Of a stretch of DNA of 64,000 nucleotides, positions 1 through 64,000 are shown one piece after another. Both the position numbers and the translations under genes were made by a program. The stretch covers positions 1-64,000 of the forward strand of contig JANYDW010000051.1 in the NCBI GenBank assembly GCA_025363455.1, in the 5' to 3' direction. Position 1 is the first letter of the stretch. The number at the start of each line of letters is the position of its first letter. This stretch comes from Oleiharenicola sp. (GTDB lineage Bacteria; Verrucomicrobiota; Verrucomicrobiia; Opitutales; Opitutaceae). Below the pieces are notes generated by a model that was not told the origin of the DNA, did not search any database, and was given only the letters and a program-made list of their open reading frames with translations.

Positions 1-96
1 GAACCTCGGGCGCGGAAGCGGCGCACCAAAGATTATCAGCTCCTCAGCCGTCCCCGCCACCGCATGCGTGTTTCCGCTTCCCGCCGACTACGATGA
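1..96 (+). CDS. C-terminal end of a transposase-like protein, cut by the window edge
   Basis: The first frame is open from the window edge to a TGA at 94-96. Its basic tail contains KRRTKDYQLLSRPRHRMRV, which resembles the Arg/Lys-rich end of IS4-type DDE transposases (a KRR-x-K-x-Y-x-x-L-x-x-PR pattern). Only about 31 codons are visible, so no catalytic residue can be checked. The repeat-rich DNA that follows fits the end of a mobile element. A second frame stays open to a TAA at 128-130 (ending ADYDEIEDLLHSTVI), so the assignment is tentative. Confidence 0.35.
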   Translation, partial: EPRARKRRTKDYQLLSRPRHRMRVSASRRLR

Positions 97-151
97 AATC
101 GAAGACCTGCTTCACTCGACGGTTATCTAAGCGCCATTCCAACCTGACCCT

Positions 152-308
152 CTCAGCCGGAAGCATGCAATTGAATCGGGTGGAACGCGGCCTCTGGACG
201 CGTTTTCTCCTCCGTGTATCCTGCGAACCCGTCCGGAGGCCGGGTTCCACCATTTAGTCCGGACACCCGCGAATGATAACACGCCTCAACTGAATGCTTC
301 CGGCTCAG
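152..308. repeat. Imperfect 22-bp inverted repeat pair around a hairpin repeat
   Basis: CTCAGCCGGAAGCAT with its extension at 152-173 matches the reverse complement of 287-308 at 19 of 22 positions. The pair encloses the 179-251 hairpin. Lying just after a transposase-like end, it could be a terminal repeat or a nested palindrome. No target-site duplication was found. Confidence 0.55.
179..251. repeat. Hairpin repeat, GGTGGAACGCGGCCTC family, copy 1
   Basis: The left arm GGTGGAACGCGGCCTC pairs with the right arm GAGGCCGGGTTCCACC, and an inner GGACGCGTT pairs with AACCCGTCC. A second copy with the same arms lies at 23751-23821, so this is a dispersed palindromic element. Confidence 0.85.
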
Positions 309-347
309 ATCGTACTGACCCTCTCAGATCGTACCCTCTCAGATCGT
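304..347. repeat. Three direct copies of CTCAGATCGT
   Basis: The decamer CTCAGATCGT occurs at 304-313, 323-332 and 338-347. The spacing between starts is 19 and 15 bp, upstream of the first glycosyltransferase gene. It may be a repeated protein-binding site or remnant repeat DNA; the sequence does not decide. Confidence 0.6.
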
Positions 348-378
348 CTCCCAGCCAGCCATGCGCGGTGGTCTCAAC

Positions 379-405
379 GCCAATGTTCGTAATACGAACA
401 TTGGC
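379..405. promoter_or_regulatory. Perfect 27-bp palindrome, candidate operator
   Basis: GCCAATGTTCGTA at 379-391 and TACGAACATTGGC at 393-405 are exact reverse complements around one central A at 392. The site lies 196 bp before the ATG at 575. The inner TGTTC/GAACA half-sites have the same words as the LexA site reported for Verrucomicrobia, but the spacer is 7 bp rather than 4. No SOS gene follows, so it is called only as a dimer-type site or small hairpin. Confidence 0.5.
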
Positions 406-574
406 CTCAGAACACTCCATCTGGATTGTTGGGAGGCTGGAGCCCGAAAATAGGGACAAGGCTTTGTTTGTGTGTTCAGTCCGCCGCGCCGCCTGACTTA
501 TCGGGACGATGGATGACGATCTTGGCTCCCAGAGATGGGTTATAAGCCCCGCCCGCCGCATTTCTGCCTTTGCC

Positions 575-1792
575 ATGGCGGGCCCGGTTGCTTTGCTCCC
601 GGGCGTGTCTGCCCTCCCGTCCCCCGCCGCCGCGCCGCTCGAACTTACCGTGGTGATCCCGTGCCTGAACGAAGCTCGCACCATCACGGGGTGCGTGCGC
701 GAGGCCATGGACGCCCTGGCGGCTTCCGGCATCGCGGGCGAGGTTTTGGTCGCGGACAACGGCAGCACCGACGGTTCCCCAGAGCTCGCGACCGAGGCCG
801 GCGCCCGCGTCGTGCCAATCGCGATCAAGGGCTACGGCAACGCCCTGCGCGGCGGCATCATGGCGGCACGAGGGCGCTTCATTCTCATGGGCGATGCTGA
901 CGGGAGCTACGATTTTTCCCACCTGCCCCGGTTCGTCGAGCGGCTCCGCGCCGGCGCCGACCTTGTCATGGGCAACCGGTTCCTCGGCGGCATCGCGCCT
1001 GGGGCCATGCCGTGGAAAAACCGCCACATCGGCAACCCGGTCCTCTCGTTCATCGGCCGGCTCTTCTTCCGCACCGGTATTGGCGACTTCCACTGCGGCA
1101 TGCGCGCGTTCACCGCCGTGGCCTACCGCCGGATGGATCTGCGCACCACGGGCATGGAGCTGGCCTCGGAAATTGTCATCAAGTCCGTGCTTTTCGGCCT
1201 CCGCGTCGAGGAGGTGCCCACCGTGCTGCGCAAGGACGACCGCGACCGCCCGCCTCATCTCCGGCCTTGGCGCGACGGCTGGAGGCACCTGCGCTTCATG
1301 CTGCTGTTCAGCCCGCGCTGGCTTTTCTGGTACCCGGGCGTCCTCCTGATGTCGGCTGGCTTCGTCACCGGCAGCGTCCTGGTCCGTGGGCCGCTGCCCC
1401 TCGGGCGAATCACGCTCGATGTGCACACCCTGCTCTTCGCCGCCGTGGCCGTGCTCATCGGCTTCCAGGCCGCTTCCTTCGCCGTGCTCAGCAAATTTGT
1501 CGCGGCTCGCGCCGGGCTGCGCCGGCCCGAGGCCGCTTTTGAGAACTGGTTCCGCCATATCACGCTCGAGTCAGGCCTCGTAACCGGCTCCCTGTTGGTC
1601 GCGACCGGGCTCGCTTTATCCATCGGCGCGGTGGGGATCTGGGGTGGCCACGGTTTCGGTCAACTGCAACCGGCCGAAACCCTGCGCTGGGTTATCCCCG
1701 GTGCCCTCTGCCTCGTCCTCGGTAGCGAGGTCATCCTGACCAGCTTTTTCCTGGGCGTGTTGCGACTCGATACGCGCACGGACGCCGCATGA
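575..1792 (+). CDS. GT2 glycosyltransferase with C-terminal membrane segments (DPM/polyprenyl-phosphate type)
   Basis: Likely transfers a sugar from a nucleotide donor to a polyprenyl phosphate at the inner membrane. From the ATG at 575 the protein has 405 residues. The GT-A core starts with VVIPCLNEARTI, then ADNGSTDGS, a GDADGSYDF metal/nucleotide motif and a GDFHCGMRAF acceptor-region motif. About four hydrophobic segments follow in the last 150 residues. An in-frame ATG at 509 would add 22 residues with no family resemblance, so 575 is preferred. It overlaps the next gene by ATGA, implying coupled translation. The gene at 8182-9417 is a paralogue of the same build. Donor and acceptor are unknown. 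Confidence 0.85.
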   Translation: MAGPVALLPGVSALPSPAAAPLELTVVIPCLNEARTITGCVREAMDALAASGIAGEVLVADNGSTDGSPELATEAGARVVPIAIKGYGNALRGGIMAARGRFILMGDADGSYDFSHLPRFVERLRAGADLVMGNRFLGGIAPGAMPWKNRHIGNPVLSFIGRLFFRTGIGDFHCGMRAFTAVAYRRMDLRTTGMELASEIVIKSVLFGLRVEEVPTVLRKDDRDRPPHLRPWRDGWRHLRFMLLFSPRWLFWYPGVLLMSAGFVTGSVLVRGPLPLGRITLDVHTLLFAAVAVLIGFQAASFAVLSKFVAARAGLRRPEAAFENWFRHITLESGLVTGSLLVATGLALSIGAVGIWGGHGFGQLQPAETLRWVIPGALCLVLGSEVILTSFFLGVLRLDTRTDAA

Positions 1793-3111
1793 TCGCCCTC
1801 CCTCGGAATCGGATCTGGCTGGCGGTCGCGCTGGCCCTCACGGCGCTCAAGCTCTGGCTCACTCGCGGCCAGGGGATCTATGCCATCGGCGGCGCCGATG
1901 ATCAGCACTTCATCGAGCTGGCCCAGCATCTCGTGCGCGGTGAATGGCTCGGGCCCTACAGTGAACTCACTTTGGTCCCGGGCCAGTTCTATCCCCTGTT
2001 CATTGCCGCCGCCTTCGTGGTCGGCGTGCCGCTCTTCCTGGCGCAGCACCTGTTGTATGCCGCCGCCTGCGGATTGTTCGTCCGGGCTCTGCGACCGGCC
2101 GTGACCCGGGCCGGAGCCCGGCTGGCCCTCTACGCACTGCTTCTCTCGAACCCGATGACGTTCGACGGCCCGAGCATGGGTCGCGTCCTACGGCAGCATC
2201 TCTCCGGTCCGCTCGTCCTGATGGTTTTCGCCGGCCTTGTCGCCTTGTATCTGCGCCGGACCGAGCCCGCACGGCGGTTGGCGCCTTGGGTTCTTTTGCT
2301 CGGACTCGCCGACGCCGCTTTTTATCTCACCGGCGAAGGAGTACTGTGGATCGTGCCGAGCCTGCTGCTCCTGGCCGGGGCGTATTTGTACGGCTCGTGG
2401 CAAATCTCGCGCGATGCCGCGCAACGTGCCGCCGTCTGGCTCGGCGTGGCCCTGGCCATCGCCGCCTTCCCCGTCCTGCTCGTTTGTGTACAAAACCAGC
2501 GCCACTATGATCGCTTTAGTATGAGCGAATTCCGCGCCGCTGCTTCCCCGGATGACGGGGGAACCGGGCTTTGGTCGCGCCTGGGTTCGGCCGTGGATTT
2601 CGTGGCAAGTTTCAGCCGCTTCAGCGCACGCGTTCCTCCCAGCACGGGCTCACCTGAGGAACTGCAGTTGTTCCGTGATCTCACCCATGAGCGCCTGTCG
2701 CCGCCCGTGGGCGAATTGGACAAGGTCGGGGCCGCCCGCTATGTGCTCAATGGCCAGAAAGTCGAGGGCCTACAGCAGATCGGCAAGACCCTGCGTCCCG
2801 TCCTAACGACATTGTTCTGGCTGGCCCAAGCGCTGGCGCTGCTACGCGTGGCCTGGCTCGGGTTGCGCCGCCAGTGGAATTATCCCCTGACGGTGGCCGT
2901 CGCGGCGTGGTTCGCCTGCGCCGCTGCCGTGTTTAGACAAGCGATGATCCCAGCCTCGTCCTCGTCTGTCCTCGTGGTCTCCGACTTCGCGCCGGTTTAT
3001 CTGCTGATGCTCGTCTTCATCGGCGCCACGGGGTGGGAAAGGGCCGCGGCATGGAGCAAACGAGGCGCCGCGCCTCTGCCGACTACGGTGCCCGGTGCGT
3101 CCGCCGGTTAA
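1789..3111 (+). CDS. Multi-pass membrane protein, GT-C glycosyltransferase-like
   Basis: A 440-residue protein with about ten hydrophobic segments. The first (roughly residues 5-20) is followed by GGADDQHFIELAQ, an acidic pair in the first outer loop as in GT-C enzymes that use lipid-linked sugars. A soluble loop lies near residues 240-320, followed by more helices. It starts in the ATGA overlap with the upstream GT2, which could make its lipid-phosphate-sugar donor. No specific family was recognised, so the enzyme role is inference from topology and partner gene. Confidence 0.7.
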   Translation: MIALPRNRIWLAVALALTALKLWLTRGQGIYAIGGADDQHFIELAQHLVRGEWLGPYSELTLVPGQFYPLFIAAAFVVGVPLFLAQHLLYAAACGLFVRALRPAVTRAGARLALYALLLSNPMTFDGPSMGRVLRQHLSGPLVLMVFAGLVALYLRRTEPARRLAPWVLLLGLADAAFYLTGEGVLWIVPSLLLLAGAYLYGSWQISRDAAQRAAVWLGVALAIAAFPVLLVCVQNQRHYDRFSMSEFRAAASPDDGGTGLWSRLGSAVDFVASFSRFSARVPPSTGSPEELQLFRDLTHERLSPPVGELDKVGAARYVLNGQKVEGLQQIGKTLRPVLTTLFWLAQALALLRVAWLGLRRQWNYPLTVAVAAWFACAAAVFRQAMIPASSSSVLVVSDFAPVYLLMLVFIGATGWERAAAWSKRGAAPLPTTVPGASAG

Positions 3112-3162
3112 TAATCAGCTGGAACTGGGACGGTCCCCTTATATGGCTAGCCCTTCCCTCCC

Positions 3163-4227
3163 ATGGCCAAGACCATTCTAGTCACCGGCTCCTCGGGCCT
3201 CATCGGCTCGGAAGTCTGCGTTTATTTTGCCGCCCTCGGCTACACCGTCCACGGCGTGGACAACAACCAGCGCGCCGTTTTCTTCGGCCCGCAGGGTGAC
3301 ACGCGCTGGAACCAGCAGCGCCTCGCGCAGGACCTCAAGGGCTTCGTCCACCACGAGCTCGACATCCGCGACCGCGCCGGCGTCCTCGCCCTCGTCAAGA
3401 CCGTGAAGCCGTCGGTGATCGTCCACACCGCCGCCCAGCCCTCGCACGACCGGGCCGCCGCGATTCCCTTCGACGATTTCGACACCAACGCCGTCGGCAC
3501 GCTGAACTTCCTCGAGGCCGCGCGCCAGGCCTGCCCGGAGTCGCCCTTCGTGCACATGAGCACGAACAAGGTCTACGGCGACGCCCCCAACGGCATCAAG
3601 CTGACCGAGCTCGCCACGCGCTGGGATTATGCCGACCCGGCCTACGCCCACGGCATCCCCGAGACGTTCACCATCGACCAGTCAAAGCATTCGCTCTTTG
3701 GGGCGTCGAAGGTCGCGGCCGACGTCATGGTGCAGGAGTATGGCCGTTACTTCAACCTGCCGACCTGTGCGCTGCGCGGCGGCTGCCTCACCGGCCCCAA
3801 CCACACCGGCGTCGAGTTGCACGGTTTTCTTTCCTACCTCGTGAAGTGCAACCTCGAGGGCAAGGAATACCGCGTGTTCGGCTACAAGGGCAAGCAGGTG
3901 CGCGACAACATCCACTCGCTCGATGTCGCGCGCTTCATGGCGGCCTTCGTCGAGAACCCCCGCGCCGGCGAGGTCTACAATCTCGGCGGCGGCAAGGCGA
4001 ACAGCACGTCCATTCTCGAGGCCTTCAAGATCGTGGAGAAATTCTCCGGGAAGGCGCAGGTCCACACCTATGTCGACCAGAACCGCGCCGGCGATCATAT
4101 CTGCTATTACTCCGACCTGCGGAAGATGCGCGCCCACTACCCGAAGTGGGACATCACCCAGTCGCTCGAGGAAACCATCCGCCAGATCGTCGAGGCGTGG
4201 AAAAAACGCCCGACCGGCGTCCAATGA
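3163..4227 (+). CDS. NAD-dependent sugar-nucleotide epimerase, CDP-paratose 2-epimerase-like
   Basis: An extended SDR of 354 residues that should act on a nucleotide sugar in the cytoplasm. The Rossmann motif TGSSGLIGS is near residue 8, STNKVYGD at 133-140, and HSLFGASK at 176-183. The usual YxxxK tyrosine is therefore Phe179, while Lys183 remains. [12 protein letters not shown] and the long substrate loop match CDP-tyvelose/paratose 2-epimerase relatives, several of which I recall carrying the same Phe. The stop overlaps the start of the next gene by ATGA. No CDP-glucose dehydratase is present here, so the true substrate is open. Confidence 0.8.
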
Positions 4228-7220
4228 AGTCCCTGTTCGACTGGCGGGCCGTTTCGCTGGCCCTGGTCCTGGCGGTGGCCGCAGCGCTGCCGGTCATGAC
4301 CACGAGTGTCGAGCGGCGTGACTACTACTTCTTTGACGTCACCCTGACTTCCACCACCCCTGGCGCCACGCAGTTGTTCTGGGACCTCGGCAAGGGTTAC
4401 AATGAAAACGACTCTTCGCGCCAGCCGCTGAAAATCGAACCGAAGCCCGTCGTCTACCGGTACATGATGCCGATGGGTGATTTCAAAGGCCTCCGCTTCG
4501 ATCCACTCGACGGCGACGGCACCATGACCCTCGCCCATGCACAGATCGTCACCGCCCGCGGCCGGGTGGTGCACCGGTTCAGTCCGGCGGATTTCAAGGC
4601 CTACGCCCAGATCGCCCACACGGAGATCCGCGGCGATACGCTGGAGATCCGGACGGTTCCCAAGGCGGGTGACGCGATCATGGAATTGGAATTTTCCCGC
4701 CCACTTCGCCTGAGCAGCGATGTCCGGATCTGGCTCGAGGTCGGCCTGCCCGTGGCGGTGCCGGTGTTCCTCGCCGGGCTGATCCTCGGGTGCCCGTTCG
4801 TTGCCGGATGGCTCCAGCGCCTCGCCGTCCGCGCCGGGCAACGGCTGCAGCAGCGTCCGAACACGACGATCGCAGTCGCCGCCCTGATCGCGGTAGCCGT
4901 GCAATGTCATCCCGTGATTTTCCAGGGTCGGAGCTTTGCCTCACCCAACAACGGTTCATACATGCTCTATGGGAGCTGGCCGACCCTGCCGGGTGCGGAG
5001 GACTTCATTTCCACGAACACGATGAGCTCCGACACGGGCGCGCTGCTTTTCAATCATCTGTATTACCCGATGATGCAGCGGGAGGCACTGGCGCACGGCG
5101 AACTGCCGCTCTGGAACCGCTACTCACTCGGCGGCATGCCGATGCTTGGGCAGGGCCAGTCGGGCTTCGGCGAGCCGCTCAATTTCATCTCCATCCTCGC
5201 GAATGGCGCCGCGTGGGCCTGGGATCTGCGCTTCCTGATCGCGCGCTGGCTTTTCACCGCCGGGCTCGGCTTCACCGTGTGGCGGCTGACGCGCCATCTC
5301 GCGGCGGCGGTATTGGTCGCGGTGGCCGGCGCGTTCATTGGATTCTTCATGTACCGCCTCAACCATCCGGCCAATTTCGGCGTGTGCTACTCGCCGCTGA
5401 TTCTGCTGGCTTGGACCGGACTGATCGCCGCTCCCACCCCGCGCCGGCAGCTGGGCTGGCTCGCCGGACTCATTCTCGCCAATTGGATGGTGATGACCAG
5501 CGGCACGGTGAAGGAAGCCTACATGACGATGGTCTGCCTGAACCTGGCGGGCGTGTTCCTGCTCCTGCTGCTGCCCGAGGCTCGCGGCCGACGTGGGCGG
5601 GTCTTCGCCCTGGCGGCGGCGGCCGGCGGTGTTTTCATCCTGCTCACTGCCCCGTTATGGATTTCGTTCCTGGTGGCGTTGCGACATTCATTCACGGTCT
5701 ATGACCAACCGACCGCCCACACGCTCCCCCTCGGCCTGCTGATCGGGTTTTTCGACGATATCTTTTATCGTCAGACGGTGGCCGATGAAATCGTCGTCGC
5801 ACCGGCACTGAACTTTGTCTTTTTGGCCGGCGTGCTCTGGTGGCTGGTCAGCCCCCGCTTGTGGCGGACTGATCGCACGGGCCTGGCCCTGGTGCTCGGG
5901 GGAACCCTGCCGCTGGCCATGGCTTTCGGCATCGTTCCCCCGTCGCTGATCGTGAAAATCCCCTTCGTCGCGAACATCCATCATATCTTCAACACGTTTT
6001 CCTGTCCGCTGCTGGTCGTCGCTGCTGTGCTGGCCGGCTGCGGTTTTCGCGACGCCTTCCAACGAACGCAGCAGGAGGGATGGTGGACACAATTGGGCGC
6101 GGTGCTGGCGGTCACCGCCGGCCTGCTCATCGTGTTTTTCGGGGCCACGCGGAATGGATATGCCACGAGCGCATTCTTCAAGGGATATGTGCCAGGATTG
6201 CTGGCTGCCCTCGTGGCTCTGGCTTGCACGCTTCGCTGGGCCGTTCGCTCAGCCCGGCCGGCTCCGCTGTATGTGGCGCTGGCGCTCGGCCTGCCGTTGT
6301 TGCTCTGGCGGCAGTGCCAGTATGGTGAAACCTTTTTCAATCAATACGCCTTTGTACCGGGCCTGCGCTACGACCTCCACGCACCGTCGGCTGGGGTCGG
6401 CTTCGTCGATCAACAGGCCCACGAACCCGGCCGCCGTTGCAGTTGGGGCGGAGGTCTTTTTCCCGGCTATAACATCGCGCTGAATTGGGAGGGGCTCTAC
6501 GGCGTCGATACACTACGCGGTCGCTACTACAACGAACTGGCCCTGGAATTCGACCTGAAGCGCGTGTGGGATTGGGACTGGGCCAACAAGGTGGCGGACG
6601 CGCCCCGGCTGTTGCCCGTCCATGACATGATGAACACGGACTACTACGTCACCGACCACGCGACGCCCGCTCCTGAAATCCCGGGGCTCAAGTTGGTGAA
6701 GCAGCTTGATCTCGACATCTACCAGAGCCCCACGGCGTGGCCCCGCGCCTTCTTCACCGACCGGCTGGCAGCCTATGACACCGCCAAGGATTTCGGGAAT
6801 CTGATCTACCGCGGCGATCGCTTGCCATTTGCGGCGGGTCAAAAAGGGCAGACGGATCTTCCGCCGCTATCGGCCGACCTGGCAGGTCGCACCGTCCGGC
6901 CCGCCACCAACTACCACCTTACGACCAACAATACCTCCTTCACGGTCGATGCGCCCGGACCAGGCATCGCTGTGCTCACCGAGGCTTATTACGAGCAAGA
7001 CTTCCAAGCGATGGTGGATGGGAAGCCCGCCTCTTACTTTCGTGTGAACCACGCTTTCAAGGGCGTCGTGATCCCCACCGCCGGACGCCATGAGATCACC
7101 TTTGCCTACTGGCCGCTCTACACGACAGTGAGCCTCTGGCTGGCGGTGGCTGGTGTCGTCCTCGCGCTGGGTGCCGCCCTCTTGGTTTTCCAAAGAACGA
7201 AGAATCTAGAAGGCGTGTAG
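4224..7220 (+). CDS. Large YfhO-like membrane protein
   Basis: A 998-residue protein starting in the ATGA overlap with the epimerase; earlier in-frame starts lie inside that gene and are rejected. One N-terminal membrane helix is followed by an outer domain (about 25-180), then roughly a dozen helices. The loop with [19 protein letters not shown] and the C-terminal beta-rich part with [19 protein letters not shown], then a last helix, are typical of the YfhO family. YfhO proteins are GT-C-like and are linked to glycosylation of lipoteichoic acid or other surface polymers in Gram-positives. Here it probably decorates a surface glycan together with the neighbouring epimerase and GT2. Confidence 0.8.
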
Positions 7221-7276
7221 CTCGAGTTTGGATCGGGCTTTACGCCCTGACCATCTGAGATGTTGCCTGATTCATT

Positions 7277-7350
7277 GTCTCGCGAAGGAGGCGAAGGAAT
7301 TAAAGGTCCGAGCAATTGGTCCTTTGCTCCCTTCGCGTCCTTCGCGAGAC
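7277..7350. repeat. Palindromic island of the GCGAAGG type, empty
   Basis: The left arm 7277-7297 (GTCTCGCGAAGGAGGCGAAG plus one base) and the right arm 7330-7350 match as reverse complements at 20 of 21 positions, with an inner AAAGGTCC/GGTCCTTT pairing. It lies between convergent genes and is related to the islands at 16884-17335 and 18405-18481. It may fold as a transcription barrier. Confidence 0.8.
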
Positions 7351-7412
7351 ATCCCACTGGGGAATGTCTGTTTGTCGCAACCTGGACTCGCCGAAGTTCG
7401 TGCTCTGCGAAT

Positions 7413-8177
7413 TTATCCCGCCTTTCGCGCCACTGCCACCACCTGCCAGCCGAAGGGCGAGTTCATCAGGTTGAGCCGGAACAGGCCGCGGAACATCGCC
7501 ATCACCATCCGGGCCAGCGAGCCCGAGGTGCCGGTGTGGCCGGCCGCGACATCCGTCGCGAGTTTCTCCCCGCGGGCGATCACGACCAGACGGTAAAGGT
7601 TGAAGAAGGGAAACCCGCTCAGGCAGGTCCGCTCCACGGTGAAGCCAGCCTCGGTGAGCACGCGGCTGATCGATTCGCGGGTGAAATGCTGGCGATGGCC
7701 GATGTGTTTATCGAAGGCCGACATCGGCCCGCCCGGCACCGTGACCACAAGGCGCGCTCCGTTCGCCAGATAGGGACGGGAGGCTTTCAGGAAATCCACC
7801 GGGGAATCCACGTGCTCCAGCACTTCCGAGCAAACGGCGTCGCTTGCCCAGCCGGTGAAATCCTTCGCCTCCGGCGGCGGCTGGAACAAATCCACGACCA
7901 GAAAACTGGCGTCGGGAACTTTCTTTTGGGAAATCGCAACTCCACTGGCACTCAGTTCAAACCCGATCAATTCCGCGCCGGCGAGCTGCCGGCGCAGGAT
8001 CACCGCCAGGTCGCCCTGGCCGCTGCCCAAGTCGAGGATCCGGGTGCGATCATTTCCCAGCCGCTCCCGTAACAGCCGGACCACCAGCTGGTGACGCATC
8101 CGTTGCGCCGGGTTAAGGGACGACGCGTCGTCGAAATTATCCCAATGCTGGTTCCAGTCATAGTCATGGGATTCCAT
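7413..8177 (-). CDS. SAM-dependent methyltransferase, class I
   Basis: About 254 residues. The SAM motif LDLGSGQGDLA is near residue 50, an acidic FELS strand end follows, and SEVLEHVDSPVDFLK is the post-I region typical of Methyltransf_11/12 proteins. HIGHRQHFT near residue 190 is common in polysaccharide-locus methyltransferases. The start at 8177 is preferred because a GAGG lies just upstream and it leaves a 4-bp gap to the preceding gene; the ATG at 8192 would overlap that gene by 11 bp. It probably methylates a sugar or lipid carrier in the glycan pathway. The target is unknown. Confidence 0.8.
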   Translation of the reverse strand: MESHDYDWNQHWDNFDDASSLNPAQRMRHQLVVRLLRERLGNDRTRILDLGSGQGDLAVILRRQLAGAELIGFELSASGVAISQKKVPDASFLVVDLFQPPPEAKDFTGWASDAVCSEVLEHVDSPVDFLKASRPYLANGARLVVTVPGGPMSAFDKHIGHRQHFTRESISRVLTEAGFTVERTCLSGFPFFNLYRLVVIARGEKLATDVAAGHTGTSGSLARMVMAMFRGLFRLNLMNSPFGWQVVAVARKAG

Positions 8178-8181
8178 GGCC

Positions 8182-9417
8182 TCAGTTGGCATTGAGCGTC
8201 CGGCCGCGGACCACCCGCTGGGTCATTTCCAACAGCAGGGTGAATCCAAAGGTCTGGAAGCCCAGGATGATGAGCAGCAGGCCGAAAATCGCCCGATAGG
8301 AAACGATCGCCAGGCGGAATCCTCCTTGGACGTAGTGCCAGGCCAGCTGGCCGCCGAAGAACAAGCCCACGAGAATCAGCAATCCAGCCACGATCATCCC
8401 GCGATCGTAAGTCAGTATTTTCTGGACCCTCTCCGTCAGCCCCGGTCGCAAACCGTGCATGATGCGCGCCAGGATGCCGACTTGGAAACATCCGTAACCC
8501 AACGTCACGCACGTGAGCCCGAGCAACATCCAGTGAATTTCAAAACCCACGCCGCCAACGACCAGCGGCCCAAAGGCGAGCGGCACGGACAAGAGCAGGC
8601 CCGCCAGCATGAGCAGTGCGCCGGGCACCAGCAGGAAGCTATCCGGCGAGTACACGAGCATCACCTTGAGGTTGAGCCAGCCCGCGATCCACGGCGACAG
8701 CCAGCCCATGCGGCGGTGGTGACTCAGCCGGCCCTCGCGGTCCTTGTAGAATTTCACCGGCACTTCCTCGATGCGCAGGCCCAGCCGCGCGGCCTTCAAC
8801 ACCATCTCCGAGGCATACTCCCATGACTGGGATTTCAAGTCGATCCGCATGAGCGCCTCGCGCGTCAGCCCGCGCATGCCGCAGTGGATGTCGGTGTAGC
8901 CGCTGCCGTAAATCCGGTTGAGGATCCACGTCGTCAGCGGCGTGCCAAAATAACGGTGCAGCGGCGGCATCGAGCCGACTTCGATCGTCCCGTCAAAGCG
9001 GCTACCCATCACGAAATCAGCGCCTGCCCGGAATTGTACGATGAACGGCACGAGTTCGCGAAAGTCGTAGGTCAGATCCGCATCGCCCATCACGATCCAG
9101 CGCCCGCGGATGTAGGGGAGCGCGTCGATATAGGCCCGGCCCAGCCCGCGCTTCGGCACCCGCAAGACCTCGCCTCCTGCGGCCAGCACGATGTCCGGGG
9201 TCGCATCGGTCGAGCTGTCGACGATCAAAATCTGGCCCGTGACACCCGCGATCTGCAGCCCCAGTTTGCACCAGCCGACGAATTCGCCGACGGTGATCGC
9301 CTCGTTAAGAGCAGGCACCACCAGGCTGAGGTCCACCGGGCCGGGCGTTGCGCCCGGCGGCAGCAAATGTTCGATGACCGTGGGCGCGGGCCGGGGTTCA
9401 GGCATGGCTGATTTCAT
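8182..9417 (-). CDS. GT2 glycosyltransferase with C-terminal membrane segments (DPM type)
   Basis: A 411-residue paralogue of the gene at 575-1792. It has LVVPALNEAITVGE, VDSSTDATPD, the GDADLTYDF donor/metal motif and DIHCGMRGLTR, followed by about four to five hydrophobic segments from residue 250 on. It likely makes a polyprenyl-phosphate sugar at the inner membrane. The reading direction is epimerase (9398-10360), this gene, then methyltransferase. It overlaps the epimerase end by 20 bp; a second ATG at 9405 would shorten that overlap. Sugar specificity cannot be read from the sequence. Confidence 0.85.
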   Translation of the reverse strand: MKSAMPEPRPAPTVIEHLLPPGATPGPVDLSLVVPALNEAITVGEFVGWCKLGLQIAGVTGQILIVDSSTDATPDIVLAAGGEVLRVPKRGLGRAYIDALPYIRGRWIVMGDADLTYDFRELVPFIVQFRAGADFVMGSRFDGTIEVGSMPPLHRYFGTPLTTWILNRIYGSGYTDIHCGMRGLTREALMRIDLKSQSWEYASEMVLKAARLGLRIEEVPVKFYKDREGRLSHHRRMGWLSPWIAGWLNLKVMLVYSPDSFLLVPGALLMLAGLLLSVPLAFGPLVVGGVGFEIHWMLLGLTCVTLGYGCFQVGILARIMHGLRPGLTERVQKILTYDRGMIVAGLLILVGLFFGGQLAWHYVQGGFRLAIVSYRAIFGLLLIILGFQTFGFTLLLEMTQRVVRGRTLNAN

Positions 9418-10360
9418 CCCGCATCGCGCTCATCGAGTGCCGCATCGCCTCGGCGGAATTGCGGCGGCAGGTCCAGCCGAGCGACTGGATCTTGGTGCAG
9501 TCGAAGCGCACCACCGGCACATCGCCTTTCCAGCCCCGGTCGCCGCCCGTGAAGTCATGGCGGACGCTGCCCGCCGGCAGACCGCAGACCTGCGCGGCAA
9601 GCTCGGCGATCTCCCGCACGGTGATATAGTCGCCGGTGGCGACATTGAACACGTCATAGCGTTCCGGGCTTTTCTCGTTGGCCAGGAAGACCGCCTCGAG
9701 GATGTCCTCGACGTGGATGTAGCTCTTGCTCTGCGTGCCGTCGCCGAGGATGCGCAGCTGGGTCGGATCCTTTTTCAAGCGGCGGACAAAATCATAGCCC
9801 ACGCCATGGGTCTGGCGCGGCCCGACGACATTCGCAAAGCGGAAGGCGCGCGCCGTCAGGCCGAACATGTGGCAATAGGCGCAGATCAATGCCTCGCAGG
9901 CCAGCTTGCTGGCGCCATACGTCGAGATCGGGCGGTTCGGGCCGTAATTCTCCGGAAAGGCGACGCCGGCGTTCTCGCCGTAGATGCCACTGCCCGACAT
10001 GTAGAGGAGACGCTTTGCCCCGGCCACGCGCATGGCCTCGATGACATTTTGCGCCAGGTAGGTGCCTTCCCAGAAATCAATGTCCGGCTGCGTCACGGCC
10101 TTCGCGATGTCGGGATTGGCCGCCAGGTGAAAGACCGTGTCGATCCCCGCCATCGCCGACGTAAGTTTCTTCAGGTCCTTGGCGTCACCTTCAACGACCG
10201 TCAGGCGAGGATCGCCCGCCACCGCGGCCAGATGCTGCCGGGTGCCCGAGGTGAAATTGTCGTAGATGACCAGCCGCTCAACGCTCTTCCGGCCAAGGAG
10301 CCGCGCGGTCAGGTGGCTGCCGATGAAGCCGGCCCCACCACAAACAAAGACATTACGCAT
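9398..10360 (-). CDS. NAD-dependent epimerase/dehydratase, UDP-glucose 4-epimerase-like
   Basis: A 320-residue extended SDR. It shows [10 protein letters not shown] (residues 8-17), MSGSGIYGE with the catalytic Ser region (121-129) and Tyr148-x3-Lys152 in STYGASK. FANVVGPRQTHGVGYDF and SYIHVEDILEAV are typical of UDP-sugar 4-epimerases of the WbpP/GalE group. The ATG at 10360 is chosen because the 24 extra residues from 10432 have no family match and begin before the GxxGxxG strand. It heads a three-gene minus-strand unit with a GT2 and a methyltransferase. UDP-Glc/Gal or UDP-uronic acid forms are both possible substrates. Confidence 0.85.
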   Translation of the reverse strand: MRNVFVCGGAGFIGSHLTARLLGRKSVERLVIYDNFTSGTRQHLAAVAGDPRLTVVEGDAKDLKKLTSAMAGIDTVFHLAANPDIAKAVTQPDIDFWEGTYLAQNVIEAMRVAGAKRLLYMSGSGIYGENAGVAFPENYGPNRPISTYGASKLACEALICAYCHMFGLTARAFRFANVVGPRQTHGVGYDFVRRLKKDPTQLRILGDGTQSKSYIHVEDILEAVFLANEKSPERYDVFNVATGDYITVREIAELAAQVCGLPAGSVRHDFTGGDRGWKGDVPVVRFDCTKIQSLGWTCRRNSAEAMRHSMSAMRDEISHA

Positions 10361-10562
10361 TGAGAAGGGATTACGGGGATTAAATGAGGGCGTGGTGCGC
10401 GGCCGGCCCGCGCGCCCGTCGTGCCGCTCCATGCCCCGGAATCGGAACGCAGCTTCAGGAACTTGTCACGAGAATTTGGCGTGCGCCCAGAGCGAACCAC
10501 GGCTTCCCGACCCGGCCACTCTTCGGACGAGAAGTCCTGCGGGTCCCCGCGAAATTTCGCGC

Positions 10563-11012
10563 TTAGTGCGCGGTGACTTTGATGGAGGCCTGTTTTGCCG
10601 GCGGGGTCTCCCACTTGCCCCAGGACCCGCCCCAGGCAATCTGCGTCCCAGCGAAGTCGACATCACCGGCCTTGCCGCCACGAAACGCCATTCGCGCCCG
10701 CACCAAGGCCCTGGAGCCCTCTGCTCCGGCTGGAAAATCGAATGCCCGGGTGGCCGAGCGTCCCACTTTCTCTGCATAAACCGGCACCCAGGACTTGCCG
10801 CCGTCGGTGGAATACTCGGACTGGAAAAAACTGATCTGCTCGCCATCAGTGGCATCGGTACTCGCCGTGACGGTGACGTGAATCGAATCGCCGGGCCGCA
10901 CGGAAGGCGGCGCGGTGATGACGAGCGTGCGATTGGCCGCAAACGCCGGAACCGCGGCCAGAGCCAGCAGCAAAGGAACAAGGCCGGCAGGAAAAGTGCG
11001 CAGGAGTTTCAT
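10563..11012 (-). CDS. Small secreted protein with an Ig-like/SoxZ-like fold
   Basis: 149 residues. A signal peptide with hydrophobic core GLVPLLLALAAVPAFA ends near residue 25. The mature part contains VITAPPSVRPGDSIHVTVTA and EYSTDGGKSWVPV, the alternating pattern of a beta-sandwich domain. No enzyme motif is visible. It starts head to head with the membrane protein on the plus strand. A periplasmic or surface role is inferred only from the signal peptide; the function is unknown. Confidence 0.65.
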   Translation of the reverse strand: MKLLRTFPAGLVPLLLALAAVPAFAANRTLVITAPPSVRPGDSIHVTVTASTDATDGEQISFFQSEYSTDGGKSWVPVYAEKVGRSATRAFDFPAGAEGSRALVRARMAFRGGKAGDVDFAGTQIAWGGSWGKWETPPAKQASIKVTAH

Positions 11013-11095
11013 TGGCTATTAGACCTGCCCCGCTGCGAATTGTTCAACCCCCAATTGTCCGTCCCGCCTTCCGCGAGTCGCACTCGCCCAGGGGT

Positions 11096-12055
11096 GTGAC
11101 CCTTGGCTTGACGCACTCCGCCGCCAGCCCCACTTCGTTAACACGATTGTTCCTCCCGCGCCTCACCCTTTGGTTGGATCACAACCACCCGGCTTACTGG
11201 ACCGGCACCGTCCTCGCCACCTGCCTCTTCCTCGCCTGGGTGATGGCAGGATTGCGCCCCGTAGACTCCCCGGTCGCACCACGCGAACGCGCGTGGACCG
11301 CCCCGGCCGTCCTGGCCCTGCTTCTCGCCGCCTGGCGCTGGCCCCTGTGGTTTTATCCGGGGGGCTACAACCCCGATGAAAGCCAACTCCTGACCGGAGC
11401 CCTGACCCTGGCCCACGATCCGGTTTTCTGGCGCTCCGTGGACGGTTTCACGGGCGGCCCGCTCGACTTCGGAATTCTCCTCTGGGCCAAGCTTCTCACC
11501 CTGCCGGTGAATTTCCTGACGGCCCGGATTGGCGGCCTGCTGTTGGTCGGGGGCGCGTTGTTCTGCGCCTACCGGACGATGCGAAGTTTTCTTCCGACCG
11601 GAGCCGCCAGACTGGCCCTGCTGCCCGGCGCCCTGTTCTTCGCCATCGTTACCCAGGACGATTTTATCCATTATTCGACCGAACACCTTCCCGTTTTTCT
11701 CGTGGCTTGCGCGTGTTGGCTGTTGGTCCGCAAGGATCCCGATACGGCCGGATACCATGCCAGCTGGTGGGCCGGTGGCGTGGCGGCCGGACTGCTGCCG
11801 TGGACCAAACTCCAGGCGGTTCCTTTCCTGCCAGCGCTCTTGCTCTGGGCGGCCGGCGTCCTCTGGTGGCATCCCGGTCTGACTGTCGCGCGGAGGAGGC
11901 GTCTCAGTGGTGAACTGCTGCTCGCCGCACTGTTGCCCAACCTGGTGGGGCTCGGTCTGGTCGCCGTCACCGGCGTTTGGCCGGTGTTTCTGCGGAGCTA
12001 TATCCTGCAAAACGTGACCTACGTTTCCTCCGGCATGACCATGGCGCAGGTCTGA
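11096..12055 (+). CDS. N-terminal part of a GT-C-like membrane protein, ended by an in-frame TGA
   Basis: A multi-helix membrane region with YPGGYNPDESQLLTGA in the first outer loop. The acidic DE pair after helix 1 is the hallmark of GT39-like GT-C transferases. The frame is open from a TTG at 11012, but that codon overlaps the divergent gene start, so GTG 11096 or TTG 11147 is more likely. The frame stops at TGA 12053-12055 after GMTMAQV and stays open in the same frame from 12056 to 13744. The two halves therefore look like one protein of about 880-910 codons. A TGG-to-TGA or CGA-to-TGA change, or a sequencing error, would explain this. Confidence 0.7.
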   Translation: MTLGLTHSAASPTSLTRLFLPRLTLWLDHNHPAYWTGTVLATCLFLAWVMAGLRPVDSPVAPRERAWTAPAVLALLLAAWRWPLWFYPGGYNPDESQLLTGALTLAHDPVFWRSVDGFTGGPLDFGILLWAKLLTLPVNFLTARIGGLLLVGGALFCAYRTMRSFLPTGAARLALLPGALFFAIVTQDDFIHYSTEHLPVFLVACACWLLVRKDPDTAGYHASWWAGGVAAGLLPWTKLQAVPFLPALLLWAAGVLWWHPGLTVARRRRLSGELLLAALLPNLVGLGLVAVTGVWPVFLRSYILQNVTYVSSGMTMAQV

Positions 12056-12064
12056 CAAATCCTG

Positions 12065-13744
12065 GTGGAGAGTCTGAACCGTACCTGGCATTTCCAAGCC
12101 TGTTTCGCCCTGGCCGGACTCATGGCCCTGGCCGGCAGCCTGGCGGGCCGGCCCCTTGGATTGTGGCGGCGCAGTCTGTGGTGGCTGGGGATGATTCTGT
12201 TCGCCGCCGCAACGGTGGCGGTGCTCACGCCGCGCCGTCCCGCGGCGCACTACCTCCTGTTTCTAATCATCCCGCTGACCCTCTGGTCGGGAGCCGTCCT
12301 CGGATCCATCTGGCATCGATGGGACCGTCGGTGGCTCCGTCTGTCGTTTACGGGAACCTGGGTGGTCCTGGCCGTCGGCGGACCATTGGCCTTGCGCTGG
12401 CAACAACCAGTACCGGAGATGGTGGATCGTCTCACTGAATTCCAAGCGCGGCCGCTCACGGCGGTGGGTCGGATCACGCAGGCATTTGCGCGACCGGACG
12501 ACTCCCTGGCGGTCTGGGGTTGGATGTGCGACTTTTATGTTGAAACGGGTCTGCGTCAGGCCGCGCGCCAGAGCACGACCCACTTATGCATCCAGGATTC
12601 GCCCCGCCGCGATGTCTACCGGGCGGAGTATCTCGCCGATCTGCGCCGCAGTCGGCCCGCCGTGTTTGTCGATGCGGTCGGTCCGACGGCCGACTTCTTT
12701 CAGGACCGCAACCAAACGGGCCATGAAATCTCCCCCGGCCTCGCCGCCTTTGTCCGGGAAAACTACGTTGAAATCATGGATCTGGAATACGCCCGGGTCT
12801 ATGTGCGGACGGACCGCTATGCCGCGAGTCGTCACGACGCCGCGCACCTGCTGACCTTGGCCGTGAGCGGGCGGCCGGTTCGCGGTAAACTTGGCCCCAC
12901 GCCACTCGGCCTCGACCACGCCGGCCTGCAGGCCAACGTTATCGGCGGCCGCCCTGTGCGCATGATGCTGCCGCGCGCCGAGATTTCCTGGCCGCTGCGC
13001 GGCACCGAACGGGAGTTTTATTTTGAATGTGGTTATGACCCGCGAGCCTACCTGGAAGGCGATGGCAACGGCACGCTGTTCACCGCCGAGCTGACTACAC
13101 CCTCCGGCGCGGTCTTTCCCATTTACAGCCGGCTGCTCGATCCGGTGCACAAGAAGTCTGATCGCGGTTTGGTGGGCGATCATTTCGCGTTGCCGCCCGT
13201 GCCCGCGGGTTCCCGGCTCACCCTCCGGACCTCTCCGGGCCCGGAGGAAAACTCCGTGTGGGACTGGGCCTATCTGGCCAGCGCCGCCTTTGACCACAGC
13301 CCGCTGTATTCCTACCGGCAATTCCCGGGCTTCAACCGGGTGCCCGACGCAATTACCGCCGACGTCACGTATCTTGAGACCGAAGGCGCGTTGCCTGTGC
13401 TGGCGCTGCATGCGCCCGCCAGCCTGGCTTTCCGGCTGCATGGTGGCGAGCGGTCCGTCGTGTTTGAATTCGGTTTCCGCGCCGGAGCCTACCGCGACGG
13501 TGGCAAAACCGACGGCGCCGGATTTAATGTGATTCTGAGCCGCGCCGGCCAGCCCGACAAAATCGTGTTTGCTCGTTTGCTGCAGCCTGTTGGTCAGCCC
13601 ACGGACCAAGGCAACCAACACGCCGAACTGACCCTGCCAACCGACATCGAGGCAGGAACTGAACTCGCCTTGACCATTGACCCCGGTCCAAACGGTAGCC
13701 CGGCTTGGGATTGGACCTATCTGGCAAATTTCCAAATCAAGTAA
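12065..13744 (+). CDS. C-terminal part of the same GT-C-like protein, with a duplicated C-terminal domain
   Basis: This 559-codon frame is in phase with the frame ending at 12055, and its apparent GTG start is only 9 bp beyond that TGA. It begins with three or four membrane helices (FQACFALAGLMALAGSLAG, YLLFLIIPLTLWSGAVLG) and then a soluble part. Two tandem domains of about 110 residues follow (roughly 300-415 and 440-559). Each contains a SRLLDPV/ARLLQPV strand and ends in PGP-x5-WDW-x-YLA. They look like carbohydrate-binding beta-sandwich modules outside the membrane. If the TGA is real, the product may be non-functional or restarted at the GTG. Confidence 0.65.
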   Translation: MESLNRTWHFQACFALAGLMALAGSLAGRPLGLWRRSLWWLGMILFAAATVAVLTPRRPAAHYLLFLIIPLTLWSGAVLGSIWHRWDRRWLRLSFTGTWVVLAVGGPLALRWQQPVPEMVDRLTEFQARPLTAVGRITQAFARPDDSLAVWGWMCDFYVETGLRQAARQSTTHLCIQDSPRRDVYRAEYLADLRRSRPAVFVDAVGPTADFFQDRNQTGHEISPGLAAFVRENYVEIMDLEYARVYVRTDRYAASRHDAAHLLTLAVSGRPVRGKLGPTPLGLDHAGLQANVIGGRPVRMMLPRAEISWPLRGTEREFYFECGYDPRAYLEGDGNGTLFTAELTTPSGAVFPIYSRLLDPVHKKSDRGLVGDHFALPPVPAGSRLTLRTSPGPEENSVWDWAYLASAAFDHSPLYSYRQFPGFNRVPDAITADVTYLETEGALPVLALHAPASLAFRLHGGERSVVFEFGFRAGAYRDGGKTDGAGFNVILSRAGQPDKIVFARLLQPVGQPTDQGNQHAELTLPTDIEAGTELALTIDPGPNGSPAWDWTYLANFQIK

Positions 13745-13806
13745 CCGCCGCCCCGCCCGTTTTTCCCGCTTCACCCGGTCCGGCCCCTCTGCTTTCATCC
13801 TCCCTC

Positions 13807-14877
13807 ATGCGCATCCTCATCACCGGCATCTGCGGCTTTGTTGGCAACTCCCTCGCCCGGGAGTTGCTGGTCGCCGGTCACTCGGTCACGGGCTTTGACA
13901 ATTTCATCCGCCCAGGCAGCGAGACCAACCGAGTGCCGCTGGAAAAGCTCGGCGCCAAGGTCATCACCGCGGACCTGCGCGACGCCCGCGCCATGGACGC
14001 GATTCCCCCCGCCGACTTTGTCATCGATGCCGCCGCCAACCCCAGCGTGCTGGCCGGCATCGATGGGAAGACAAGTTCGCGCGAACTCGTGGACCACAAC
14101 CTTACCGGCACGATCAACGTTCTCGAATACTGCAAAGCGCACAAGGCGGGCTTCATCCTCCTCTCGACCAGCCGCGTCTACTCCATCGCCCCGCTGGCGG
14201 CGCTGAAGGTCGAGGCCGTCAGCGACGCCTTCATCCTCACGCCTCACGCCTCACGCCTCACGCCCGGCCTGAGCCCGGCGGGCCTCACCGAGGATTTCGC
14301 CACGCTGGCACCCATCTCCCTCTACGGCGCGACCAAGCTCGCCTCCGAGGCGATGGCCCTCGAATACGGCGAGACCTTCGGCTTTCCGGTGTTCATCAAT
14401 CGCTGCGGCGTGCTGGCCGGCGCGGGCCAGTTCGGCCGGGCCGACCAGGGCATCTTCGCCTACTGGATCAACGCTTGGCGGCGAAAACGCCCGCTCAAGT
14501 ATCTCGGCTTTGGCGGTCACGGCCACCAGGTGCGCGATTGCCTGCACCCGCACGATCTCCTGCCGGTTCTGGAAAAGCAATTCGTCGCGCCGAAGCTCGC
14601 GGTCGCCGACCGGATCGCGAATTTCTCGGGCGGTGCCGCCTCGACCATGTCGCTCCGGCAGCTGAGCGACTGGTGCACGCAGCGCTTCGGCCCGCACGCC
14701 GTCGTGGCTGACGGCACGCCCCGCCCCTTCGACATCCCCTGGATCGTGCTCGACCATGCCAAGGCCACGAAACTGTGGGACTGGAGCCCCGCCACTCCCA
14801 CGACGGCTATTCTCACTGAAATCGCCGACCATGCGGAGCAAAATCCCGGCTGGCTGAAACTGTCGGCACCGCGGTGA
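13807..14877 (+). CDS. NAD-dependent epimerase/dehydratase, CDP-paratose 2-epimerase-like
   Basis: 356 residues from the ATG at 13807; the longer frame from 13705 adds 34 residues overlapping the previous gene. It shows LITGICGFVGNSLA, STSRVYS and SLYGATKLASE (Tyr and Lys of YxxxK intact), then NRCGVLAGAGQFG and GHQVRDCLHPHDL. It is related to, but distinct from, the epimerase at 3163. Between the STSRVYS strand and the active-site Tyr it carries FILTPHASRLTPG, encoded by four tandem CCTCACG heptamers that relatives are not expected to have. Because the unit is 7 bp, a gain or loss of one copy would shift the frame. It follows a membrane glycosyltransferase gene and precedes a GT2. Confidence 0.8.
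   Translation: MRILITGICGFVGNSLARELLVAGHSVTGFDNFIRPGSETNRVPLEKLGAKVITADLRDARAMDAIPPADFVIDAAANPSVLAGIDGKTSSRELVDHNLTGTINVLEYCKAHKAGFILLSTSRVYSIAPLAALKVEAVSDAFILTPHASRLTPGLSPAGLTEDFATLAPISLYGATKLASEAMALEYGETFGFPVFINRCGVLAGAGQFGRADQGIFAYWINAWRRKRPLKYLGFGGHGHQVRDCLHPHDLLPVLEKQFVAPKLAVADRIANFSGGAASTMSLRQLSDWCTQRFGPHAVVADGTPRPFDIPWIVLDHAKATKLWDWSPATPTTAILTEIADHAEQNPGWLKLSAPR
14235..14262 (+). repeat. Four tandem CCTCACG heptamers inside the epimerase gene
   Basis: Exact units lie at 14235, 14242, 14249 and 14256. A 7-bp unit in a coding region can change copy number by slippage and shift the frame, so this is a possible phase-variation site in a surface-glycan gene. Confidence 0.85.
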
Positions 14878-14890
14878 ACGAAAATCACTG

Positions 14891-14953
14891 GTAGGGCGCG
14901 GACTCCGCTCCGCGCCGCAACATGCCCGGCGGTGAAGGGACTCACCGCCCTAC
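14891..14953. repeat. Palindromic repeat, GTAGGGCGCGGACTCCGC family, copy 1
   Basis: It begins GTAGGGCGCGGACTCCGCTC and ends GGACTCACCGCCCTAC, so its ends pair. A close second copy is at 55476-55534. It lies between the epimerase and a GT2 gene. Confidence 0.85.
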
Positions 14954-15011
14954 CCGGATTGGCGGCCACCCAAGGCTTGCCGCGCGGGACATTGTCCCAA
15001 ATGTTCGGCTG

Positions 15012-15788
15012 ATGTTCGGTTCGCCGCGCTCCCGCCCTCCCATCCAGCTTCCGCTGACGCTTTACTCCATCATCATCCCGGCGCGGGATGAGCAGGATTC
15101 TCTGCCGTCGACCATCAGAAACATCTACGAGACGATGCAGGGTGAAGGCGTGCCGCATGAGATTGTCGTGGTGGACGACGGCAGCCGCGACCGCACCTGG
15201 GTCGTGCTGGCGGAGTTGAAGCAGACCGTGCCTACGCTGGCGCCCGTCAAGAATCCCGGCCAGAATGGCTTCGGCCGGGCCGTCCTCTACGGACTTAGCC
15301 AGATGAAGGGCGATGCTTGCGTCATCATGATGGCCGATGCCTCCGATTCGCCCGCGCATGCCGTGCGTTACTGGCGCCTGCTCAATGAGGGCTGGGATTG
15401 CGTTTTCGGCAGCCGCTTCATCAAGGGCGGACAGGTCATCGATTATCCGCGGGTCAAGCTATGGGTCAACCGTCTCGCCAATTTCCTCGTGCGGATCGGC
15501 TTCAACATCGCCCTGAACGACACTACCAACGCCTTCAAGGCCTACCGGCGCACCGTCATCGAGGGTGGCCGGCCTTATCTGGCCCCCCACTTCAACCTCA
15601 CGGTGGAAATCCCGCTGAAGGCCATCGTCCGCGGCTACACCTGGACCGTCATCCCGATCTCATGGCAAAACCGCAAATACGGCGAGGCCAAGCTCAAGAT
15701 CAAGGAAATGGGCAGCCGCTACTTCTTCATCTGCGCCTATGTCTGGCTGGAAAAATATTTCAGCCGGGGCGATTACCGGAAGCGGTAG
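15012..15788 (+). CDS. GT2 glycosyltransferase, dolichyl-phosphate mannosyltransferase-like, soluble type
   Basis: 258 residues from the ATG at 15012; a longer frame to 14922 runs into the upstream repeat. It shows SIIIPARDEQDSLPSTI, VVDDGSRDRTW, MADASDSPAHAVRY in the place of the DxD motif, and QNRKYGEAKLKIKEMGSRY near the end, as in DPM1-type enzymes. It lacks long C-terminal membrane helices, so it should be a peripheral enzyme loading a sugar on a polyprenyl phosphate. It follows the epimerase, which may supply its nucleotide sugar. Confidence 0.85.
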   Translation: MFGSPRSRPPIQLPLTLYSIIIPARDEQDSLPSTIRNIYETMQGEGVPHEIVVVDDGSRDRTWVVLAELKQTVPTLAPVKNPGQNGFGRAVLYGLSQMKGDACVIMMADASDSPAHAVRYWRLLNEGWDCVFGSRFIKGGQVIDYPRVKLWVNRLANFLVRIGFNIALNDTTNAFKAYRRTVIEGGRPYLAPHFNLTVEIPLKAIVRGYTWTVIPISWQNRKYGEAKLKIKEMGSRYFFICAYVWLEKYFSRGDYRKR

Positions 15789-15815
15789 ACCTACTCCGTT
15801 GGGTTTCTCGAGACC

Positions 15816-15921
15816 AACACACCCCGCCCTGTCGGGCACACCTCTCCAGAGGGGAATCAAGACACCACTGGTTGGGGTCCCCTCTGTGAAGAGGGGTGGC
15901 GCGCAGCGCCGGGGTGTGTGG
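15816..15921. repeat. Long palindromic repeat, ACACACCCC family
   Basis: AACACACCCCGCCCTGTCGG at the left and CGCCGGGGTGTGTGG at the right pair, with inner CTCTCCAGAGGGGA pairing to TCCCCTCTGTGAAGAG. It is an intergenic hairpin of about 106 bp, distinct from the other families here. Confidence 0.8.
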
Positions 15922-16011
15922 ATGAACCTTACGGTGTAGCGCCAGCGGCTTTAGCCCGGAAAAAAACAACTTGTTGCCCATCGTCTTCGTACCTTATCTG
16001 TCCGTTTTCCC

Positions 16012-16884
16012 ATGATCTATCTGCTCGGAGGTTCCGGTTACGTCGGTTCGGCTTATCAGGCGCTGTTGCAGCGCAAGGGCTTGCCCTTCCGCAATGTCCG
16101 CCGGGCGGATTTTGACTATACCAACCTCGCTGCCCTGACTGAACTCCTCCGCCGCGAAAAACCGGCCTTCCTGATCAACGCCGCCGGCTACACCGGCAAG
16201 CCCAACGTCGACGCCTGCGAACTACACAAGGCCGAGTGCATCATGGGCAATGCAGTTCTTCCGGGCACCATCGCCCAAGCCTGTGCGGACGCGGGCGTAC
16301 CTTGGGGCCACGTTTCCTCCGGCTGCATCTACACCGGCGCGCGGCCGGACGGCACCGGCTTCACCGAGACCGACACGCCCAATTTCAGCTTCCGCACCGA
16401 CAACTGCAGTTTCTACTCCGGGACCAAGGCCCTTGGTGAGGAAGTTCTCGCCGGCGCGCCCAATGTCTATCTCTGGCGTCTGCGTATTCCCTTCAACCAG
16501 GTCGACTATCCGCGCAACTACCTGACCAAGCTCCTGCGCTACGCCAACCTGCTCGACGCCGAGAATTCCATCTCACAGCTCGACGAATTCGTCGCCGCCA
16601 CCTTCGCCTGCTGGGAAAAGCGCGTGCCCTTTGGCATCTATAACGTCACCAACCCCGGCCACGTCACGACCAGGGAGGTCGTCGCGCTCATCAAGAAAAC
16701 CGGCGTCTCCAACAAGGACTTCAAGTTCTTCTCCGACGAGGCCGAGTTCATGCGCACCGCCGCCAAAACCCCTCGCTCAAATTGCGTGATGAACTCAACC
16801 AAGCTCGCCGCCACCGGCATCAAGCTGACCGAGGTTCACGAGGCCGTGGAACGCGACCTGCGGAGATGGGTGAAGGCGGTTTGA
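16012..16884 (+). CDS. Bifunctional dTDP-4-keto-6-deoxyglucose 3,5-epimerase/4-reductase, plant NRS/ER-like
   Basis: A 290-residue SDR that resembles the plant rhamnose-synthase C-terminal domain (NRS/ER, RHM) more than bacterial RmlD. Diagnostic stretches are NAAGYTGKPNVDACELHKAE, FYSGTKALGEE, LRIPFNQVDYPRNYLTKLLR and IYNVTNPGHVTTREV, the last matching the plant IWNFTNPGVVSHNE region. The cofactor motif GGSGYVGSAY is at the N terminus and YSGTK supplies Tyr and Lys. In plants this enzyme does both the 3,5-epimerisation and the 4-reduction. RfbB and RfbA are encoded just downstream and no rfbC or rfbD is seen, so it likely completes dTDP-L-rhamnose here. Activity is inferred from motif similarity. 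Confidence 0.8.
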   Translation: MIYLLGGSGYVGSAYQALLQRKGLPFRNVRRADFDYTNLAALTELLRREKPAFLINAAGYTGKPNVDACELHKAECIMGNAVLPGTIAQACADAGVPWGHVSSGCIYTGARPDGTGFTETDTPNFSFRTDNCSFYSGTKALGEEVLAGAPNVYLWRLRIPFNQVDYPRNYLTKLLRYANLLDAENSISQLDEFVAATFACWEKRVPFGIYNVTNPGHVTTREVVALIKKTGVSNKDFKFFSDEAEFMRTAAKTPRSNCVMNSTKLAATGIKLTEVHEAVERDLRRWVKAV

Positions 16885-17335
16885 ACCGCGAAGGGCGCGA
16901 AGCACCGCGAAGGCCATGCCAGACGAGCTGCTTTATCGCGACGAAGTTTACCGCATCAATGGCGCATGCTTGGCCGTGCATAAGGACAAGGGGAACGGTT
17001 TTGTTGAACCCGTCTACCAAGACGCATTGGAGATAGAACTGGAGCTTTCCGGCATACCATTCGACGCCCAGCACAATTACCCGATCCACTACCGGGACCG
17101 GCCACTCAAGCACACCTACACCCCCGACCTGCTATGCTTCGAAAAAATCATCGTCGAACTTAAAGCGGCCAAAGCCTTGACCGACGAGCATCGGGCTCAA
17201 TTATTGAATTATCTCAAGGTCACGGGGCTCCAACTCGGCCTTTTGGTCAACTGCGGCTCCCATCCCCGCCTCCAGTGGGAACGGATCATCCTCTCCCAGT
17301 CCTAACTTTCGCGCCTCTTCGTGCCCTTCGCGGTT
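16884..17335. repeat. Palindromic island carrying the GxxExxY gene
   Basis: The left arm 16884-16911 (AACCGCGAAGGGCGCGAAGC then 8 bases) and the right arm 17308-17335 match as reverse complements at 24 of 28 positions. The 396 bp between them hold only the GxxExxY gene. The same arms occur without a gene at 18405-18481. Confidence 0.85.
16916..17305 (+). CDS. GxxExxY family protein, PD-(D/E)xK nuclease-like
   Basis: A 129-residue protein of the GxxExxY family. The name motif is Gly28-Glu31-Tyr34 in NGFVEPVYQDAL. Asp71 in TPDLL followed by Glu81-x-Lys83 in VELKAAKAL gives a PD-(D/E)xK-like core, so a DNA-related role is often proposed; no biochemical function is established. It sits within 10 bp of both arms of a palindromic island, between the NRS/ER-like gene and rfbB, and its base composition is visibly less GC-rich than the rfb genes. 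This suggests a cargo gene inserted into the sugar operon rather than part of the pathway. Confidence 0.85.
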   Translation: MPDELLYRDEVYRINGACLAVHKDKGNGFVEPVYQDALEIELELSGIPFDAQHNYPIHYRDRPLKHTYTPDLLCFEKIIVELKAAKALTDEHRAQLLNYLKVTGLQLGLLVNCGSHPRLQWERIILSQS

Positions 17336-17346
17336 AAATAATCTTC

Positions 17347-18399
17347 ATGAAAATCATCGTCACCGGCGGCGCCGGCTTTATCGGTAGCAACCTTGTCCGC
17401 CTGCTCGTCACAACGACGAATCATACCGTGCTCAACGTCGATGCGCTGACCTATGCCGGCAACCGCCGCTCGCTCGCCGATCTCGAGCAGAATCCCCGCT
17501 ACCGCTTTGCGCAGACCGACATTTGTGACGCCGCGGCGATCGCCGGCCTTTTTACCGAGTTCATGCCCGACTGGGTCATGCATCTCGCGGCCGAAAGCCA
17601 CGTGGACCGCTCGATCGACGGCCCCGGCGCATTCATCCAGACCAACGTCGTCGGCACCTTCTCCCTGCTGCAGGCCGCTCGCGGCCACTTTGAGACGCTC
17701 AGTGGCCCCGCCAAGGACGCCTTCCGCTTCCTCCACGTCTCGACCGACGAGGTCTACGGCTCGCTGGGCGCCACCGGTCTCTTCACCGAGGAGACGCCTT
17801 ACGACCCGCATTCGCCCTACTCCGCCAGCAAGGCCTCGTCCGACCACCTCGCCCGCGCCTGGGCCGACACGTTCAAGTTGCCCGTGCTGGTGACCAACTG
17901 TTCGAACAACTACGGCCCCTACCAGTTTCCCGAGAAACTCATCCCCGTCGTCATCCTCAAGGCCCTGCGCGGCGACCCGATCCCCGTCTACGGCAAGGGC
18001 GAGAACATCCGTGACTGGCTCTATGTCGGTGACCACGCCGAGGCGTTGCATACCGTCATCGCGAAGGGCCGCACCGGCCAGACCTACAACATCGGCGGCA
18101 ACAACGAGCGCCAGAACATCGCCCTCGTGCGCCTGCTCTGCAGCCTGCTCGACGAGTTCCGCCCGCGAAAGGACGGCAAGAAATACGAGAGCCAGATATC
18201 GTTCGTTACCGATCGCCCCGGCCACGACCTGCGCTACGCGATCGACGCCACCAAGATCAAGCGGGAGCTCGGTTGGACCCCCAAGCAGGACCACACCTCG
18301 GGCTTCCGCCAGACCGTGCAGTGGTATCTGGACAACGAAGCCTGGTGGAAGGGTATTCTCGACGGCTCGTACAAGCTCGAGCGGTTGGGCACAGGCTGA
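17347..18399 (+). CDS. rfbB: dTDP-glucose 4,6-dehydratase
   Basis: Converts dTDP-glucose to dTDP-4-keto-6-deoxyglucose with bound NAD. The 350 residues match the family length. It shows [11 protein letters not shown] (6-16), the catalytic Thr133-Asp134-Glu135 in STDEVYG, Tyr158-x3-Lys162 in [27 protein letters not shown] and [11 protein letters not shown], all standard for RmlB. The ATG at 17347 lies just after the GxxExxY island. rfbA follows after a 96-bp island, and the NRS/ER-like reductase lies upstream, giving a complete dTDP-L-rhamnose set. Confidence 0.95.
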
Positions 18400-18404
18400 T
18401 AAGC

Positions 18405-18481
18405 AACCGCGAAGCTCGCCAAGATTCGCGAAGGAACCCCTACCCCCTGCTTTTTCGCGTTACTTCGCGCCCTTCGCGGTT
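18405..18481. repeat. Palindromic island of the GCGAAGG type, empty
   Basis: The arms AACCGCGAAGCTCGCCAAG and the reverse complement of the stretch ending CCCTTCGCGGTT lie at about 18405-18432 and 18453-18481. The right arm is nearly the same as that of the gene-carrying island at 16884-17335. It fills the gap between rfbB and rfbA. Confidence 0.8.
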
Positions 18482-18495
18482 AACCAATCTTTCCC

Positions 18496-19371
18496 ATGAA
18501 TCGCAAAGGCATCATCCTCGCCGGTGGATCAGGAACCCGTCTCTACCCGTTGACCATCGCGGTGAGCAAGCAGCTCATGCCGGTCTACGACAAACCGATG
18601 GTGTACTATCCGCTGTCCGTACTGATGCTCGCTGGCATCCAGGAGATCCTGATCATCTCGACGCCCACCGACCTGCCTCATTTCAAGAAACTCCTCGGGA
18701 CGGGCGCCAACCTCGGGCTCAAGTTCAGCTATGCGGAGCAGCCCAGCCCCGACGGCCTCGCGCAGGCCTTCCATATCGCTGGTGACACCGGCTTCCTGCA
18801 AGGCGAACCCTCCGCTCTCGTCCTCGGCGACAATCTTTTCTACGGCGCCGAGTTTGTGAACTCCCTCGCCGAGGCCGCTGCCCGCACGACAGGTTCCACC
18901 ATCTTCGGCTACCATGTCGCCAACCCGATGGAATATGGCGTGGTCGAGTTCGCCCCGGACGGCCGCGTGCTCTCCCTCGAGGAAAAGCCGAAGCTGCCCA
19001 AGTCCAACTACGCCGTCCCGGGACTCTATTTCTACGACGCCGACGTCGTCCCGCTCGCCAAGAGCCTCAAGCCCTCCGCCCGCGGTGAACTGGAAATCAC
19101 CGACCTCAACCGGCTCTATCTCGAGAAGGGCAAGCTGCACGTCGAGCTCTTCGGCCGCGGCACGGCCTGGCTCGACACCGGCACGCACGACTCGCTCATC
19201 GAGGCCGCCCAATTTGTCCATGTCCTCGAGAATCGCACGGGTCTGAAGATCGCCTGCATTGAGGAGATCGCCTACAAGCAGGGCTGGATCGACCGCGCCG
19301 GCCTCGAGGCCAACATCAAGCAGCTCGGCAAGTCCTCCTACGGCCAGTACCTGAAGCGGCTGCTTACGTGA
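18496..19371 (+). CDS. rfbA: Glucose-1-phosphate thymidylyltransferase
   Basis: Makes dTDP-glucose from dTTP and glucose-1-phosphate, the first step toward dTDP-rhamnose. 291 residues, normal for RmlA. It shows [13 protein letters not shown] (10-22), the nucleotidyl-transfer loop, then [30 protein letters not shown] with the metal Asp, [16 protein letters not shown] and [13 protein letters not shown]. It is downstream of rfbB in the same direction. The next gene on the other strand is unrelated, so the rhamnose unit ends here. Confidence 0.95.
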
Positions 19372-19444
19372 GATTTCACGGTGGGAACGCCAAGGCTCAA
19401 GGCTTGATTTCCGTTTCCAACCCGAGCTCGCTCGTTGCCCAACA

Positions 19445-19639
19445 TCAAGACGTCTTCTGCTTGGGTCCCCAAGAACGAACGCGCTCCACGAGTTCCTCTT
19501 CCCTTGATTTTAGAATATCAGAAGCGGCTTCAGCAAATGAAATGACATTCGCGGAAGACCCCTCATCAGATAAAGGTCGCGATTGCGCCAATTGAGGTTT
19601 CTCCGAAAAATCCAACTGCATCTGTTCGCCAAGGTTCAT
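19445..19639 (-). CDS. Small protein coupled to the dCTP deaminase gene, unknown function
   Basis: A 64-codon frame starting in a 4-nt ATGA overlap with the end of the deaminase gene, the usual sign of translational coupling. The product is hydrophilic and mostly helical by composition, with SFAEAASDILKSREEELVER as the likely helix, and shows no membrane segment or known motif. Its base composition is AT-richer than the flanking sugar genes, like the deaminase. It could be a regulator, inhibitor or specificity partner of the deaminase. No homologue was recognised, and whether it is expressed is inferred only from the overlap. Confidence 0.55.
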   Translation of the reverse strand: MNLGEQMQLDFSEKPQLAQSRPLSDEGSSANVISFAEAASDILKSREEELVERVRSWGPKQKTS

Positions 19640-21189
19640 GCTATAGCAGGTTTGTGCGGGTCATCTTCGCGCCTGACAAGCTTTCGGCCATCGAGTTGCT
19701 GAATAATAAGCGCTTCTAACTCAGGCAGTGAGCGGAGGGAAATCGAAGTTTTCAAGAGAGCCGCCTGATTCTTCATCGTTGTCATCTTCCCCTCACCGTC
19801 CTTCCGATCAGATGTTTTAACAAAAAAGTCTGAATATCTAGAAGGACCTACGCCCACGAACGGGAATATGCAGACCTTTTCTTCCGATTTTGCCTCTTCA
19901 ATTAAGGCATCCGAATGAAGCTTTATGGCCAAGCTCTTCCGATAGGGCTCAATGTAAATCACCTCCTTAATGCCCGCGGCGATAATGTGCCGAGCGCAAG
20001 AATGACATGGGTATGTCGTAATGAAGATACGCCCCTCTTTTAATCGACTCCCGTTCGCATTGGCGCCCGCGTCTATGATAGCCATCATTTCCGCATGCAC
20101 AGCTCGTGAAAACTCAATGAGATCTTTGATGCGGGATTTCTTAATCGCCTGTTTCACATCTGCACGCAGAGTCTTGATGGAAGGAACAACAGATGCAACG
20201 GCATCGGTGATTAGATCTGCGAGTAGGTCTTTTTCATGATCGTTAAAACACCTACCAGCATCACGGTGCATGCAGCGATGATCTGATTGCACGCCTTCTG
20301 TGTACACCCCACCTTTCGCTTTCGGTACATCATTCCAACCGAGTCCAATAATATTGCCTTCCCGATCCGTAACCGCCGCTCCCACCTGCCTGGACAAGCA
20401 TCCCGAATTCATGGAAGCCGCGTAAGCATGATACATCGCAGTCTCTTCTCTTGTTGGAGTCACAATTCGTGAATTCGTGATCAAATGAACCACGCGATCC
20501 AATGAAGCTTTGAGCTCAGTTGTATTGCTGTTCCCAGCCTGTACAAAAAAATCTGAAAGCGGATAAGTTTCCCTCACCTCCTGCCCATGAGCAAAATCTT
20601 CTCCGGAATCTGTATCCATCAAGAGCGATATAGCTTTTTCATCAACCCCACGCGATTTCAGCGTCCGCGCGCGATCCTCGGGTGATGCATGCACGCCGAT
20701 TAAAACGAAAAGTCGACCGTATACAGCTCGTAGAAGCTCCAACTCTGCAGTATTTTTTATAGAATCCAGTATGTGGCAGAAGCGTATAGGCGGAGGTCGG
20801 GTGGCTTCCTTTGGCGTCTCATCAGCCCGTCGAATCGCGATCTGTTTTATCGCAAGTTCAGCAAGCAACGTAGGAGCATGTAATTTTCTCAGCTCGTTCC
20901 CGCTATCGATGAGGTATTTGTAGCGATTGTGTTTATCCGGGTCGGTCGGAGCTGGACCACAGTATTCTTCGATGAAGCTGCTAAGCTTGATGATCTGCGG
21001 ACGATAATTGTACTTTTGTTCAAGTAGTTCCTTAAGAATATCCGCTACTGTTCTCAAGGGCGCACCAATGGCGCCGCACAATCCAATCACAATTTCCTTC
21101 GAGTGCGTGTCCCTAATCTTTACGAGGGTGTCTTTCTCGAAAAGCTCTCCAGTCTGCGGTGTAGGGGCGATCTCCTTTAATGCTGACAT
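19636..21189 (-). CDS. Anti-phage dCTP deaminase (DcdV/AvcD family)
   Basis: A 517-residue two-domain protein. The N-terminal P-loop-kinase-like domain starts with EIVIGLCGAIGAPL (residues 32-45), a degenerate nucleotide-binding loop without the usual GK[ST]. The C-terminal domain is a zinc cytidine/deoxycytidylate deaminase with His365-Ala-Glu367 and Pro394-Cys395-x2-Cys398, preceded by a Cys/His-rich insert (HRCMHRDAGRCF). Family members deaminate dCTP and deplete nucleotides during phage infection. The ATG at 21189 is chosen; 21264 would add 25 unconserved residues. It is AT-richer than its glycosyltransferase neighbours and points against them, which suggests transfer. The known Vibrio systems are held off by a small RNA; none can be recognised here. 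Confidence 0.88.
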   Translation of the reverse strand: MSALKEIAPTPQTGELFEKDTLVKIRDTHSKEIVIGLCGAIGAPLRTVADILKELLEQKYNYRPQIIKLSSFIEEYCGPAPTDPDKHNRYKYLIDSGNELRKLHAPTLLAELAIKQIAIRRADETPKEATRPPPIRFCHILDSIKNTAELELLRAVYGRLFVLIGVHASPEDRARTLKSRGVDEKAISLLMDTDSGEDFAHGQEVRETYPLSDFFVQAGNSNTTELKASLDRVVHLITNSRIVTPTREETAMYHAYAASMNSGCLSRQVGAAVTDREGNIIGLGWNDVPKAKGGVYTEGVQSDHRCMHRDAGRCFNDHEKDLLADLITDAVASVVPSIKTLRADVKQAIKKSRIKDLIEFSRAVHAEMMAIIDAGANANGSRLKEGRIFITTYPCHSCARHIIAAGIKEVIYIEPYRKSLAIKLHSDALIEEAKSEEKVCIFPFVGVGPSRYSDFFVKTSDRKDGEGKMTTMKNQAALLKTSISLRSLPELEALIIQQLDGRKLVRREDDPHKPAIA

Positions 21190-21392
21190 AGTTCTGTGTC
21201 GGTGGCCCCCGACAGCGCTTTCATGCAATACAAACCAAATGATAGTTACAAGCCTGTCATCCATCCATAAACTCAGGCGACGTACCTAGCCGCCGGGCCG
21301 GATTTTAGGGCGTGGGATTGACGCAGCGCTGAAGAACGGTTCTTTCGCCAGTTTTGGCTCCGCTTTCTTCTACCGACCCGCACACTGCCTCC

Positions 21393-22763
21393 ATGCGTCT
21401 GGTGGCCGTTTCCATTGTCAAGAACGAGGCCGATATCATCGAGTCCTTTGTCCGCCACACCCTGGCTTGGGTGGACCACCACCTCGTTTTCGACCACGAC
21501 AGCACCGACGGCACTCGCGAAATTCTTTGCGCCCTCCAACGCGAGGGCCTGCCCCTCACACTTTTCCGCGACGACGCTCCCGGCCATCTCCAGCAGGCGC
21601 GCAGCAACCATCTCACGCGGCTCGCGGCGTCGACCCATGGCGGCGACTGGGTGCTGCCCCTGGACGCCGACGAGATCCTGACCGGACCAGGCCGCGCGGC
21701 GCTGGCCCAATGCCTGGCCGGAGCAGGCGACGACCTTCCCGTCAGCCTGCCGCTGCTCAATTACTTCCCGTCGGACGGCGACGACCCTGCATTGCTCAAT
21801 CCGGTGCAGCGGCTGCGCCACTGTCAGGTCCAACCTTCCGTCACCCGGAAAATTTTTATTCCCCGGTTTCACGCTGTGGACCAGTCCCTAGCCGCCGGCA
21901 AGGGCAGCCACGCACTTTATCGCGGCACCGAGTTGTTGCCCGACCGGCCTTTGCCGACAGAATTCCAGCTCGCCCATCTGGCGCTCCGCTCGCCCCAACA
22001 TCAAGTGTTGCGGGTGGTCCGCGCCGAGTTGCAACGGTTAAGTCGAGGTCGCGCCGCGGCCGGGCTCGATGTGCACTATCGGCTGGGTTACCAGCTGCTC
22101 GCTGAGAATCCCGAGTTGTTCCTGGCCACGGTCAGCGGGCCGGCGGGTGCACTGCGGTTTCAGCCCATCGATTATCGCGGTGGCCCACTTCGATACACCT
22201 CCGCGCAGGATTGGTCTCGGGTGACCCGCGCTCTCCTGCCCTACCTCGATCAACTCGCAACCAGCCACGGTCGGCTGGCTGATGCCACCGGGTTTGATAT
22301 CGCAGCCCCCGCGGAAACCGGTTCCAACATCCGCGAGTTTACCGCGAGCGCCCTGGCGCCGTCCGCACTCGGCCCGATTCCGGCCTTCTCCGGGTTCACG
22401 GCGCGGGAAGGTTGGGGTCCGCGCGAAGGCCCCGTGCCGGAGGCCTTTCTGCCCCCGTTTCACTGGGGATATGCCCCGGCCACGGTGCTCACAGTCTCCT
22501 CATCCGCCGGCCACCCGGCACGATTGCTCGCCGAGGTCCTGACTTATTCCGAAAACCAGACCGTCATGCTCGAATTTAACGGCACCGTGGTGCACAAACA
22601 TGCCTTCGGCCGCGTTAACCAAAAGGAAACCATTTCTCTCCCCCTGACTTTACGCCCTGGGGACAACGAAATTGTCCTTCGCTACGGCACGGGCCTGAGC
22701 AGCGCCCATGATCCTCGCTCGCTCGCGGTGATTTTTCTTTCGCTGCAGCTTCTGCTGTCCTGA
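21393..22763 (+). CDS. GT2-like glycosyltransferase with a C-terminal beta-rich domain
   Basis: 456 residues from the ATG at 21393. The N-terminal GT-A part has VSIVKNEADIIESFVRH, VFDHDSTDGTREIL and LPLDADEIL as the DxD motif, the pattern of the Glyco_tranf_2_4/GT92-like group. The last 100 residues form a separate beta-rich domain with LTVSSSAGHPARLL, VMLEFNGTVVHKHAF and RPGDNEIVLRYG. A similar module ends the membrane protein at 24872-27028. It starts 200 bp from the deaminase start, on the opposite strand. It ends 4 bp before the next GT2, so the two are co-transcribed. The sugar donor is unknown. Confidence 0.8.
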   Translation: MRLVAVSIVKNEADIIESFVRHTLAWVDHHLVFDHDSTDGTREILCALQREGLPLTLFRDDAPGHLQQARSNHLTRLAASTHGGDWVLPLDADEILTGPGRAALAQCLAGAGDDLPVSLPLLNYFPSDGDDPALLNPVQRLRHCQVQPSVTRKIFIPRFHAVDQSLAAGKGSHALYRGTELLPDRPLPTEFQLAHLALRSPQHQVLRVVRAELQRLSRGRAAAGLDVHYRLGYQLLAENPELFLATVSGPAGALRFQPIDYRGGPLRYTSAQDWSRVTRALLPYLDQLATSHGRLADATGFDIAAPAETGSNIREFTASALAPSALGPIPAFSGFTAREGWGPREGPVPEAFLPPFHWGYAPATVLTVSSSAGHPARLLAEVLTYSENQTVMLEFNGTVVHKHAFGRVNQKETISLPLTLRPGDNEIVLRYGTGLSSAHDPRSLAVIFLSLQLLLS

Positions 22764-22767
22764 CAGT

Positions 22768-23715
22768 ATGCAGGTCTCCTTCATCATTCCGCTCTATAAT
22801 TGCCTGCCACTGACGCAGGCGATGCTGGCCAGTTTGCAGGCCACTGTGCCCCCCAGCCTGAAGCATGAGATCATCTTCGTCGACGACGGCAGTACCGACG
22901 GCACGCGGGAATGGCTGGCTGGCCTCAGCCAGCCAAGGGTGAGCTCGTCGAACCCCTCTTCTTTGTCCGCCCCCTGCCGCGCGATCCTGAACGAAAAGAA
23001 CCTCGGCTTCGCGGGCACCTGCAACCGCGGTGCCGCGACTGCGCAGGGCGAAATCCTTTTCTTCCTGAACAACGACCTGGTGTTGTTGCCCGGCTGGCTG
23101 GAACCCATGCTGACGGCTTTCGCGCGTTTTCCGCGCGCCGGGCTCGTTGGCAACGTGCAGCTGAATTTCGCCACCGGGACCGTTGACCACACGCGGATCA
23201 TTTTTAACTACAAGGGCAAACCCGAGCATGACACTGCCCGCGGACCGGGCCTGCCTTTCTACCGCCGGGTGGTGGCCTTGACCGGGGCCTGCTTCGGCAT
23301 CCGGCGCGATACCTGGCAGCGGCTCGGTGGTTTCGACGAGGGCTACGTCAACGGCTGCGAGGACGTTGATCTGTGTTTCCGCGCCCGGCAACAGGGGCTG
23401 GTTAACTACGTCGCCCGGCACAGTGTGGTGCGGCATCACATCAGCGCCTCGACCGGCCGCAAGCTGCGCGACGAGCAAAACACCGCCCGGCTGGTGCAGC
23501 GTTGGCGGCATGCCATTGCACGCCTCTCCGCTCGTGACTGGTGTCGCCATCACTTATCCGTGCACGAGGAAGAGCCCCGCGATTACCCCGACCTCGCGCT
23601 GGCGCGCGATTGTTTTCTCTATCGCTGCCGGTTGCTGCCGCGACCCACCGCCCGGATCCTGCTCGGCGTGCACCTCGCCATCGAGGCGGAGATCGAACGG
23701 TGGAAGACTCTTTGA
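22768..23715 (+). CDS. GT2 glycosyltransferase, rhamnosyltransferase-like
   Basis: 315 residues. It shows FIIPLYNCLPLTQAML, FVDDGSTDGTREW, ILNEKNLGFAGTCNRGA, FFLNNDLVLLPGWLEPM (the acidic donor motif) and GGFDEGYVNGCEDVDLCFRA, the typical set of WbbL/RfbF-type rhamnosyl and related transferases. A short insert, RVSSSNPSSLSAPC, lies between the DGSTDG strand and the ILNEKN strand. It is encoded by DNA with the common GGTGAGCTCGTCGAACC repeat and keeps the frame. dTDP-rhamnose made by the upstream rfb genes is a plausible donor, but this is inference. Confidence 0.85.
   Translation: MQVSFIIPLYNCLPLTQAMLASLQATVPPSLKHEIIFVDDGSTDGTREWLAGLSQPRVSSSNPSSLSAPCRAILNEKNLGFAGTCNRGAATAQGEILFFLNNDLVLLPGWLEPMLTAFARFPRAGLVGNVQLNFATGTVDHTRIIFNYKGKPEHDTARGPGLPFYRRVVALTGACFGIRRDTWQRLGGFDEGYVNGCEDVDLCFRARQQGLVNYVARHSVVRHHISASTGRKLRDEQNTARLVQRWRHAIARLSARDWCRHHLSVHEEEPRDYPDLALARDCFLYRCRLLPRPTARILLGVHLAIEAEIERWKTL
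22935..22955 (+). repeat. Short dispersed-type repeat inside a GT2 gene
   Basis: GGTGAGCTCGTCGAACC at this site is the core of a repeat commonly seen between genes in many bacteria. Here it is read through in frame and gives an insert in a loop of the glycosyltransferase. Confidence 0.5.
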
Positions 23716-23750
23716 TGGTAGGGCGCGACCACGGCGACATTCGCGGCCTC

Positions 23751-23821
23751 GGTGGAACGCGGCCTCCGGACACGTTTTTTTGCGAGCATCAAACAAACCC
23801 GTCCAGAGGCCGGGTTCCACC
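23751..23821. repeat. Hairpin repeat, GGTGGAACGCGGCCTC family, copy 2
   Basis: Starts GGTGGAACGCGGCCTCCGGA and ends GAGGCCGGGTTCCACC, like the copy at 179-251. It is preceded at 23719 by a partial GTAGGGCGCG element, so two families are joined here. It lies between convergent glycosyltransferase genes. Confidence 0.85.
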
Positions 23822-23825
23822 TCTC

Positions 23826-24761
23826 TCAGCCCGGCCCGCTCCGCTCCACCGAGCGCACCGTCGACTGGGGCCGGCGGTTAACGGTCAAAAACATCCGGCC
23901 GAGGTATTCGCCGATCAGGCCAAGCATCACCAGCTGCGTGCCGGAGAAGACCAGCAGCGCGCCCATCAGCGTGCCCCAGCCGTAGTCGGGACCCTGGTTG
24001 GTCAGTCGCAGGTAGAAAACCACTGCCAGGCCCGCGAGGCCGCCCCCCGCCATGACGAGCCCGAGCAAGGTCGCCAAACGCAGCGGCATCACCGAAAAAT
24101 TCACGAAGGTGCTGGCCCACAGCCGGACCAGGCGTCGCAGCGTGTAGCCACTCTGCCCGGCCTCCCGCTCGTCATGCCGCACCTCGATCGCTCCGATCTC
24201 TTGCGTCACCTGCAGGATCAGTCCGTCGATATACGGATAGGGTCCCTCATGCAGGGCGACTTCGCGAGCCACGAAGGCACTGACACAGCGGAAACTGGAG
24301 AGGTAAAACCCCTTCGGCTTGTCGAGCACCCAGTCCGTCAGCCGGTTGGTCATCCAGCTGCCCAGGTTGCGCCAGGCGGAATGTTTCTTGTCCGCATAGT
24401 GGCCATAGACCACGTCGAGGCCCTCGCGTTTGGCATGCTGCCAGAGGCGCACCGCCTCGGCCGGCGGATTCTGCCCATCGTCGTCGAGGTTGACGATATA
24501 AGCGCCGCGGGCGTGCCGGTAACCGCTGAGCACGGCGTTGTGCTCGCCGTAATTGCGCGCATGATTGACGAAAGTGATGGGGATGCGCGCCTCGCGCAGC
24601 AACTCGCGGCAGATGGCCGCGGTTTTGTCGCGGCTGCCGTCGTTGACCAACACCAGTTCATGCCCGCCCTCCACGGTCAACCCCTCGATCTGCTTCACGA
24701 GGGATGCGATGGTTTCTGCGCTGGAATACAGCGGAATGACAAAACTCAGGGCCGGGGGCAT
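23826..24761 (-). CDS. Polyprenyl-phosphate GT2 glycosyltransferase with two membrane helices (GtrB/ArnC type)
   Basis: 311 residues. It shows SFVIPLYSSAETIASLV, LVNDGSRDKTA, VNLDDDGQNPPAEAV (the DDD-Q-PPE signature of GtrB/DPM-type enzymes) and HDEREAGQSGYTLRRL. Two membrane helices at about 225-250 and 260-285 place it at the inner membrane. Such enzymes make undecaprenyl-phosphate glucose or a related donor used outside by GT-C proteins, several of which are encoded nearby. It is convergent with the preceding GT2 and divergent from the membrane gene at 24872. Confidence 0.88.
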   Translation of the reverse strand: MPPALSFVIPLYSSAETIASLVKQIEGLTVEGGHELVLVNDGSRDKTAAICRELLREARIPITFVNHARNYGEHNAVLSGYRHARGAYIVNLDDDGQNPPAEAVRLWQHAKREGLDVVYGHYADKKHSAWRNLGSWMTNRLTDWVLDKPKGFYLSSFRCVSAFVAREVALHEGPYPYIDGLILQVTQEIGAIEVRHDEREAGQSGYTLRRLVRLWASTFVNFSVMPLRLATLLGLVMAGGGLAGLAVVFYLRLTNQGPDYGWGTLMGALLVFSGTQLVMLGLIGEYLGRMFLTVNRRPQSTVRSVERSGPG

Positions 24762-24871
24762 GCGGGAGTGACAGGCAAGCTTGTTATGATTTTGGCCCTG
24801 CCGTCAGCAATGAAGTGCGCAAGTATTGGGATTGGCGCGCGCGGGCAAATCCCGCATCAAAACAGCGCTGC

Positions 24872-27028
24872 ATGTTCGCCCCTTCTTCAGCCCGGTACCC
24901 CCGTTGGTTTCAAGCTGCGCTTGTCGTCCTGCTTGGGGGCCTTTTCACCGGCCTGCTTTTCCACCGGTTGACCTGGACCGACTGGGGCCGGCCGCATTGG
25001 CTGAACGGCGATCCGCTGGAAGTTTATACCCGCGTCCAGATTGCCGCGGAGCAGCCCGGCCAGGCACTCCGTCACTTCAGCCAGGTCGAGCGACTCGGTG
25101 CGCCGGACGGGGCCGACTGGTCCGCCTACCCCGTGCCGGACCGGCTGGTCTTCGTGCTGACGGGCCAGCTGTCGCGCCTGACCGGCTTGTTCACGGCCAT
25201 CAATCTAGTCAGCGCGCTCTTCACCGGATTGAATGCCGCCTCTTTCTACCTCTGCGCCCGCTGGCTACGCTGTCGTTGGGAATGGGCCTTGGCTCTTGGC
25301 CTCGTTTTCGCGTTCTCCAACTACAACCTCCGGTGGGGCGTCACCCTCAGCCTGAGCCAGACCTTCGTCTATCCTCCCCTGATTCTGCTCTGCGCTTGGG
25401 CAGCCCGCCGAGGTGAAGCGCGACCGAATCGAACCGGCTGGAAAATCCTCGCGGCCGGGCTCGGCCTCTGGCTCGGGATCTCCAATCCCTACCTCGCTTA
25501 TTTCGCGGGCGTCGTCGCGGGCGGGGCCCTGTTGCTGGCCTTGGTGCGGCGCAACCCGTGGTCGCGGAAAATTCCCCTGCTGGTTTTCCTGGGCTGCCTG
25601 CTCGGCAGTTTTCTGGCCAGCAACGCCACCTACATCGGACAGCGACTGCGAGGCGTCACCGGACACGCGCTGCTCCGCAACCCGGGGGACTTTCAGGTCT
25701 ATGCCCTGCGTCCGGTGGAATGGCTCGTCCCACCGGCAGATCACCGGGTGCCGGCCTTGGCGGCGATCGGCCGTTCCTGGATGTCGGCGAGGCACAACAC
25801 GGGGGAATTTTTCTATAATTATCTCGGTCTGCTCGGCATTGTCGCGCTGGCCGGGCTGCTTGCCGCCGGTCTGCTTCGTCTGCACCGCCACCAGTGGTTG
25901 CGGCTCGATTCCTGTCTCGGCCTGGCCTGGATCACCGCCTTCGGCATCGCCGGTGGCATCAACACCTGGCTGGGGGCCGCTGGTTTCGAGCTGTTCCGCG
26001 CCAGCACGCGCATCGGGATCTTCACGCTGATCTGGGTTTTGTTTTTTGCCGGGCGCTGGCTCACCCAGCAAAGCCGCCGGTTGCCCCGCTTCGCCTCCGT
26101 CGTCGGCGCCGCGCTGATCTCCCTTGCGGCGTGCTGGGAGGAGACCCCGCCCTTGGGCGATGATCCGTTGGTGGGCGAGAGCAACCTGTCCCGCTGGCAT
26201 CTCTACGAAAATGCCACCGACAACCTCGAGCGTACGTTACCGGCCGGAGCGGCCGTGTTTCAGCTACCAGCCGTGCCTTTCCCCGAGGCCGGCGCGACGC
26301 TAGGCATGCCCGATTACGAGCACGCTCTGCCCTTCCTTGCCTCGCATACCCTTCGCTTTTCGTACGGCCATCTCCGTGTCGATCCCGCCTTGTCCTGGGG
26401 TCGCTATGTCAGTCGCCTGCCGGCAGCAGAACTCGTCACAGCGCTGGAACAGGCTGGCTTCTCCGCCCTGTGGCTCGACCAACGCGCCTATGCGGACAAC
26501 GGCGCCGCGTTGATCAATTCCCTGCAAGCGCTTGACCTCAGCGAACTCGTGCCGCCCGACCCGGCGCTGCCCGTACGAATCTTCCGACTCCATGCCGCCA
26601 ACCGGCCCCAAGCCCCCGATTACCACGACCCGCGCCTGCGGGAACCCTGGCAGGAGGGCCCCGTGCCGGCGGGTCAGCCCCACCTGCTGGCCTTGAGCGG
26701 CTGGTTCCCGCTCGAAACGGCGGAAGCCAAACAGTGGCGCTGGGTCACCCGCGAGGCCCAGCTGGGCCTGTGGGTGGATTCCGCCGTCAGCGCGAAATTG
26801 CGTTTCCGTTTGGATGGCCCGGGCAGTTCGACCGTCCTGCTCCAGCTGAATGGCCGAGCATTGCAAACCCTTCACCCCGGGAAGGAAATTCAGGAAGTCG
26901 AACTGCTCCTCGCGAAGGGCCTGACCACGCTGGAATGGCGGCTCGAAGGCCAGACCTTCCGGCCGGGCGGGGCCGATCCGCGCGAGTTGGGATTCATGGT
27001 TGAAAATCTATCCGTGTCTGTTCCCTAA
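24872..27028 (+). CDS. Large membrane protein, GT-C-like, with C-terminal beta-rich domain
   Basis: 718 residues from the ATG at 24872; a GTG at 24815 would add 19 residues. About eleven helices fill residues 15-440. The first outer loop has HWLNGDPLEVYTRVQIA with acidic residues in GT-C position. The last 300 residues are soluble. The final 110 start at LALSGWFPLETAEAKQWRWV and contain STVLLQLNGRALQTL, similar to the C-terminal module of the GT2 at 21393. Its stop is followed directly by the next ATG. It probably transfers a sugar from a polyprenyl phosphate onto a surface glycan. The acceptor is unknown. Confidence 0.7.
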   Translation: MFAPSSARYPRWFQAALVVLLGGLFTGLLFHRLTWTDWGRPHWLNGDPLEVYTRVQIAAEQPGQALRHFSQVERLGAPDGADWSAYPVPDRLVFVLTGQLSRLTGLFTAINLVSALFTGLNAASFYLCARWLRCRWEWALALGLVFAFSNYNLRWGVTLSLSQTFVYPPLILLCAWAARRGEARPNRTGWKILAAGLGLWLGISNPYLAYFAGVVAGGALLLALVRRNPWSRKIPLLVFLGCLLGSFLASNATYIGQRLRGVTGHALLRNPGDFQVYALRPVEWLVPPADHRVPALAAIGRSWMSARHNTGEFFYNYLGLLGIVALAGLLAAGLLRLHRHQWLRLDSCLGLAWITAFGIAGGINTWLGAAGFELFRASTRIGIFTLIWVLFFAGRWLTQQSRRLPRFASVVGAALISLAACWEETPPLGDDPLVGESNLSRWHLYENATDNLERTLPAGAAVFQLPAVPFPEAGATLGMPDYEHALPFLASHTLRFSYGHLRVDPALSWGRYVSRLPAAELVTALEQAGFSALWLDQRAYADNGAALINSLQALDLSELVPPDPALPVRIFRLHAANRPQAPDYHDPRLREPWQEGPVPAGQPHLLALSGWFPLETAEAKQWRWVTREAQLGLWVDSAVSAKLRFRLDGPGSSTVLLQLNGRALQTLHPGKEIQEVELLLAKGLTTLEWRLEGQTFRPGGADPRELGFMVENLSVSVP

Positions 27029-28645
27029 ATGGTGACTGGCATGTCTTTCCGTCTCCGCCCCAAGTTCACCGGACTCTTTCACGACGAAGTCGCGACCGAT
27101 TCCTTCTGGATTCGCGAGCAGGCTACCCTGACCCTGGCTTCCCTCACCGGGGCCCGCCGGGTGACCGTTATCGGCGAATTGCTGCCGGCCGATCCCGCCA
27201 ATCCGACCTCACAGGGAAACATCGGCCTGGTCGCGCTACTCAATGGAGCGGACGAGTTGAGGCGTCCAGGCCTGGTCACCGGACCTTTTCGAATCGAACT
27301 CCTCCTGCCGGCGGAGCCACCTGCGGGCGGTCATGTCCTCACCTTGCAGCTCATCGGCGTGAGCGTAAACAACCTGCTGGCTTGGCTGGGCCGCATCACG
27401 GGCCTGGGCTTCCTGCAACCCTGGCGGGCTCAGGCATACAAACACCGGCTCCGCATCCAGCGCATCGAGGTCGATGCGGAGATTCTCTTCGATTTCAGCA
27501 ACCGCACCGTACCGTGGAACCCCGGCTTCGCCCGGCGCACCCTGCAGCTCGGCCTCAATATCGCGGGTTTCTTCCGCGCCGACTTGGGCGTGGGCGAATC
27601 GGTTCGTTGCATGGCCCGCGCCGCCGATGCGGCCCGGATCAAGACCGCCTTGATCGAACTGAAGCTGCACTGCATCAACCCGCAGACCGATGACACCTTC
27701 GTGGCCCGGCTCCAATCCGACAACCCGTACCCGGTAAATGTCTTTCATCTCGATGCCCCGGTCTCCTCCGACATTGATCATCACCACGGCGCCGCCTTTC
27801 GCCTGGGCAAATACAACATCGGTTACTGGGCCTGGGAACTGCCGGAATTTCCCGACGCCTGGGTGCCCTTCTCCGACTATTTTGACGAGATCTGGACCCC
27901 ATCGCGTTTCACCACCGAGGCCATCGCGCAAAAGCTCGTCGTGCCGGTCCTCACGATGCCCCATGCCATTTCCTTCGCGCGACCCAGCGGCGACTTTCGG
28001 CAAAAATATGGACTGCCGAAGGACAAGTTTCTCTTCCTCTTCCTCTACGACCTCAACTCCTACTCGGAGCGAAAAAATCCGGCGGCGGTGATCGAGGCCT
28101 TCCAGCGCTCCGGCCTGGCCGGCCGTGGCGCCGCGCTCGTGATCAAGGTCCACAATGTTCCGCTTAATCCGGCCGACTTCGAACGCCTGCGCGAGGCGGC
28201 GGCCGCCCTCCCCGGCACCACGATCATCACCCAGACCCTCACCCGCACCGAGATCTACGAACTGGAGTCGGCCTGCGATTGCTTCGTCTCCCTGCACCGC
28301 TCGGAGGGTTTCGGCCTCGCACTGGCCGAATGCATGTATCTCGGCAAGCCGGTCATCGCGACGGACTGGTCCGGCACCACGGATTTCATCAACGCGAACA
28401 ACGCCTGCCCGGTCCGCGCCGGGCTGGTCACCCTCGACCGCAGCCACGGGCCCTACGCCAAGGGCCAGACCTGGGCCGCCCCGGACATCGAGCACGCCGC
28501 CTGGTGGATGCAGCAATTGCATGGCGACCCCGCCCTGGTCCGCAAGGTCGGCGCGGCGGCCCGGCTCAGCGTCGAAACCAATCTTTCGCCGGCGGTGATC
28601 GGGGCCCGCTATCGCCGCCGGCTTGAGGCCCTCGCCTCCTGGTAA
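27029..28645 (+). CDS. GT4 glycosyltransferase with an extra N-terminal domain
   Basis: 538 residues; ATG 27029 follows the previous TAA with no gap, and ATG 27041 is an alternative. Residues 1-160 form a beta-rich domain of unknown role. The GT-B part follows. NIGYWAWELPEFPD and FDEIWTPSRFTTEAI are typical of GT4 mannosyltransferases in O-antigen loci. FGLALAECMYLGKPVIATDW contains the E-x7-E motif that binds the donor diphosphate. It is coupled to the GT-C-like membrane gene upstream, so the two probably act on the same polymer. Confidence 0.85.
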   Translation: MVTGMSFRLRPKFTGLFHDEVATDSFWIREQATLTLASLTGARRVTVIGELLPADPANPTSQGNIGLVALLNGADELRRPGLVTGPFRIELLLPAEPPAGGHVLTLQLIGVSVNNLLAWLGRITGLGFLQPWRAQAYKHRLRIQRIEVDAEILFDFSNRTVPWNPGFARRTLQLGLNIAGFFRADLGVGESVRCMARAADAARIKTALIELKLHCINPQTDDTFVARLQSDNPYPVNVFHLDAPVSSDIDHHHGAAFRLGKYNIGYWAWELPEFPDAWVPFSDYFDEIWTPSRFTTEAIAQKLVVPVLTMPHAISFARPSGDFRQKYGLPKDKFLFLFLYDLNSYSERKNPAAVIEAFQRSGLAGRGAALVIKVHNVPLNPADFERLREAAAALPGTTIITQTLTRTEIYELESACDCFVSLHRSEGFGLALAECMYLGKPVIATDWSGTTDFINANNACPVRAGLVTLDRSHGPYAKGQTWAAPDIEHAAWWMQQLHGDPALVRKVGAAARLSVETNLSPAVIGARYRRRLEALASW

Positions 28646-28808
28646 CTTGGTCCGGTAATGGCGGCGATTAACTGCTTCGCTTTCGTCAGCTGACATTCTG
28701 CTGTCGCAAACGGCTGGATAAATCACTGTCGGCATCAGGCACATAACGGCATGACGCCTGTACAACGGGCGCTCATTCGGTTTGAATGTTTGCCAACGGG
28801 CCAACATG

Positions 28809-28828
28809 TGCGTTCGGCAACGAGCGCA
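28809..28828 (+). promoter_or_regulatory. Conserved 5-prime leader hairpin with GNRA loop, copy 1
   Basis: TGCGTTCG-GCAA-CGAGCGCA folds into an 8-bp stem with a GCAA tetraloop, followed by AGGTGAAACTAATACGTAGG up to the start codon. The same leader precedes the paralogue at 30680, with GAAA in the loop. Because both loops are GNRA and the stem is unchanged, an RNA element is likely. No known riboswitch class was recognised. Confidence 0.55.
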
Positions 28829-28858
28829 GGTGAAACTAATACGTAGGGAAGTATGTTT

Positions 28859-29500
28859 ATGAAAGCCCTGTTCAAACTTGTCGGTGTGGTAGGTTTCGCG
28901 TGCCTCAGTTGTGGCGCGCTTCGGGCGACGCAATATCTCGTCGCCATTCAGGCAGAAAACGGCCAGTATCTTTGTGCCGAAAACGGCGGCGGCAGCACTG
29001 TCGTAGCCAACCGCAATAATGTCGGCAGTTGGGAAACCTTCGTCATCGACGATTCCGTCGGGAGCGGAAACGGATGGTATCTTTCGATCAAGAGTACGGA
29101 GAACCCAAAGTTCCTCTGCTGGAACAATCAGCAGTCAACAATAACTCCGTACAGCACTTTTGTCTACACCAGCAACCCTAGCTTAGTGATCAATCGGGAC
29201 TATGTTGGTTCGTGGGAAACCTTTGGCTTTGTGGATCCTTGGGGCGCTGGGGCGTCCGCGATCCTGGGAAATGGCTGGGTCAACACCAAAATCCTGACGC
29301 GAACTGATATCTATAATCCCCATAGTCCATATCAATATCTTGGCTCATATCCTGGAACCTATTTGCGGGCCGCCAATGGAGGGGGAAGCTCGATGGATGG
29401 ATTCGGGGGTGATCAACCGAGCACCAATTTTATATCTTCTCAATTGCGTGGATGGACGGGAACCAGGTTTTATATCACCGTCCTGGCCGTTCTGCCTTAG
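28859..29500 (+). CDS. Secreted fascin-like beta-trefoil protein, paralogue 1
   Basis: 213 residues from ATG 28859. A nearby ATG at 28853 is possible, but 28859 matches the start shared with the paralogue. A signal peptide (KALFKLVGVVGFACLSCGAL) is followed by repeated trefoil units. GQYLCAENGGGSTVVANR with NVGSWETFVI, and a second unit with RDYVGSWETFGFVDPWGAG, match the fascin-like pattern of Gly-Gln-Tyr-x-x-Ala-Glu-Asn-Gly-Gly-Gly. Such domains bind sugars or proteins. Together with its twin at 30680 it sits inside the glycan locus, so it may be a surface-exposed glycan-binding protein. No catalytic residues are evident. Confidence 0.75.
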   Translation: MKALFKLVGVVGFACLSCGALRATQYLVAIQAENGQYLCAENGGGSTVVANRNNVGSWETFVIDDSVGSGNGWYLSIKSTENPKFLCWNNQQSTITPYSTFVYTSNPSLVINRDYVGSWETFGFVDPWGAGASAILGNGWVNTKILTRTDIYNPHSPYQYLGSYPGTYLRAANGGGSSMDGFGGDQPSTNFISSQLRGWTGTRFYITVLAVLP

Positions 29501-29519
29501 GCAACAAGGTCGTCTTTCG

Positions 29520-29553
29520 AAGACCCGGGGCATGGTACCGGGTCTTTCTTTCT
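29520..29553 (+). terminator. Rho-independent terminator after fascin-like gene 1
   Basis: AAGACCCGG at 29520-29528 pairs with CCGGGTCTT at 29538-29546, followed by a T-rich run. It lies 20 bp after the stop codon. Confidence 0.8.
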
Positions 29554-29653
29554 CTGCTCTCCATTTCGCCCCTGCTCCCACCCGAAAAGCGATCCATTCG
29601 TCACCGGCAGGTCATCCCGTCCAGCCGGCAATTTTGTATCTCCTTTAATTGCC

Positions 29654-30532
29654 ATGTCATCTCGCGTTCTCGTTCCCGTCCTGTGTCTCCTCTCCTTTGG
29701 GCTAGGTTTGGTTGCTTGGCGCCAGCATGCCGCCCGCCTTGAGCTGGAGGCCCAGCTTCGCGCGGCAGCCAAAACGGCGGAGGCAACCAAGCCCGTCTCA
29801 GCACCGGCCCCGACTCTGGTCGAGGCCAAACCCGCCGAGGTCCGGTCCGCCCCAGCTCCTGCGACGATGGATCGCGACATTGAAAGACACCGGGCCGAGA
29901 TTTCCGCGCGCAACGATACCCCGGAAGCCCAGCGCCTTATGGCGCTGCAGACGCGTTCGGCCCTGGACAGCAAGTACGCCTCCCTGTTCATGTACCTCGA
30001 TTTGCCGCCCGAAAAACTGCAGAAGCTGCAAGGCTTGCTGCAGGACCGGCAGAATATCTTTCGCGATGTCATCGCCGCGATGCGCACACAGGGACTCGCT
30101 CCCACGCCCGAAAATGGGCCCAAGATCCAAGCCTTGGTCAACAACGCGGCCACGGAAATCGAGGCCCAGATCAGCTTCGCCCTCGGCGAAGCCGACTACG
30201 CCAAGTATCAGAAATTCCAGTCGTCTCCGATGCCACGGGTCACCGTCGAACGCGTCCAGCAGCGCTTGAGCTATACCACCGAACCCCTCTCCGCCCCGCA
30301 GTACGCCCGGCTGATGGATGTCCTCATGCCTGACAGCCAGGCAGCCGGCGGGACCGTGGCTTCAGGCGGCCCAAAACCGCCATCTCCCAGTGGCGCCAGT
30401 GCTCCACCCCTCATCACGCCAGCGATCATCGACCAGGCTCGCGTCTTTCTCTCACCCGGCCAGTTGACCGCCTTGCAAAGCATCCAACAGGAGCAGGAGG
30501 CCAGCGCGGAGCTGTCCCGCCGGGTGAATTGA
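29654..30532 (+). CDS. Membrane-anchored protein of unknown function
   Basis: 292 residues. A single N-terminal helix (VLVPVLCLLSFGLGLVAW) anchors it, followed by an Ala/Pro-rich stretch (about 35-75) and a mostly helical, charged region (80-210) with LMALQTRSALDSKYASLFMY and PPEKLQKLQGLLQDRQNIF. A Pro/Ser/Gly-rich linker near 240-255 and a last short helix end it. No domain was recognised. It lies between the two fascin-like paralogues with its own terminators around it, so a link to them is possible but unproven. Confidence 0.65.
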   Translation: MSSRVLVPVLCLLSFGLGLVAWRQHAARLELEAQLRAAAKTAEATKPVSAPAPTLVEAKPAEVRSAPAPATMDRDIERHRAEISARNDTPEAQRLMALQTRSALDSKYASLFMYLDLPPEKLQKLQGLLQDRQNIFRDVIAAMRTQGLAPTPENGPKIQALVNNAATEIEAQISFALGEADYAKYQKFQSSPMPRVTVERVQQRLSYTTEPLSAPQYARLMDVLMPDSQAAGGTVASGGPKPPSPSGASAPPLITPAIIDQARVFLSPGQLTALQSIQQEQEASAELSRRVN

Positions 30533-30628
30533 CTCCACGTGGATAAAGTGACTTTCCGATTAAGCCACGCTTCCACCTTTACAGGGAGAGACCGCTCTGT
30601 TTTGAACGACGCGCAACAGGCCGACATG

Positions 30629-30648
30629 TGCGTTCGGAAACGAGCGCA
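30629..30648 (+). promoter_or_regulatory. Conserved 5-prime leader hairpin with GNRA loop, copy 2
   Basis: TGCGTTCG-GAAA-CGAGCGCA, the same stem as at 28809-28828 with a GAAA loop, then AGGTGAAACTAAAACGTCTA up to the start. The leader is more alike than the spacer DNA further upstream, so it seems to be kept for function or copied with the gene. Confidence 0.55.
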
Positions 30649-30679
30649 GGTGAAACTAAAACGTCTAGGAAGTACGTTC

Positions 30680-31330
30680 ATGAAAGCCCTCTTCAAACTT
30701 GTCGGTGTTATCGGTCTCGCGTGCGTCAGTTGTGGCGCGCTTCAGGCGACGCAATATCTCGTCACGATCCAGGCGGAAAACGGCCAGTATCTCTGTGCCG
30801 AAAACGGCGGCGGCAGTACTCTGGTGGCCAATCGCAATTATGCCGGCAGTTGGGAAACCTTCGTGATCGATGATTCGCTCGTCTACAATGACGGCTGGTC
30901 CATCTCGATCAAAAGCACGGAGAACCCGAAGTTCCTGTGTTGGAATAATCAGGCGGCCGCTCGTGTTTTATTTGCCAGCTACGGTTGGCAGACCGCCTAC
31001 AGCTCGAACGCTTCGTTGGTAGTCAACCGTGACTATGCCGGTTCATGGGAAACCTTCAGATTTGTGGACCCTTGGGGCGCGGGCTCATCCCGGCCGCTGG
31101 ACTCCGGTTCGATCTACGCCAAGGTTTTGACGAGGGCTGATATCACCTACTACACCGCCAATTACCCGCCCGCCGGCCCGTATTCGCTGGACGGCACTTA
31201 CCTCCGGGCCGCAAACGGCGGCGGCGGAAGCATGGACGGACGGGGCGGAGATTTTTCCAGCACGAATTTTACTGGCGTGTACGGCTGGACCGGCACCCGC
31301 TTCACGATCACGGTGCTGGCGGTCCTTTAG
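30680..31330 (+). CDS. Secreted fascin-like beta-trefoil protein, paralogue 2
   Basis: 216 residues from ATG 30680; the frame is open to 30539 but that part is the conserved leader. The signal peptide is nearly the same as in paralogue 1. The trefoil units GQYLCAENGGGSTLVANR, YAGSWETFVIDD and RDYAGSWETFRFVDPWGAG align along the whole length, with most changes in loops near residues 100 and 165-180. This is a recent duplication including the 5-prime leader. It is followed by its own terminator. Confidence 0.75.
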   Translation: MKALFKLVGVIGLACVSCGALQATQYLVTIQAENGQYLCAENGGGSTLVANRNYAGSWETFVIDDSLVYNDGWSISIKSTENPKFLCWNNQAAARVLFASYGWQTAYSSNASLVVNRDYAGSWETFRFVDPWGAGSSRPLDSGSIYAKVLTRADITYYTANYPPAGPYSLDGTYLRAANGGGGSMDGRGGDFSSTNFTGVYGWTGTRFTITVLAVL

Positions 31331-31362
31331 CATCAACCAACAGCCTCAGATCTCCGCTATCC

Positions 31363-31400
31363 AACCCCCGGGATCACGCCCCGGGGGGTTTCTTTTTCTT
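31363..31400 (+). terminator. Rho-independent terminator after fascin-like gene 2
   Basis: AACCCCCGGG at 31363-31372 pairs with CCCGGGGGGTT at 31380-31390, then TTCTTTTTCTT. It lies about 35 bp past the stop codon. Confidence 0.8.
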
Positions 31401-31437
31401 GGACTGTTTCCCGTCTCTCGGTTTCGCTCTCCCCTTC

Positions 31438-32127
31438 ATGTCGAACACCCCGCAGGAACTCTCCCTGATTTACCACCGGCGCTTCGCCCGCACGATGCAG
31501 TACCGGAACCAGGTGTGGCGGGTTATCACCCGGGAGTTTCTCCAGGGCTGGGTTCCGCGGGACAGCACGGTTTTGGACCTGGGCTGTGGCTACGGCGAGT
31601 TCATCAACAATGTGGAGGCCGGCAAAAAGATCGGCATGGACCTGAATCCCGACGTCGGCCGGCAACTGGCCGCGGACGTCCAGTTTATCCACCAGGATTG
31701 TTCCAACTCCTGGCCGGTGGCCGAGAGCAGCCTGGACGTGATCTTCACCAGCAATTTTTTCGAGCATTTGCCCACCAAGGAGAAGCTCAGCCACACCCTG
31801 GCCCACGCCCTGAAGGCTCTCAAACCGGGTGGGCGGTTGATCGCAATCGGACCCAACATCAAATACCTTCACGGCGAGTATTGGGATTTCTACGATCACC
31901 ATGTCTATCTCACCGAGGCCTCCCTCGGCGAGGCGATGGAAATCACCGGGTATCAGCTCGAGTTAGTGAAACCCCGCTTCCTACCTTTCACAATGATCAA
32001 GGCCCCGGAGTATCCGATGTTTTTTGTCCGCCTCTATCTCATGTCTCCCTGGTTCTGGAAGATTCGCGGCCGGCAGTTCCTCCTGGTGGCCCGCAAGCCG
32101 GAAGGGAAATCGACCCTGCCTCGATGA
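31438..32127 (+). CDS. SAM-dependent methyltransferase, class I
   Basis: 229 residues from ATG 31438. Motif I is VLDLGCGYGEFINNV near residue 48, motif II ends in KIGMDLNPD, and TSNFFEHLPTKEKL with LKPGGRLIAIGPN are the post-motif regions of Methyltransf_11 proteins. FYDHHVYLTEASLGEAMEI is typical of polysaccharide-linked members. The target is unknown. Two tandem membrane proteins lie downstream in the same direction. Confidence 0.8.
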   Translation: MSNTPQELSLIYHRRFARTMQYRNQVWRVITREFLQGWVPRDSTVLDLGCGYGEFINNVEAGKKIGMDLNPDVGRQLAADVQFIHQDCSNSWPVAESSLDVIFTSNFFEHLPTKEKLSHTLAHALKALKPGGRLIAIGPNIKYLHGEYWDFYDHHVYLTEASLGEAMEITGYQLELVKPRFLPFTMIKAPEYPMFFVRLYLMSPWFWKIRGRQFLLVARKPEGKSTLPR

Positions 32128-32238
32128 AACCCGGGCTGGCCGGTGCCCACCACCCGGAAATGCGGGTTGCAGGGGGTGGTTTTGCGTGCATCACTCTGCA
32201 TCCATGAAGGTTTCGTTCGTTGCCTCGTTTTCAGCTGA

Positions 32239-34446
32239 ATGAACCAGCTCGAAGGGCTCCTGCTGCTCCTTTTTTTTCCCCTGGGTTTCCTGCTCAGCGG
32301 CTACTGGCTGGCAGCCGAGCTGACCAACGCCACCCCGGCGGAACGACTGGCCGTATCCCTGCTGGCCGGTCTCGCGTCCCTGTTGCTGGTGGTGGCGGCG
32401 GTGAACTTCTTCGTTCCTTTGGCCCTGCCTTGGGCCGGCCTGGGCTTGCTGCCGATGGCCGTCACCCTCGCCGGTGGCCGCAACCGCCGCTCCCTGCTGG
32501 CTGATCTGGCGATCTTCGGGCGGGATCGCGAGTCCCGCATGGTTGGACTGCTGCTGGGTTTGTTTTTATCCCTGCTCCTTTGGCCGATGATCGCCGATGG
32601 CCACCGCATATTCTACGACGGCTCGGCCAATCACGACAGCTTCTTCTGGGTGGCGGCGGCCGAATACCTGAAGCGGCACAATTACTTGGAACCCGGCGGG
32701 CTCAACGCGACCCAGCCGTTGTTCAATGCCGCCGGGGCCATCGCCGGAATAAAGCCAGCTTGGGGACGGATGGGGGCGGAGGGCCTGCTCGCGCTTGCAT
32801 CCACCCTGGTCGGCGCCTCGCCGCTCAAGATCTACCTCTATGGCACCGCCGCCCTTTTCCTGCCCTGGGTGGCGGCGGTGTTCCTGACCACCAAAACCTT
32901 TTTCAACCGCCAGCCGACGCCCATTGCGCTGGTGGGCATGGCGGTGTTCCAGCCGATTTTCATCTTCTATTTTTCCAACGCCAACCTCGCGAACCTGCTC
33001 GGCACGCTCACCGGCGCGACCGCGGTCCTCGCCCTGGAACAAGCGCTGCGCACGCCAGCCGTCCAAGCCCGTGCCGCCATGGCATGGATGCTGTTGCTCA
33101 CCCTGAGCGTACACGGTCTCTTCTGCTCGTATCCCGAGATGGTTCCGTTTGTGGCGCTGAGCTGCGGGTTTCTCTGGCTGCGGGGCTGGTTTGGCGGCGA
33201 AACCCGCGCCGGCTGGAAACGCTGCCTGGCGGTCGGGGCCGGAGCGATGGCCGGTCTGCTGGTCAACCCGGCCACCACGATTCGTGCCTGCTACGGTTTC
33301 ATGGCGGTCCTCGGCCTCGCCCGCGCCAATCAATTTTATGCGAACGTCTTCGCCCCTCTTTCTGCGGGCGAGTATTTGCCGGGGCTTGCCTCGCTCGCGA
33401 TTCCCTCAGCCAGGCTCTTGGGCGACTGGCTGGGCGGGCTGCTCAGCTTGGTGCTGCTGGCCTGCTTGGGGTTGGCTTTCTGGCGGTCCCGGGATCGCTT
33501 TGGCGCACTGGCCATTTTTGCCGGCAGCGGCGCGATGCTCGCTTACACCATCGCCACCGATTTTGCCTATGGGTGGCAAAAAACCATCCAGTTCAGCGGC
33601 ATCTTCGTCGCCACCGTCGTCCCGGTCGCGGTGTTGGACGCCCTCGCGCGGGAACGGCAGCTGACGGACTTCCGCCGCTGGCTGGCGTGGGCCGGCACGG
33701 CGGCCATCGCTCTCTTCATGGGCGTGGCCACGGTGCAGAGCTGCCTGGACATCTACAAGTGGAGCAACCGCAAGGTGATCTCCGCGGACTGGTTTGCCCT
33801 GCGCGACCAATCCCGCACCACCCTGCGCCAGGCCCCGGTGTTGGTCGACACGGGCACCTTCCGGTGGGCTTTTTTTCATAGCATGTGGTCGGCCTATTTC
33901 CTCCCTGACAGCCACATTTATTTTGCGGCCCCCGGCGAGCTGAGTGGCGGTTATCTTCGGGACAGCGTGGTCAACGAGCAGAATCACGTGATACCCCGCC
34001 CCGCGGCAGTCCTGGTCGGTCACGACTGGGCCGACACCTTCGACGCCAACTCCCCCCGCCTCTACACCGGCCGCGAATACACCCTGCTGCAGAAAAACAA
34101 CCGGGTGTTCAAGCTGAGCGGAGGATATCCACTCACCGGTGTGCCCGACTTTGTCAGTGTGGCGACGACGATGGAAATCCTGCCCCATTCCCCGTGCAAC
34201 CTGCTGCTCGAGCTCGCCCCGCGGTCAAAAGCCGGCTGGCCCGCCGGGGCCTGGCAGCTCACCCGCCACGCCGAGGGCGCGGAGGATTTCACCGAGACCG
34301 TTTCCGGGCCCTCGCCCTGGCATCTCGTTATTCCCCTGGTTGCGGCGCGCCGCAACCAGGTCACCATCACCCTGGCCGGCCACAATGGTCCGACCAGCAC
34401 CGTGTCCTTTGCCGTGCGCACCCTCCGCATCGAGGACAGCCCATGA
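32239..34446 (+). CDS. Large membrane protein, tandem paralogue 1
   Basis: 735 residues. The first two-thirds hold about 12 helices. The outer loop FYDGSANHDSFFWVAAAEYL has acidic residues in the position used by GT-C enzymes. The sequences YGWQKTIQFSGIFVA and AFFHSMWSAYFLPDS are kept in the next gene. The last 200 residues form a soluble beta-rich domain. The stop overlaps the start of the paralogue by ATGA. A GT-C-like transferase or flippase-linked role in glycan assembly is inferred from topology and context; no named family was recognised. Confidence 0.7.
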   Translation: MNQLEGLLLLLFFPLGFLLSGYWLAAELTNATPAERLAVSLLAGLASLLLVVAAVNFFVPLALPWAGLGLLPMAVTLAGGRNRRSLLADLAIFGRDRESRMVGLLLGLFLSLLLWPMIADGHRIFYDGSANHDSFFWVAAAEYLKRHNYLEPGGLNATQPLFNAAGAIAGIKPAWGRMGAEGLLALASTLVGASPLKIYLYGTAALFLPWVAAVFLTTKTFFNRQPTPIALVGMAVFQPIFIFYFSNANLANLLGTLTGATAVLALEQALRTPAVQARAAMAWMLLLTLSVHGLFCSYPEMVPFVALSCGFLWLRGWFGGETRAGWKRCLAVGAGAMAGLLVNPATTIRACYGFMAVLGLARANQFYANVFAPLSAGEYLPGLASLAIPSARLLGDWLGGLLSLVLLACLGLAFWRSRDRFGALAIFAGSGAMLAYTIATDFAYGWQKTIQFSGIFVATVVPVAVLDALARERQLTDFRRWLAWAGTAAIALFMGVATVQSCLDIYKWSNRKVISADWFALRDQSRTTLRQAPVLVDTGTFRWAFFHSMWSAYFLPDSHIYFAAPGELSGGYLRDSVVNEQNHVIPRPAAVLVGHDWADTFDANSPRLYTGREYTLLQKNNRVFKLSGGYPLTGVPDFVSVATTMEILPHSPCNLLLELAPRSKAGWPAGAWQLTRHAEGAEDFTETVSGPSPWHLVIPLVAARRNQVTITLAGHNGPTSTVSFAVRTLRIEDSP

Positions 34447-36647
34447 ACCCCCTCTGCGGTTTGGTGTTTCTGCTCGCGGTGGCTGCGGCCATACTCCTGT
34501 CCGGTTATTGGCTGAGCGCGCTGAACCTGGTTGAGACTTACCCGGAACGCCTGGCTCTGGCGGCGGTCGCCGGCCTGGCCACGCTGCTCCTGATGGTGGT
34601 GGCTGTGAATTTTTTTCTCCCCCTGTCCGGCATGGGAATGTGGATCTGCCTGCTGCCAGCGGCGGGCACCTTGCTCTGGCCCAGCTGCCGGAACCAGCTG
34701 CGCGCGGATGTCCGCAGCTCGGTCCGTTCCCGCTCCGGCCTCATGGTCCTTGCCTTGGCGGCGATATTCCTGGTGGTGTTGCTCGGCCCGGCGCTGCTGG
34801 ACTGGCAGGCTCTGTTTTACGACGGCACCGCCAATCACGACAGCTATATTTGGATAACCTCCGGCGAGTTTCTCCAACATCACACTTACATGGAAGCGCC
34901 GGTGCGCAGCGAGACCCAGCCGTGGATGAACCTGGCCGAGGATAATGTCGGCTGGAATCCCCGCCGCGGGCAACTGGGCATGGAAACCCTCCTGGCACTG
35001 TTCTCGAGTCTGGCCTCCACCGCGCCCTTGTTCACCTGCCTGTATCTGGCCGCCGCGCTCTTCGTGCCCTGGACCGCGGCGGTCTATCTGGCCGTCACCA
35101 CGTTTTTCCGGACGCGGCTTTCCCGTGCGGCGCTCGCCGCGCTCGTGTTCCTGCAGCCCATCTTCCTTTTCTTCTACGCCAATTCCAATTTGCCGAACTT
35201 GCTGGGGGCGATCATGGGCGCGACCGTGGTGCTCGCGACTGAACAGGCCCTTCGCGCCGGAACCCGGTCACACCGCCTCGGCTGGTGCGCGCTGCTCGGG
35301 CTGGGCTTTCACGGCCAGTTGGCCGTGTACCCTGAAATGATCCCGTTTATCCTCCTGCCCTGCGGCCTGCTCTGGTTGCGGCCCTGGTTTGCCCGCCGGT
35401 GGGCGGTCGTCCGGGCCAATGGCGGCTGGGTCGCCGCGGCCTTTATCGCCGGCACCGTGATCAATCCCGCGATCACGGTACGAGCGTGGCGGGGGTTCAC
35501 CTACTCCTTCCACACTGCCCACACCGAGAATATTTTTGCCAACCTGTTCGAATCGCTCAACCTCGCGGAATACGTCCCCGGTATCGCCACCCTCTCGGTT
35601 CCGGTCGCCGCCGGCCTGGGTTACGTGCTCGGCGCCGCGCTGACGCTCATGCTCCTGGATGCCGCCGTGACTGCCTGGTGGCGGGCCCGCGACCGCCGGG
35701 GCGCCCTGTTCGCGCTGGCCGGGAGCGGCGTGCTGCTGGTCTACACCCTGATCACCGGCTTCAAATACGGGTGGCAGAAAACGGTCCAGTTCAGCGGCGT
35801 CTTTGTCACCGCGACCATGACGGCCGCCCTGCTCGACGCCCAATTCGACCACTGGCGCCTGCTGGTGGGCTGGCGGCGCCGGGCCGCCGGCGTTGGCCTC
35901 GCGTGCATCATCGCCTTCTATGCCGCCGCCGATGTTGGAAATTTCCAGCAGATCTATGCCTGGCGCCGGGTGAAAATGATTTCCCGTGACTGGCTCGCGC
36001 TGCGCGAACTCTCCGAAACAACCCTGAGCGAAAAACCCGTGCTGATGGAATCTGCGAGCTTCCGCATGCCTTTTTTTCACAGCATGTGGTCCGCCTATTT
36101 TCTCTCCTCCAGCCGGATTTATTTCGCCCGGCGCGGCGGGGATGGCGGCGGCTACCTGCGGCTCGGCGTGCGGGACGAATCAGCCATTCCCACCGGCCGG
36201 CCGGCCGCGCTGCTGGTCGGGAAACGCTGGTCCGAATGTTTCGATGCCAACTCGCCGCGGATCCTGAGCGGCCGGGAATTTGTCCTCCTGCGCAAGGCCA
36301 ACCGCGTCACCGAGCTCCAGGGTGTCTATCCGACCAACGGTTACCCCGACCACGCCTCGCTGCATTTCTCCCTCGAGATCACGCCCCATTCCGCCTCGCG
36401 GTTGCGGATGCTGCTCGAACCTTACAAGAAGAAGAACTGGCCGCAGGCGACGTGGCGGATCGTCCACCGGACCGGCGCCGGGACGGAGACGGTCCAGGAA
36501 GTAAGCGGTCCGCCGCCCTGGCGGATCGACGTGCCGCTGACGGCCGACGTGAAACAAGTCATCGAGTGCCAGGTCGTTTCCACGCTCGACACCTCGATCC
36601 CATGGCCTTTTGCCGTGCGCGAGGTCATCATCGAATCCACGCCATGA
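34443..36647 (+). CDS. Large membrane protein, tandem paralogue 2
   Basis: 734 residues, starting in the ATGA overlap with paralogue 1; the upstream part of the frame back to 34194 is only a shadow of that gene. It keeps the same landmarks, including FYDGTANHDSYIWITSGEFL, YGWQKTVQFSGVFVT and PFFHSMWSAYFLSSS, and the same soluble C-terminal domain. Its stop again overlaps the next gene (GT4 at 36644) by ATGA. Paralogues kept side by side suggest two related but different acceptors, or a two-subunit complex. Confidence 0.7.
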   Translation: MNPLCGLVFLLAVAAAILLSGYWLSALNLVETYPERLALAAVAGLATLLLMVVAVNFFLPLSGMGMWICLLPAAGTLLWPSCRNQLRADVRSSVRSRSGLMVLALAAIFLVVLLGPALLDWQALFYDGTANHDSYIWITSGEFLQHHTYMEAPVRSETQPWMNLAEDNVGWNPRRGQLGMETLLALFSSLASTAPLFTCLYLAAALFVPWTAAVYLAVTTFFRTRLSRAALAALVFLQPIFLFFYANSNLPNLLGAIMGATVVLATEQALRAGTRSHRLGWCALLGLGFHGQLAVYPEMIPFILLPCGLLWLRPWFARRWAVVRANGGWVAAAFIAGTVINPAITVRAWRGFTYSFHTAHTENIFANLFESLNLAEYVPGIATLSVPVAAGLGYVLGAALTLMLLDAAVTAWWRARDRRGALFALAGSGVLLVYTLITGFKYGWQKTVQFSGVFVTATMTAALLDAQFDHWRLLVGWRRRAAGVGLACIIAFYAAADVGNFQQIYAWRRVKMISRDWLALRELSETTLSEKPVLMESASFRMPFFHSMWSAYFLSSSRIYFARRGGDGGGYLRLGVRDESAIPTGRPAALLVGKRWSECFDANSPRILSGREFVLLRKANRVTELQGVYPTNGYPDHASLHFSLEITPHSASRLRMLLEPYKKKNWPQATWRIVHRTGAGTETVQEVSGPPPWRIDVPLTADVKQVIECQVVSTLDTSIPWPFAVREVIIESTP

Positions 36648-37831
36648 GTTCCGCTCCCCTGCTTTACGACGCCACCCACACCAGCCACACCTCGGCGCAG
36701 ACCGGCATTCAACGCGTTTGCCGCCGGTTGTTCGAAGAACTCTATGTCGCGGGCCAGGCCGCGCCGATCTGTCATGACCCGTTTATGCGCAGCTGGCGGG
36801 CGCTCGCCCCGGGCGAACTGGCCGTCCTGCGCGATGGTAGTGGCGGGACCGGCAAGTCCCGCGGCGCCAAGTGGACCCTGAGCCAGAGGTATTCGGGCAA
36901 GATCCGCCGCTGGGTCGGAGCCAGGCCGCCGGCCCTGCCGGACTCAGCCGGCTTGATCTGCCCGGAGTTTTTTTCCAGCAAAGTCGGAGCGTATCTGCCC
37001 GGGCTGCTGTCGGCCGTGACCGGACCGCGGGTGGCGATCTTCTATGACGCCATCGCGCTGAAGTTTCCCGAGCTCACCCCGCCGGGTACCGTCGCCCGCT
37101 TTCCCGCCTACTTGCGCGAGCTGCTCCTGTTCGACGGGGTCGCGGCGATCTCGGAGGATTCCGCCGCCAGCCTGCGCGAATACTGGCGCTGGCTCGACGT
37201 AGACAGCCCTCCACCGGTCCATGCCCTGCCGCTTGCGACGGACCGGCCGGCCGCCACCGGCCAGCTGCCCACGACGTCCACACTCGCGCGCATCCTCTGT
37301 GTTTGCACCCTCGAAGGTCGCAAAAACCACCTGGCCCTCCTGGAGGCCTGCGAGACGCTTTGGCGCGAGGGCCTGTTGTTTGAACTGCAGCTGATCGGCA
37401 TCGCCCGGCCCGACACCGCCGGCCCGGCGCTGGCCCGGATTCAACAACTTAAAAATGCCGGCCGACCTCTGCTGTTCAACGGCTCGGTGCCCGAGACCGA
37501 ATTGCACGCGGCCTACCGCCAGTGCAGCTTCACGGTCTATCCCTCCCTGATCGAGGGCTTCGGCATGCCGGTGCTGGAGAGCCTGCACTACGGCAAGCCC
37601 TGCGTCTGCTCCGGCCGCGGTGCGCTGGGCGAGTCTGCCCACGGCGGCGGCTGCCTCCCGCTCGACTCGGTGGACTCCGCCAGCCTTGCCGATGCCCTGC
37701 GCCGGCTCCTCCGTCATCCGGCGGAAATCTCCGCCCTCTCCGCCGCCGCCCGCATCCGCCATCTCAAGACCTGGCCCGAATATACCGCTGAATTCACCAC
37801 CTGGATGCAGGCGTTGCCGCGTCGCGCTTGA
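36644..37831 (+). CDS. GT4 glycosyltransferase
   Basis: 395 residues from ATG 36644. TSAQTGIQRVCRRLFEEL near the N terminus is the TGIQRV motif of a GT4 subgroup often called mannosyl- or fucosyltransferases. VAIFYDAIALKFPELTPP, CVCTLEGRKNHLALLEA and PSLIEGFGMPVLESLHYGKP give the GT-B donor site with the E-x7-E pair. It is translationally coupled to the tandem membrane proteins. The gene at 39225-40277 belongs to the same subgroup. Confidence 0.88.
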   Translation: MSSAPLLYDATHTSHTSAQTGIQRVCRRLFEELYVAGQAAPICHDPFMRSWRALAPGELAVLRDGSGGTGKSRGAKWTLSQRYSGKIRRWVGARPPALPDSAGLICPEFFSSKVGAYLPGLLSAVTGPRVAIFYDAIALKFPELTPPGTVARFPAYLRELLLFDGVAAISEDSAASLREYWRWLDVDSPPPVHALPLATDRPAATGQLPTTSTLARILCVCTLEGRKNHLALLEACETLWREGLLFELQLIGIARPDTAGPALARIQQLKNAGRPLLFNGSVPETELHAAYRQCSFTVYPSLIEGFGMPVLESLHYGKPCVCSGRGALGESAHGGGCLPLDSVDSASLADALRRLLRHPAEISALSAAARIRHLKTWPEYTAEFTTWMQALPRRA

Positions 37832-37834
37832 TGG

Positions 37835-37862
37835 TGGAGCGCGCTGACCTCAGCGCGTTTTG
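37835..37862. repeat. Partial palindromic repeat after the GT4 gene
   Basis: GGTGGAGCGCGCTGACCTCA followed by GCGCGTTTTG looks like half of one of the dispersed hairpins. No second arm is found nearby. The rest of the 130-bp gap shows nothing clear. Confidence 0.4.
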
Positions 37863-37963
37863 TGAAAACGTTGCGATCAACACGTTCCGTCACGGTGCCC
37901 GCCGCCGGCGGCCTTTGCGGTTGCTAAGGCCCGGCAACTGACCTCTAGTCGGCCCACAATTTC

Positions 37964-39160
37964 ATGGCCCTGTCCCTCTTCACCAAGAACAAAAAAGCCA
38001 TCGTGGAGCGCGCGCAGGACGACTACGCGACGAAGATGCGGTTGAAGTACAAGCCGTACTACCACGCCATTGAGTCGCAGAAGGGCACCCATATCCGGCT
38101 TGATAACCGCGACATGGTTATGCTCTCAAGCAACGACTACCTTGGACTGTCCTTCCACCCCAAAGTGATCGAGGCCTGCGGCGCGGCGGCCAAGGTCTGG
38201 GGCACCAGCCCGACCGGGGCGCGCATTTCCAACGGTTCGCGCGCCTACCATGTCGCCTTGGAGGAAAAGATTGCCACGTTTCTCGGCCGCGAGGCCTGCC
38301 ATGTCAGCGTCGCGGGTTACATTTCCTGCTGCTCGGCCGTCGCCTCCTTCGCCCAGAAGGGCGACATTATCCTCGCTGATAAAAACATTCACTCGTGCCT
38401 GGTTGACGCCACCCGCCTCTCGATGGCGACGGTCGAACGTTTCAGTCACAATAACCCTGAGGATTTGCGCCAAATCCTGAAAAGTCTCCCGCACAACACG
38501 CCGAAGATGCTGGTCGTTGAGGGCGTCTACTCGATGGAAGGCCACATCTGCAGCCTGCCCGAGCTGGCCCAGATCGGCGAGGAGGCCGGCTGCTTCACTG
38601 TGCTCGATGATGCGCATGGCTTCGGGGTTCTCGGCCGTCAGGGCCGCGGCACGGTCGATCACTTCAAGCTCAACGATCAGGTGGACCTGATCTGCGGCTC
38701 GCTCTCCAAGTCCCTCGCCAGCACCGGCGGCTTTGTCGCCGGCTCGCGCACGCTCATCGAGTATCTCCGGACGAATTCCAAGCAGACGCTTTTCAGTGCC
38801 GCCATCGGCCCCGCCATGGCCGCCACCGCCTCGGCCGCGCTCGACGTGATGCAGACCGAACCCCAGCACCTCGAGCGGCTCTGGCGAAACACCAAGCGCT
38901 ACCGCGATATGCTCAAAGGCCTCGGCCTCGACATCTGGGGCAGCGAGACCCCCGCCGTCCCGATCGTGCTCGGCTCGAAGGAACTCGTCTACCGTTTCTG
39001 GAACGCGCTGCTCGAGAAGGGTGTGTTCACCGTGATGTCCATCGCCCCGGCCGTTCCGCCCGGCAAGGACCTGATCCGAACCGCCGTCTCCGCCCTGCAC
39101 AGCGACGACGATCTCGAGAAGATCGCCGCCGCCATGGCCTACGCGGTGAAGCAGATGTGA
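37964..39160 (+). CDS. PLP-dependent acyl-CoA:amino-acid C-acyltransferase (AONS/KBL/SPT family)
   Basis: 398 residues of the alpha-oxoamine synthase family, which joins an acyl thioester to an amino acid with loss of CO2. It shows SSNDYLGLSFHPKV, TGARISNGSRAYHVALEE, the DDAH motif (215-218) of the cofactor site and the PLP lysine Lys249 in GSLSKSLASTGGF. The last is closer to serine palmitoyltransferase-like members than to BioF. No bio genes lie nearby, so a role in sphingoid-base or other amino-lipid synthesis is more likely than biotin. The lipid locus at 50594-55479 could supply acyl chains. The substrate is unproven. Confidence 0.8.
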   Translation: MALSLFTKNKKAIVERAQDDYATKMRLKYKPYYHAIESQKGTHIRLDNRDMVMLSSNDYLGLSFHPKVIEACGAAAKVWGTSPTGARISNGSRAYHVALEEKIATFLGREACHVSVAGYISCCSAVASFAQKGDIILADKNIHSCLVDATRLSMATVERFSHNNPEDLRQILKSLPHNTPKMLVVEGVYSMEGHICSLPELAQIGEEAGCFTVLDDAHGFGVLGRQGRGTVDHFKLNDQVDLICGSLSKSLASTGGFVAGSRTLIEYLRTNSKQTLFSAAIGPAMAATASAALDVMQTEPQHLERLWRNTKRYRDMLKGLGLDIWGSETPAVPIVLGSKELVYRFWNALLEKGVFTVMSIAPAVPPGKDLIRTAVSALHSDDDLEKIAAAMAYAVKQM

Positions 39161-39167
39161 TTTTTTT

Positions 39168-39221
39168 TGTAGGGCCGGCGCTCGTCGCCGGGCCGGCCTG
39201 CCGACAAGCGGCAGCCCTACA
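39168..39221. repeat. Palindromic repeat, GTAGGGCCGGCGCTCGTCGC family
   Basis: TGTAGGG at the start pairs with CCCTACA at the end, with an inner GGCCGGC inverted pair. A part of the same family is nested in the repeat at 62820-62897. Confidence 0.8.
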
Positions 39222-39224
39222 CCA

Positions 39225-40277
39225 TCACTTCAACCCCTCCAGCAACGTCCTTGCGGTTTGGCTCCACCGTGGCAGCGGTCGCGCCATCGCCTCGCGCTGC
39301 AAACGCCGACACTCGTCCGCGTCCGTCAGCACCGCGCGCAACTTGGCGGACCAATCGGCGGTGTCGTTAACCTTGGCGACCAGGCAGCCGCCGCCGTCTG
39401 CGTTTTCGCGCAGCACCGGCAGGTCGCTGCAGACGCACGGCACGCCGCGCCACAAGGCCTCGAGCAGCGGCAGCCCACAGCCTTCGGCAATGGTGGGGAA
39501 TACGACGGCCCGGGCGTTGGCGTATAGCCGGCCGAGCTCCCGGTCACCGGCCTGCGCATGAAAACGAAAGCGCAACTCCCGGCTCTGAAGCGTGGTCATC
39601 CGCGCGGCGATCGGCTTGCCAAAATGCGGGTTGATCCGGCCCACGACGTGAAGCTCGTAGTCGAGTCCGTCGCGCCACAGCGCCTCCGCCACATCCAGAA
39701 GAAAGGCCTGGTTCTTGCGTGGCTCGACAATGCCGACGCACAGTAGCGCCGGCCGTTCCTTCGGCATGACCGGATCGCGCTGCACCCGATTGCCGCCGTC
39801 AAAATCCGCGCCGAGCTCAATCACCTCGGTCGTCGACTTCGGCGTCACACCCTGCCAGCGCCAGAACTCGACAAAGTCTCGCCGCGTCGCGTCAGAGATG
39901 GCCCAAGTCCGGTTGAAACCGGCGAGCAGCTTCATGTATTCCGGATGCCGCTGCACGCTCTGCGGCCACGTGATGTGTGGCCAGCGCAACGGGATGGCGT
40001 CATGAATCATCGCCGCCAGCCGGCACGGCGGGTTTTGCACGAAGGCCCGGAACCCCGGCCGGTCCGCCTCGCAGAACTGCTCGACCGTCAGCAACCAGTC
40101 CGTCGCTGTGAAGGCCACCGGCTCGCGTTTTTTTTCGGCCACAAAGCTGCGCCGCCCTCCGTCCCACGCTACTTCGGTCACGATGGAGCCCAGTTCCTCC
40201 CGAATGCGTGAGCTGAGCCGCATCAGGCCCGAGCGGTGCTTCGCCGCGCCCATCTTGGTGGTGTCGTAGTAAATCAT
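39225..40277 (-). CDS. GT4 glycosyltransferase, TGIQRV-like subgroup
   Basis: 350 residues from ATG 40277; an earlier start at 40328 lies in repeat DNA. It shows YYDTTKMGAAKHRSGLMRLS at the N terminus, AAMIHDAIPLRWPHI, LLCVGIVEPRKNQAFLLDVA and FPTIAEGCGLPLLEALWRGV with the E-x7-E donor pair. It is similar in build to the GT4 at 36644 but on the other strand. The flanks on both sides are palindromic repeat DNA, so it may have moved as a unit. Confidence 0.85.
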   Translation of the reverse strand: MIYYDTTKMGAAKHRSGLMRLSSRIREELGSIVTEVAWDGGRRSFVAEKKREPVAFTATDWLLTVEQFCEADRPGFRAFVQNPPCRLAAMIHDAIPLRWPHITWPQSVQRHPEYMKLLAGFNRTWAISDATRRDFVEFWRWQGVTPKSTTEVIELGADFDGGNRVQRDPVMPKERPALLCVGIVEPRKNQAFLLDVAEALWRDGLDYELHVVGRINPHFGKPIAARMTTLQSRELRFRFHAQAGDRELGRLYANARAVVFPTIAEGCGLPLLEALWRGVPCVCSDLPVLRENADGGGCLVAKVNDTADWSAKLRAVLTDADECRRLQREAMARPLPRWSQTARTLLEGLK

Positions 40278-40289
40278 CGGAAGGATTGG

Positions 40290-40478
40290 CCACCAAGAGG
40301 CGCAAAAAGACACAAAAACAAACCCCACCCGTCATTCTGAGCGCCGCGAAGAATCCAAGTCCGGGATGCAGCCGTCGCCATCCCCCCGGATCCTTCTCCC
40401 GCGACTGCGGGATCAGGAGGACGGAAACGGGAGTGTGATCTCTTTTCGTGCATTTTCGTGACTTTTCGTGGCTAAAAT
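40290..40478. repeat. Composite palindromic island between two GT4 genes
   Basis: The outer right arm TTTTCGTGACTTTTCGTGGC (about 40449-40475) pairs loosely with GCCACCAAGAGGCGC at 40290. Inside lies a second palindrome, GTCATTCTGAGCGCCGCGAA against TTCTCCCGCGACTGCGGGAT. The right end, GTGGCTAAAA, is shared with the islands at 44320 and 60849. Confidence 0.65.
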
Positions 40479-41695
40479 TCCGGGCCCTGCATCGCCGTCG
40501 TGAAACACGCCGCCAGCCGTGCGGTGTTTTTGTGCGCGTCGTAATTCTCCTCGACCCAGCGGCGCGCGGCGCCGCGCAGGCGGTCGGCCAGCGCATCATT
40601 GGCCGCCAGCCGCTGCAGCACCGCGACCCATTCTTGCGGTTGCGTGACCTCGGCCACCAGCCCCGTACGCTCCTGTTGCACCGCCTCGGTCGTCGCCGAC
40701 ACCGGCGAAGTGACGACCATCACGCCAGCGGCCATGGCCTCGGGAATCACGTTGGGCAGGCCGTCACGGTCGCCGCTCGGCGCCACGATACCCGTGTGCA
40801 GCAGCACATCGGCCCATGCAAGTTGCTCCCACACCGCCGCCTGTTCGAACCGGCCGAGAAATTTCACCTGGTCACCCAGCCCCAATTCGCGGGTCCGGGC
40901 TTCCAGCGCCGACTGCAACGGGCCGTCGCCGACAATCCGGGCCTCGAACTTGAAGCCGGCCGTCTTCAGAGCCGCGTAGATGGCCAGCTGATAATCGAGC
41001 CCCTTCTTCGGCACGAGGCGGGCAATGCAGAGCAAGCGCATCGGCTGGCGCGAGGGACGCAGTTGTTTGAAAGGAGGGAAGGTGTCGAATCCACGGCGGA
41101 TGACTTGGATTTGCGCCGCCGGCACGCCCCGTTCCACCAGCTCGCGCCTGGCCGCCTCGGTCGAGGCGTGGATGAACCGCGCGTGCCGCAGTTTCTCCAG
41201 CAACCACCAGTCGCCGCCGTGCTCGTAGATGTCGTAGGCATGAGCGCCCGAGCTGTAATGCCAGCCGAACATCCGCCACAATATCCATCCCGCGGTCGCG
41301 GGAGCACCGGCCCAGGCGCCATGAATGAGAGCAGGGGGATCCCGCTGAAGTTCGCGGTAAAAGCATCCGGCGAAGCCCGCGCCGAGCATGTTTTCCCAGA
41401 AATTCAACCAAGACGGCGCCCGGCGGGTGAGCACACCCTCGAACAAGTCGCGCACCACCCGCGGCCGGCGCACGCACTGCCACGGGATTTCAAACAGGAA
41501 GAGAGGTACGAGCTTCCACTTGCTGAAACTCCGCACGGGCAGCCCGCGAAACTCCCCGCCCCCGCCCCAAAGCGAGTAGAGCCGCAGGTTCAGCCCCTGC
41601 GCCTGCAGGGCCGCGACGTCGCGCTGCAGGAACGTCTCCGAGGTCTTCGGAAAGGTCGTGAAGAGGAGGACGATGGTGGGTTTGGGTGAGCTCAA
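40472..41695 (-). CDS. GT4 glycosyltransferase (colanic-acid/WcaL-like)
   Basis: 407 residues, apparently from a TTG at 41695, since an in-frame TAA lies just upstream and no ATG fits. It shows FTTFPKTSETFLQRDV, HGAWAGAPATAGWI, LLCIARLVPKKGLDYQLAI and GDRDGLPNVIPEAMAAGVMV with the acidic donor pair. The pattern is that of exopolysaccharide GT4 enzymes of the WcaL/AmsK group. It reads in the same direction as the GT4 at 39225, with a composite repeat between them. Confidence 0.85.
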   Translation of the reverse strand: MSSPKPTIVLLFTTFPKTSETFLQRDVAALQAQGLNLRLYSLWGGGGEFRGLPVRSFSKWKLVPLFLFEIPWQCVRRPRVVRDLFEGVLTRRAPSWLNFWENMLGAGFAGCFYRELQRDPPALIHGAWAGAPATAGWILWRMFGWHYSSGAHAYDIYEHGGDWWLLEKLRHARFIHASTEAARRELVERGVPAAQIQVIRRGFDTFPPFKQLRPSRQPMRLLCIARLVPKKGLDYQLAIYAALKTAGFKFEARIVGDGPLQSALEARTRELGLGDQVKFLGRFEQAAVWEQLAWADVLLHTGIVAPSGDRDGLPNVIPEAMAAGVMVVTSPVSATTEAVQQERTGLVAEVTQPQEWVAVLQRLAANDALADRLRGAARRWVEENYDAHKNTARLAACFTTAMQGPEF

Positions 41696-41718
41696 ACTGA
41701 TTGGGGCAGTTTACGGGT

Positions 41719-41832
41719 TTAAAACTCCAAAGGCCAAACTCCAAAGGCCAAGTAAACCCCAAATTCTGTTTCGGACTTTTGATTTTCAGTTTTGAACCTG
41801 TTTGGCATTTGGAGTTTGGCGTTCGAAATTTC
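41719..41832. repeat. Palindromic island of the AACTCCAAAGGCC type
   Basis: AAACTCCAAAGGCCAAACTC around 41720-41753 pairs with GTTTGGCATTTGGAGTTTGG around 41799-41820, with AT-rich inner repeats. It fills the gap between the lysR-type gene and the GT4 gene on the minus strand. Confidence 0.75.
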
Positions 41833-42744
41833 TCATGCGGTCGCCGCTCCCGCCACGGTGAGGAAGGCCCCGAGGGCCGGATCCGCCGGCGCATCCTTCC
41901 GCCAGCCGAGCACCAGCCGGCTCTCGGGCGCCGGGCCGTCAAGCGGCCGGAACGTCACTTCGCTTGGAAGCTGCTTGGCCTCGGAGGGCGACATGAAGGT
42001 CGCCCCCAGCCCGGCGCGAACGAGGCCGATGGCGTTGGCGCGCGGCCAGACCTCGTCGGCAATCCGGGGCGTCACCCCGGCCAGCTGGAACGCTGCCAGC
42101 ACGCGGTCATAGAACCCGGGATTATGCGCGCGGGGAAACATTACGAACGGCGTTCCCGCCAGGTCGCGCAGGCGGAGTTTTTTTGATTTGGCCAGCGGAT
42201 GATCGGCGGGGAGCAACACGCCGTTCTTTTCCTGCATTAGCACCTTGGTCGATAGCCCCGGCGGCGTGGTGGCGTCGGGATGAAAGAACCCGCAGGCGAT
42301 CTCCCCGTTCTTGAGGGATTCGAGCTGGGCGGAGGTCGGCGACTCGTTCAATTCCACCCGGATGCCGGGGTAGCGCTTGTTGAAGTCGCGCAGGATACCC
42401 GGCAGCACCGTGGCCATCGCGAGACCGGTGAAGGCCACCCGCACGTGCCCGGCCTGCCCGCCGGCCAGCGCCTGGATGTCGCGAGGCACGGCCGCCAGCC
42501 CGCGCAGCAGCGGCTCGATGCGCTCAAGGAACGACCGCCCGGCGGTCGTCAGCTCGACCTTGCGCCGCGTGCGGCTGAGCAGGTCGACCCCCAACGCAGT
42601 TTCGAGCTGGGTGATGCTGCGCGACAGGGCCGGCTGGGCCACCGCGAGCGTCTCGGCCGCCTTGCGGTAATGCAGCTGCCGCGCCACCTCGCGAAAGTAG
42701 ACGAGGTGCCGGAGTTCAAAGGGATACTGATACTCGCGAGGCAT
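41833..42744 (-). CDS. LysR-family transcriptional regulator
   Basis: 303 residues from ATG 42744 (a GTG at 42747 is also in frame). The N-terminal helix-turn-helix contains LHYRKAAETLAVAQPALSRS and LGVDLLSRTRRKVELT. The rest is the usual two-lobe inducer-binding domain, with QAGHVRVAFTGLAMATVLPG. It is divergent from leuCD across 143 bp, the usual arrangement for a LysR regulator of its neighbour. It could therefore control leucine synthesis in response to a pathway intermediate. No specific T-N11-A operator could be assigned with confidence. Confidence 0.88.
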   Translation of the reverse strand: MPREYQYPFELRHLVYFREVARQLHYRKAAETLAVAQPALSRSITQLETALGVDLLSRTRRKVELTTAGRSFLERIEPLLRGLAAVPRDIQALAGGQAGHVRVAFTGLAMATVLPGILRDFNKRYPGIRVELNESPTSAQLESLKNGEIACGFFHPDATTPPGLSTKVLMQEKNGVLLPADHPLAKSKKLRLRDLAGTPFVMFPRAHNPGFYDRVLAAFQLAGVTPRIADEVWPRANAIGLVRAGLGATFMSPSEAKQLPSEVTFRPLDGPAPESRLVLGWRKDAPADPALGAFLTVAGAATA

Positions 42745-42802
42745 CACAGAGCATGAAACAAGTATTTCCTGTTATGGCAAGATTCTGGTAGTCTGGTCGT
42801 CT

Positions 42803-42852
42803 TGTAGGTCGGGCTTTACGCCCGACTTGTCGGGGATAAACCCCGACCTACA
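42803..42852. repeat. Palindromic repeat, TGTAGGTCGGGCTTTACGCC family
   Basis: TGTAGGTCGGG at the left and CCCGACCTACA at the right are perfect complements, with inner CTTTA/TAAA pairing. It lies inside the lysR-leuC intergenic region, 35 bp before leuC. Confidence 0.85.
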
Positions 42853-42887
42853 CTCGTCCTTTCATTCTCACCTTCACTCTTCTCCCC

Positions 42888-44300
42888 ATGCCCCAATCCC
42901 TCTTCGAAAAAGTGTGGCACGCCCACACCGTCAAAAAGCTGGCCAACGGCCAGACCCAGCTCCTCATCGGCACGCACCTGATCCACGAGGTCACCTCACC
43001 CCAGGCCTTCGGCATGCTGCGCGACCTCGGCCTCCAGGTCCTGATGCCGCACCGCACCTTCGCGACGGTGGACCACATCATCCCGACCAATGAGCTGGTC
43101 GAGCCCTACCAGGACCCGCTTGCGCAGGCCATGATGGACGAGGTCCGCAAGAACTGCGCGCAATTCGGCATCACCTTCTTTGACCGCGCCTCGGGCAAGC
43201 AGGGCATCGTCCACATCGTCGGCCCCGAGCAGGGCATCACCCAGCCCGGCACGACGATCGCCAGCGGCGACTCCCACCCCTCCCCCCACGGCGCGTTTGG
43301 CGCGATCGCCTTCGGCATCGGGACGAGCCAGGTGCGCGATGTGCTGGCCACGCAGACCATGGCCCTCGGCGAGCTCAAGGTCCGTCGCATCGAGGTGAAC
43401 GGCAAGCTCCGCCCCGGCGTCTACGCCAAGGACGTTATTCTCCACCTCATCCGCCAGCTCGGCGTCAACGGCGGCACCGGCTACGCCTATGAGTATGCCG
43501 GCAGCACCTTTGACGGGTTCACAATGGAAGAGCGCATGACCGTCTGCAATATGTCCATCGAGGGCGGCGCACGCGTGGGCTACGTCAATCCCGACGAGAC
43601 CACCTTCGCCTACCTCAAGGGCCGGCCCTACTCGCCCACCGGCGCCGCTTGGGATGCCGCCGTTACCGGCTGGAAGTCCTTCGCTTCTGATGCGGGCTGC
43701 CGTTACGACGACGTCGTCAAGATTAACGCCGCCGACGTCGCCCCGTCCGTCACCTGGGGCATCAATCCCGGCCAGGGTATCACGATCAACGAAAATGTCC
43801 CCAGCCCGGACACCGCCACCTCGGCCGACGACAAGGCCGGCATCATCGAGGCTCTCGCCTACATGAAGCTGCCCGCCGGGAAGCCCATCAAGGGCACGAA
43901 GATCAACGTCGCCTTCCTCGGGTCCTGCACCAACGGCCGCCTCTCGGATTTCCAGGAGGTCGCCAAGTATGTGAAGGGCCGCAAGGTCGCCCCGGGCGTG
44001 AAGGCCATCGCCGTCCCCGGCTCGCAGATCGTCGCCCTGCAGTGCGAAAAACTCGGCATCGACAAGGTGCTCGCCGAGGCCGGCTTCGAGTGGCGCGCGG
44101 CCGGTTGCTCCATGTGCCTCGCGATGAACCCCGACAAGCTTATCGGGGACCAGCTCTGTGCCAGCTCCTCCAACCGCAACTTCAAGGGCCGCCAGGGCTC
44201 GACCACCGGCCGCACGCTCCTCATGAGCCCGGTCATGGTCGCCGCGGCGGCCGTCACCGGCGCCGTCGCCGATGCCCGTGAGGTCTTCGCCGTCAACTAA
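42888..44300 (+). CDS. leuC: 3-isopropylmalate dehydratase large subunit
   Basis: Isomerises 2-isopropylmalate to 3-isopropylmalate together with LeuD, using a [4Fe-4S] cluster. 470 residues, normal for LeuC. It shows [42 protein letters not shown] and the cluster cysteines in [12 protein letters not shown] and [35 protein letters not shown] near the end is the conserved C-terminal block. leuD follows after a 110-bp palindromic island. The divergent LysR gene is the probable regulator. Confidence 0.96.
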
Positions 44301-44319
44301 ACCAAACCTTCAAACCATT

Positions 44320-44392
44320 GCCCACGAAACACACGAAATATCACGAAACCCCTCCTCCGTTTCTTTCGTGTCATTTCGTGTGTTTCGTGGGC
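44320..44392. repeat. Palindromic island of the CACGAAACACACGAAA type between leuC and leuD
   Basis: The arms 44320-44348 (GCCCACGAAACACACGAAAT then 9 bases) and 44364-44392 match as reverse complements at 27 of 29 positions around a 15-bp loop. Such a strong hairpin inside a leuCD unit could lower the leuD message or protect the leuC 3-prime end. Confidence 0.88.
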
Positions 44393-44410
44393 TAAAAATC
44401 TCTTCTTCCC

Positions 44411-45025
44411 ATGGCTCTCGCAAAAATCACCTCCGTCTCCGGCCGCGCCGTCAACGTCCCGGGCAACGACATCGACACCGACCGCATCATCCCCGCGCGC
44501 TTCATGAAGTGCGTGACCTTTGACGGCCTCGGCGAATTCCTCTTCTACGATGTCCGCAAGGACACCACCACGGGCAACGACACGAACCACCCGCTGAACG
44601 ATCCGCGCTTCAAGGGCGCCACGATCCTCCTTTCCGGCGCCAACTTCGGCTGCGGTTCCTCGCGCGAGCACGCCCCGCAGGCGATCCAGAAATACGGCTT
44701 CAAAGCTGTCATCGCCGAGAACTTCGCCGAGATCTTCTTCGGCAACAGCATCACCCTCGGCATGCCGCTCGCCTGCGCCAAGCGCGAGGACATCGCCAAG
44801 ATCGCCGCCGCCGTGGAAAAGAATCCCGCCACCGAAGTCGTAATCGACGTCGTGAAGCAGGAAATTCGCTTCTCCGGCCAGACCGTCCCCGCCCAGATCC
44901 GCGACAGCGCGCGCGACGCCCTCGTCAACGGCCGCTGGGACGCCATCGGCGAGCTCCTCGACGGCGTCCCTGCCGTGACGGAGACTGCGAAAAAGCTCCC
45001 CTATCTGACGGCGGCCAGTACCTGA
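44411..45025 (+). CDS. leuD: 3-isopropylmalate dehydratase small subunit
   Basis: Partner of LeuC in leucine synthesis. 204 residues, normal for the family. It shows GNDIDTDRIIPARFM, GANFGCGSSREHAPQAI (the substrate-binding SREHA block) and AVIAENFAEIFFGNSITLGM. It reads in the same direction as leuC, separated from it by a strong inverted repeat. No other leu gene lies in the window. Confidence 0.95.
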   Translation: MALAKITSVSGRAVNVPGNDIDTDRIIPARFMKCVTFDGLGEFLFYDVRKDTTTGNDTNHPLNDPRFKGATILLSGANFGCGSSREHAPQAIQKYGFKAVIAENFAEIFFGNSITLGMPLACAKREDIAKIAAAVEKNPATEVVIDVVKQEIRFSGQTVPAQIRDSARDALVNGRWDAIGELLDGVPAVTETAKKLPYLTAAST

Positions 45026-45185
45026 CGGTATCAAGCCGGACCACCACAGCCGGCAAGGAAATGCGGTGGGCAGTGATGAGCTGAACGAGTTAAGCCCAGG
45101 GTCGGTGATGGATACAGTCCAAAGGTAGCTAGATCGTCGGACTCCCTTACAAAATATAGCTCCGTGGATGGGTGATTTAAAATTA

Positions 45186-45201
45186 TGGCAAATAATTTGC
45201 T
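45186..45201 (+). promoter_or_regulatory. Sigma-54-like promoter upstream of the PEP-CTERM gene
   Basis: TGGCA-N6-TTGCT has the exact -24/-12 spacing of a sigma-54 promoter, with GG at 45187-45188 and GC at 45199-45200. Transcription would start near 45212, leaving a leader of about 110 bases. Sigma-54 with the PrsK/PrsR pair is known to control PEP-CTERM genes in other bacteria. The surrounding 296-bp gap is AT-rich and holds no gene. Confidence 0.5.
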
Positions 45202-45269
45202 GGCAAACAGGAATGCTAGTAATTGATTTGCAAGTTTTTGTGAAGAAAAAAGGCAGAGAGCTCGGATAC

Positions 45270-45286
45270 AGGCCAGAATCTGGCCT
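45270..45286 (+). repeat. Perfect 17-bp palindrome in the PEP-CTERM gene leader
   Basis: AGGCCAGA and TCTGGCCT are exact reverse complements around one A. It lies 36 bp before the start codon at 45322 and downstream of the sigma-54-like promoter, so it could be an operator or a small RNA hairpin. Confidence 0.55.
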
Positions 45287-45321
45287 TCCTCCTGCTAAAC
45301 CTCATTTTCGAACTCTCTTTA

Positions 45322-45999
45322 ATGAAAAATCTGCTCCGCACTTCGTTTCTCGCCCTCTGCCTGACGTCCGGTCTCTTCGCCGACAGCTTTAGCGTTTCCT
45401 CGATCAACGGTGGTGCTGCGACGCGATCCCCAAAGCTGAACTTCGACACCTTGGTACTGGGGAATTCCGCGCAATGGGCGGACGCAACGCTCCACGTCTC
45501 CTTTACCGGCACAGGCCAGGTCGTGCAAGGCGCCGCCAGCGGCCTCTATGCAGCGCCCTTCGTCTCGGGCGGCAATGGCTTGGGCTTCGGCAGTCCCGAT
45601 CAACCGAATGGAGTGGACTCTACCAAGTACTTGAGCACGGGCATTGGCTCCGTTGTCTTTGATTTTAGCACCCACCAGACTTACTTTGGCCTGCTGTGGG
45701 GTTCAGTGGACAACTACAACACCCTTTCGTTTTACAATGGAGCAAACTTGGTCGGCTCATTCACGGGCACCAATATTTGGACCAGCGCGAACGGCAATCA
45801 AGGTCAGCAGGGCACATTTTATGTGAACTTCAATGACCTCAACGGTTCGTTCAACAAAGTCGTCGCGAGCAGCACCCAATACGCTTTCGAATTGGACAAT
45901 GTCGCTTACAGCGGACGCAGTGTTCCGGATGGCGGAGCCACCCTGACGCTGCTCGGTCTTGTCTTTGCTGGTTTGGCTGTGTTCCGCCGCAAGCGCTGA
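45322..45999 (+). CDS. Secreted PEP-CTERM (VPDSG-type) sorted protein
   Basis: 225 residues. It has an N-terminal signal peptide (NLLRTSFLALCLTSGLFA) and a C-terminal tail VPDGGATLTLLGLVFAGLAV with a final RRKR, which is the VPDSG-CTERM form of the exosortase sorting signal found mainly in Verrucomicrobiota. The middle is rich in Ser, Gly, Asn and aromatic residues (TYFGLLWGSVDNYNTLSFYN), as in secreted beta-sandwich proteins. After export it should be cut and processed by an exosortase; none is encoded here. It has its own sigma-54-like promoter, so it is not part of leuCD. Confidence 0.85.
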   Translation: MKNLLRTSFLALCLTSGLFADSFSVSSINGGAATRSPKLNFDTLVLGNSAQWADATLHVSFTGTGQVVQGAASGLYAAPFVSGGNGLGFGSPDQPNGVDSTKYLSTGIGSVVFDFSTHQTYFGLLWGSVDNYNTLSFYNGANLVGSFTGTNIWTSANGNQGQQGTFYVNFNDLNGSFNKVVASSTQYAFELDNVAYSGRSVPDGGATLTLLGLVFAGLAVFRRKR

Positions 46000-46322
46000 T
46001 TGCGGGTGGCACCGTGAGCGGGCAGCCGCACCGGTGGTCCATCGGGAACCGGGACCGCCACGAGTAGAGACTTCCGTTACTAAAAAGGTCGCGTCGCCTT
46101 GTCCAAGTCGCCCGCGGTGGTCTCAAGCACAAACAATGGATGCCGCGCGCCTAAGTCCGACAGCCTGCATCGACCGCCACTGCAATTTGTGCAAACGAAC
46201 CCGCCACCAGGGATAGTGTTAGCCTAACGGCAGTCTGGCCGGTGCCGGACAAGACGGAAACGTTGGCAAGGCCTTCTTGGTTTGCGCCCTCGCGCCCCGC
46301 CCGTAACGTACCCCCACCCCGC
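46000..46322. other. Intergenic stretch with no clear gene
   Basis: A 323-bp gap between the PEP-CTERM gene and the transporter. The frame of the transporter stays open to 46242 but lacks family resemblance there. No RNA gene, strong hairpin or repeat family member was recognised. Confidence 0.5.
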
Positions 46323-47582
46323 ATGACGTTCCCTAAAATCCCCGGACTCCGCTGGTGGATGATCAGCCTGATCATGCTCGGTGCGATCGTCAATTACCTG
46401 ACCCGCAATACGCTCGCGGTGGCCGCGCCTACCGTGATGAAGGACCTGGGCATGACCACCGAGCAGTACTCGTGGATCACGGCCACTTTCCAGGCCACCA
46501 TCATGCTCCAGCCGGTCTGCGGCTATGTGCTTGATGTCGTCGGCTTGAAACTCGGCCTAGCCCTCTTTGTTTCCGCCTGGTCGCTCATTAGCATGGCCCA
46601 CGGTCTGGCGCACAGCTGGCCGGTCTTTGCCGGACTGCGCGGGCTGCTCGGCCTCGCCGAAGGCTCGGCCAATCCGGCCGGCATGAAGGCCGTGTCAGAA
46701 TGGTTTCCAGCCAAGGAACGCGGCTATGCCGGTGGCCTCTACAACATTGGCGCCTCATTCGGTTCACTGCTGGCTCCGCCGTTGGTCTTCTGGGTGATTA
46801 CCTACCATAGTTGGCAAGCGGCCTTCGTGGTCACCGGCGGGCTCGGTCTGCTCTGGCTGGGCCTGTGGCTGTTCTTCTACAACTCGCCGGCCAAACACAC
46901 CGCTCTTTCCGACGAGGAACGACGCCACATCGAGGCCGGGCAGGAAACGCATCTCCAGGGCGACGGCCGCAAGCCCTCGATTCTCACCCTCGTCCGGCAG
47001 CGAAACTTCTGGGGCATCGCTCTGCCCCGCTTCCTCGCCGATCCCACCTGGGGTACGCTCTCCTTCTGGCTGCCTCTGTATTTCATGACGGTGCGTGGTT
47101 TCGACCTGAAGCAGATCGCCTGGTTTGCCTGGATGCCCTTCCTTGCCGCCGACCTGGGCTGCTTTTGCGGTCCGACCATCGTGGTTTTCCTCCAACGGCG
47201 CGGCGTCAGCCTGATCAACGCCCGGCGTGGGGCTTTCACGGCCGGGGCCATCATGATGATCGGTGTCGCCTTTGTCGGTGTCGTCAAGAGTCCCTACGTC
47301 GCGATCGGCTTGCTCTGCATCGCCGGATTTGCGCACCAGACCCTCTCCGTCACGGTGATCACGATGGCCTCCGACCTATTCAAGCGCAACGAAGTCGCCA
47401 CCGTCGCCGGCATGGCGGGCACCTGCGGCAACGCGGGAATCCTCGTGTTCACTCTCCTGATCGGCAAATACGTGGCGACGATCGGCTACGCGCCCTTTTT
47501 CGTCCTCCTCGCCGCGCTGGACATCGTGGGGGCCGTGATCCTATGGACAGTGGTGCGCGAACGACCCGCCGCTGCCTCTTAA
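46323..47582 (+). CDS. MFS transporter, hexuronate/galactonate (ExuT/ACS) type
   Basis: 419 residues, 12 helices, of the anion:cation symporter branch of the major facilitator family. TRNTLAVAAPTVMKDLGMT after helix 1, GLAEGSANPAGMKAVSEWFP in the loop after helix 4 and ERGYAGGLYNIGASFGSLL are the ExuT/GudP signatures. ATG 46323 is chosen because the 27 residues back to 46242 are not membrane-like. It is followed after 19 bp by a GH43 enzyme, so it probably imports a sugar acid or short xylan-derived product released by that enzyme. Confidence 0.88.
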   Translation: MTFPKIPGLRWWMISLIMLGAIVNYLTRNTLAVAAPTVMKDLGMTTEQYSWITATFQATIMLQPVCGYVLDVVGLKLGLALFVSAWSLISMAHGLAHSWPVFAGLRGLLGLAEGSANPAGMKAVSEWFPAKERGYAGGLYNIGASFGSLLAPPLVFWVITYHSWQAAFVVTGGLGLLWLGLWLFFYNSPAKHTALSDEERRHIEAGQETHLQGDGRKPSILTLVRQRNFWGIALPRFLADPTWGTLSFWLPLYFMTVRGFDLKQIAWFAWMPFLAADLGCFCGPTIVVFLQRRGVSLINARRGAFTAGAIMMIGVAFVGVVKSPYVAIGLLCIAGFAHQTLSVTVITMASDLFKRNEVATVAGMAGTCGNAGILVFTLLIGKYVATIGYAPFFVLLAALDIVGAVILWTVVRERPAAAS

Positions 47583-47601
47583 ACCGCCCGCACTGGTTCC
47601 C

Positions 47602-49263
47602 GTGAACATCCGCAACCCCATCCTGCCTGGTTTTAATCCCGACCCGTCCATCCTGCGCGTCGGTGCAGATTACTACATTGCCACTTCTACCTTCGAGTGG
47701 TTTCCGGGCGTGCAGATCCACCACTCGCGCGACCTGGTGAATTGGCGGCTGCTGACGCGCCCGCTCACCCGACCGAGCCAGCTCAACATGCTGGGCGATC
47801 CCGATTCATGCGGCATCTGGGCCCCGTGCCTCTCGCACGCCGACGGCAAGTTCTGGCTGATCTACACTGACGTGAAGCGCTATGGCCGCACCTCGGTCGG
47901 CGGAGCCTCGGGCGCCTCGCTGCGCGATTTCCACAATTACCTCGTCACGGCCGACCAGATCGACGGCGAATGGTCCGATCCGGTCTACATGAACAGTAGC
48001 GGCTTCGATCCATCGCTGTTCCACGATGACGACGGCCGTAAATGGTTCGTCAACCAGCTGTGGGATTATCGCCCTGGCAACAACCGCTTTGCCGGCATCG
48101 TGCTGCAGGAATACTCCGTGAAAGAACGCAAGCTCCTCGGCACCCGCGCGAATATCTTCCCGGGCACGCCGCTCGGCCTCACCGAGGCGCCGCACCTCTA
48201 CAAGCGCAACGGGTGGTATTACCTCATCACCGCCGAGGGCGGAACGGGCTGGGGTCACGCCGTCACGATGTGTCGTTCACGTCACCTCGCCGGTCCCTAC
48301 GAGCTGCATCCCGACACCTACATCCTCAGCGCACGAAACCGGCCTGACTCCCCGCTGCAACGCGCCGGTCACGCCGATTTCGTCGAGACGCCGGGCGGTG
48401 AAACCTATCTGGCCTACTTGTGCGGCCGACCGCTCAAGAACCGCGGTCGCTGTGTGCTCGGGCGCGAGACCGCCCTGCAGCCGATGGTCTGGGGCCAGGA
48501 TGACTGGCTGCGCACGACCGACGGCCAGGCGATTCCCCAACTGACGCCGCCCGCCCCGGCTCTCCCCGCCCACCCCTTTCCGTCGGCCCCGGAACGCAGC
48601 GAATTCGACGCCCGGCAGCTACCTATCGAATTTCAATGGCTACGCTCCCCCTGGCCGGACGAATTGTTCAGCCTCACCGCCCGCCCCGGCCATCTACGGC
48701 TCTTTGGCCGCGAGACCATTGGCAGCCTGTTCAAACAGTCGCTCGTGGCGCGTCGCCAGCAGGCTTTTTGTTACAGCGCGTCCACCGTCGTCGAGTTTGA
48801 ACCTGAGCATTTCCAACAACTCGCTGGCCTCGTCTGCTACTACGGTGCGGCCAAGTTCCATTTTTTCCATGTTTCGCACGATGAAACCCACGGCAAGCAC
48901 CTGCGCGTGATGTCGGCGATTCCCGACGGCGTCGTATCCGATGCCTTCACTGCCCCGATCCCGGTGCCCGCCGGCAAGCGCATCGAATTGCGTGTCGAGG
49001 TGGACGAGGAGCGGCTGCTGTTCGCTTACCGCGTCGAAGACGTGGACCGCAACTGGCGCTGGCTGCCCCAGCACTTCGACGCCAGCATCCTCTCTGACGA
49101 AGCCTCCATGCCCGGCCTGCCCAACTTCACCGGGGCCTTCGTCGGCGTGGCCTGCCAGGACATGGCCGGCACGGCCAAGCCCGCAGATTTCGACTGGTTC
49201 GAATATCGCGAGCGCGGCTACCGGGCCAGCCCGGTCAAGGACTGTCCCCACTCCGCCTTTTAG
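47602..49263 (+). CDS. GH43 glycoside hydrolase, beta-xylosidase-like
   Basis: 553 residues from a GTG start. The five-blade propeller domain contains the catalytic set: base Asp14 in GFNPDPSI, Asp136 in GFDPSLFHDDDG and acid Glu195 in LTEAPHLYK. A C-terminal beta-sandwich (about 340-540) with FQWLRSPWPDELFSL and VEFEPEHFQQLAGLVCYYG is typical of the XynB-like GH43 subfamily. No signal peptide is seen, so it acts in the cytoplasm on imported xylo- or arabino-oligosaccharides. The upstream ExuT-like transporter supports a small sugar-uptake unit. Confidence 0.9.
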   Translation: MNIRNPILPGFNPDPSILRVGADYYIATSTFEWFPGVQIHHSRDLVNWRLLTRPLTRPSQLNMLGDPDSCGIWAPCLSHADGKFWLIYTDVKRYGRTSVGGASGASLRDFHNYLVTADQIDGEWSDPVYMNSSGFDPSLFHDDDGRKWFVNQLWDYRPGNNRFAGIVLQEYSVKERKLLGTRANIFPGTPLGLTEAPHLYKRNGWYYLITAEGGTGWGHAVTMCRSRHLAGPYELHPDTYILSARNRPDSPLQRAGHADFVETPGGETYLAYLCGRPLKNRGRCVLGRETALQPMVWGQDDWLRTTDGQAIPQLTPPAPALPAHPFPSAPERSEFDARQLPIEFQWLRSPWPDELFSLTARPGHLRLFGRETIGSLFKQSLVARRQQAFCYSASTVVEFEPEHFQQLAGLVCYYGAAKFHFFHVSHDETHGKHLRVMSAIPDGVVSDAFTAPIPVPAGKRIELRVEVDEERLLFAYRVEDVDRNWRWLPQHFDASILSDEASMPGLPNFTGAFVGVACQDMAGTAKPADFDWFEYRERGYRASPVKDCPHSAF

Positions 49264-50498
49264 ATAGTCGGACCAGTCCCCTCATCCGCACCCTTGCGCG
49301 GTTTGAGCGGAAACGGACCGGCCTGGTGCGTGGTGTGCGAGACTTCCTGCGCCAGATCGACCAGCTCGGTGATGACCAGGGTCGGGTCCTCCTCATAGCG
49401 AAGTTTCAGGAAGTCATCGCGGAAATGCTCGTAACCGGCGCGGTCCGCCAGCCAGCGGGCAAGGATCGTATCCAGGTCCGCAGCGCTGGTGATGAGCGCG
49501 ACCCCCGCACCGCGATTGAAGAACTTCACCGTCAATTCCTCCTGCGGCATCACGCCGCCGAGCGCATTGAAGACGATGGGACACCGGAAATGCAGCGCCT
49601 TGGCACAGGACGTGGTGCCACCGCGCGTGATGATGATGTCGCTGACCTGCATCAGGAGGTGGACCTGCTCGGAATAGCCATCGAGGAAGCAGTTCAGTTG
49701 GGGGTGCTCGGTCCGCCAGTGCAGCACCTGGTTGTAGACTTCGCGGTTCTTGCCGCAGATGACCACGGCCTGCACGCGCTCGGCGTGGCGCAGCAGCACT
49801 TCCAGCAGTTCGAGGTGGTTGTTGGCGCCGTTACCGCCGGTGGCGAGAAAAACGGTGAAGAGCCCGGGCTGCAGCTCAAGCTCTTCCTCCAGGTACGCCG
49901 CCCGCGTCTCCGCGTTCATGAACCCGATGTGTTGGCGGGGCTGCATCAGGTGGCCGCGCACCCGCGTGCATTTCACGGGCATGCCCAACTTCACGGCGTA
50001 GTCACGGGCCGTGGCCGTGCGGGAGATGTAGAGGTCGGCCGTGGGCTCCACCCAGTTGATGCTGTAACCAAAACCGCCGGAAAACTCACCGCAATAGGTC
50101 GCGCAACGAACCTTGTCCGCGTCGAGGATTTTCCGCGCCAGTTGGAAATAACCGCGGTTCAGACAGTCATGGACGCTAAACACGAGGTGCGGCTGGTATT
50201 CGCGCAACACGGCCTCATAGTAGCCCCGGCCGAAGGAGACCGACCGGCGGTTGAGCAAGCTGAGCAGCTCGACGAACAGGTAGAAGCCCTTGTGCAGCCA
50301 CGGAGATTTCTTCTGGATCCAATTGTAGAATTGCACGCCGGCACTGAAAAAACCCGAGGATTTCTCCAGCATCTGTTCGATGCGGACATCCACGTTGTGC
50401 CGGTAGAGCTCGAAGCACCATTCGGCGAATGCCTGGGCCCGGGCGTCATGTCCGGCGCCAGTGCTGGAGGTCAGGATGAGAATGCGGACGCGCTGCAT
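49260..50498 (-). CDS. GT28 glycosyltransferase, MGDG-synthase-like
   Basis: 412 residues of the MGDG synthase/processive diacylglycerol glucosyltransferase family, which adds a sugar to a membrane lipid. It shows LILTSSTGAGHDARAQAFAE (the N-terminal TGxGH lipid-binding loop), FSVHDCLNRGYFQLARK, TVFLATGGNGANNH and DIIITRGGTTSCAKALHFRC with EE in PQEELTVKFF at the donor site. It lies downstream of the SDR, ketoacyl synthase and ACP-FabZ genes in the same direction, after a 57-bp REP-like hairpin. It may glycosylate the lipid they make. Confidence 0.88.
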   Translation of the reverse strand: MQRVRILILTSSTGAGHDARAQAFAEWCFELYRHNVDVRIEQMLEKSSGFFSAGVQFYNWIQKKSPWLHKGFYLFVELLSLLNRRSVSFGRGYYEAVLREYQPHLVFSVHDCLNRGYFQLARKILDADKVRCATYCGEFSGGFGYSINWVEPTADLYISRTATARDYAVKLGMPVKCTRVRGHLMQPRQHIGFMNAETRAAYLEEELELQPGLFTVFLATGGNGANNHLELLEVLLRHAERVQAVVICGKNREVYNQVLHWRTEHPQLNCFLDGYSEQVHLLMQVSDIIITRGGTTSCAKALHFRCPIVFNALGGVMPQEELTVKFFNRGAGVALITSAADLDTILARWLADRAGYEHFRDDFLKLRYEEDPTLVITELVDLAQEVSHTTHQAGPFPLKPRKGADEGTGPTI

Positions 50499-50510
50499 GA
50501 ATCAGTTAAT

Positions 50511-50567
50511 GTAGGAGCCTGCTTGCAGGCGATGCCGACAATCCATCGCCTGCAAGCAGGCTCCTAC
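50511..50567. repeat. 57-bp REP-like hairpin, intergenic copy
   Basis: GTAGGAGCCTGCTTGCAGGC with GAT, and its exact 23-bp complement, surround an 11-bp loop. It has the same length and layout as the copy inside queG at 56429-56485, and resembles the GTAGGAGC-NN-GCTTGC REPs of Pseudomonas. Confidence 0.92.
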
Positions 50568-50593
50568 AAAAACCGAAGAACGATGGTCATGTC

Positions 50594-51412
50594 TCATAAG
50601 CCAAAGTATTTTTCCTGGATCTTGCGCTTCAACGCCAGCGATCCGAAACGGGCCAGGAACGGCGCGAACACGGCCTGGAAGAAGCGGCCGCTGCGCACGG
50701 TGCCGCTGCGACCGCGGAGCAGGGCACGCTGGAGCGACACCGCGGCGTGCGCCGGGGGCGGGCCGGACCGCATCATCGCGGTGAAGGCCGCCCAAGCTTT
50801 CTCCTGGCCTGGACCGGCGGTACCCGGCGGGCGGCGGACGGAACCCTCGAAATCGGTGCGGTAGTCGCCCGGCCGGAAATCGATGACGATGACTCCCGTA
50901 CCCTTGACCTCATACATGAGGCTCTCGTTGAGCGCAGAAAGGCCGGCTTTAACCGAGTTGTAGACGGCCTGGTAGGGCATGCCGAATTCGCCGGCGATGG
51001 AGGCGATGTTGACCAGCGCCCCCTGGTTGCGACCCAGCATGCCGCGCAACGCGACCTGGCTGAGGTGCGCCGTGTTGACCAGCATGACGCGATACTGGTC
51101 CTCCCAGACGGCAAAGTCAGTGTGGGCAAAGGAACCGAAGGCCCCGAACCCGGCGTTGTTGACGACAACATCGAAACCACCCGCGGCCTTTTCCATCTCG
51201 AGGAATATTTTCCCGGCCGCGATGCCGTCACCAAGCTCGAACGCCACGGCATGAAACCGGGGGCGCGCGGGCAGGCGGGAGGCATCGCGGGAAGTGCCCC
51301 AGACCTCGACGCCTCCGGCCAGCAGCATATCGGTAAAGGCCAGCCCCAACCCGGTGCTGGCCCCCGTCACAAAGGCGGTGCGGTAGCGGGAGGAAAGTGG
51401 CCCGGGGCTCAT
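50594..51412 (-). CDS. SDR-family oxidoreductase, probable 3-ketoacyl reductase
   Basis: 272 residues from ATG 51412; the frame to 51598 runs inside the ketoacyl synthase gene. A classical SDR: TGASTGLG (16-23), NNAG (85-88), Ser138, Tyr151-x3-Lys155 in YNSVK, and a longer C-terminal helix region than FabG. The start is 5 bp after the ketoacyl synthase stop, so both are translated together. Given these partners it most likely reduces a 3-ketoacyl-ACP. A different ketone substrate remains possible. Confidence 0.85.
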   Translation of the reverse strand: MSPGPLSSRYRTAFVTGASTGLGLAFTDMLLAGGVEVWGTSRDASRLPARPRFHAVAFELGDGIAAGKIFLEMEKAAGGFDVVVNNAGFGAFGSFAHTDFAVWEDQYRVMLVNTAHLSQVALRGMLGRNQGALVNIASIAGEFGMPYQAVYNSVKAGLSALNESLMYEVKGTGVIVIDFRPGDYRTDFEGSVRRPPGTAGPGQEKAWAAFTAMMRSGPPPAHAAVSLQRALLRGRSGTVRSGRFFQAVFAPFLARFGSLALKRKIQEKYFGL

Positions 51413-51417
51413 CCGCG

Positions 51418-52677
51418 TCAGACCGACTTGAACACGAGGCAAACGTTGGCGCCGCCGAAGCCGCTGCTGTTGCTCAGTACGACGTTGGGACGCTGCGGCA
51501 GGGTGGCGCGGATTATGTTCAGACCGGCGCAGGCGGGATCGAGGTTGGTGATGTGCGCCGAACCCGGGATGAAACCTTCCTTCATCGCGAGGGCGCAAAA
51601 CGCCGCCTCTTGTGCCCCGGCCAGGGAAAGCCCGTGGCCGGTAAGGGCCTTGGTGCTGCTGATGGCCGGACGGGAAGGCGACTCCGTGAAGATCGCCTTG
51701 AGCGCCTTGGCCTCGGAAATGTCTCCAATCGGCGTAGAAGTGGCGTGGGCATTGACGTAATCCACGTCCTCCGGGGCGATGTCGGAATATTTGAGGGCAT
51801 TTTCGATCGCCATGCGGAGACCTTCGCCATCGGGATGGGAAATGGCGACGTTGTGGCCGTCCGAGGCCTGGCCCCAGCCGGCCACCTCGCCGTAGACCTT
51901 GGGGCGGCGGCGGGCAACCTCCTCCTCGCTCTCGATGACCAGGACAACGGCCCCACCCGTGCCGACAAAACCATCGCGGGCCACATCGAACGGCCGCGAG
52001 GCGATGGAGGGATCAGTCTGCAGGGACAGAGCGCGCATGCCGGCGAAAGGCAGGATACTCTCGACGTTGCCGTCCTCGGCGCCGATGACGAACATCCGCT
52101 TCTGCCGCCCAAGGGCGATCTCGTCGTAGGCGAAACCCATGGCGTGCGCTGACGAGGCGCAGGCCGAGGAGAAACCCGTGGAGGCACCCTTGATCTTGAA
52201 CTGCGACACCAGGTTGAAATTCACCGTGCCCGAGATCGAAGCCACGATCCCCAGGGGCGGGCAGCGCATGACGCCGACCTTGCGCATGCGTTCCAGATGA
52301 TACCCGAGCAGGAAGGGCGAACCGGCCGAAGCCGCATAGAGTCCGGTGGCCGGATTGGAGTAATCGGCCTCCGTGAGCTTGGCGTCCTCGACCGCCTGCA
52401 GCATCGCGCAATAGGCATAGACCCCGTGGGGCGCCATCCCGCGCAGGATTTCCCGGCGGATGTTGTAGCGGGCGGGGAACACCCAGTCCTCCTGGTCCGT
52501 GGTGTCGGTCTGGAAATCCCGGATGGGTGCAGCCACCTTCACCGGCACATCCGGCTTCTGGAACGGGGGATACTGCACCATGCCGTGCCGGAGTTCGCGC
52601 AGGCTCTCCGAGACGGAGACAGCATCGTTGCCGATACTGGTGATGAAACCGACGCCGGTGATATATACTTTCCGCAT
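51418..52677 (-). CDS. Beta-ketoacyl-ACP synthase, FabF/KAS II-like
   Basis: 419 residues from ATG 52677. It carries the condensing-enzyme triad: Cys173 in SSACASSAH, His311 in NAHATSTPIGD and His348 in TKALTGHGLSLAGAQE with Lys343. The nucleophile context ACASS differs from the ACATG of housekeeping FabF, suggesting a specialised chain. It joins an acyl group to malonyl-ACP. The genes read ACP-FabZ, this gene, SDR, GT28 on the minus strand, a compact elongation set lacking only an enoyl reductase. The lack of an enoyl reductase fits a product that keeps double bonds or hydroxyl groups. Confidence 0.9.
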   Translation of the reverse strand: MRKVYITGVGFITSIGNDAVSVSESLRELRHGMVQYPPFQKPDVPVKVAAPIRDFQTDTTDQEDWVFPARYNIRREILRGMAPHGVYAYCAMLQAVEDAKLTEADYSNPATGLYAASAGSPFLLGYHLERMRKVGVMRCPPLGIVASISGTVNFNLVSQFKIKGASTGFSSACASSAHAMGFAYDEIALGRQKRMFVIGAEDGNVESILPFAGMRALSLQTDPSIASRPFDVARDGFVGTGGAVVLVIESEEEVARRRPKVYGEVAGWGQASDGHNVAISHPDGEGLRMAIENALKYSDIAPEDVDYVNAHATSTPIGDISEAKALKAIFTESPSRPAISSTKALTGHGLSLAGAQEAAFCALAMKEGFIPGSAHITNLDPACAGLNIIRATLPQRPNVVLSNSSGFGGANVCLVFKSV

Positions 52678-52774
52678 GGAGAACTCAGGCCGCGCCAACC
52701 AACGCCGGTGACGCAATCAAGGTGTCGCCTATCAAGAGGCTTTTGACTCGACGGTCAACCACCGCAGGAGCGGC

Positions 52775-53749
52775 TCAGGCGTTGACCGCCGACTTGGCCG
52801 GGTTGAGCGCCACGGGCTGCTCGGCCGGGGCCACCTGCGGCACCGGCTGGGCGACTTCCTCGGCGAACCCGAAAGTAAGGGTAATTTCCTCAGCGATGGC
52901 CGCCTTTTCTTGACCGACCCGGATCTGGCCCTCGAACGTGGCCAGCGGGGATTTGAGCCGCTTCGGCTTGATTGAGAGGCTGAGCACGTCGCCCGGGCGG
53001 CAGACGCGATGGCAGCGGACGCCTTCGCAGGAGGTGAAGAAAATTGTACGATGGTCGACCGTCTTTCCGGCCTCGCCGACCTGACCCTCGATGAGGAAGA
53101 GGACCGCGAGCTGGCCGAGCGCCTCCAGCATGATCGACGCGGGCAGGACTGGGTTGTCCTTGAAGTGACCCTGCAGGAAAAACTCCTGGCCGCTGATCTT
53201 GTACTTGGCGTTGGCGCCATGGGCGTTAACCGAGGCCTCGCCGAGAAACAGGAAGGGCGGCTGGATCGGCATCACGGACACAATCTGCTCGATCGGAATA
53301 AACTTGGTGGGTTTGGGCAGGGGCAGGCCGCGCACCTTGCACTCAATAAACGTCTTTACATCGCCCACCGTACGAAGATGGCGCAATTCCTCATTGTTGA
53401 TGGTCATCTGCAGCACATCCTCCACGAGGATGACGATTTCCATCATGGTTAGCGAGTCGATGCCCAGATCCTCGATGACCCGCAGGTCGTCGTCGGCATC
53501 CTTCAGCTTGGCACGGAGATCCGGTTCAACGTAGCGCTCGATGATGCCAAGCACGATAGCCGGGAGGTGCTCGGTGTTTCCGGTTTTCCGGAACTGAGCG
53601 GCCGCCTCATAAGTGGCTGCGGAACAGCGCTTCAGCGCTTCACGCAGGTTTGTATCATCTTCGGCGGTGAACGGTTTCAGTGTGACGCCGGAATGGGTGT
53701 TAACGGACTGGGCCATTGGGGGACAAGATATGTTCTCCCTTGCTGACAT
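52775..53749 (-). CDS. Fusion of acyl carrier protein and FabZ-like dehydratase
   Basis: 324 residues; ATG 53716 is an alternative start. Residues 60-140 form an acyl carrier domain with the phosphopantetheine site Ser99 in DLGIDSLTMMEI. Residues 150-300 form a hot-dog dehydratase with His195 in LQGHFKDNPVLPASIM and Glu209 in LEALGQL, the FabZ catalytic pair. The last 25 residues are Pro/Ala-rich. A carrier joined to its own dehydratase is not the usual FAS-II arrangement, where AcpP and FabZ are separate. It heads the lipid operon and presumably carries the chain that the ketoacyl synthase and SDR act on. Confidence 0.88.
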   Translation of the reverse strand: MSARENISCPPMAQSVNTHSGVTLKPFTAEDDTNLREALKRCSAATYEAAAQFRKTGNTEHLPAIVLGIIERYVEPDLRAKLKDADDDLRVIEDLGIDSLTMMEIVILVEDVLQMTINNEELRHLRTVGDVKTFIECKVRGLPLPKPTKFIPIEQIVSVMPIQPPFLFLGEASVNAHGANAKYKISGQEFFLQGHFKDNPVLPASIMLEALGQLAVLFLIEGQVGEAGKTVDHRTIFFTSCEGVRCHRVCRPGDVLSLSIKPKRLKSPLATFEGQIRVGQEKAAIAEEITLTFGFAEEVAQPVPQVAPAEQPVALNPAKSAVNA

Positions 53750-53890
53750 GTAAATCCCAAAAATCCTCCATCACTAGTGTGAAATATCATGAATCAGCGT
53801 TGATTTTAGCTTGTTGACTCGGCGTGCGATGCACGACGACATGCCGCCCCTGCCGGCCGCTGATCCAAGTTCACCCACTTTTTAATTTTC
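53750..53890. promoter_or_regulatory. AT-rich divergent promoter region of the lipid locus
   Basis: 141 bp between the minus-strand ACP-FabZ gene and the plus-strand GT4 gene. It is clearly more AT-rich than its surroundings, with a GGAGG-like site on the minus strand about 16 bp before 53749. Both operons are probably started from here, but no single -35/-10 pair stands out. Confidence 0.35.
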
Positions 53891-55075
53891 ATGCCGCCAA
53901 AAGGGTCAAGTTTCTCAGGCCGTTCCCATCCTAGTCTAATCCTTGTCACGCATGAGTACTACCCACATCGCGGGGGGATCGCGGTCTACTCGGCCGAAAT
54001 GGCGCGGGCGGCCCACGAGTTAAACTACCGGGTCGAGGTCTGGGCTCCGGCCCTGCCTGCTGGCGTGCCGGAACCCGTGTCGCCGTTCCAGGTGCGACGG
54101 CTGCCGTTGTCGGGCGATCATAGTCTCCGCAGCCAGTGGCGCATGGCCCGGGAATTGGTCGCACACGCCGACCGGCTGAATGACGCCACCCTTTACATTC
54201 CCGAACCCGGTCCCTTGCTCGCGATGCTGCTCCTGCAGTACTTCGATACCATCCGGCCAGCCCGGCTGATGCTAACCTTCCACGGTTCGGAAATCCAACG
54301 CCTGGCCTCCCGCCGGCTCTTGCGCTGGAGTTCCAACCACTTGCTGGCCAAAACCACCCGCATCAGTGTGGTGAGCGAATTTGCCCGCCAGTTGCTGCAG
54401 AACCATTTCCCATCGGCCGCCGAAAAGGTCGTGGTCACCCCCGGCGCGCTCCGCCCCGATCTTCGGCACCAACAATCGTCGCCCGCCGCCCTGCCGGGGG
54501 CCAAGACTGTCATCCTGACTGTCGCCCGGCTCAATCCGCGCAAAGGTCAGCTGGAGGTCATCAACGCGCTCAAGGCCCTCCCCGCCAACCAGCGCTCCGC
54601 GCTCGAATACTGGCTCGTCGGGGCACATGGCAAAGAGAACTACGACAACCTGCTTGTTGCCGCCGCCGCTGATGCCGGTTTCCCGGTTAAATTCTTGGGC
54701 GACATCCCCGACGAACAACTCGGAGCTACTTATGCACAGGCTGATATCTTCGCCATGACGAGCATGCCGCACAAGCACAGCGTCGAAGGCTTCGGCCTGG
54801 TCTATTTGGAGGCGGGCGCCCATGGTCTGCCTATCGTCGCCCACGCCATTGGCGGTGTGCCGGAAGCGGTCGTGGACGGGGTGACCGGCCTGTTGGTCGC
54901 GCCTGGCGACACCCCTGCCCTAACCACGGCCTTTGCCCGGTTGCTCCTCGATATCCCGCTGCGCCGCCGGCTCGGCGAGGCGGCCCGAACCCGCGCCCTC
55001 AGCCGCACCTGGCGTGATTCAGCTCTGACCTTGTTTGGGCAACCGCACTCTGCCACCTTTGGCAAGGTCCTATGA
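53891..55075 (+). CDS. GT4 glycosyltransferase
   Basis: 394 residues. It shows LVTHEYYPHRGGIAVYSAEM (the glycine-rich GT-B acceptor loop), LTFHGSEIQRLASRRLL, ILTVARLNPRKGQLEVINAL and SVEGFGLVYLEAGAHGLPIV with the E-x7-E-like donor site. It overlaps the thioesterase gene by ATGA and is divergent from the ACP-FabZ operon, so it is likely part of the same lipid pathway. It may add a sugar to the lipid product, next to the GT28 enzyme. Confidence 0.88.
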   Translation: MPPKGSSFSGRSHPSLILVTHEYYPHRGGIAVYSAEMARAAHELNYRVEVWAPALPAGVPEPVSPFQVRRLPLSGDHSLRSQWRMARELVAHADRLNDATLYIPEPGPLLAMLLLQYFDTIRPARLMLTFHGSEIQRLASRRLLRWSSNHLLAKTTRISVVSEFARQLLQNHFPSAAEKVVVTPGALRPDLRHQQSSPAALPGAKTVILTVARLNPRKGQLEVINALKALPANQRSALEYWLVGAHGKENYDNLLVAAAADAGFPVKFLGDIPDEQLGATYAQADIFAMTSMPHKHSVEGFGLVYLEAGAHGLPIVAHAIGGVPEAVVDGVTGLLVAPGDTPALTTAFARLLLDIPLRRRLGEAARTRALSRTWRDSALTLFGQPHSATFGKVL

Positions 55076-55479
55076 TCGAATCCCGCGCCCAAATCACCGT
55101 CCGCTATGCCGAGACCGACATGATGGGCATCGTCTACCATGGCAACTATCTGCCGTGGTTCGAGGTGGGCCGTACCACCCTGCTGAAGGAATGCGGCCTG
55201 CCCTACAAGGAACTCGAAGCCCAAGGCTACCACCTGCCCGTCATCGAGCTTGGCGTAAAATACAGCCGCCCCGCCCTCTACGACGACACGGTAACGATCA
55301 TCACCCGTCTCAAGGAACGCCCCACCCTTCGCGTCCATCTGGACTATGAGGTGCGCCGCGGCGAGGAGTTGCTCGTCACCGGCTTTACCATCCACGCCTT
55401 CATCAACAAGTCCGGCGAACCGGTCCGGCCCCCCGCCTATCTGGTGCAGCGGATGAAGGAACTGTTCAGCGTCAGGTAG
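55072..55479 (+). CDS. Acyl thioesterase, YbgC/4HBT hot-dog family
   Basis: 135 residues. VRYAETDMMGIVYHGNYLPW carries the 4-hydroxybenzoyl-CoA thioesterase signature, with the catalytic Asp in AETDMMG followed by YHGNY. It should release or transfer an acyl chain from ACP or CoA. It starts in the ATGA overlap with the GT4 gene. Its stop codon TAG lies inside the start of a palindromic repeat (55476-55534), so the repeat now sets the end of the protein. It fits as the chain-release step of the divergent lipid operon. Confidence 0.88.
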   Translation: MIESRAQITVRYAETDMMGIVYHGNYLPWFEVGRTTLLKECGLPYKELEAQGYHLPVIELGVKYSRPALYDDTVTIITRLKERPTLRVHLDYEVRRGEELLVTGFTIHAFINKSGEPVRPPAYLVQRMKELFSVR

Positions 55480-55534
55480 GGCGCGGACTCCGCTCCGCGC
55501 CAACGCCCAGCGGCGAACGGACTCACGGCCCTAC
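55476..55534. repeat. Palindromic repeat, GTAGGGCGCGGACTCCGC family, copy 2
   Basis: Nearly the same as 14891-14953: GTAGGGCGCGGACTCCGCTC at the left, GGACTCACGGCCCTAC at the right. It supplies the stop codon of the thioesterase gene. Confidence 0.88.
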
Positions 55535-56745
55535 CCAATCGCCGCGTATTCCTCGAGCACGCTGGCGTCGGTTTCGTTTGACCGGGCTTCCTGCAAGAGG
55601 TTGCTGGCCGGCGAGTCTCCCGCCAGACGCCGCACCGCCCAGACCGCGTGCGCCCGCACCACGGCGGCCTCATGCGTCACCAAGCGGATTAGCGCCGGTA
55701 GCAGCGTCGCATCACCCGTGTTCCCCGCCACCACGCACGCGTTGCGCAGAAGACCGGTCAGCTTCAGGCGCTTCACGGCCGTCCGGCGAAACACCTCGGC
55801 AAACCGCTCCGGCGTCAATGCGAGGATTTCCCCGAGGCCCAATTCCGCGAGGTCACGCCGGGAGGACAGCAACACCCGCCTCCCCTCCTGTGCAAAACGG
55901 TTCCACGGGCAGACCTCAAGGCACACGTCGCAGCCGTAAATCCGCGTGCCGATCCCGGCGCGCAGTTCGCGCGGGATGACGCCCTTGTTCTCGATCGTCT
56001 GGTAAGAAATACAGCGGCGCGCATCGACCACCCCGGGTCGGGGAAAGGCCGAGGTCGGGCACGCGTCCAGACAGCGCGTGCACTTGCCGCATAATAGACC
56101 CGTCGGCTCCGTTCCGGCAGGGGGCAATGGTTTTTTCCGCAGGGGTGCATCGGGCTCGATCGCCCACCGCATCAAGATGCTAGCCAGAAAAAGCCAGTTC
56201 CCATGGCGGCGGGAGATCAACATGCCATTCTTGCCGCGAAAACCCAGACCACTGCGGGCGGCCCAGCCGCGTTCCAACACCGGTCCGGTGTCAACGTAGT
56301 AACGGTAGTCCGTCGCAGTCAGACCACCCAGTTCCTCCAGCAACCGACCTGCCGCTACCAACCCCAGCTTGATCGTGTCATGATAGTCTTCGTGCAGCGC
56401 ATAGCGGGCCCACGTGGGATCATTTGGGGTGGGAGCGAGCTTGCTCGCGATTGTTTCGTTTTGTCGCGACCAAGGTCGCTCCCACAAGTTGCTCCAATAA
56501 TTGACGCCCAAAATGATCACAGATTTTGCTCCCGGCAGCACCAGGTCAGGATTCATCCGCTTGGGAGCGGTGCGTTCCATCCACGCCATGTCGGCATGAT
56601 GGCCCGCGGCCAGCCATTCCCGCAGGCTCGTCTCCGGTGCATCCACCTCCGCAAACCTCACCTCGTCGAAACCCAGCGACCGCAAGCCTGCCCGCAGCGC
56701 ATCCCGGGACGCACCGGCCAGGACAGCTCCGGCCGGCGTGTTCAT
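55531..56745 (-). CDS. queG: Epoxyqueuosine reductase, with an in-frame repeat insertion
   Basis: Performs the last step of queuosine synthesis in tRNA with cobalamin and two [4Fe-4S] clusters. 404 residues, longer than most QueG proteins. It shows the catalytic Asp152 in YYVDTGPVLERGWA, GLGFRGKNGMLIS, the cluster motifs CGKCTRCLDACP and CDVCLEVCP, and a HEAT-like C terminus. Residues 87-106 (LWERPWSRQNETIASKLAPT) are encoded by a 57-bp REP-like hairpin, exactly 19 codons. Removing them puts the catalytic Asp at 133, close to the usual 134. The insert precedes RYALHEDYHD, a surface loop in homologues, so activity may be kept. It overlaps aroK by 4 bp. Confidence 0.93.
   Translation of the reverse strand: MNTPAGAVLAGASRDALRAGLRSLGFDEVRFAEVDAPETSLREWLAAGHHADMAWMERTAPKRMNPDLVLPGAKSVIILGVNYWSNLWERPWSRQNETIASKLAPTPNDPTWARYALHEDYHDTIKLGLVAAGRLLEELGGLTATDYRYYVDTGPVLERGWAARSGLGFRGKNGMLISRRHGNWLFLASILMRWAIEPDAPLRKKPLPPAGTEPTGLLCGKCTRCLDACPTSAFPRPGVVDARRCISYQTIENKGVIPRELRAGIGTRIYGCDVCLEVCPWNRFAQEGRRVLLSSRRDLAELGLGEILALTPERFAEVFRRTAVKRLKLTGLLRNACVVAGNTGDATLLPALIRLVTHEAAVVRAHAVWAVRRLAGDSPASNLLQEARSNETDASVLEEYAAIG
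56429..56485. repeat. 57-bp REP-like hairpin inside queG
   Basis: GTGGGAGCGA and TCGCTCCCAC are perfect outer arms, followed inward by GCTTGCTCGCGAT. The length equals the intergenic copy at 50511-50567 and is divisible by three. Confidence 0.93.
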
Positions 56746-57269
56746 TTGCCGAATTGGGCCGCTTCCTGCCGGTAGACCCGCAGCACGTGGATCGCGATTT
56801 CCCGCAACGGCCGCTTGTCCGTGAGTACCATCGTGCCGGTGCGGCGGTAAAGTCCCTCACGCTGGGTATAAAGCTCGCGCAGTCGCGCCTCCCGGTCATC
56901 CACCTGGAGCAGCGGGCGATGGGTGGCGTGCAGCGTGCGCTTGAGGATGGTTTCGATCGGGGCGTGCATGCAGATCACCACGCCGCGACTGCGCAGAAGC
57001 TCCAGCATGCCGGGCGGCACCACCAGGCCTCCGCCGCACGAGACCACGCATTTTTTTTCCGGATGTCCTTGCTCAATGAAATCGCGCTCCAGGGCGCGGA
57101 ATCGCGCCTCGCCTTCCGTGGCGAAGATCTGCGAGACCGGCTGGCCTTGCCGTCGCTCAATCTCGTGGTCGCTGTCGAGAAATTCAAAGCCCATCTGGCG
57201 CGCCACCTGCCGGCCCACGGTGCTTTTGCCCGTGCCCATGAAGCCGACGAGATAAAGATTGGTGTCCAT
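56742..57269 (-). CDS. aroK: Shikimate kinase
   Basis: Phosphorylates shikimate in the aromatic amino-acid pathway. 175 residues, normal length. It shows the Walker A MGTGKSTVGRQVAR (residues 11-24), FLDSDHEIERRQG with the metal/shikimate Asp, RALERDFIE and VSCGGGLVV with the shikimate-binding GGG, and a lid region with RPLLQVDDREARL. It overlaps queG by ATGA. The FKBP gene upstream ends with its own terminator, so aroK-queG form a separate unit. Confidence 0.95.
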   Translation of the reverse strand: MDTNLYLVGFMGTGKSTVGRQVARQMGFEFLDSDHEIERRQGQPVSQIFATEGEARFRALERDFIEQGHPEKKCVVSCGGGLVVPPGMLELLRSRGVVICMHAPIETILKRTLHATHRPLLQVDDREARLRELYTQREGLYRRTGTMVLTDKRPLREIAIHVLRVYRQEAAQFGK

Positions 57270-57310
57270 GCGACCGGGCCAGCGAACACCTCGCCGCGCA
57301 CCGGCGCAAG

Positions 57311-57338
57311 AAAAACGCCTCCCGCAAAGGGGAGGCGT
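57311..57338 (-). terminator. Rho-independent terminator after the FKBP gene
   Basis: On the minus strand ACGCCTCCCC pairs with GGGAGGCGT around a short loop and is followed by a T run. It lies between the FKBP stop and aroK. Confidence 0.85.
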
Positions 57339-57364
57339 GGAAAAATTCGGACCGGTGGACCGGC

Positions 57365-58240
57365 TTACTTGGCGGCGGGAGCGGGCGGTGCGTCTTTCAC
57401 GCCGATAATCTCGACCTCGAAGATCAACGCCGCGCCGGGAGGAATACCCTGGTTGCCTTCGTCGCCGTAGGCCAGGGCCGCCGGGATGTGCAGCTTCAGC
57501 TTGCCGCCGACGCCCGTTTTCTGGATGCCCTCAAACATGCCGGCGATGACGCCGTTCGGATTTTGGGGCGTGGCGGGTTGCAACAAAATCTCGATCGGCT
57601 GGCCGCGCTTGACGGAGCTGTCGAACATCTGACCGGTGACCAGAGTGCCGTTGTAATGGATGGTCACCATCTGGCCGGGCTTGGCCACGGCGCCCGTGCC
57701 GGCTTTGATGATCTCGTAACGCAGGCCGCTGGGCAGTTCGATCACGTTCTTGTTATCCTTGAGCTTGGTAAAGTAGTCGGCGCTCAGTGCAGTCTGCTGG
57801 GTCCGCAGTTTGCCCATGAAGACTTTTTGCTTCTCGCCCAGGAAGTCCTGCAGCTGGGTCTGCACCTGCTCCGGATCATAGGGAAGCTCCTTGCCATTCA
57901 TCGCCATGGCGATGCCGCGAACCATCGCATCCCGCTGGGCGGGTGAGATGTCGAGGGCCTGCAACTGGCTGGCTACCCGGGTTTGGACCACAAAAATGTA
58001 GCCGTAAGCCTCCATCAGCTCTGCTTCGGAATATTTCACCGCCACGGGCGCAGGGGCCGGAGCAGCCACGGGCGCAGGCGCAGCTGCCACCGGAGCGGCC
58101 GCAGCGGGCTTGGCCGCGACAGGGGCGGCCGCAGCGGCGGCGGTCCCGGGAATTTTGAATTTGACCGCATCGTCAGCGGAAACGGCCGTGAGCAAGCCGA
58201 GGCTGAAGAGACCGGCTGTGAGTTGGGTGGTGAGTTTCAT
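57365..58240 (-). CDS. Secreted FKBP-type peptidyl-prolyl isomerase
   Basis: 291 residues. A signal peptide (TTQLTAGLFSLGLLTAVSA) is followed by an Ala/Pro/Val-rich linker (about 30-70), an N-terminal helical dimer domain (70-165) and the FKBP domain (170-285). The FKBP domain has VTIHYNGTLVTGQMFDSS, GVIAGMFEGIQKTGVGGKLK and IPAALAYGDEGNQGIPPGAA. It should help fold exported proteins in the periplasm, like FkpA or Mip. The product is the only one in its transcription unit, as a terminator follows. Confidence 0.92.
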   Translation of the reverse strand: MKLTTQLTAGLFSLGLLTAVSADDAVKFKIPGTAAAAAAPVAAKPAAAAPVAAAPAPVAAPAPAPVAVKYSEAELMEAYGYIFVVQTRVASQLQALDISPAQRDAMVRGIAMAMNGKELPYDPEQVQTQLQDFLGEKQKVFMGKLRTQQTALSADYFTKLKDNKNVIELPSGLRYEIIKAGTGAVAKPGQMVTIHYNGTLVTGQMFDSSVKRGQPIEILLQPATPQNPNGVIAGMFEGIQKTGVGGKLKLHIPAALAYGDEGNQGIPPGAALIFEVEIIGVKDAPPAPAAK

Positions 58241-58412
58241 GGAGTAACTGGAGCCCGGTTGGGAAACGGCCCGGGCAGATTTGTGCCGTCAAAGAGCGCG
58301 AAATTGTTCACCTGTCTGAAAAAAATCAATCCCATTGGCGGTAAATCTCCTCTCCGCCGGCCCCAACCCGGGCTTGTCTCCCCTCGCCGCGGCCCCCATC
58401 CTGCCCAATCCC

Positions 58413-60323
58413 ATGAACGAAAACCAATTCTGGCACAGCACCGACGGCCAGATCCTCACCGTCAAGGCCAAGGGCACCGATCGCGCCACCCTCTCTCTCG
58501 CGTTCTGGCCCCGCCACCCGACCGAGCTGGACTTCATGAAGTCCCATCTGGCCACCCTCCGCTTCACCGAGCGCAGCTCGCTCGCCCGCATCGGTATCGA
58601 GTTGATCCTCCAAGGCAAACCCACCCTGGACGGCAACCGCGTTCTCCTCAGCGTCGAGGCCTTCCTCTACGACCTCAGCTTCCCCAATGCCCCCTATTGG
58701 CAGAAACTACTTCGGCCCGGCGTCCCGGTCGGCCGGCTTTTCCACGCTCCGGCCCCTTCCAAACTCACTTCCACCGAGATCTGGACCGCCATCAAGGAAA
58801 ACCTTCTCAAGCTGCCCAACACGATCTCGATCGACAGCTCCGGGCGCGTATTCTTCACCCCTCACCCGGTCAGCTACACGCTCAACCCCCGCCTCAGCCG
58901 CATCAATTTTGAGCATATCGTTTCGGGCTACGCGGGCCGCAGCTTCCTCGACAAGGTCCAGGTCCGTCACGACGCCTCCCCGCTCACCATCCCGCCGCAC
59001 TCGGGCGTCCTCACCAGCTGCTCCATGTACCTCCGCGAGCACTACGTGATGCTCAGCCCGGGCGAGGGCAACTTCGGCCTCCACACCTCCGCCGTCCTGC
59101 TCGATCCCATCAAAACTTCCGGCACCAACATCATGCTTGAGGTCTACAACACCGGCGAGCAACCCGTCGTCAACCCGATGGTCTCGGTCGAAATCTTCCG
59201 CGCCCCGCCCCCCGAAGATCCCGAGGCCAAGACCCTCGTCAAGAAACGCCTGCGTCTCCTCGGCACCGTCAAGAGCCTCTACAAGTGCATGGATACTTCG
59301 CCCGCGGTGGAACTCGCCGAGGCGAAGCCCAAGACCAAGATCACTGTCCGCGGCCAGAGTGCCACGATGGAAAATCGCTCGGTGGTGGTGCGCGCCAACG
59401 ACGAGGACCTGAAGAAGATGCTCGCCGCCGACGCCTGTCCGCTCGGCGCCCGCACCATGATCCAGGCGCTCGATTCCAAGAGCGAAGATGCCGACACGCT
59501 CGTGGTCGACTATTTCCCCGACCTGCTGGAACACACCGAGCTGGTCACCCGTCTCGGCGATATGAAACCCAAACGCCTCGTTTTCCGCAAGGCCTCGCGC
59601 ACGCACGGTTACTTCCTGTCGAGCAATGCCCACGCGCGCCTCGACATGTTCCACTCCCTGGGCATCCCGGTCTACTGGTATGACGAAATGACGAAGGATC
59701 TCTACTTTCACACCTACCGGCGCGACCATGGGTTCTTCGTCCGCGAAGAGGCGGCCCGCAAATTCCAGGAAGCCACGATCCTCGCTTTCTACGGATCGGC
59801 CGTCGGCCTCGACCAGGCCGACACCGACCGCATCTCGAGCCTCGTCAACCAGCTCACCGGCTTTATGGGCGGCAATCTTGGCGTCCTCACCGGCGGCGGC
59901 GGCGGCGTCATGCGCCTCGCCACCGAGACCGCCCGCAGCAAGGGCGCGCTCACCGGCGCGTGCTTCCTCGAGCTCGAGGCTCAGCCGCCCGAACTGGGCG
60001 TGGATTTTTTCAACACTTTCCAGGAAAACTCCCGCCACTTCCGGCAAAAATGGTTCGAGGCGGCGGACTTTTGCATTTTCAACGTCGGCGGCGTCGGCAC
60101 GCTTGAGGAAATCGGCATCGAGCTCTGCAACCTCAAGCTCGGTATTCGTCCCCGCGTCCCCTACGTTTTCTTCAACGCCAAGTTTTGGGGCGACCTCCGC
60201 CGCCAGGTGAACACCATGATCAAGGAGAAGCGTTCCCCCGCGTGGATGAACGACTACATCCTCTTCACCGACGACCCCGCCGAGGTCATCGCCTTCTACC
60301 GCAAGACGCTGAAGGTGTTGTGA
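58413..60323 (+). CDS. LOG-family (lysine-decarboxylase-like) domain with a long unknown N-terminal region
   Basis: 636 residues from ATG 58413; a TTG start at 58335 would add 26 unlikely residues. Residues 1-430 are of unknown fold. The C-terminal 190 residues form a Rossmann domain with LTGGGGGVMRLATETARSKG and FNVGGVGTLEEIGIELCNLK. These correspond to the GGGxGxM and PGGxGTxxE motifs of LOG (cytokinin-riboside phosphoribohydrolase) proteins, with Val in place of the usual Pro. LOG enzymes cut nucleoside monophosphates. The extra domain is several times larger than in standard LOG proteins (about 190-200 residues). The frame after its stop begins 4 bp later. Confidence 0.75.
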   Translation: MNENQFWHSTDGQILTVKAKGTDRATLSLAFWPRHPTELDFMKSHLATLRFTERSSLARIGIELILQGKPTLDGNRVLLSVEAFLYDLSFPNAPYWQKLLRPGVPVGRLFHAPAPSKLTSTEIWTAIKENLLKLPNTISIDSSGRVFFTPHPVSYTLNPRLSRINFEHIVSGYAGRSFLDKVQVRHDASPLTIPPHSGVLTSCSMYLREHYVMLSPGEGNFGLHTSAVLLDPIKTSGTNIMLEVYNTGEQPVVNPMVSVEIFRAPPPEDPEAKTLVKKRLRLLGTVKSLYKCMDTSPAVELAEAKPKTKITVRGQSATMENRSVVVRANDEDLKKMLAADACPLGARTMIQALDSKSEDADTLVVDYFPDLLEHTELVTRLGDMKPKRLVFRKASRTHGYFLSSNAHARLDMFHSLGIPVYWYDEMTKDLYFHTYRRDHGFFVREEAARKFQEATILAFYGSAVGLDQADTDRISSLVNQLTGFMGGNLGVLTGGGGGVMRLATETARSKGALTGACFLELEAQPPELGVDFFNTFQENSRHFRQKWFEAADFCIFNVGGVGTLEEIGIELCNLKLGIRPRVPYVFFNAKFWGDLRRQVNTMIKEKRSPAWMNDYILFTDDPAEVIAFYRKTLKVL

Positions 60324-60327
60324 GGCT

Positions 60328-60867
60328 ATGCTGTCATTCAGAAATGATCCAGACGACGCCTTCCGAAATGCAGTGCGGCAGGAATTCTCGCCGCTGGCCG
60401 ATGAGTGTGGCGGCACGCTCAAGCAGATCGAACCGTTTATCTTTGGGTTTGTTACCGACTATGCCGTTTTAACCGTCGGAGCATACCCGGGCCACTTCCG
60501 GGGAATCTGTGTCAAACTTCGTCGCCGAGAATACCGCGAGCCCCTCTCGGTTAAAGATAGTGCGGATATTGGCCTCGCAAATGTTGAAGCATTTGTGACC
60601 GGGAAGGTCTCGGACGTTCACATACGGCGTCAACGGTGGTCATCCGGAGAGATCGCAGAGGAAGTAATGGGTTTGGCAAACCTCACCCGGCAAGTCGGCT
60701 TACCCTTCTTAACCTCGCAAGCTGCCGACTGGACAGGCTTGCGGGCATTCGTTGACGCCAAGATTGAGCAAGCCTTGAGCGAGGCTCCATGGAAAAAGCA
60801 TATAGCTGAACTGGAGGCTCAACCTCGGCTGGACGCCCGGCTTCATCCGTGCCCATCTGTGTCATCC
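60328..60867 (+). CDS. Unknown domain that runs in frame into purD
   Basis: About 180 codons with no stop before purD, so either a separate small gene that lost its stop or the front part of a fusion protein. The sequence has DECGGTLKQIEPFIFGFVTD, ICVKLRRREYREPLSV and WKKHIAELEAQPRL. No family was recognised. Composition is visibly less GC-rich than the flanks. It ends at a repeat of the GTGGCTAAAAATC type (60849-60880), as seen at other islands. It may be cargo that merged with purD; a product of 611 residues is possible. Confidence 0.5.
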
Positions 60868-60880
60868 GTGGCTAAAAATC
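60849..60880 (+). repeat. Island-end repeat at the junction with purD
   Basis: CATCTGTGTCATCCGTGGCT followed by AAAAATC matches the right ends of the islands at 44364-44400 and 40449-40478 (GTGGCTAAAA). Here it is read in frame and supplies the probable GTG start of purD. Confidence 0.6.
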
Positions 60881-62163
60881 TTCCTTCTTCCGTTCTGATT
60901 GTCGGCGCCGGCGGACGCGAACACGCCCTCGCCAAGGCCCTCGCCCTCTCCCCAGCCAAGCCCCGCCTGCTCTGCGCGCCGGGCAATGCCGGGATCACCG
61001 ACGACGCCATCTGTTTCCCCGTGGCGGCCGACAACGTCGCCGGGCTTGTCGAGCTGGCCCGGCGCGAGAAGGTGGAGTTCGTCGTCGTCGGCCCCGAGGT
61101 GCCGCTCTCACTCGGCCTCGTGGACGCGCTGATGCAGGCCGGCATTCCGGCCTACGGCCCCCAAGCCGATGGCGCCCGCCTCGAGGCCTCCAAGGTTTTC
61201 ACCAAGCAGATCCTCCTGAAATACAAGATCCCGACCGCCCCGGCCGGCATCTTCACCGACGTCGGGCCCGCGCTGGCCTATGTGCGGATGCGCGGCGCAC
61301 CCATCGTCATCAAGGCCGACGGCCTCGCCGCCGGCAAGGGCGTGGTCGTGGCGTTGACGCTCGCCGAGGCCGAGGCAGCCGTGCGCGACATGCTCGCCGG
61401 CAACAAATTCGGCTCCGCCGGCAGCCAGATTCTCATCGAGGACTGCATGTTCGGCGACGAGACCTCGATCCTCGTCGTCGTGTCCGACCGCGACTACGTC
61501 ATTCTCCCCGTCTCGCAGGACCACAAGCGCATCGGCGATGGTGACATCGGCCCCAACACCGGTGGCATGGGTACCTACTCGCCCGCCGAGGTGGTTACGC
61601 CCGCGCTGCTGGACCGCATTGATCGCGAAATCGTGAAACCTTCCGTCGACGCCATCGCCGCCGAGGGCATCAAGTTCCGCGGCACCCTCTTCATCGGCAT
61701 CATGCTCACGGCCGAGGGCCCCTCCGTCCTGGAATACAACACGCGCTTCGGCGACCCCGAAACCCAGGTCGTCCTTCCGCGCATCAAGAGTGACGTCCTC
61801 GCCCTGCTTTGGGCCGCGGCCCAAGGCGAACTCCAAGGTATGAAGCTCGAAGTCAGCACCGACGCCGCGATCTGTGTTGTCATCGCCGCGAAAGGCTACC
61901 CGGACAATTATCCGAAGGGCGACGTCATCACCTTCCCTCCCGTCTCCAGCCTCCCGTCTCCGGTCTCCATCCTCCACGCCGGCACGGCAAAAAATCCGGC
62001 CGGCCAGATCGTGATGAATGGCGGACGTGTGCTCGGTGTCACCGCCCTCGCCCCGACGCTTCGCGAGGCCGCCGACCGCGCCTACGCCGTTTGCGAAAAA
62101 ATCCAGTGTGCGTCCAAGTATTATCGCCGCGACATCGGCGCCCGTCAGCTTAATCGCCAATGA
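60868..62163 (+). CDS. purD: Phosphoribosylamine-glycine ligase
   Basis: Second step of purine synthesis: joins glycine to phosphoribosylamine with ATP. From GTG 60868 it has 431 residues, normal for PurD. It shows VLIVGAGGREHALAKAL, VVGPEVPLSLGLVD, ADGLAAGKGVVVA of the ATP-grasp domain, QDHKRIGDGDIGPNTGGMG and EYNTRFGDPETQVVLPR. Near the C terminus FPPVSSLPSPVSILHAGT contains a short insert encoded by two copies of CCTCCCGTCTCC, where other PurD proteins go more directly to the FHAGT strand. The frame is open upstream to 60328. Its stop overlaps the next start by ATGA. Confidence 0.93.
   Translation: MAKNLPSSVLIVGAGGREHALAKALALSPAKPRLLCAPGNAGITDDAICFPVAADNVAGLVELARREKVEFVVVGPEVPLSLGLVDALMQAGIPAYGPQADGARLEASKVFTKQILLKYKIPTAPAGIFTDVGPALAYVRMRGAPIVIKADGLAAGKGVVVALTLAEAEAAVRDMLAGNKFGSAGSQILIEDCMFGDETSILVVVSDRDYVILPVSQDHKRIGDGDIGPNTGGMGTYSPAEVVTPALLDRIDREIVKPSVDAIAAEGIKFRGTLFIGIMLTAEGPSVLEYNTRFGDPETQVVLPRIKSDVLALLWAAAQGELQGMKLEVSTDAAICVVIAAKGYPDNYPKGDVITFPPVSSLPSPVSILHAGTAKNPAGQIVMNGGRVLGVTALAPTLREAADRAYAVCEKIQCASKYYRRDIGARQLNRQ
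61936..61968 (+). repeat. Short tandem repeat inside purD
   Basis: CCTCCCGTCTCC occurs at 61936-61947 and 61950-61961, followed by a partial GGTCTCC. It is translated in frame as PPVSSLPSPVS. Confidence 0.75.
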
Positions 62164-62798
62164 AACTTTTCCTCCGTCTGTCCGCCATCTGTCTTCTGTC
62201 CTCCGTCCTCTGTCTTCTGGTTCGCGCCGCCGAGCCCGCCGACCTCGGCCAGGGCCTGACCTACCTGCGGATTAACTCGCTGACCAAATCCGCCGTCGAC
62301 CTCAACGCCGCCCTGCTCCGCCCCGCCGCCCTGGTCCTCGACCTGCGCTACCCGGCTGACGAGCCCGCCGTCGCCGACCTGCTCCGGGTCCTGAACAGCC
62401 AACCGGCGAAGCCAACCCTCTACGTACTCGTCAGCCCCGCCACGCCCGCCGCGGTCGCCGGTATTCTCGGCCCGACCTCCACCCGGCTGGTGACTCTCGG
62501 TGTGAAGGACTCACATCCCGCCGCACAAGTCGTCGTCGAGCAAACCGCCGCAGCCGACCGCGCGGCCTATGCCGCACTGGAGTCCGGTACCAGTCTCACC
62601 CAGCTCATCTCGGGCAAGATTGAGAAGGAAAGATTCGACGAGGCCACGCTCGTGCACGAGTTTAAGAACGGCAACCATGATGCCCATCCACCCGAAGCCG
62701 GTTCGGCCCCGGGCAAGGAAATTCCCCCCACCATAACCGACCGGGTTCTCCAGCGTGCCGTGCACCTGCACCACGCCTTGCTGGCGCTGAAACGGTAG
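62160..62798 (+). CDS. Secreted protein of unknown function
   Basis: 212 residues starting in the ATGA overlap with purD. The signal peptide KLFLRLSAICLLSSVLCLLV is encoded by repeated TCTGTCTTCTGTCC-type DNA. The mature part has LVLDLRYPADEPAVADLL, YVLVSPATPAAVAGIL and a C-terminal helix. The DLRYP strand recalls the core of C-terminal-processing peptidases (S41), but the catalytic residues are not present. No function is assigned; it is likely periplasmic. Confidence 0.65.
   Translation: MKLFLRLSAICLLSSVLCLLVRAAEPADLGQGLTYLRINSLTKSAVDLNAALLRPAALVLDLRYPADEPAVADLLRVLNSQPAKPTLYVLVSPATPAAVAGILGPTSTRLVTLGVKDSHPAAQVVVEQTAAADRAAYAALESGTSLTQLISGKIEKERFDEATLVHEFKNGNHDAHPPEAGSAPGKEIPPTITDRVLQRAVHLHHALLALKR
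62173..62219 (+). repeat. Repeated TCTGTC/CTCCGTC tract forming a signal peptide
   Basis: CCGTCTGTCC, TCTGTCTTCTGTCC, TCCGTCCTCTGTCTTCTGG follow each other. The reading frame turns them into Leu, Ser, Val and Cys, so a repeat tract serves as the hydrophobic core of the signal peptide. Confidence 0.6.
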
Positions 62799-62819
62799 GA
62801 AGAGATTGCTCCGTAATGT

Positions 62820-62897
62820 GGGAGGGGCTTTACGCCCCGACTGCCTTGTATAGGGCCGGTGCTCGTCGCCGGGCCGTCGGGGCATAAAGCCGCTCCT
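62820..62897. repeat. Nested palindromic repeat
   Basis: The outer arms GGAGGGGCTTTACGCCCCGA and TCGGGGCATAAAGCCGCTCC pair. In the loop lies TAGGGCCGGTGCTCGTCGCC, a part of the family seen at 39168-39221. One repeat seems to have inserted into another. Confidence 0.75.
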
Positions 62898-62997
62898 TCA
62901 TTCAAGACCCACGCTGCCACCCTGTCCCCCTCTTTTGCCTTCCCGCTTTTTCTGCCTTTAGCTTACTGCGTAAAGCTTACAGCTTATCGGTGCACCC

Positions 62998-63489
62998 ATG
63001 CCCGCTCCCGGCCACATCCTTGTAGTCTGCACCGGCAACATTTGCCGGAGCCCGATGGGGCAAGGCCTGCTCGCGCACGCACTCTCCGCCCAGCCCGAAC
63101 CGTTGCGTAGCCTTAAAGTCATCTCGGCCGGGGTCGCCGCCCACACGGGCGAGGCCGTCTCGGAAAACTCCGTCACCGCGCTCAAGAAGGTCGGCATCGA
63201 CATCAGCGACCACCGCAGCCAGGGCCTTACCCAGGAAATGCTGGACAACTCCGCCGCCGTTTTCGGCATGACCGAATCGCACCGCGCCATCATCCGGATG
63301 CGCGCCCGGCCCGCGCCGGAGCACTTGTATCTCTTCCGCGAATTCCTGCCCCCGCCCGCCGCTCACGAGATCGGCGACCCCTATGGCGGCCCGCTCAAGC
63401 TCTACGAATCCTGCCGCGATGAGATGGTTGAGGCCATCCCAGGCATTATTGCGCACCTTAAGACACTCATCGACGGCCGGAAGGCCTGA
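62998..63489 (+). CDS. Low-molecular-weight protein-tyrosine phosphatase family
   Basis: 163 residues. The P-loop VVCTGNICRSPMGQGL gives the C-x5-R signature with Cys11 and Arg17, and the general acid is Asp127 in EIGDPYGG. The neighbour glyA recalls the ywlE-glyA order of Bacillus, but YwlE (a protein-arginine phosphatase) has Thr after the CTGN motif where this protein has Ile15, as in tyrosine phosphatases. It could act on a tyrosine kinase that controls polysaccharide export, although no such kinase is encoded here. Confidence 0.88.
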   Translation: MPAPGHILVVCTGNICRSPMGQGLLAHALSAQPEPLRSLKVISAGVAAHTGEAVSENSVTALKKVGIDISDHRSQGLTQEMLDNSAAVFGMTESHRAIIRMRARPAPEHLYLFREFLPPPAAHEIGDPYGGPLKLYESCRDEMVEAIPGIIAHLKTLIDGRKA

Positions 63490-63573
63490 TTTTTGATTTT
63501 CGATTCTCGATTTTTGATTTCGAGTGCGCTCTGCTTCAGGCCAATCGAAAATCGCGAACCCAAAATCGAAAAT
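63490..63573. repeat. Palindromic island of the ATTTTCGATT type before glyA
   Basis: TTTTGATTTTCGATTCTCGA and the following bases (63490-63523) pair with AATCGAAAATCGCGAACCCA and the following bases (63543-63573). It is AT-rich and ends 6 bp before the glyA start, so it should influence glyA translation or its leader. Confidence 0.8.
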
Positions 63574-63579
63574 CCCTTC

Positions 63580-64000
63580 ATGTCCCTGAACGCCGCCCCC
63601 CTCGCCCAGCTCGATCCTGCCGTCCACGCCATCATTGCCGGCGAACTAGCCCGTCAGCAGAGTCACCTCGAGTTGATCGCCTCGGAGAATTTCACCTACC
63701 CCGCCGTCATTGAGGCCATGGGTTCGGTGCTCACCAACAAGTATGCCGAAGGTTACCCTGGCAAGCGCTGGTATGGCGGCTGCGAGCAGGTGGACAAGGT
63801 CGAGGTGCTCGCCATCGAGCGCGCGAAGCAGCTCTTCCACGCCGAGCACGCTAACGTCCAGCCGCATTCCGGCTCGCAGGCCAACTTCGCCGTCTACACC
63901 GCCGTCCTCTCGCCGGGCGACAAGATCCTCGGCATGAACCTCAGCCACGGCGGCCACCTCACCCACGGCAACCCGGCCAATTTCTCCGGGAAGCTCTACA
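63580..64000 (+). CDS. glyA: Serine hydroxymethyltransferase, N-terminal part, cut by the window edge
   Basis: Converts serine and tetrahydrofolate to glycine and methylene-tetrahydrofolate with PLP. Only the first 140 codons are present. It shows [40 protein letters not shown] and [19 protein letters not shown], all hallmark SHMT blocks. The PLP lysine lies beyond the window. The start codon at 63580 directly follows an AT-rich palindrome. Confidence 0.95.

Follow-up and report, generated by a model that had tools for sequence, protein, structure and literature searches.

With moderate confidence, we propose that a DcdV/AvcD-family anti-phage dCTP deaminase gene and the small gene overlapping its 3' end in an Oleiharenicola sp. 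genome form a protein-partnered cassette, in which the small protein would hold or gate the enzyme and could dock on the replication sliding clamp. The window referred to throughout is the whole stretch of DNA analyzed, 64,000 nt (positions 1–64,000) of contig JANYDW010000051.1 (assembly GCA_025363455.1; Opitutaceae, Verrucomicrobiota). The features discussed are as follows.

19372..21392 (approximate boundaries, no strand): low-GC cassette whose insertion separates rfbA from a glycosyltransferase gene, the two being adjacent in 2 of 9 congeners examined
19636..21189, minus strand: DcdV/AvcD-family anti-phage dCTP deaminase, 517 aa (NF041025, PADLOC, aligned starts)
21055..21084, minus strand: degenerate P-loop GLCGAIGAPL of the N-terminal domain (alignments, Foldseek)
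20089..20097, minus strand: HAE zinc/catalytic motif, residues 365–367 (invariant in a 25-sequence alignment)
19996..20010, minus strand: PCHSC zinc motif, residues 394–398 (25-sequence alignment)
19445..19639, minus strand: candidate small partner ORF, 64 aa, family A (leave-one-out HMM; relatives at the same place)
19636..19639, minus strand: ATGA overlap of deaminase stop and small-ORF start (sequence)
19607..19624, minus strand: QMQLDF codons, sliding-clamp-binding-like motif (pattern counts)
19535..19549, minus strand: NVISF codons, resembling a stretch of family B (by eye; profile comparison)
19469..19537, minus strand: predicted C-terminal helix of the small protein, residues 35–57 (AlphaFold2)
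21190..21392, minus strand: upstream gap with no convincing AvcI-like RNA signal (Rfam, folding, conservation)

By profile search, the window deaminase is a member of the DcdV/AvcD anti-phage dCTP deaminase family: NF041025 scored 468.6 bits against a curated equivalog cutoff of 400, and the PADLOC dCTPase profile matched with an E value of 4.4e-166. A sequence-only reading of this DNA had described a protein of this type with a zinc deaminase domain and a P-loop-like N-terminal domain, and each element was borne out. The HAE and PCxxC zinc motifs are intact in the C-terminal deaminase domain, with H365, A366, E367, P394, C395, H396, and C398 all invariant among 25 aligned deaminases. The AlphaFold2 model (pLDDT 82.7, pTM 0.83) matched dCMP deaminases and the P-loop-kinase-like proteins 3h0k, 3lw7, and 2if2 in a Foldseek search of the PDB (matches reported with residue ranges absent), although Walker A is degenerate and has no lysine, as is the case by eye in 14 aligned relatives; G42 is invariant in alignments of both 15 and 25 sequences. 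The sequence match to the deaminase domain spans residues 249–419. The longest reading, from an ATG at 21264, would give 542 aa with the same 3' end at 19636, but alignment with relatives favors the internal ATG at 21189. A housekeeping dCMP deaminase, which the sequence-only reading had named as the identity that would overturn its own, was ruled out: the anti-phage family was the best match and housekeeping profiles fell far below their cutoffs (ComEB, 44.6 bits against 219.45). In the window's own genome, the family profile counted four matches, of which one other among those listed scored 55.9 bits, and other deaminase matches were short (26.3 bits over residues 352–432). Eight of 288 genomes of the phylum, including this one, carry a match above the family cutoff.

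Base composition and synteny give good support for horizontal co-transfer of the deaminase and the small ORF as one insert. GC content is 0.483 for the deaminase and 0.482 for the small ORF compared with 0.628 for the window, and GC3 is 0.48 and 0.46, respectively, compared with 0.85 for rfbA and 0.73 for the glycosyltransferase gene. Counting this one, 21 genomes of the genus were searched; 15 had an rfbA match, and 10 loci were returned. No deaminase ORF lay within roughly 1.0–1.5 kb after rfbA in the nine loci from other genus genomes, three of which have the glycosyltransferase gene. In two of these nine (L161 and L163), the distance from the rfbA match to the glycosyltransferase start is 81 and 101 nt, compared with 2,024 nt in the window; of the roughly 1.9 kb inserted, the two genes thus occupy nearly all (1,745 nt). 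The transfer first suggested from the lower GC and reversed direction relative to the rfb and glycosyltransferase genes is supported by both the GC/GC3 contrast and this adjacency. A search for insertion-site repeats gave no clear target duplication, and no tRNA was found in the window. One congener (G122) has an N-terminal deaminase remnant at L012:1498–2034 (residues 9–182 matched, 47% identity). Further low-GC dips occur in the window at 45001–46000 (0.535), 53001–54000 (0.564), and 60001–61000 (0.575), and a 129-codon ORF at 16916–17305 appears to resemble GxxExxY proteins.

The 64-codon ORF coupled to the deaminase by the ATGA overlap matched no family in NCBIfam, PADLOC, Pfam, or PHROGs, in keeping with its first description as being of unknown family. 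Loci were gathered if they contained a deaminase that was nearly complete or present as a long fragment; of the 99 obtained, 84 remained after those at least 95% identical were dropped. In many, a short ORF with Q-L-x-L-x-F near its start was seen by eye to abut the deaminase 3' end. When a profile was built from 14 such ORFs, without the window ORF and with the seed ORFs set aside, the window ORF ranked first of 6,862 ORFs (E = 1.6e-5). In leave-one-out trials, the missing row ranked first in only 6 of 15, the weakest being L034 (rank 44) and L005 (rank 414), and we therefore regard this family (family A) as fast evolving with soft edges. The 18-row profile detects family A in 18 of the 84 loci, each a profile row or a copy of one, and L068 and L071 have a likely relative by eye. 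With the profile frozen, four later loci with deaminases above the cutoff had the ORF directly 3' of the deaminase as the top four ranks among 183 ORFs from six loci (E = 0.0008–0.012); the other two, with deaminases below the cutoff, had no family A ORF.

Close copies of the family A ORF are under codon-level constraint. The small ORFs of L059 and L073 align without gaps over 66 codons and differ at 23, 19, and 43 sites in codon positions 1, 2, and 3, respectively (pN/pS 0.37); the other two pairs of the trio to which they belong gave 0.39 and 0.47, and the L059/L060 deaminases gave 0.31. DNA identity alone fails to single out the small ORF because it is 52% between L059 and L060 (12 gap columns) and 51% over the 200 nt beyond (80 gap columns). 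Taken as sequence evidence, these results give good support for a real gene of an unnamed family rather than a chance reading frame.

The small ORF is, by sequence, a feature of the whole branch and is not unique to the window locus. A tree built from the 84 deaminases places the window in a 14-row branch (SH-aLRT 98) of Verrucomicrobiota, Bacteroidota, one Pantoea plasmid, and viral contigs, and all 14 rows have a family A relative at the same place; 13 of these are rows of the 18-row profile, many chosen by eye, and the 14th (L009) copies one. The four later loci confirmed with the frozen profile are not among the rows of this tree. The ORF thus recurs beside related deaminases in 14 of 14 branch rows and 4 of 4 later loci; its absence there had been set out beforehand as a reason to abandon the idea of a partner. 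No family A ORF was found beside the above-cutoff deaminases of other branches (L007, L008, L010, L011, L052, L053, and L140). Among 372 genomes of the window's order, five have a deaminase above the cutoff and four have a strong family A match (E about 1e-12 or better), each adjoining the deaminase, these four matches being themselves profile rows. Two marginal matches (E = 0.035 and 0.093) are internal to much longer frames (839 and 770 codons). In the fifth genome (G937, L140), the deaminase belongs to another branch and a family A ORF is absent. In the genomes searched, the small ORF is thus tightly linked to the deaminase. No additional above-cutoff deaminase came from scans of the G498 and G499 families, which yielded three matches below the cutoff (L141–L143), and two scans of viral contigs gave no additional contigs. 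G1253, a genome of the same family as that of L003, has two deaminase copies, L150 and L155, each with its own downstream family A ORF. L005, from the window's order (G128), has an in-frame TAG within the deaminase while its small ORF is still open, and seven sub-cutoff relatives from the phylum of L003's genome (L054–L058, L153, and L154) have open frames of 567–679 codons.

A second small family, family B, consists of ORFs of 56–62 aa that precede the deaminase instead of following it. Its hosts are E. coli, Klebsiella, Photobacterium, and Vibrio plasmids, E. coli chromosomes, a phage scaffold, and some viral contigs. The B profile detects it in 11 of the 84 loci, 10 of them profile rows, and L083 was added by eye; it is present in 12 of the 17 rows of its deaminase branch, and the upstream side of the other five (L065, L070, L072, L074, and L078) is invisible because these loci begin at a contig end. 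Comparisons of the two families suggest, short of proof, that they are remotely homologous. The best non-seed match of the A profile among 5,114 ORFs was the B ORF of L063 (E = 0.0026–0.0038). Profile-profile alignment of A (L072 left out) with B scored 17.1 (p = 0.0044), with an HH-suite probability of only 7.8% that rises to 15.4% when L072 is included; none of 200 column shuffles of B reached 17.1, the maximum being 11.1. The downstream ORF of L072, a locus drawn at the base of the B branch, combines features of both families (QLDLDF near its start and W at its end), and the NVISF stretch of the window ORF resembles a part of family B. Coding constraint is also visible in family B, with third-position excess in L046/L079 (16/14/28 differences at codon positions 1/2/3) and L038/L041 (15/19/33) and a weaker excess in L046/L127 (23/20/30) and L079/L127 (29/25/32).

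Other small families neighbor the deaminase on other branches. Nine of the 84 loci (L040, L043, L082, L084–L087, L091, and L103) have a small downstream ORF, mostly with a W-P-x-W-K-like motif; two members were scanned against PHROGs, and both L043 (E = 1e-14) and L085 (E = 0.0012) matched the unnamed phrog_38465. This family (family C) was rejected as a relative of A, the relationship being unsupported by hhalign (p = 0.34–0.41), though only 1 of 100 column shuffles scored as high. A larger downstream ORF of 172–202 codons (class D; L042:4640–5158, L128:4060–4599, L080, and L099) has QLSLF, QLSFN, QGLLF, or QGMLF motifs; the L042 and L128 ORFs had no Pfam match, and we presume that the class is perhaps DUF488-like.

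The motif near the start of family A offers a possible link to replication. The bacterial clamp-binding motif is QL[S/D]LF (QxxLF), and the Hda hexamer is QLSLPL (PMC12309361). The pattern Q[LM]x[LF]x?[LFI] occurs within the first 40 residues of all 18 family A rows and of 19 of 2,437 other ORFs of 45–110 aa, the first count being inflated because the motif guided the eye in picking rows. Of the four later loci, two have the strict pattern and all four have a looser version, Qxx[LIF]x?[LFI] (background 172 of 2,437). L139 has QLSLPL itself, and the QMQLDF of the window, which fits the hexamer only loosely, appears with less certainty to resemble a clamp-binding motif. AlphaFold2 modeled the small protein with low confidence (overall pLDDT 69.2, pTM 0.32) as a C-terminal helix at residues 35–57 (mean pLDDT 71, 86, and 81 in blocks 31–40, 41–50, and 51–60) and little else regular; a mostly unstructured N-terminal part, if real, would suit a short linear motif but proves nothing.

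We therefore favor a two-gene, apparently horizontally acquired anti-phage cassette that would work as follows. Once activated by infection, the deaminase is predicted to convert dCTP/dCMP to dUTP/dUMP. The small ORF is probably translated by coupling to the deaminase, yielding a dedicated 64-aa partner that most likely binds the enzyme and keeps it off or gated until phage takeover, filling the place reported for the AvcI RNA in Vibrio. Through its N-terminal motif, the partner may tether the pair to the sliding clamp, in which case the switch would sense replication. The family, the ATGA overlap, and the horizontal transfer put forward in the sequence-only reading all stood; control of the deaminase by the small protein we continue to infer.

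The same motif could instead belong to an activator or targeting subunit that would recruit the deaminase to the replisome, with dCTP depleted at the site of phage DNA synthesis. The QLSLF-like motif of the larger and different class D ORF is consistent with this, as is the position of the small gene after the deaminase, antitoxin genes more often preceding toxin genes. Against this, the probable homolog, family B, lies ahead of the deaminase and has no such motif by eye; we consider an activator unlikely.

Control by an RNA, encoded upstream or supplied by the stretch of mRNA that contains the small ORF, with the ORF itself incidental, would follow the Vibrio precedent. In Vibrio, AvcI is reportedly active without translation of its ORF. 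Two reports place AvcI upstream of avcD (PMC9455884) and describe an RNA that binds and inhibits AvcD, with a minimum functional length of about 171 nt, and phage protection by the E. coli ETEC system (PMC10511110). Family B ORFs are close to this minimum at 171–189 nt including the stop (annotated starts where given, L076 apart), and at L076:2727–2861 the B ORF ends prematurely (44 aa) while the deaminase next to it is intact, as an RNA-based mechanism would allow. Over the full upstream 300 nt, L059 and L060 are 49% identical (204 columns, 192 gap columns), slightly above the 41–47% of five shuffles, but their nearest 150 nt are 40% identical, the shuffled level. In the window gap, Rfam gave no match, its only one in six loci being a plasmid replication element in L127; the predicted folding of the upstream region is matched by shuffled sequence (z = 1.07, with 169 of 200 shuffles at least as stable), and the region has no promoter-like site (shuffle mean 1.9) and one terminator-like site (shuffle mean 2.4). 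Six family A upstream regions have no conserved block and one invariant column. There is also little room for an upstream RNA, since a mechanically called ORF of at least 120 aa ends 28–300 nt upstream in 11 of the 15 family A loci listed. Together with the third-position excess and protein-profile conservation of the small ORF, these results make RNA control at the window locus quite improbable, though an upstream RNA with no conserved sequence may exist there. In family B systems, RNA and peptide could both act, and we do not contest the RNA result.

That the small ORF travels in a mobile cassette as a passenger with no functional tie to the deaminase, as its want of a match in the four databases might suggest, is very hard to credit given its place beside the deaminase across phyla and the lack of a strong match elsewhere in the 372 genomes.

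The AvcID/DcdV-DifV type III toxin-antitoxin systems of V. cholerae, V. parahaemolyticus, and E. coli ETEC have a deaminase of the same family and, like the window locus, a small element hugging the deaminase gene; here, a protein gene that overlaps the deaminase on its downstream side is the partner candidate, and no convincing RNA signal was found upstream. ETEC H10407 plasmid p58, which we take to be from the strain tested in the AvcID work, has a 61-codon B ORF 12 nt 5' of the deaminase. It lies upstream, the side given for AvcI in PMC9455884. The PADLOC dCTPase defense profile matches the window deaminase, to which the window adds a second conserved gene. Phage defense by dCTP deaminase was reportedly described by Tal in 2022. 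In type II toxin-antitoxin systems, an adjacent small protein neutralizes the toxin by binding; for the window pair, adjacency and overlap of the genes are what the sequence shows. Family A seems to share a short Q-L-x-L-x-F/L type motif with the clamp-binding proteins Hda (QLSLPL) and SocB of SocAB. SocAB likewise links the clamp with a toxin-antitoxin system (PMC12309361 and PMC9690074), whereas the putative motif here is in the small partner rather than the toxin and QMQLDF is only a loose fit. Among the papers listed by our literature searches, none was noticed that describes a protein partner or clamp link for DcdV/AvcD.

For the silencing and triggering of DcdV/AvcD, the literature covered concerns the Vibrio and E. 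coli systems, and the answer there is an RNA. A small protein partner conserved in a branch that includes Verrucomicrobiota, Bacteroidota, and a Pantoea plasmid would provide a second means of control. A wider picture, which we hold only tentatively and think doubtful as a whole, is that A and B are one fast-evolving family giving protein control across phyla, including the loci described as RNA controlled, with A riding the clamp as a replication-sensing switch. With a probable relative upstream in E. coli/Vibrio-type loci, the RNA-versus-protein question becomes testable by recoding, and the clamp-binding motif, if true, would tie nucleotide depletion to replication.
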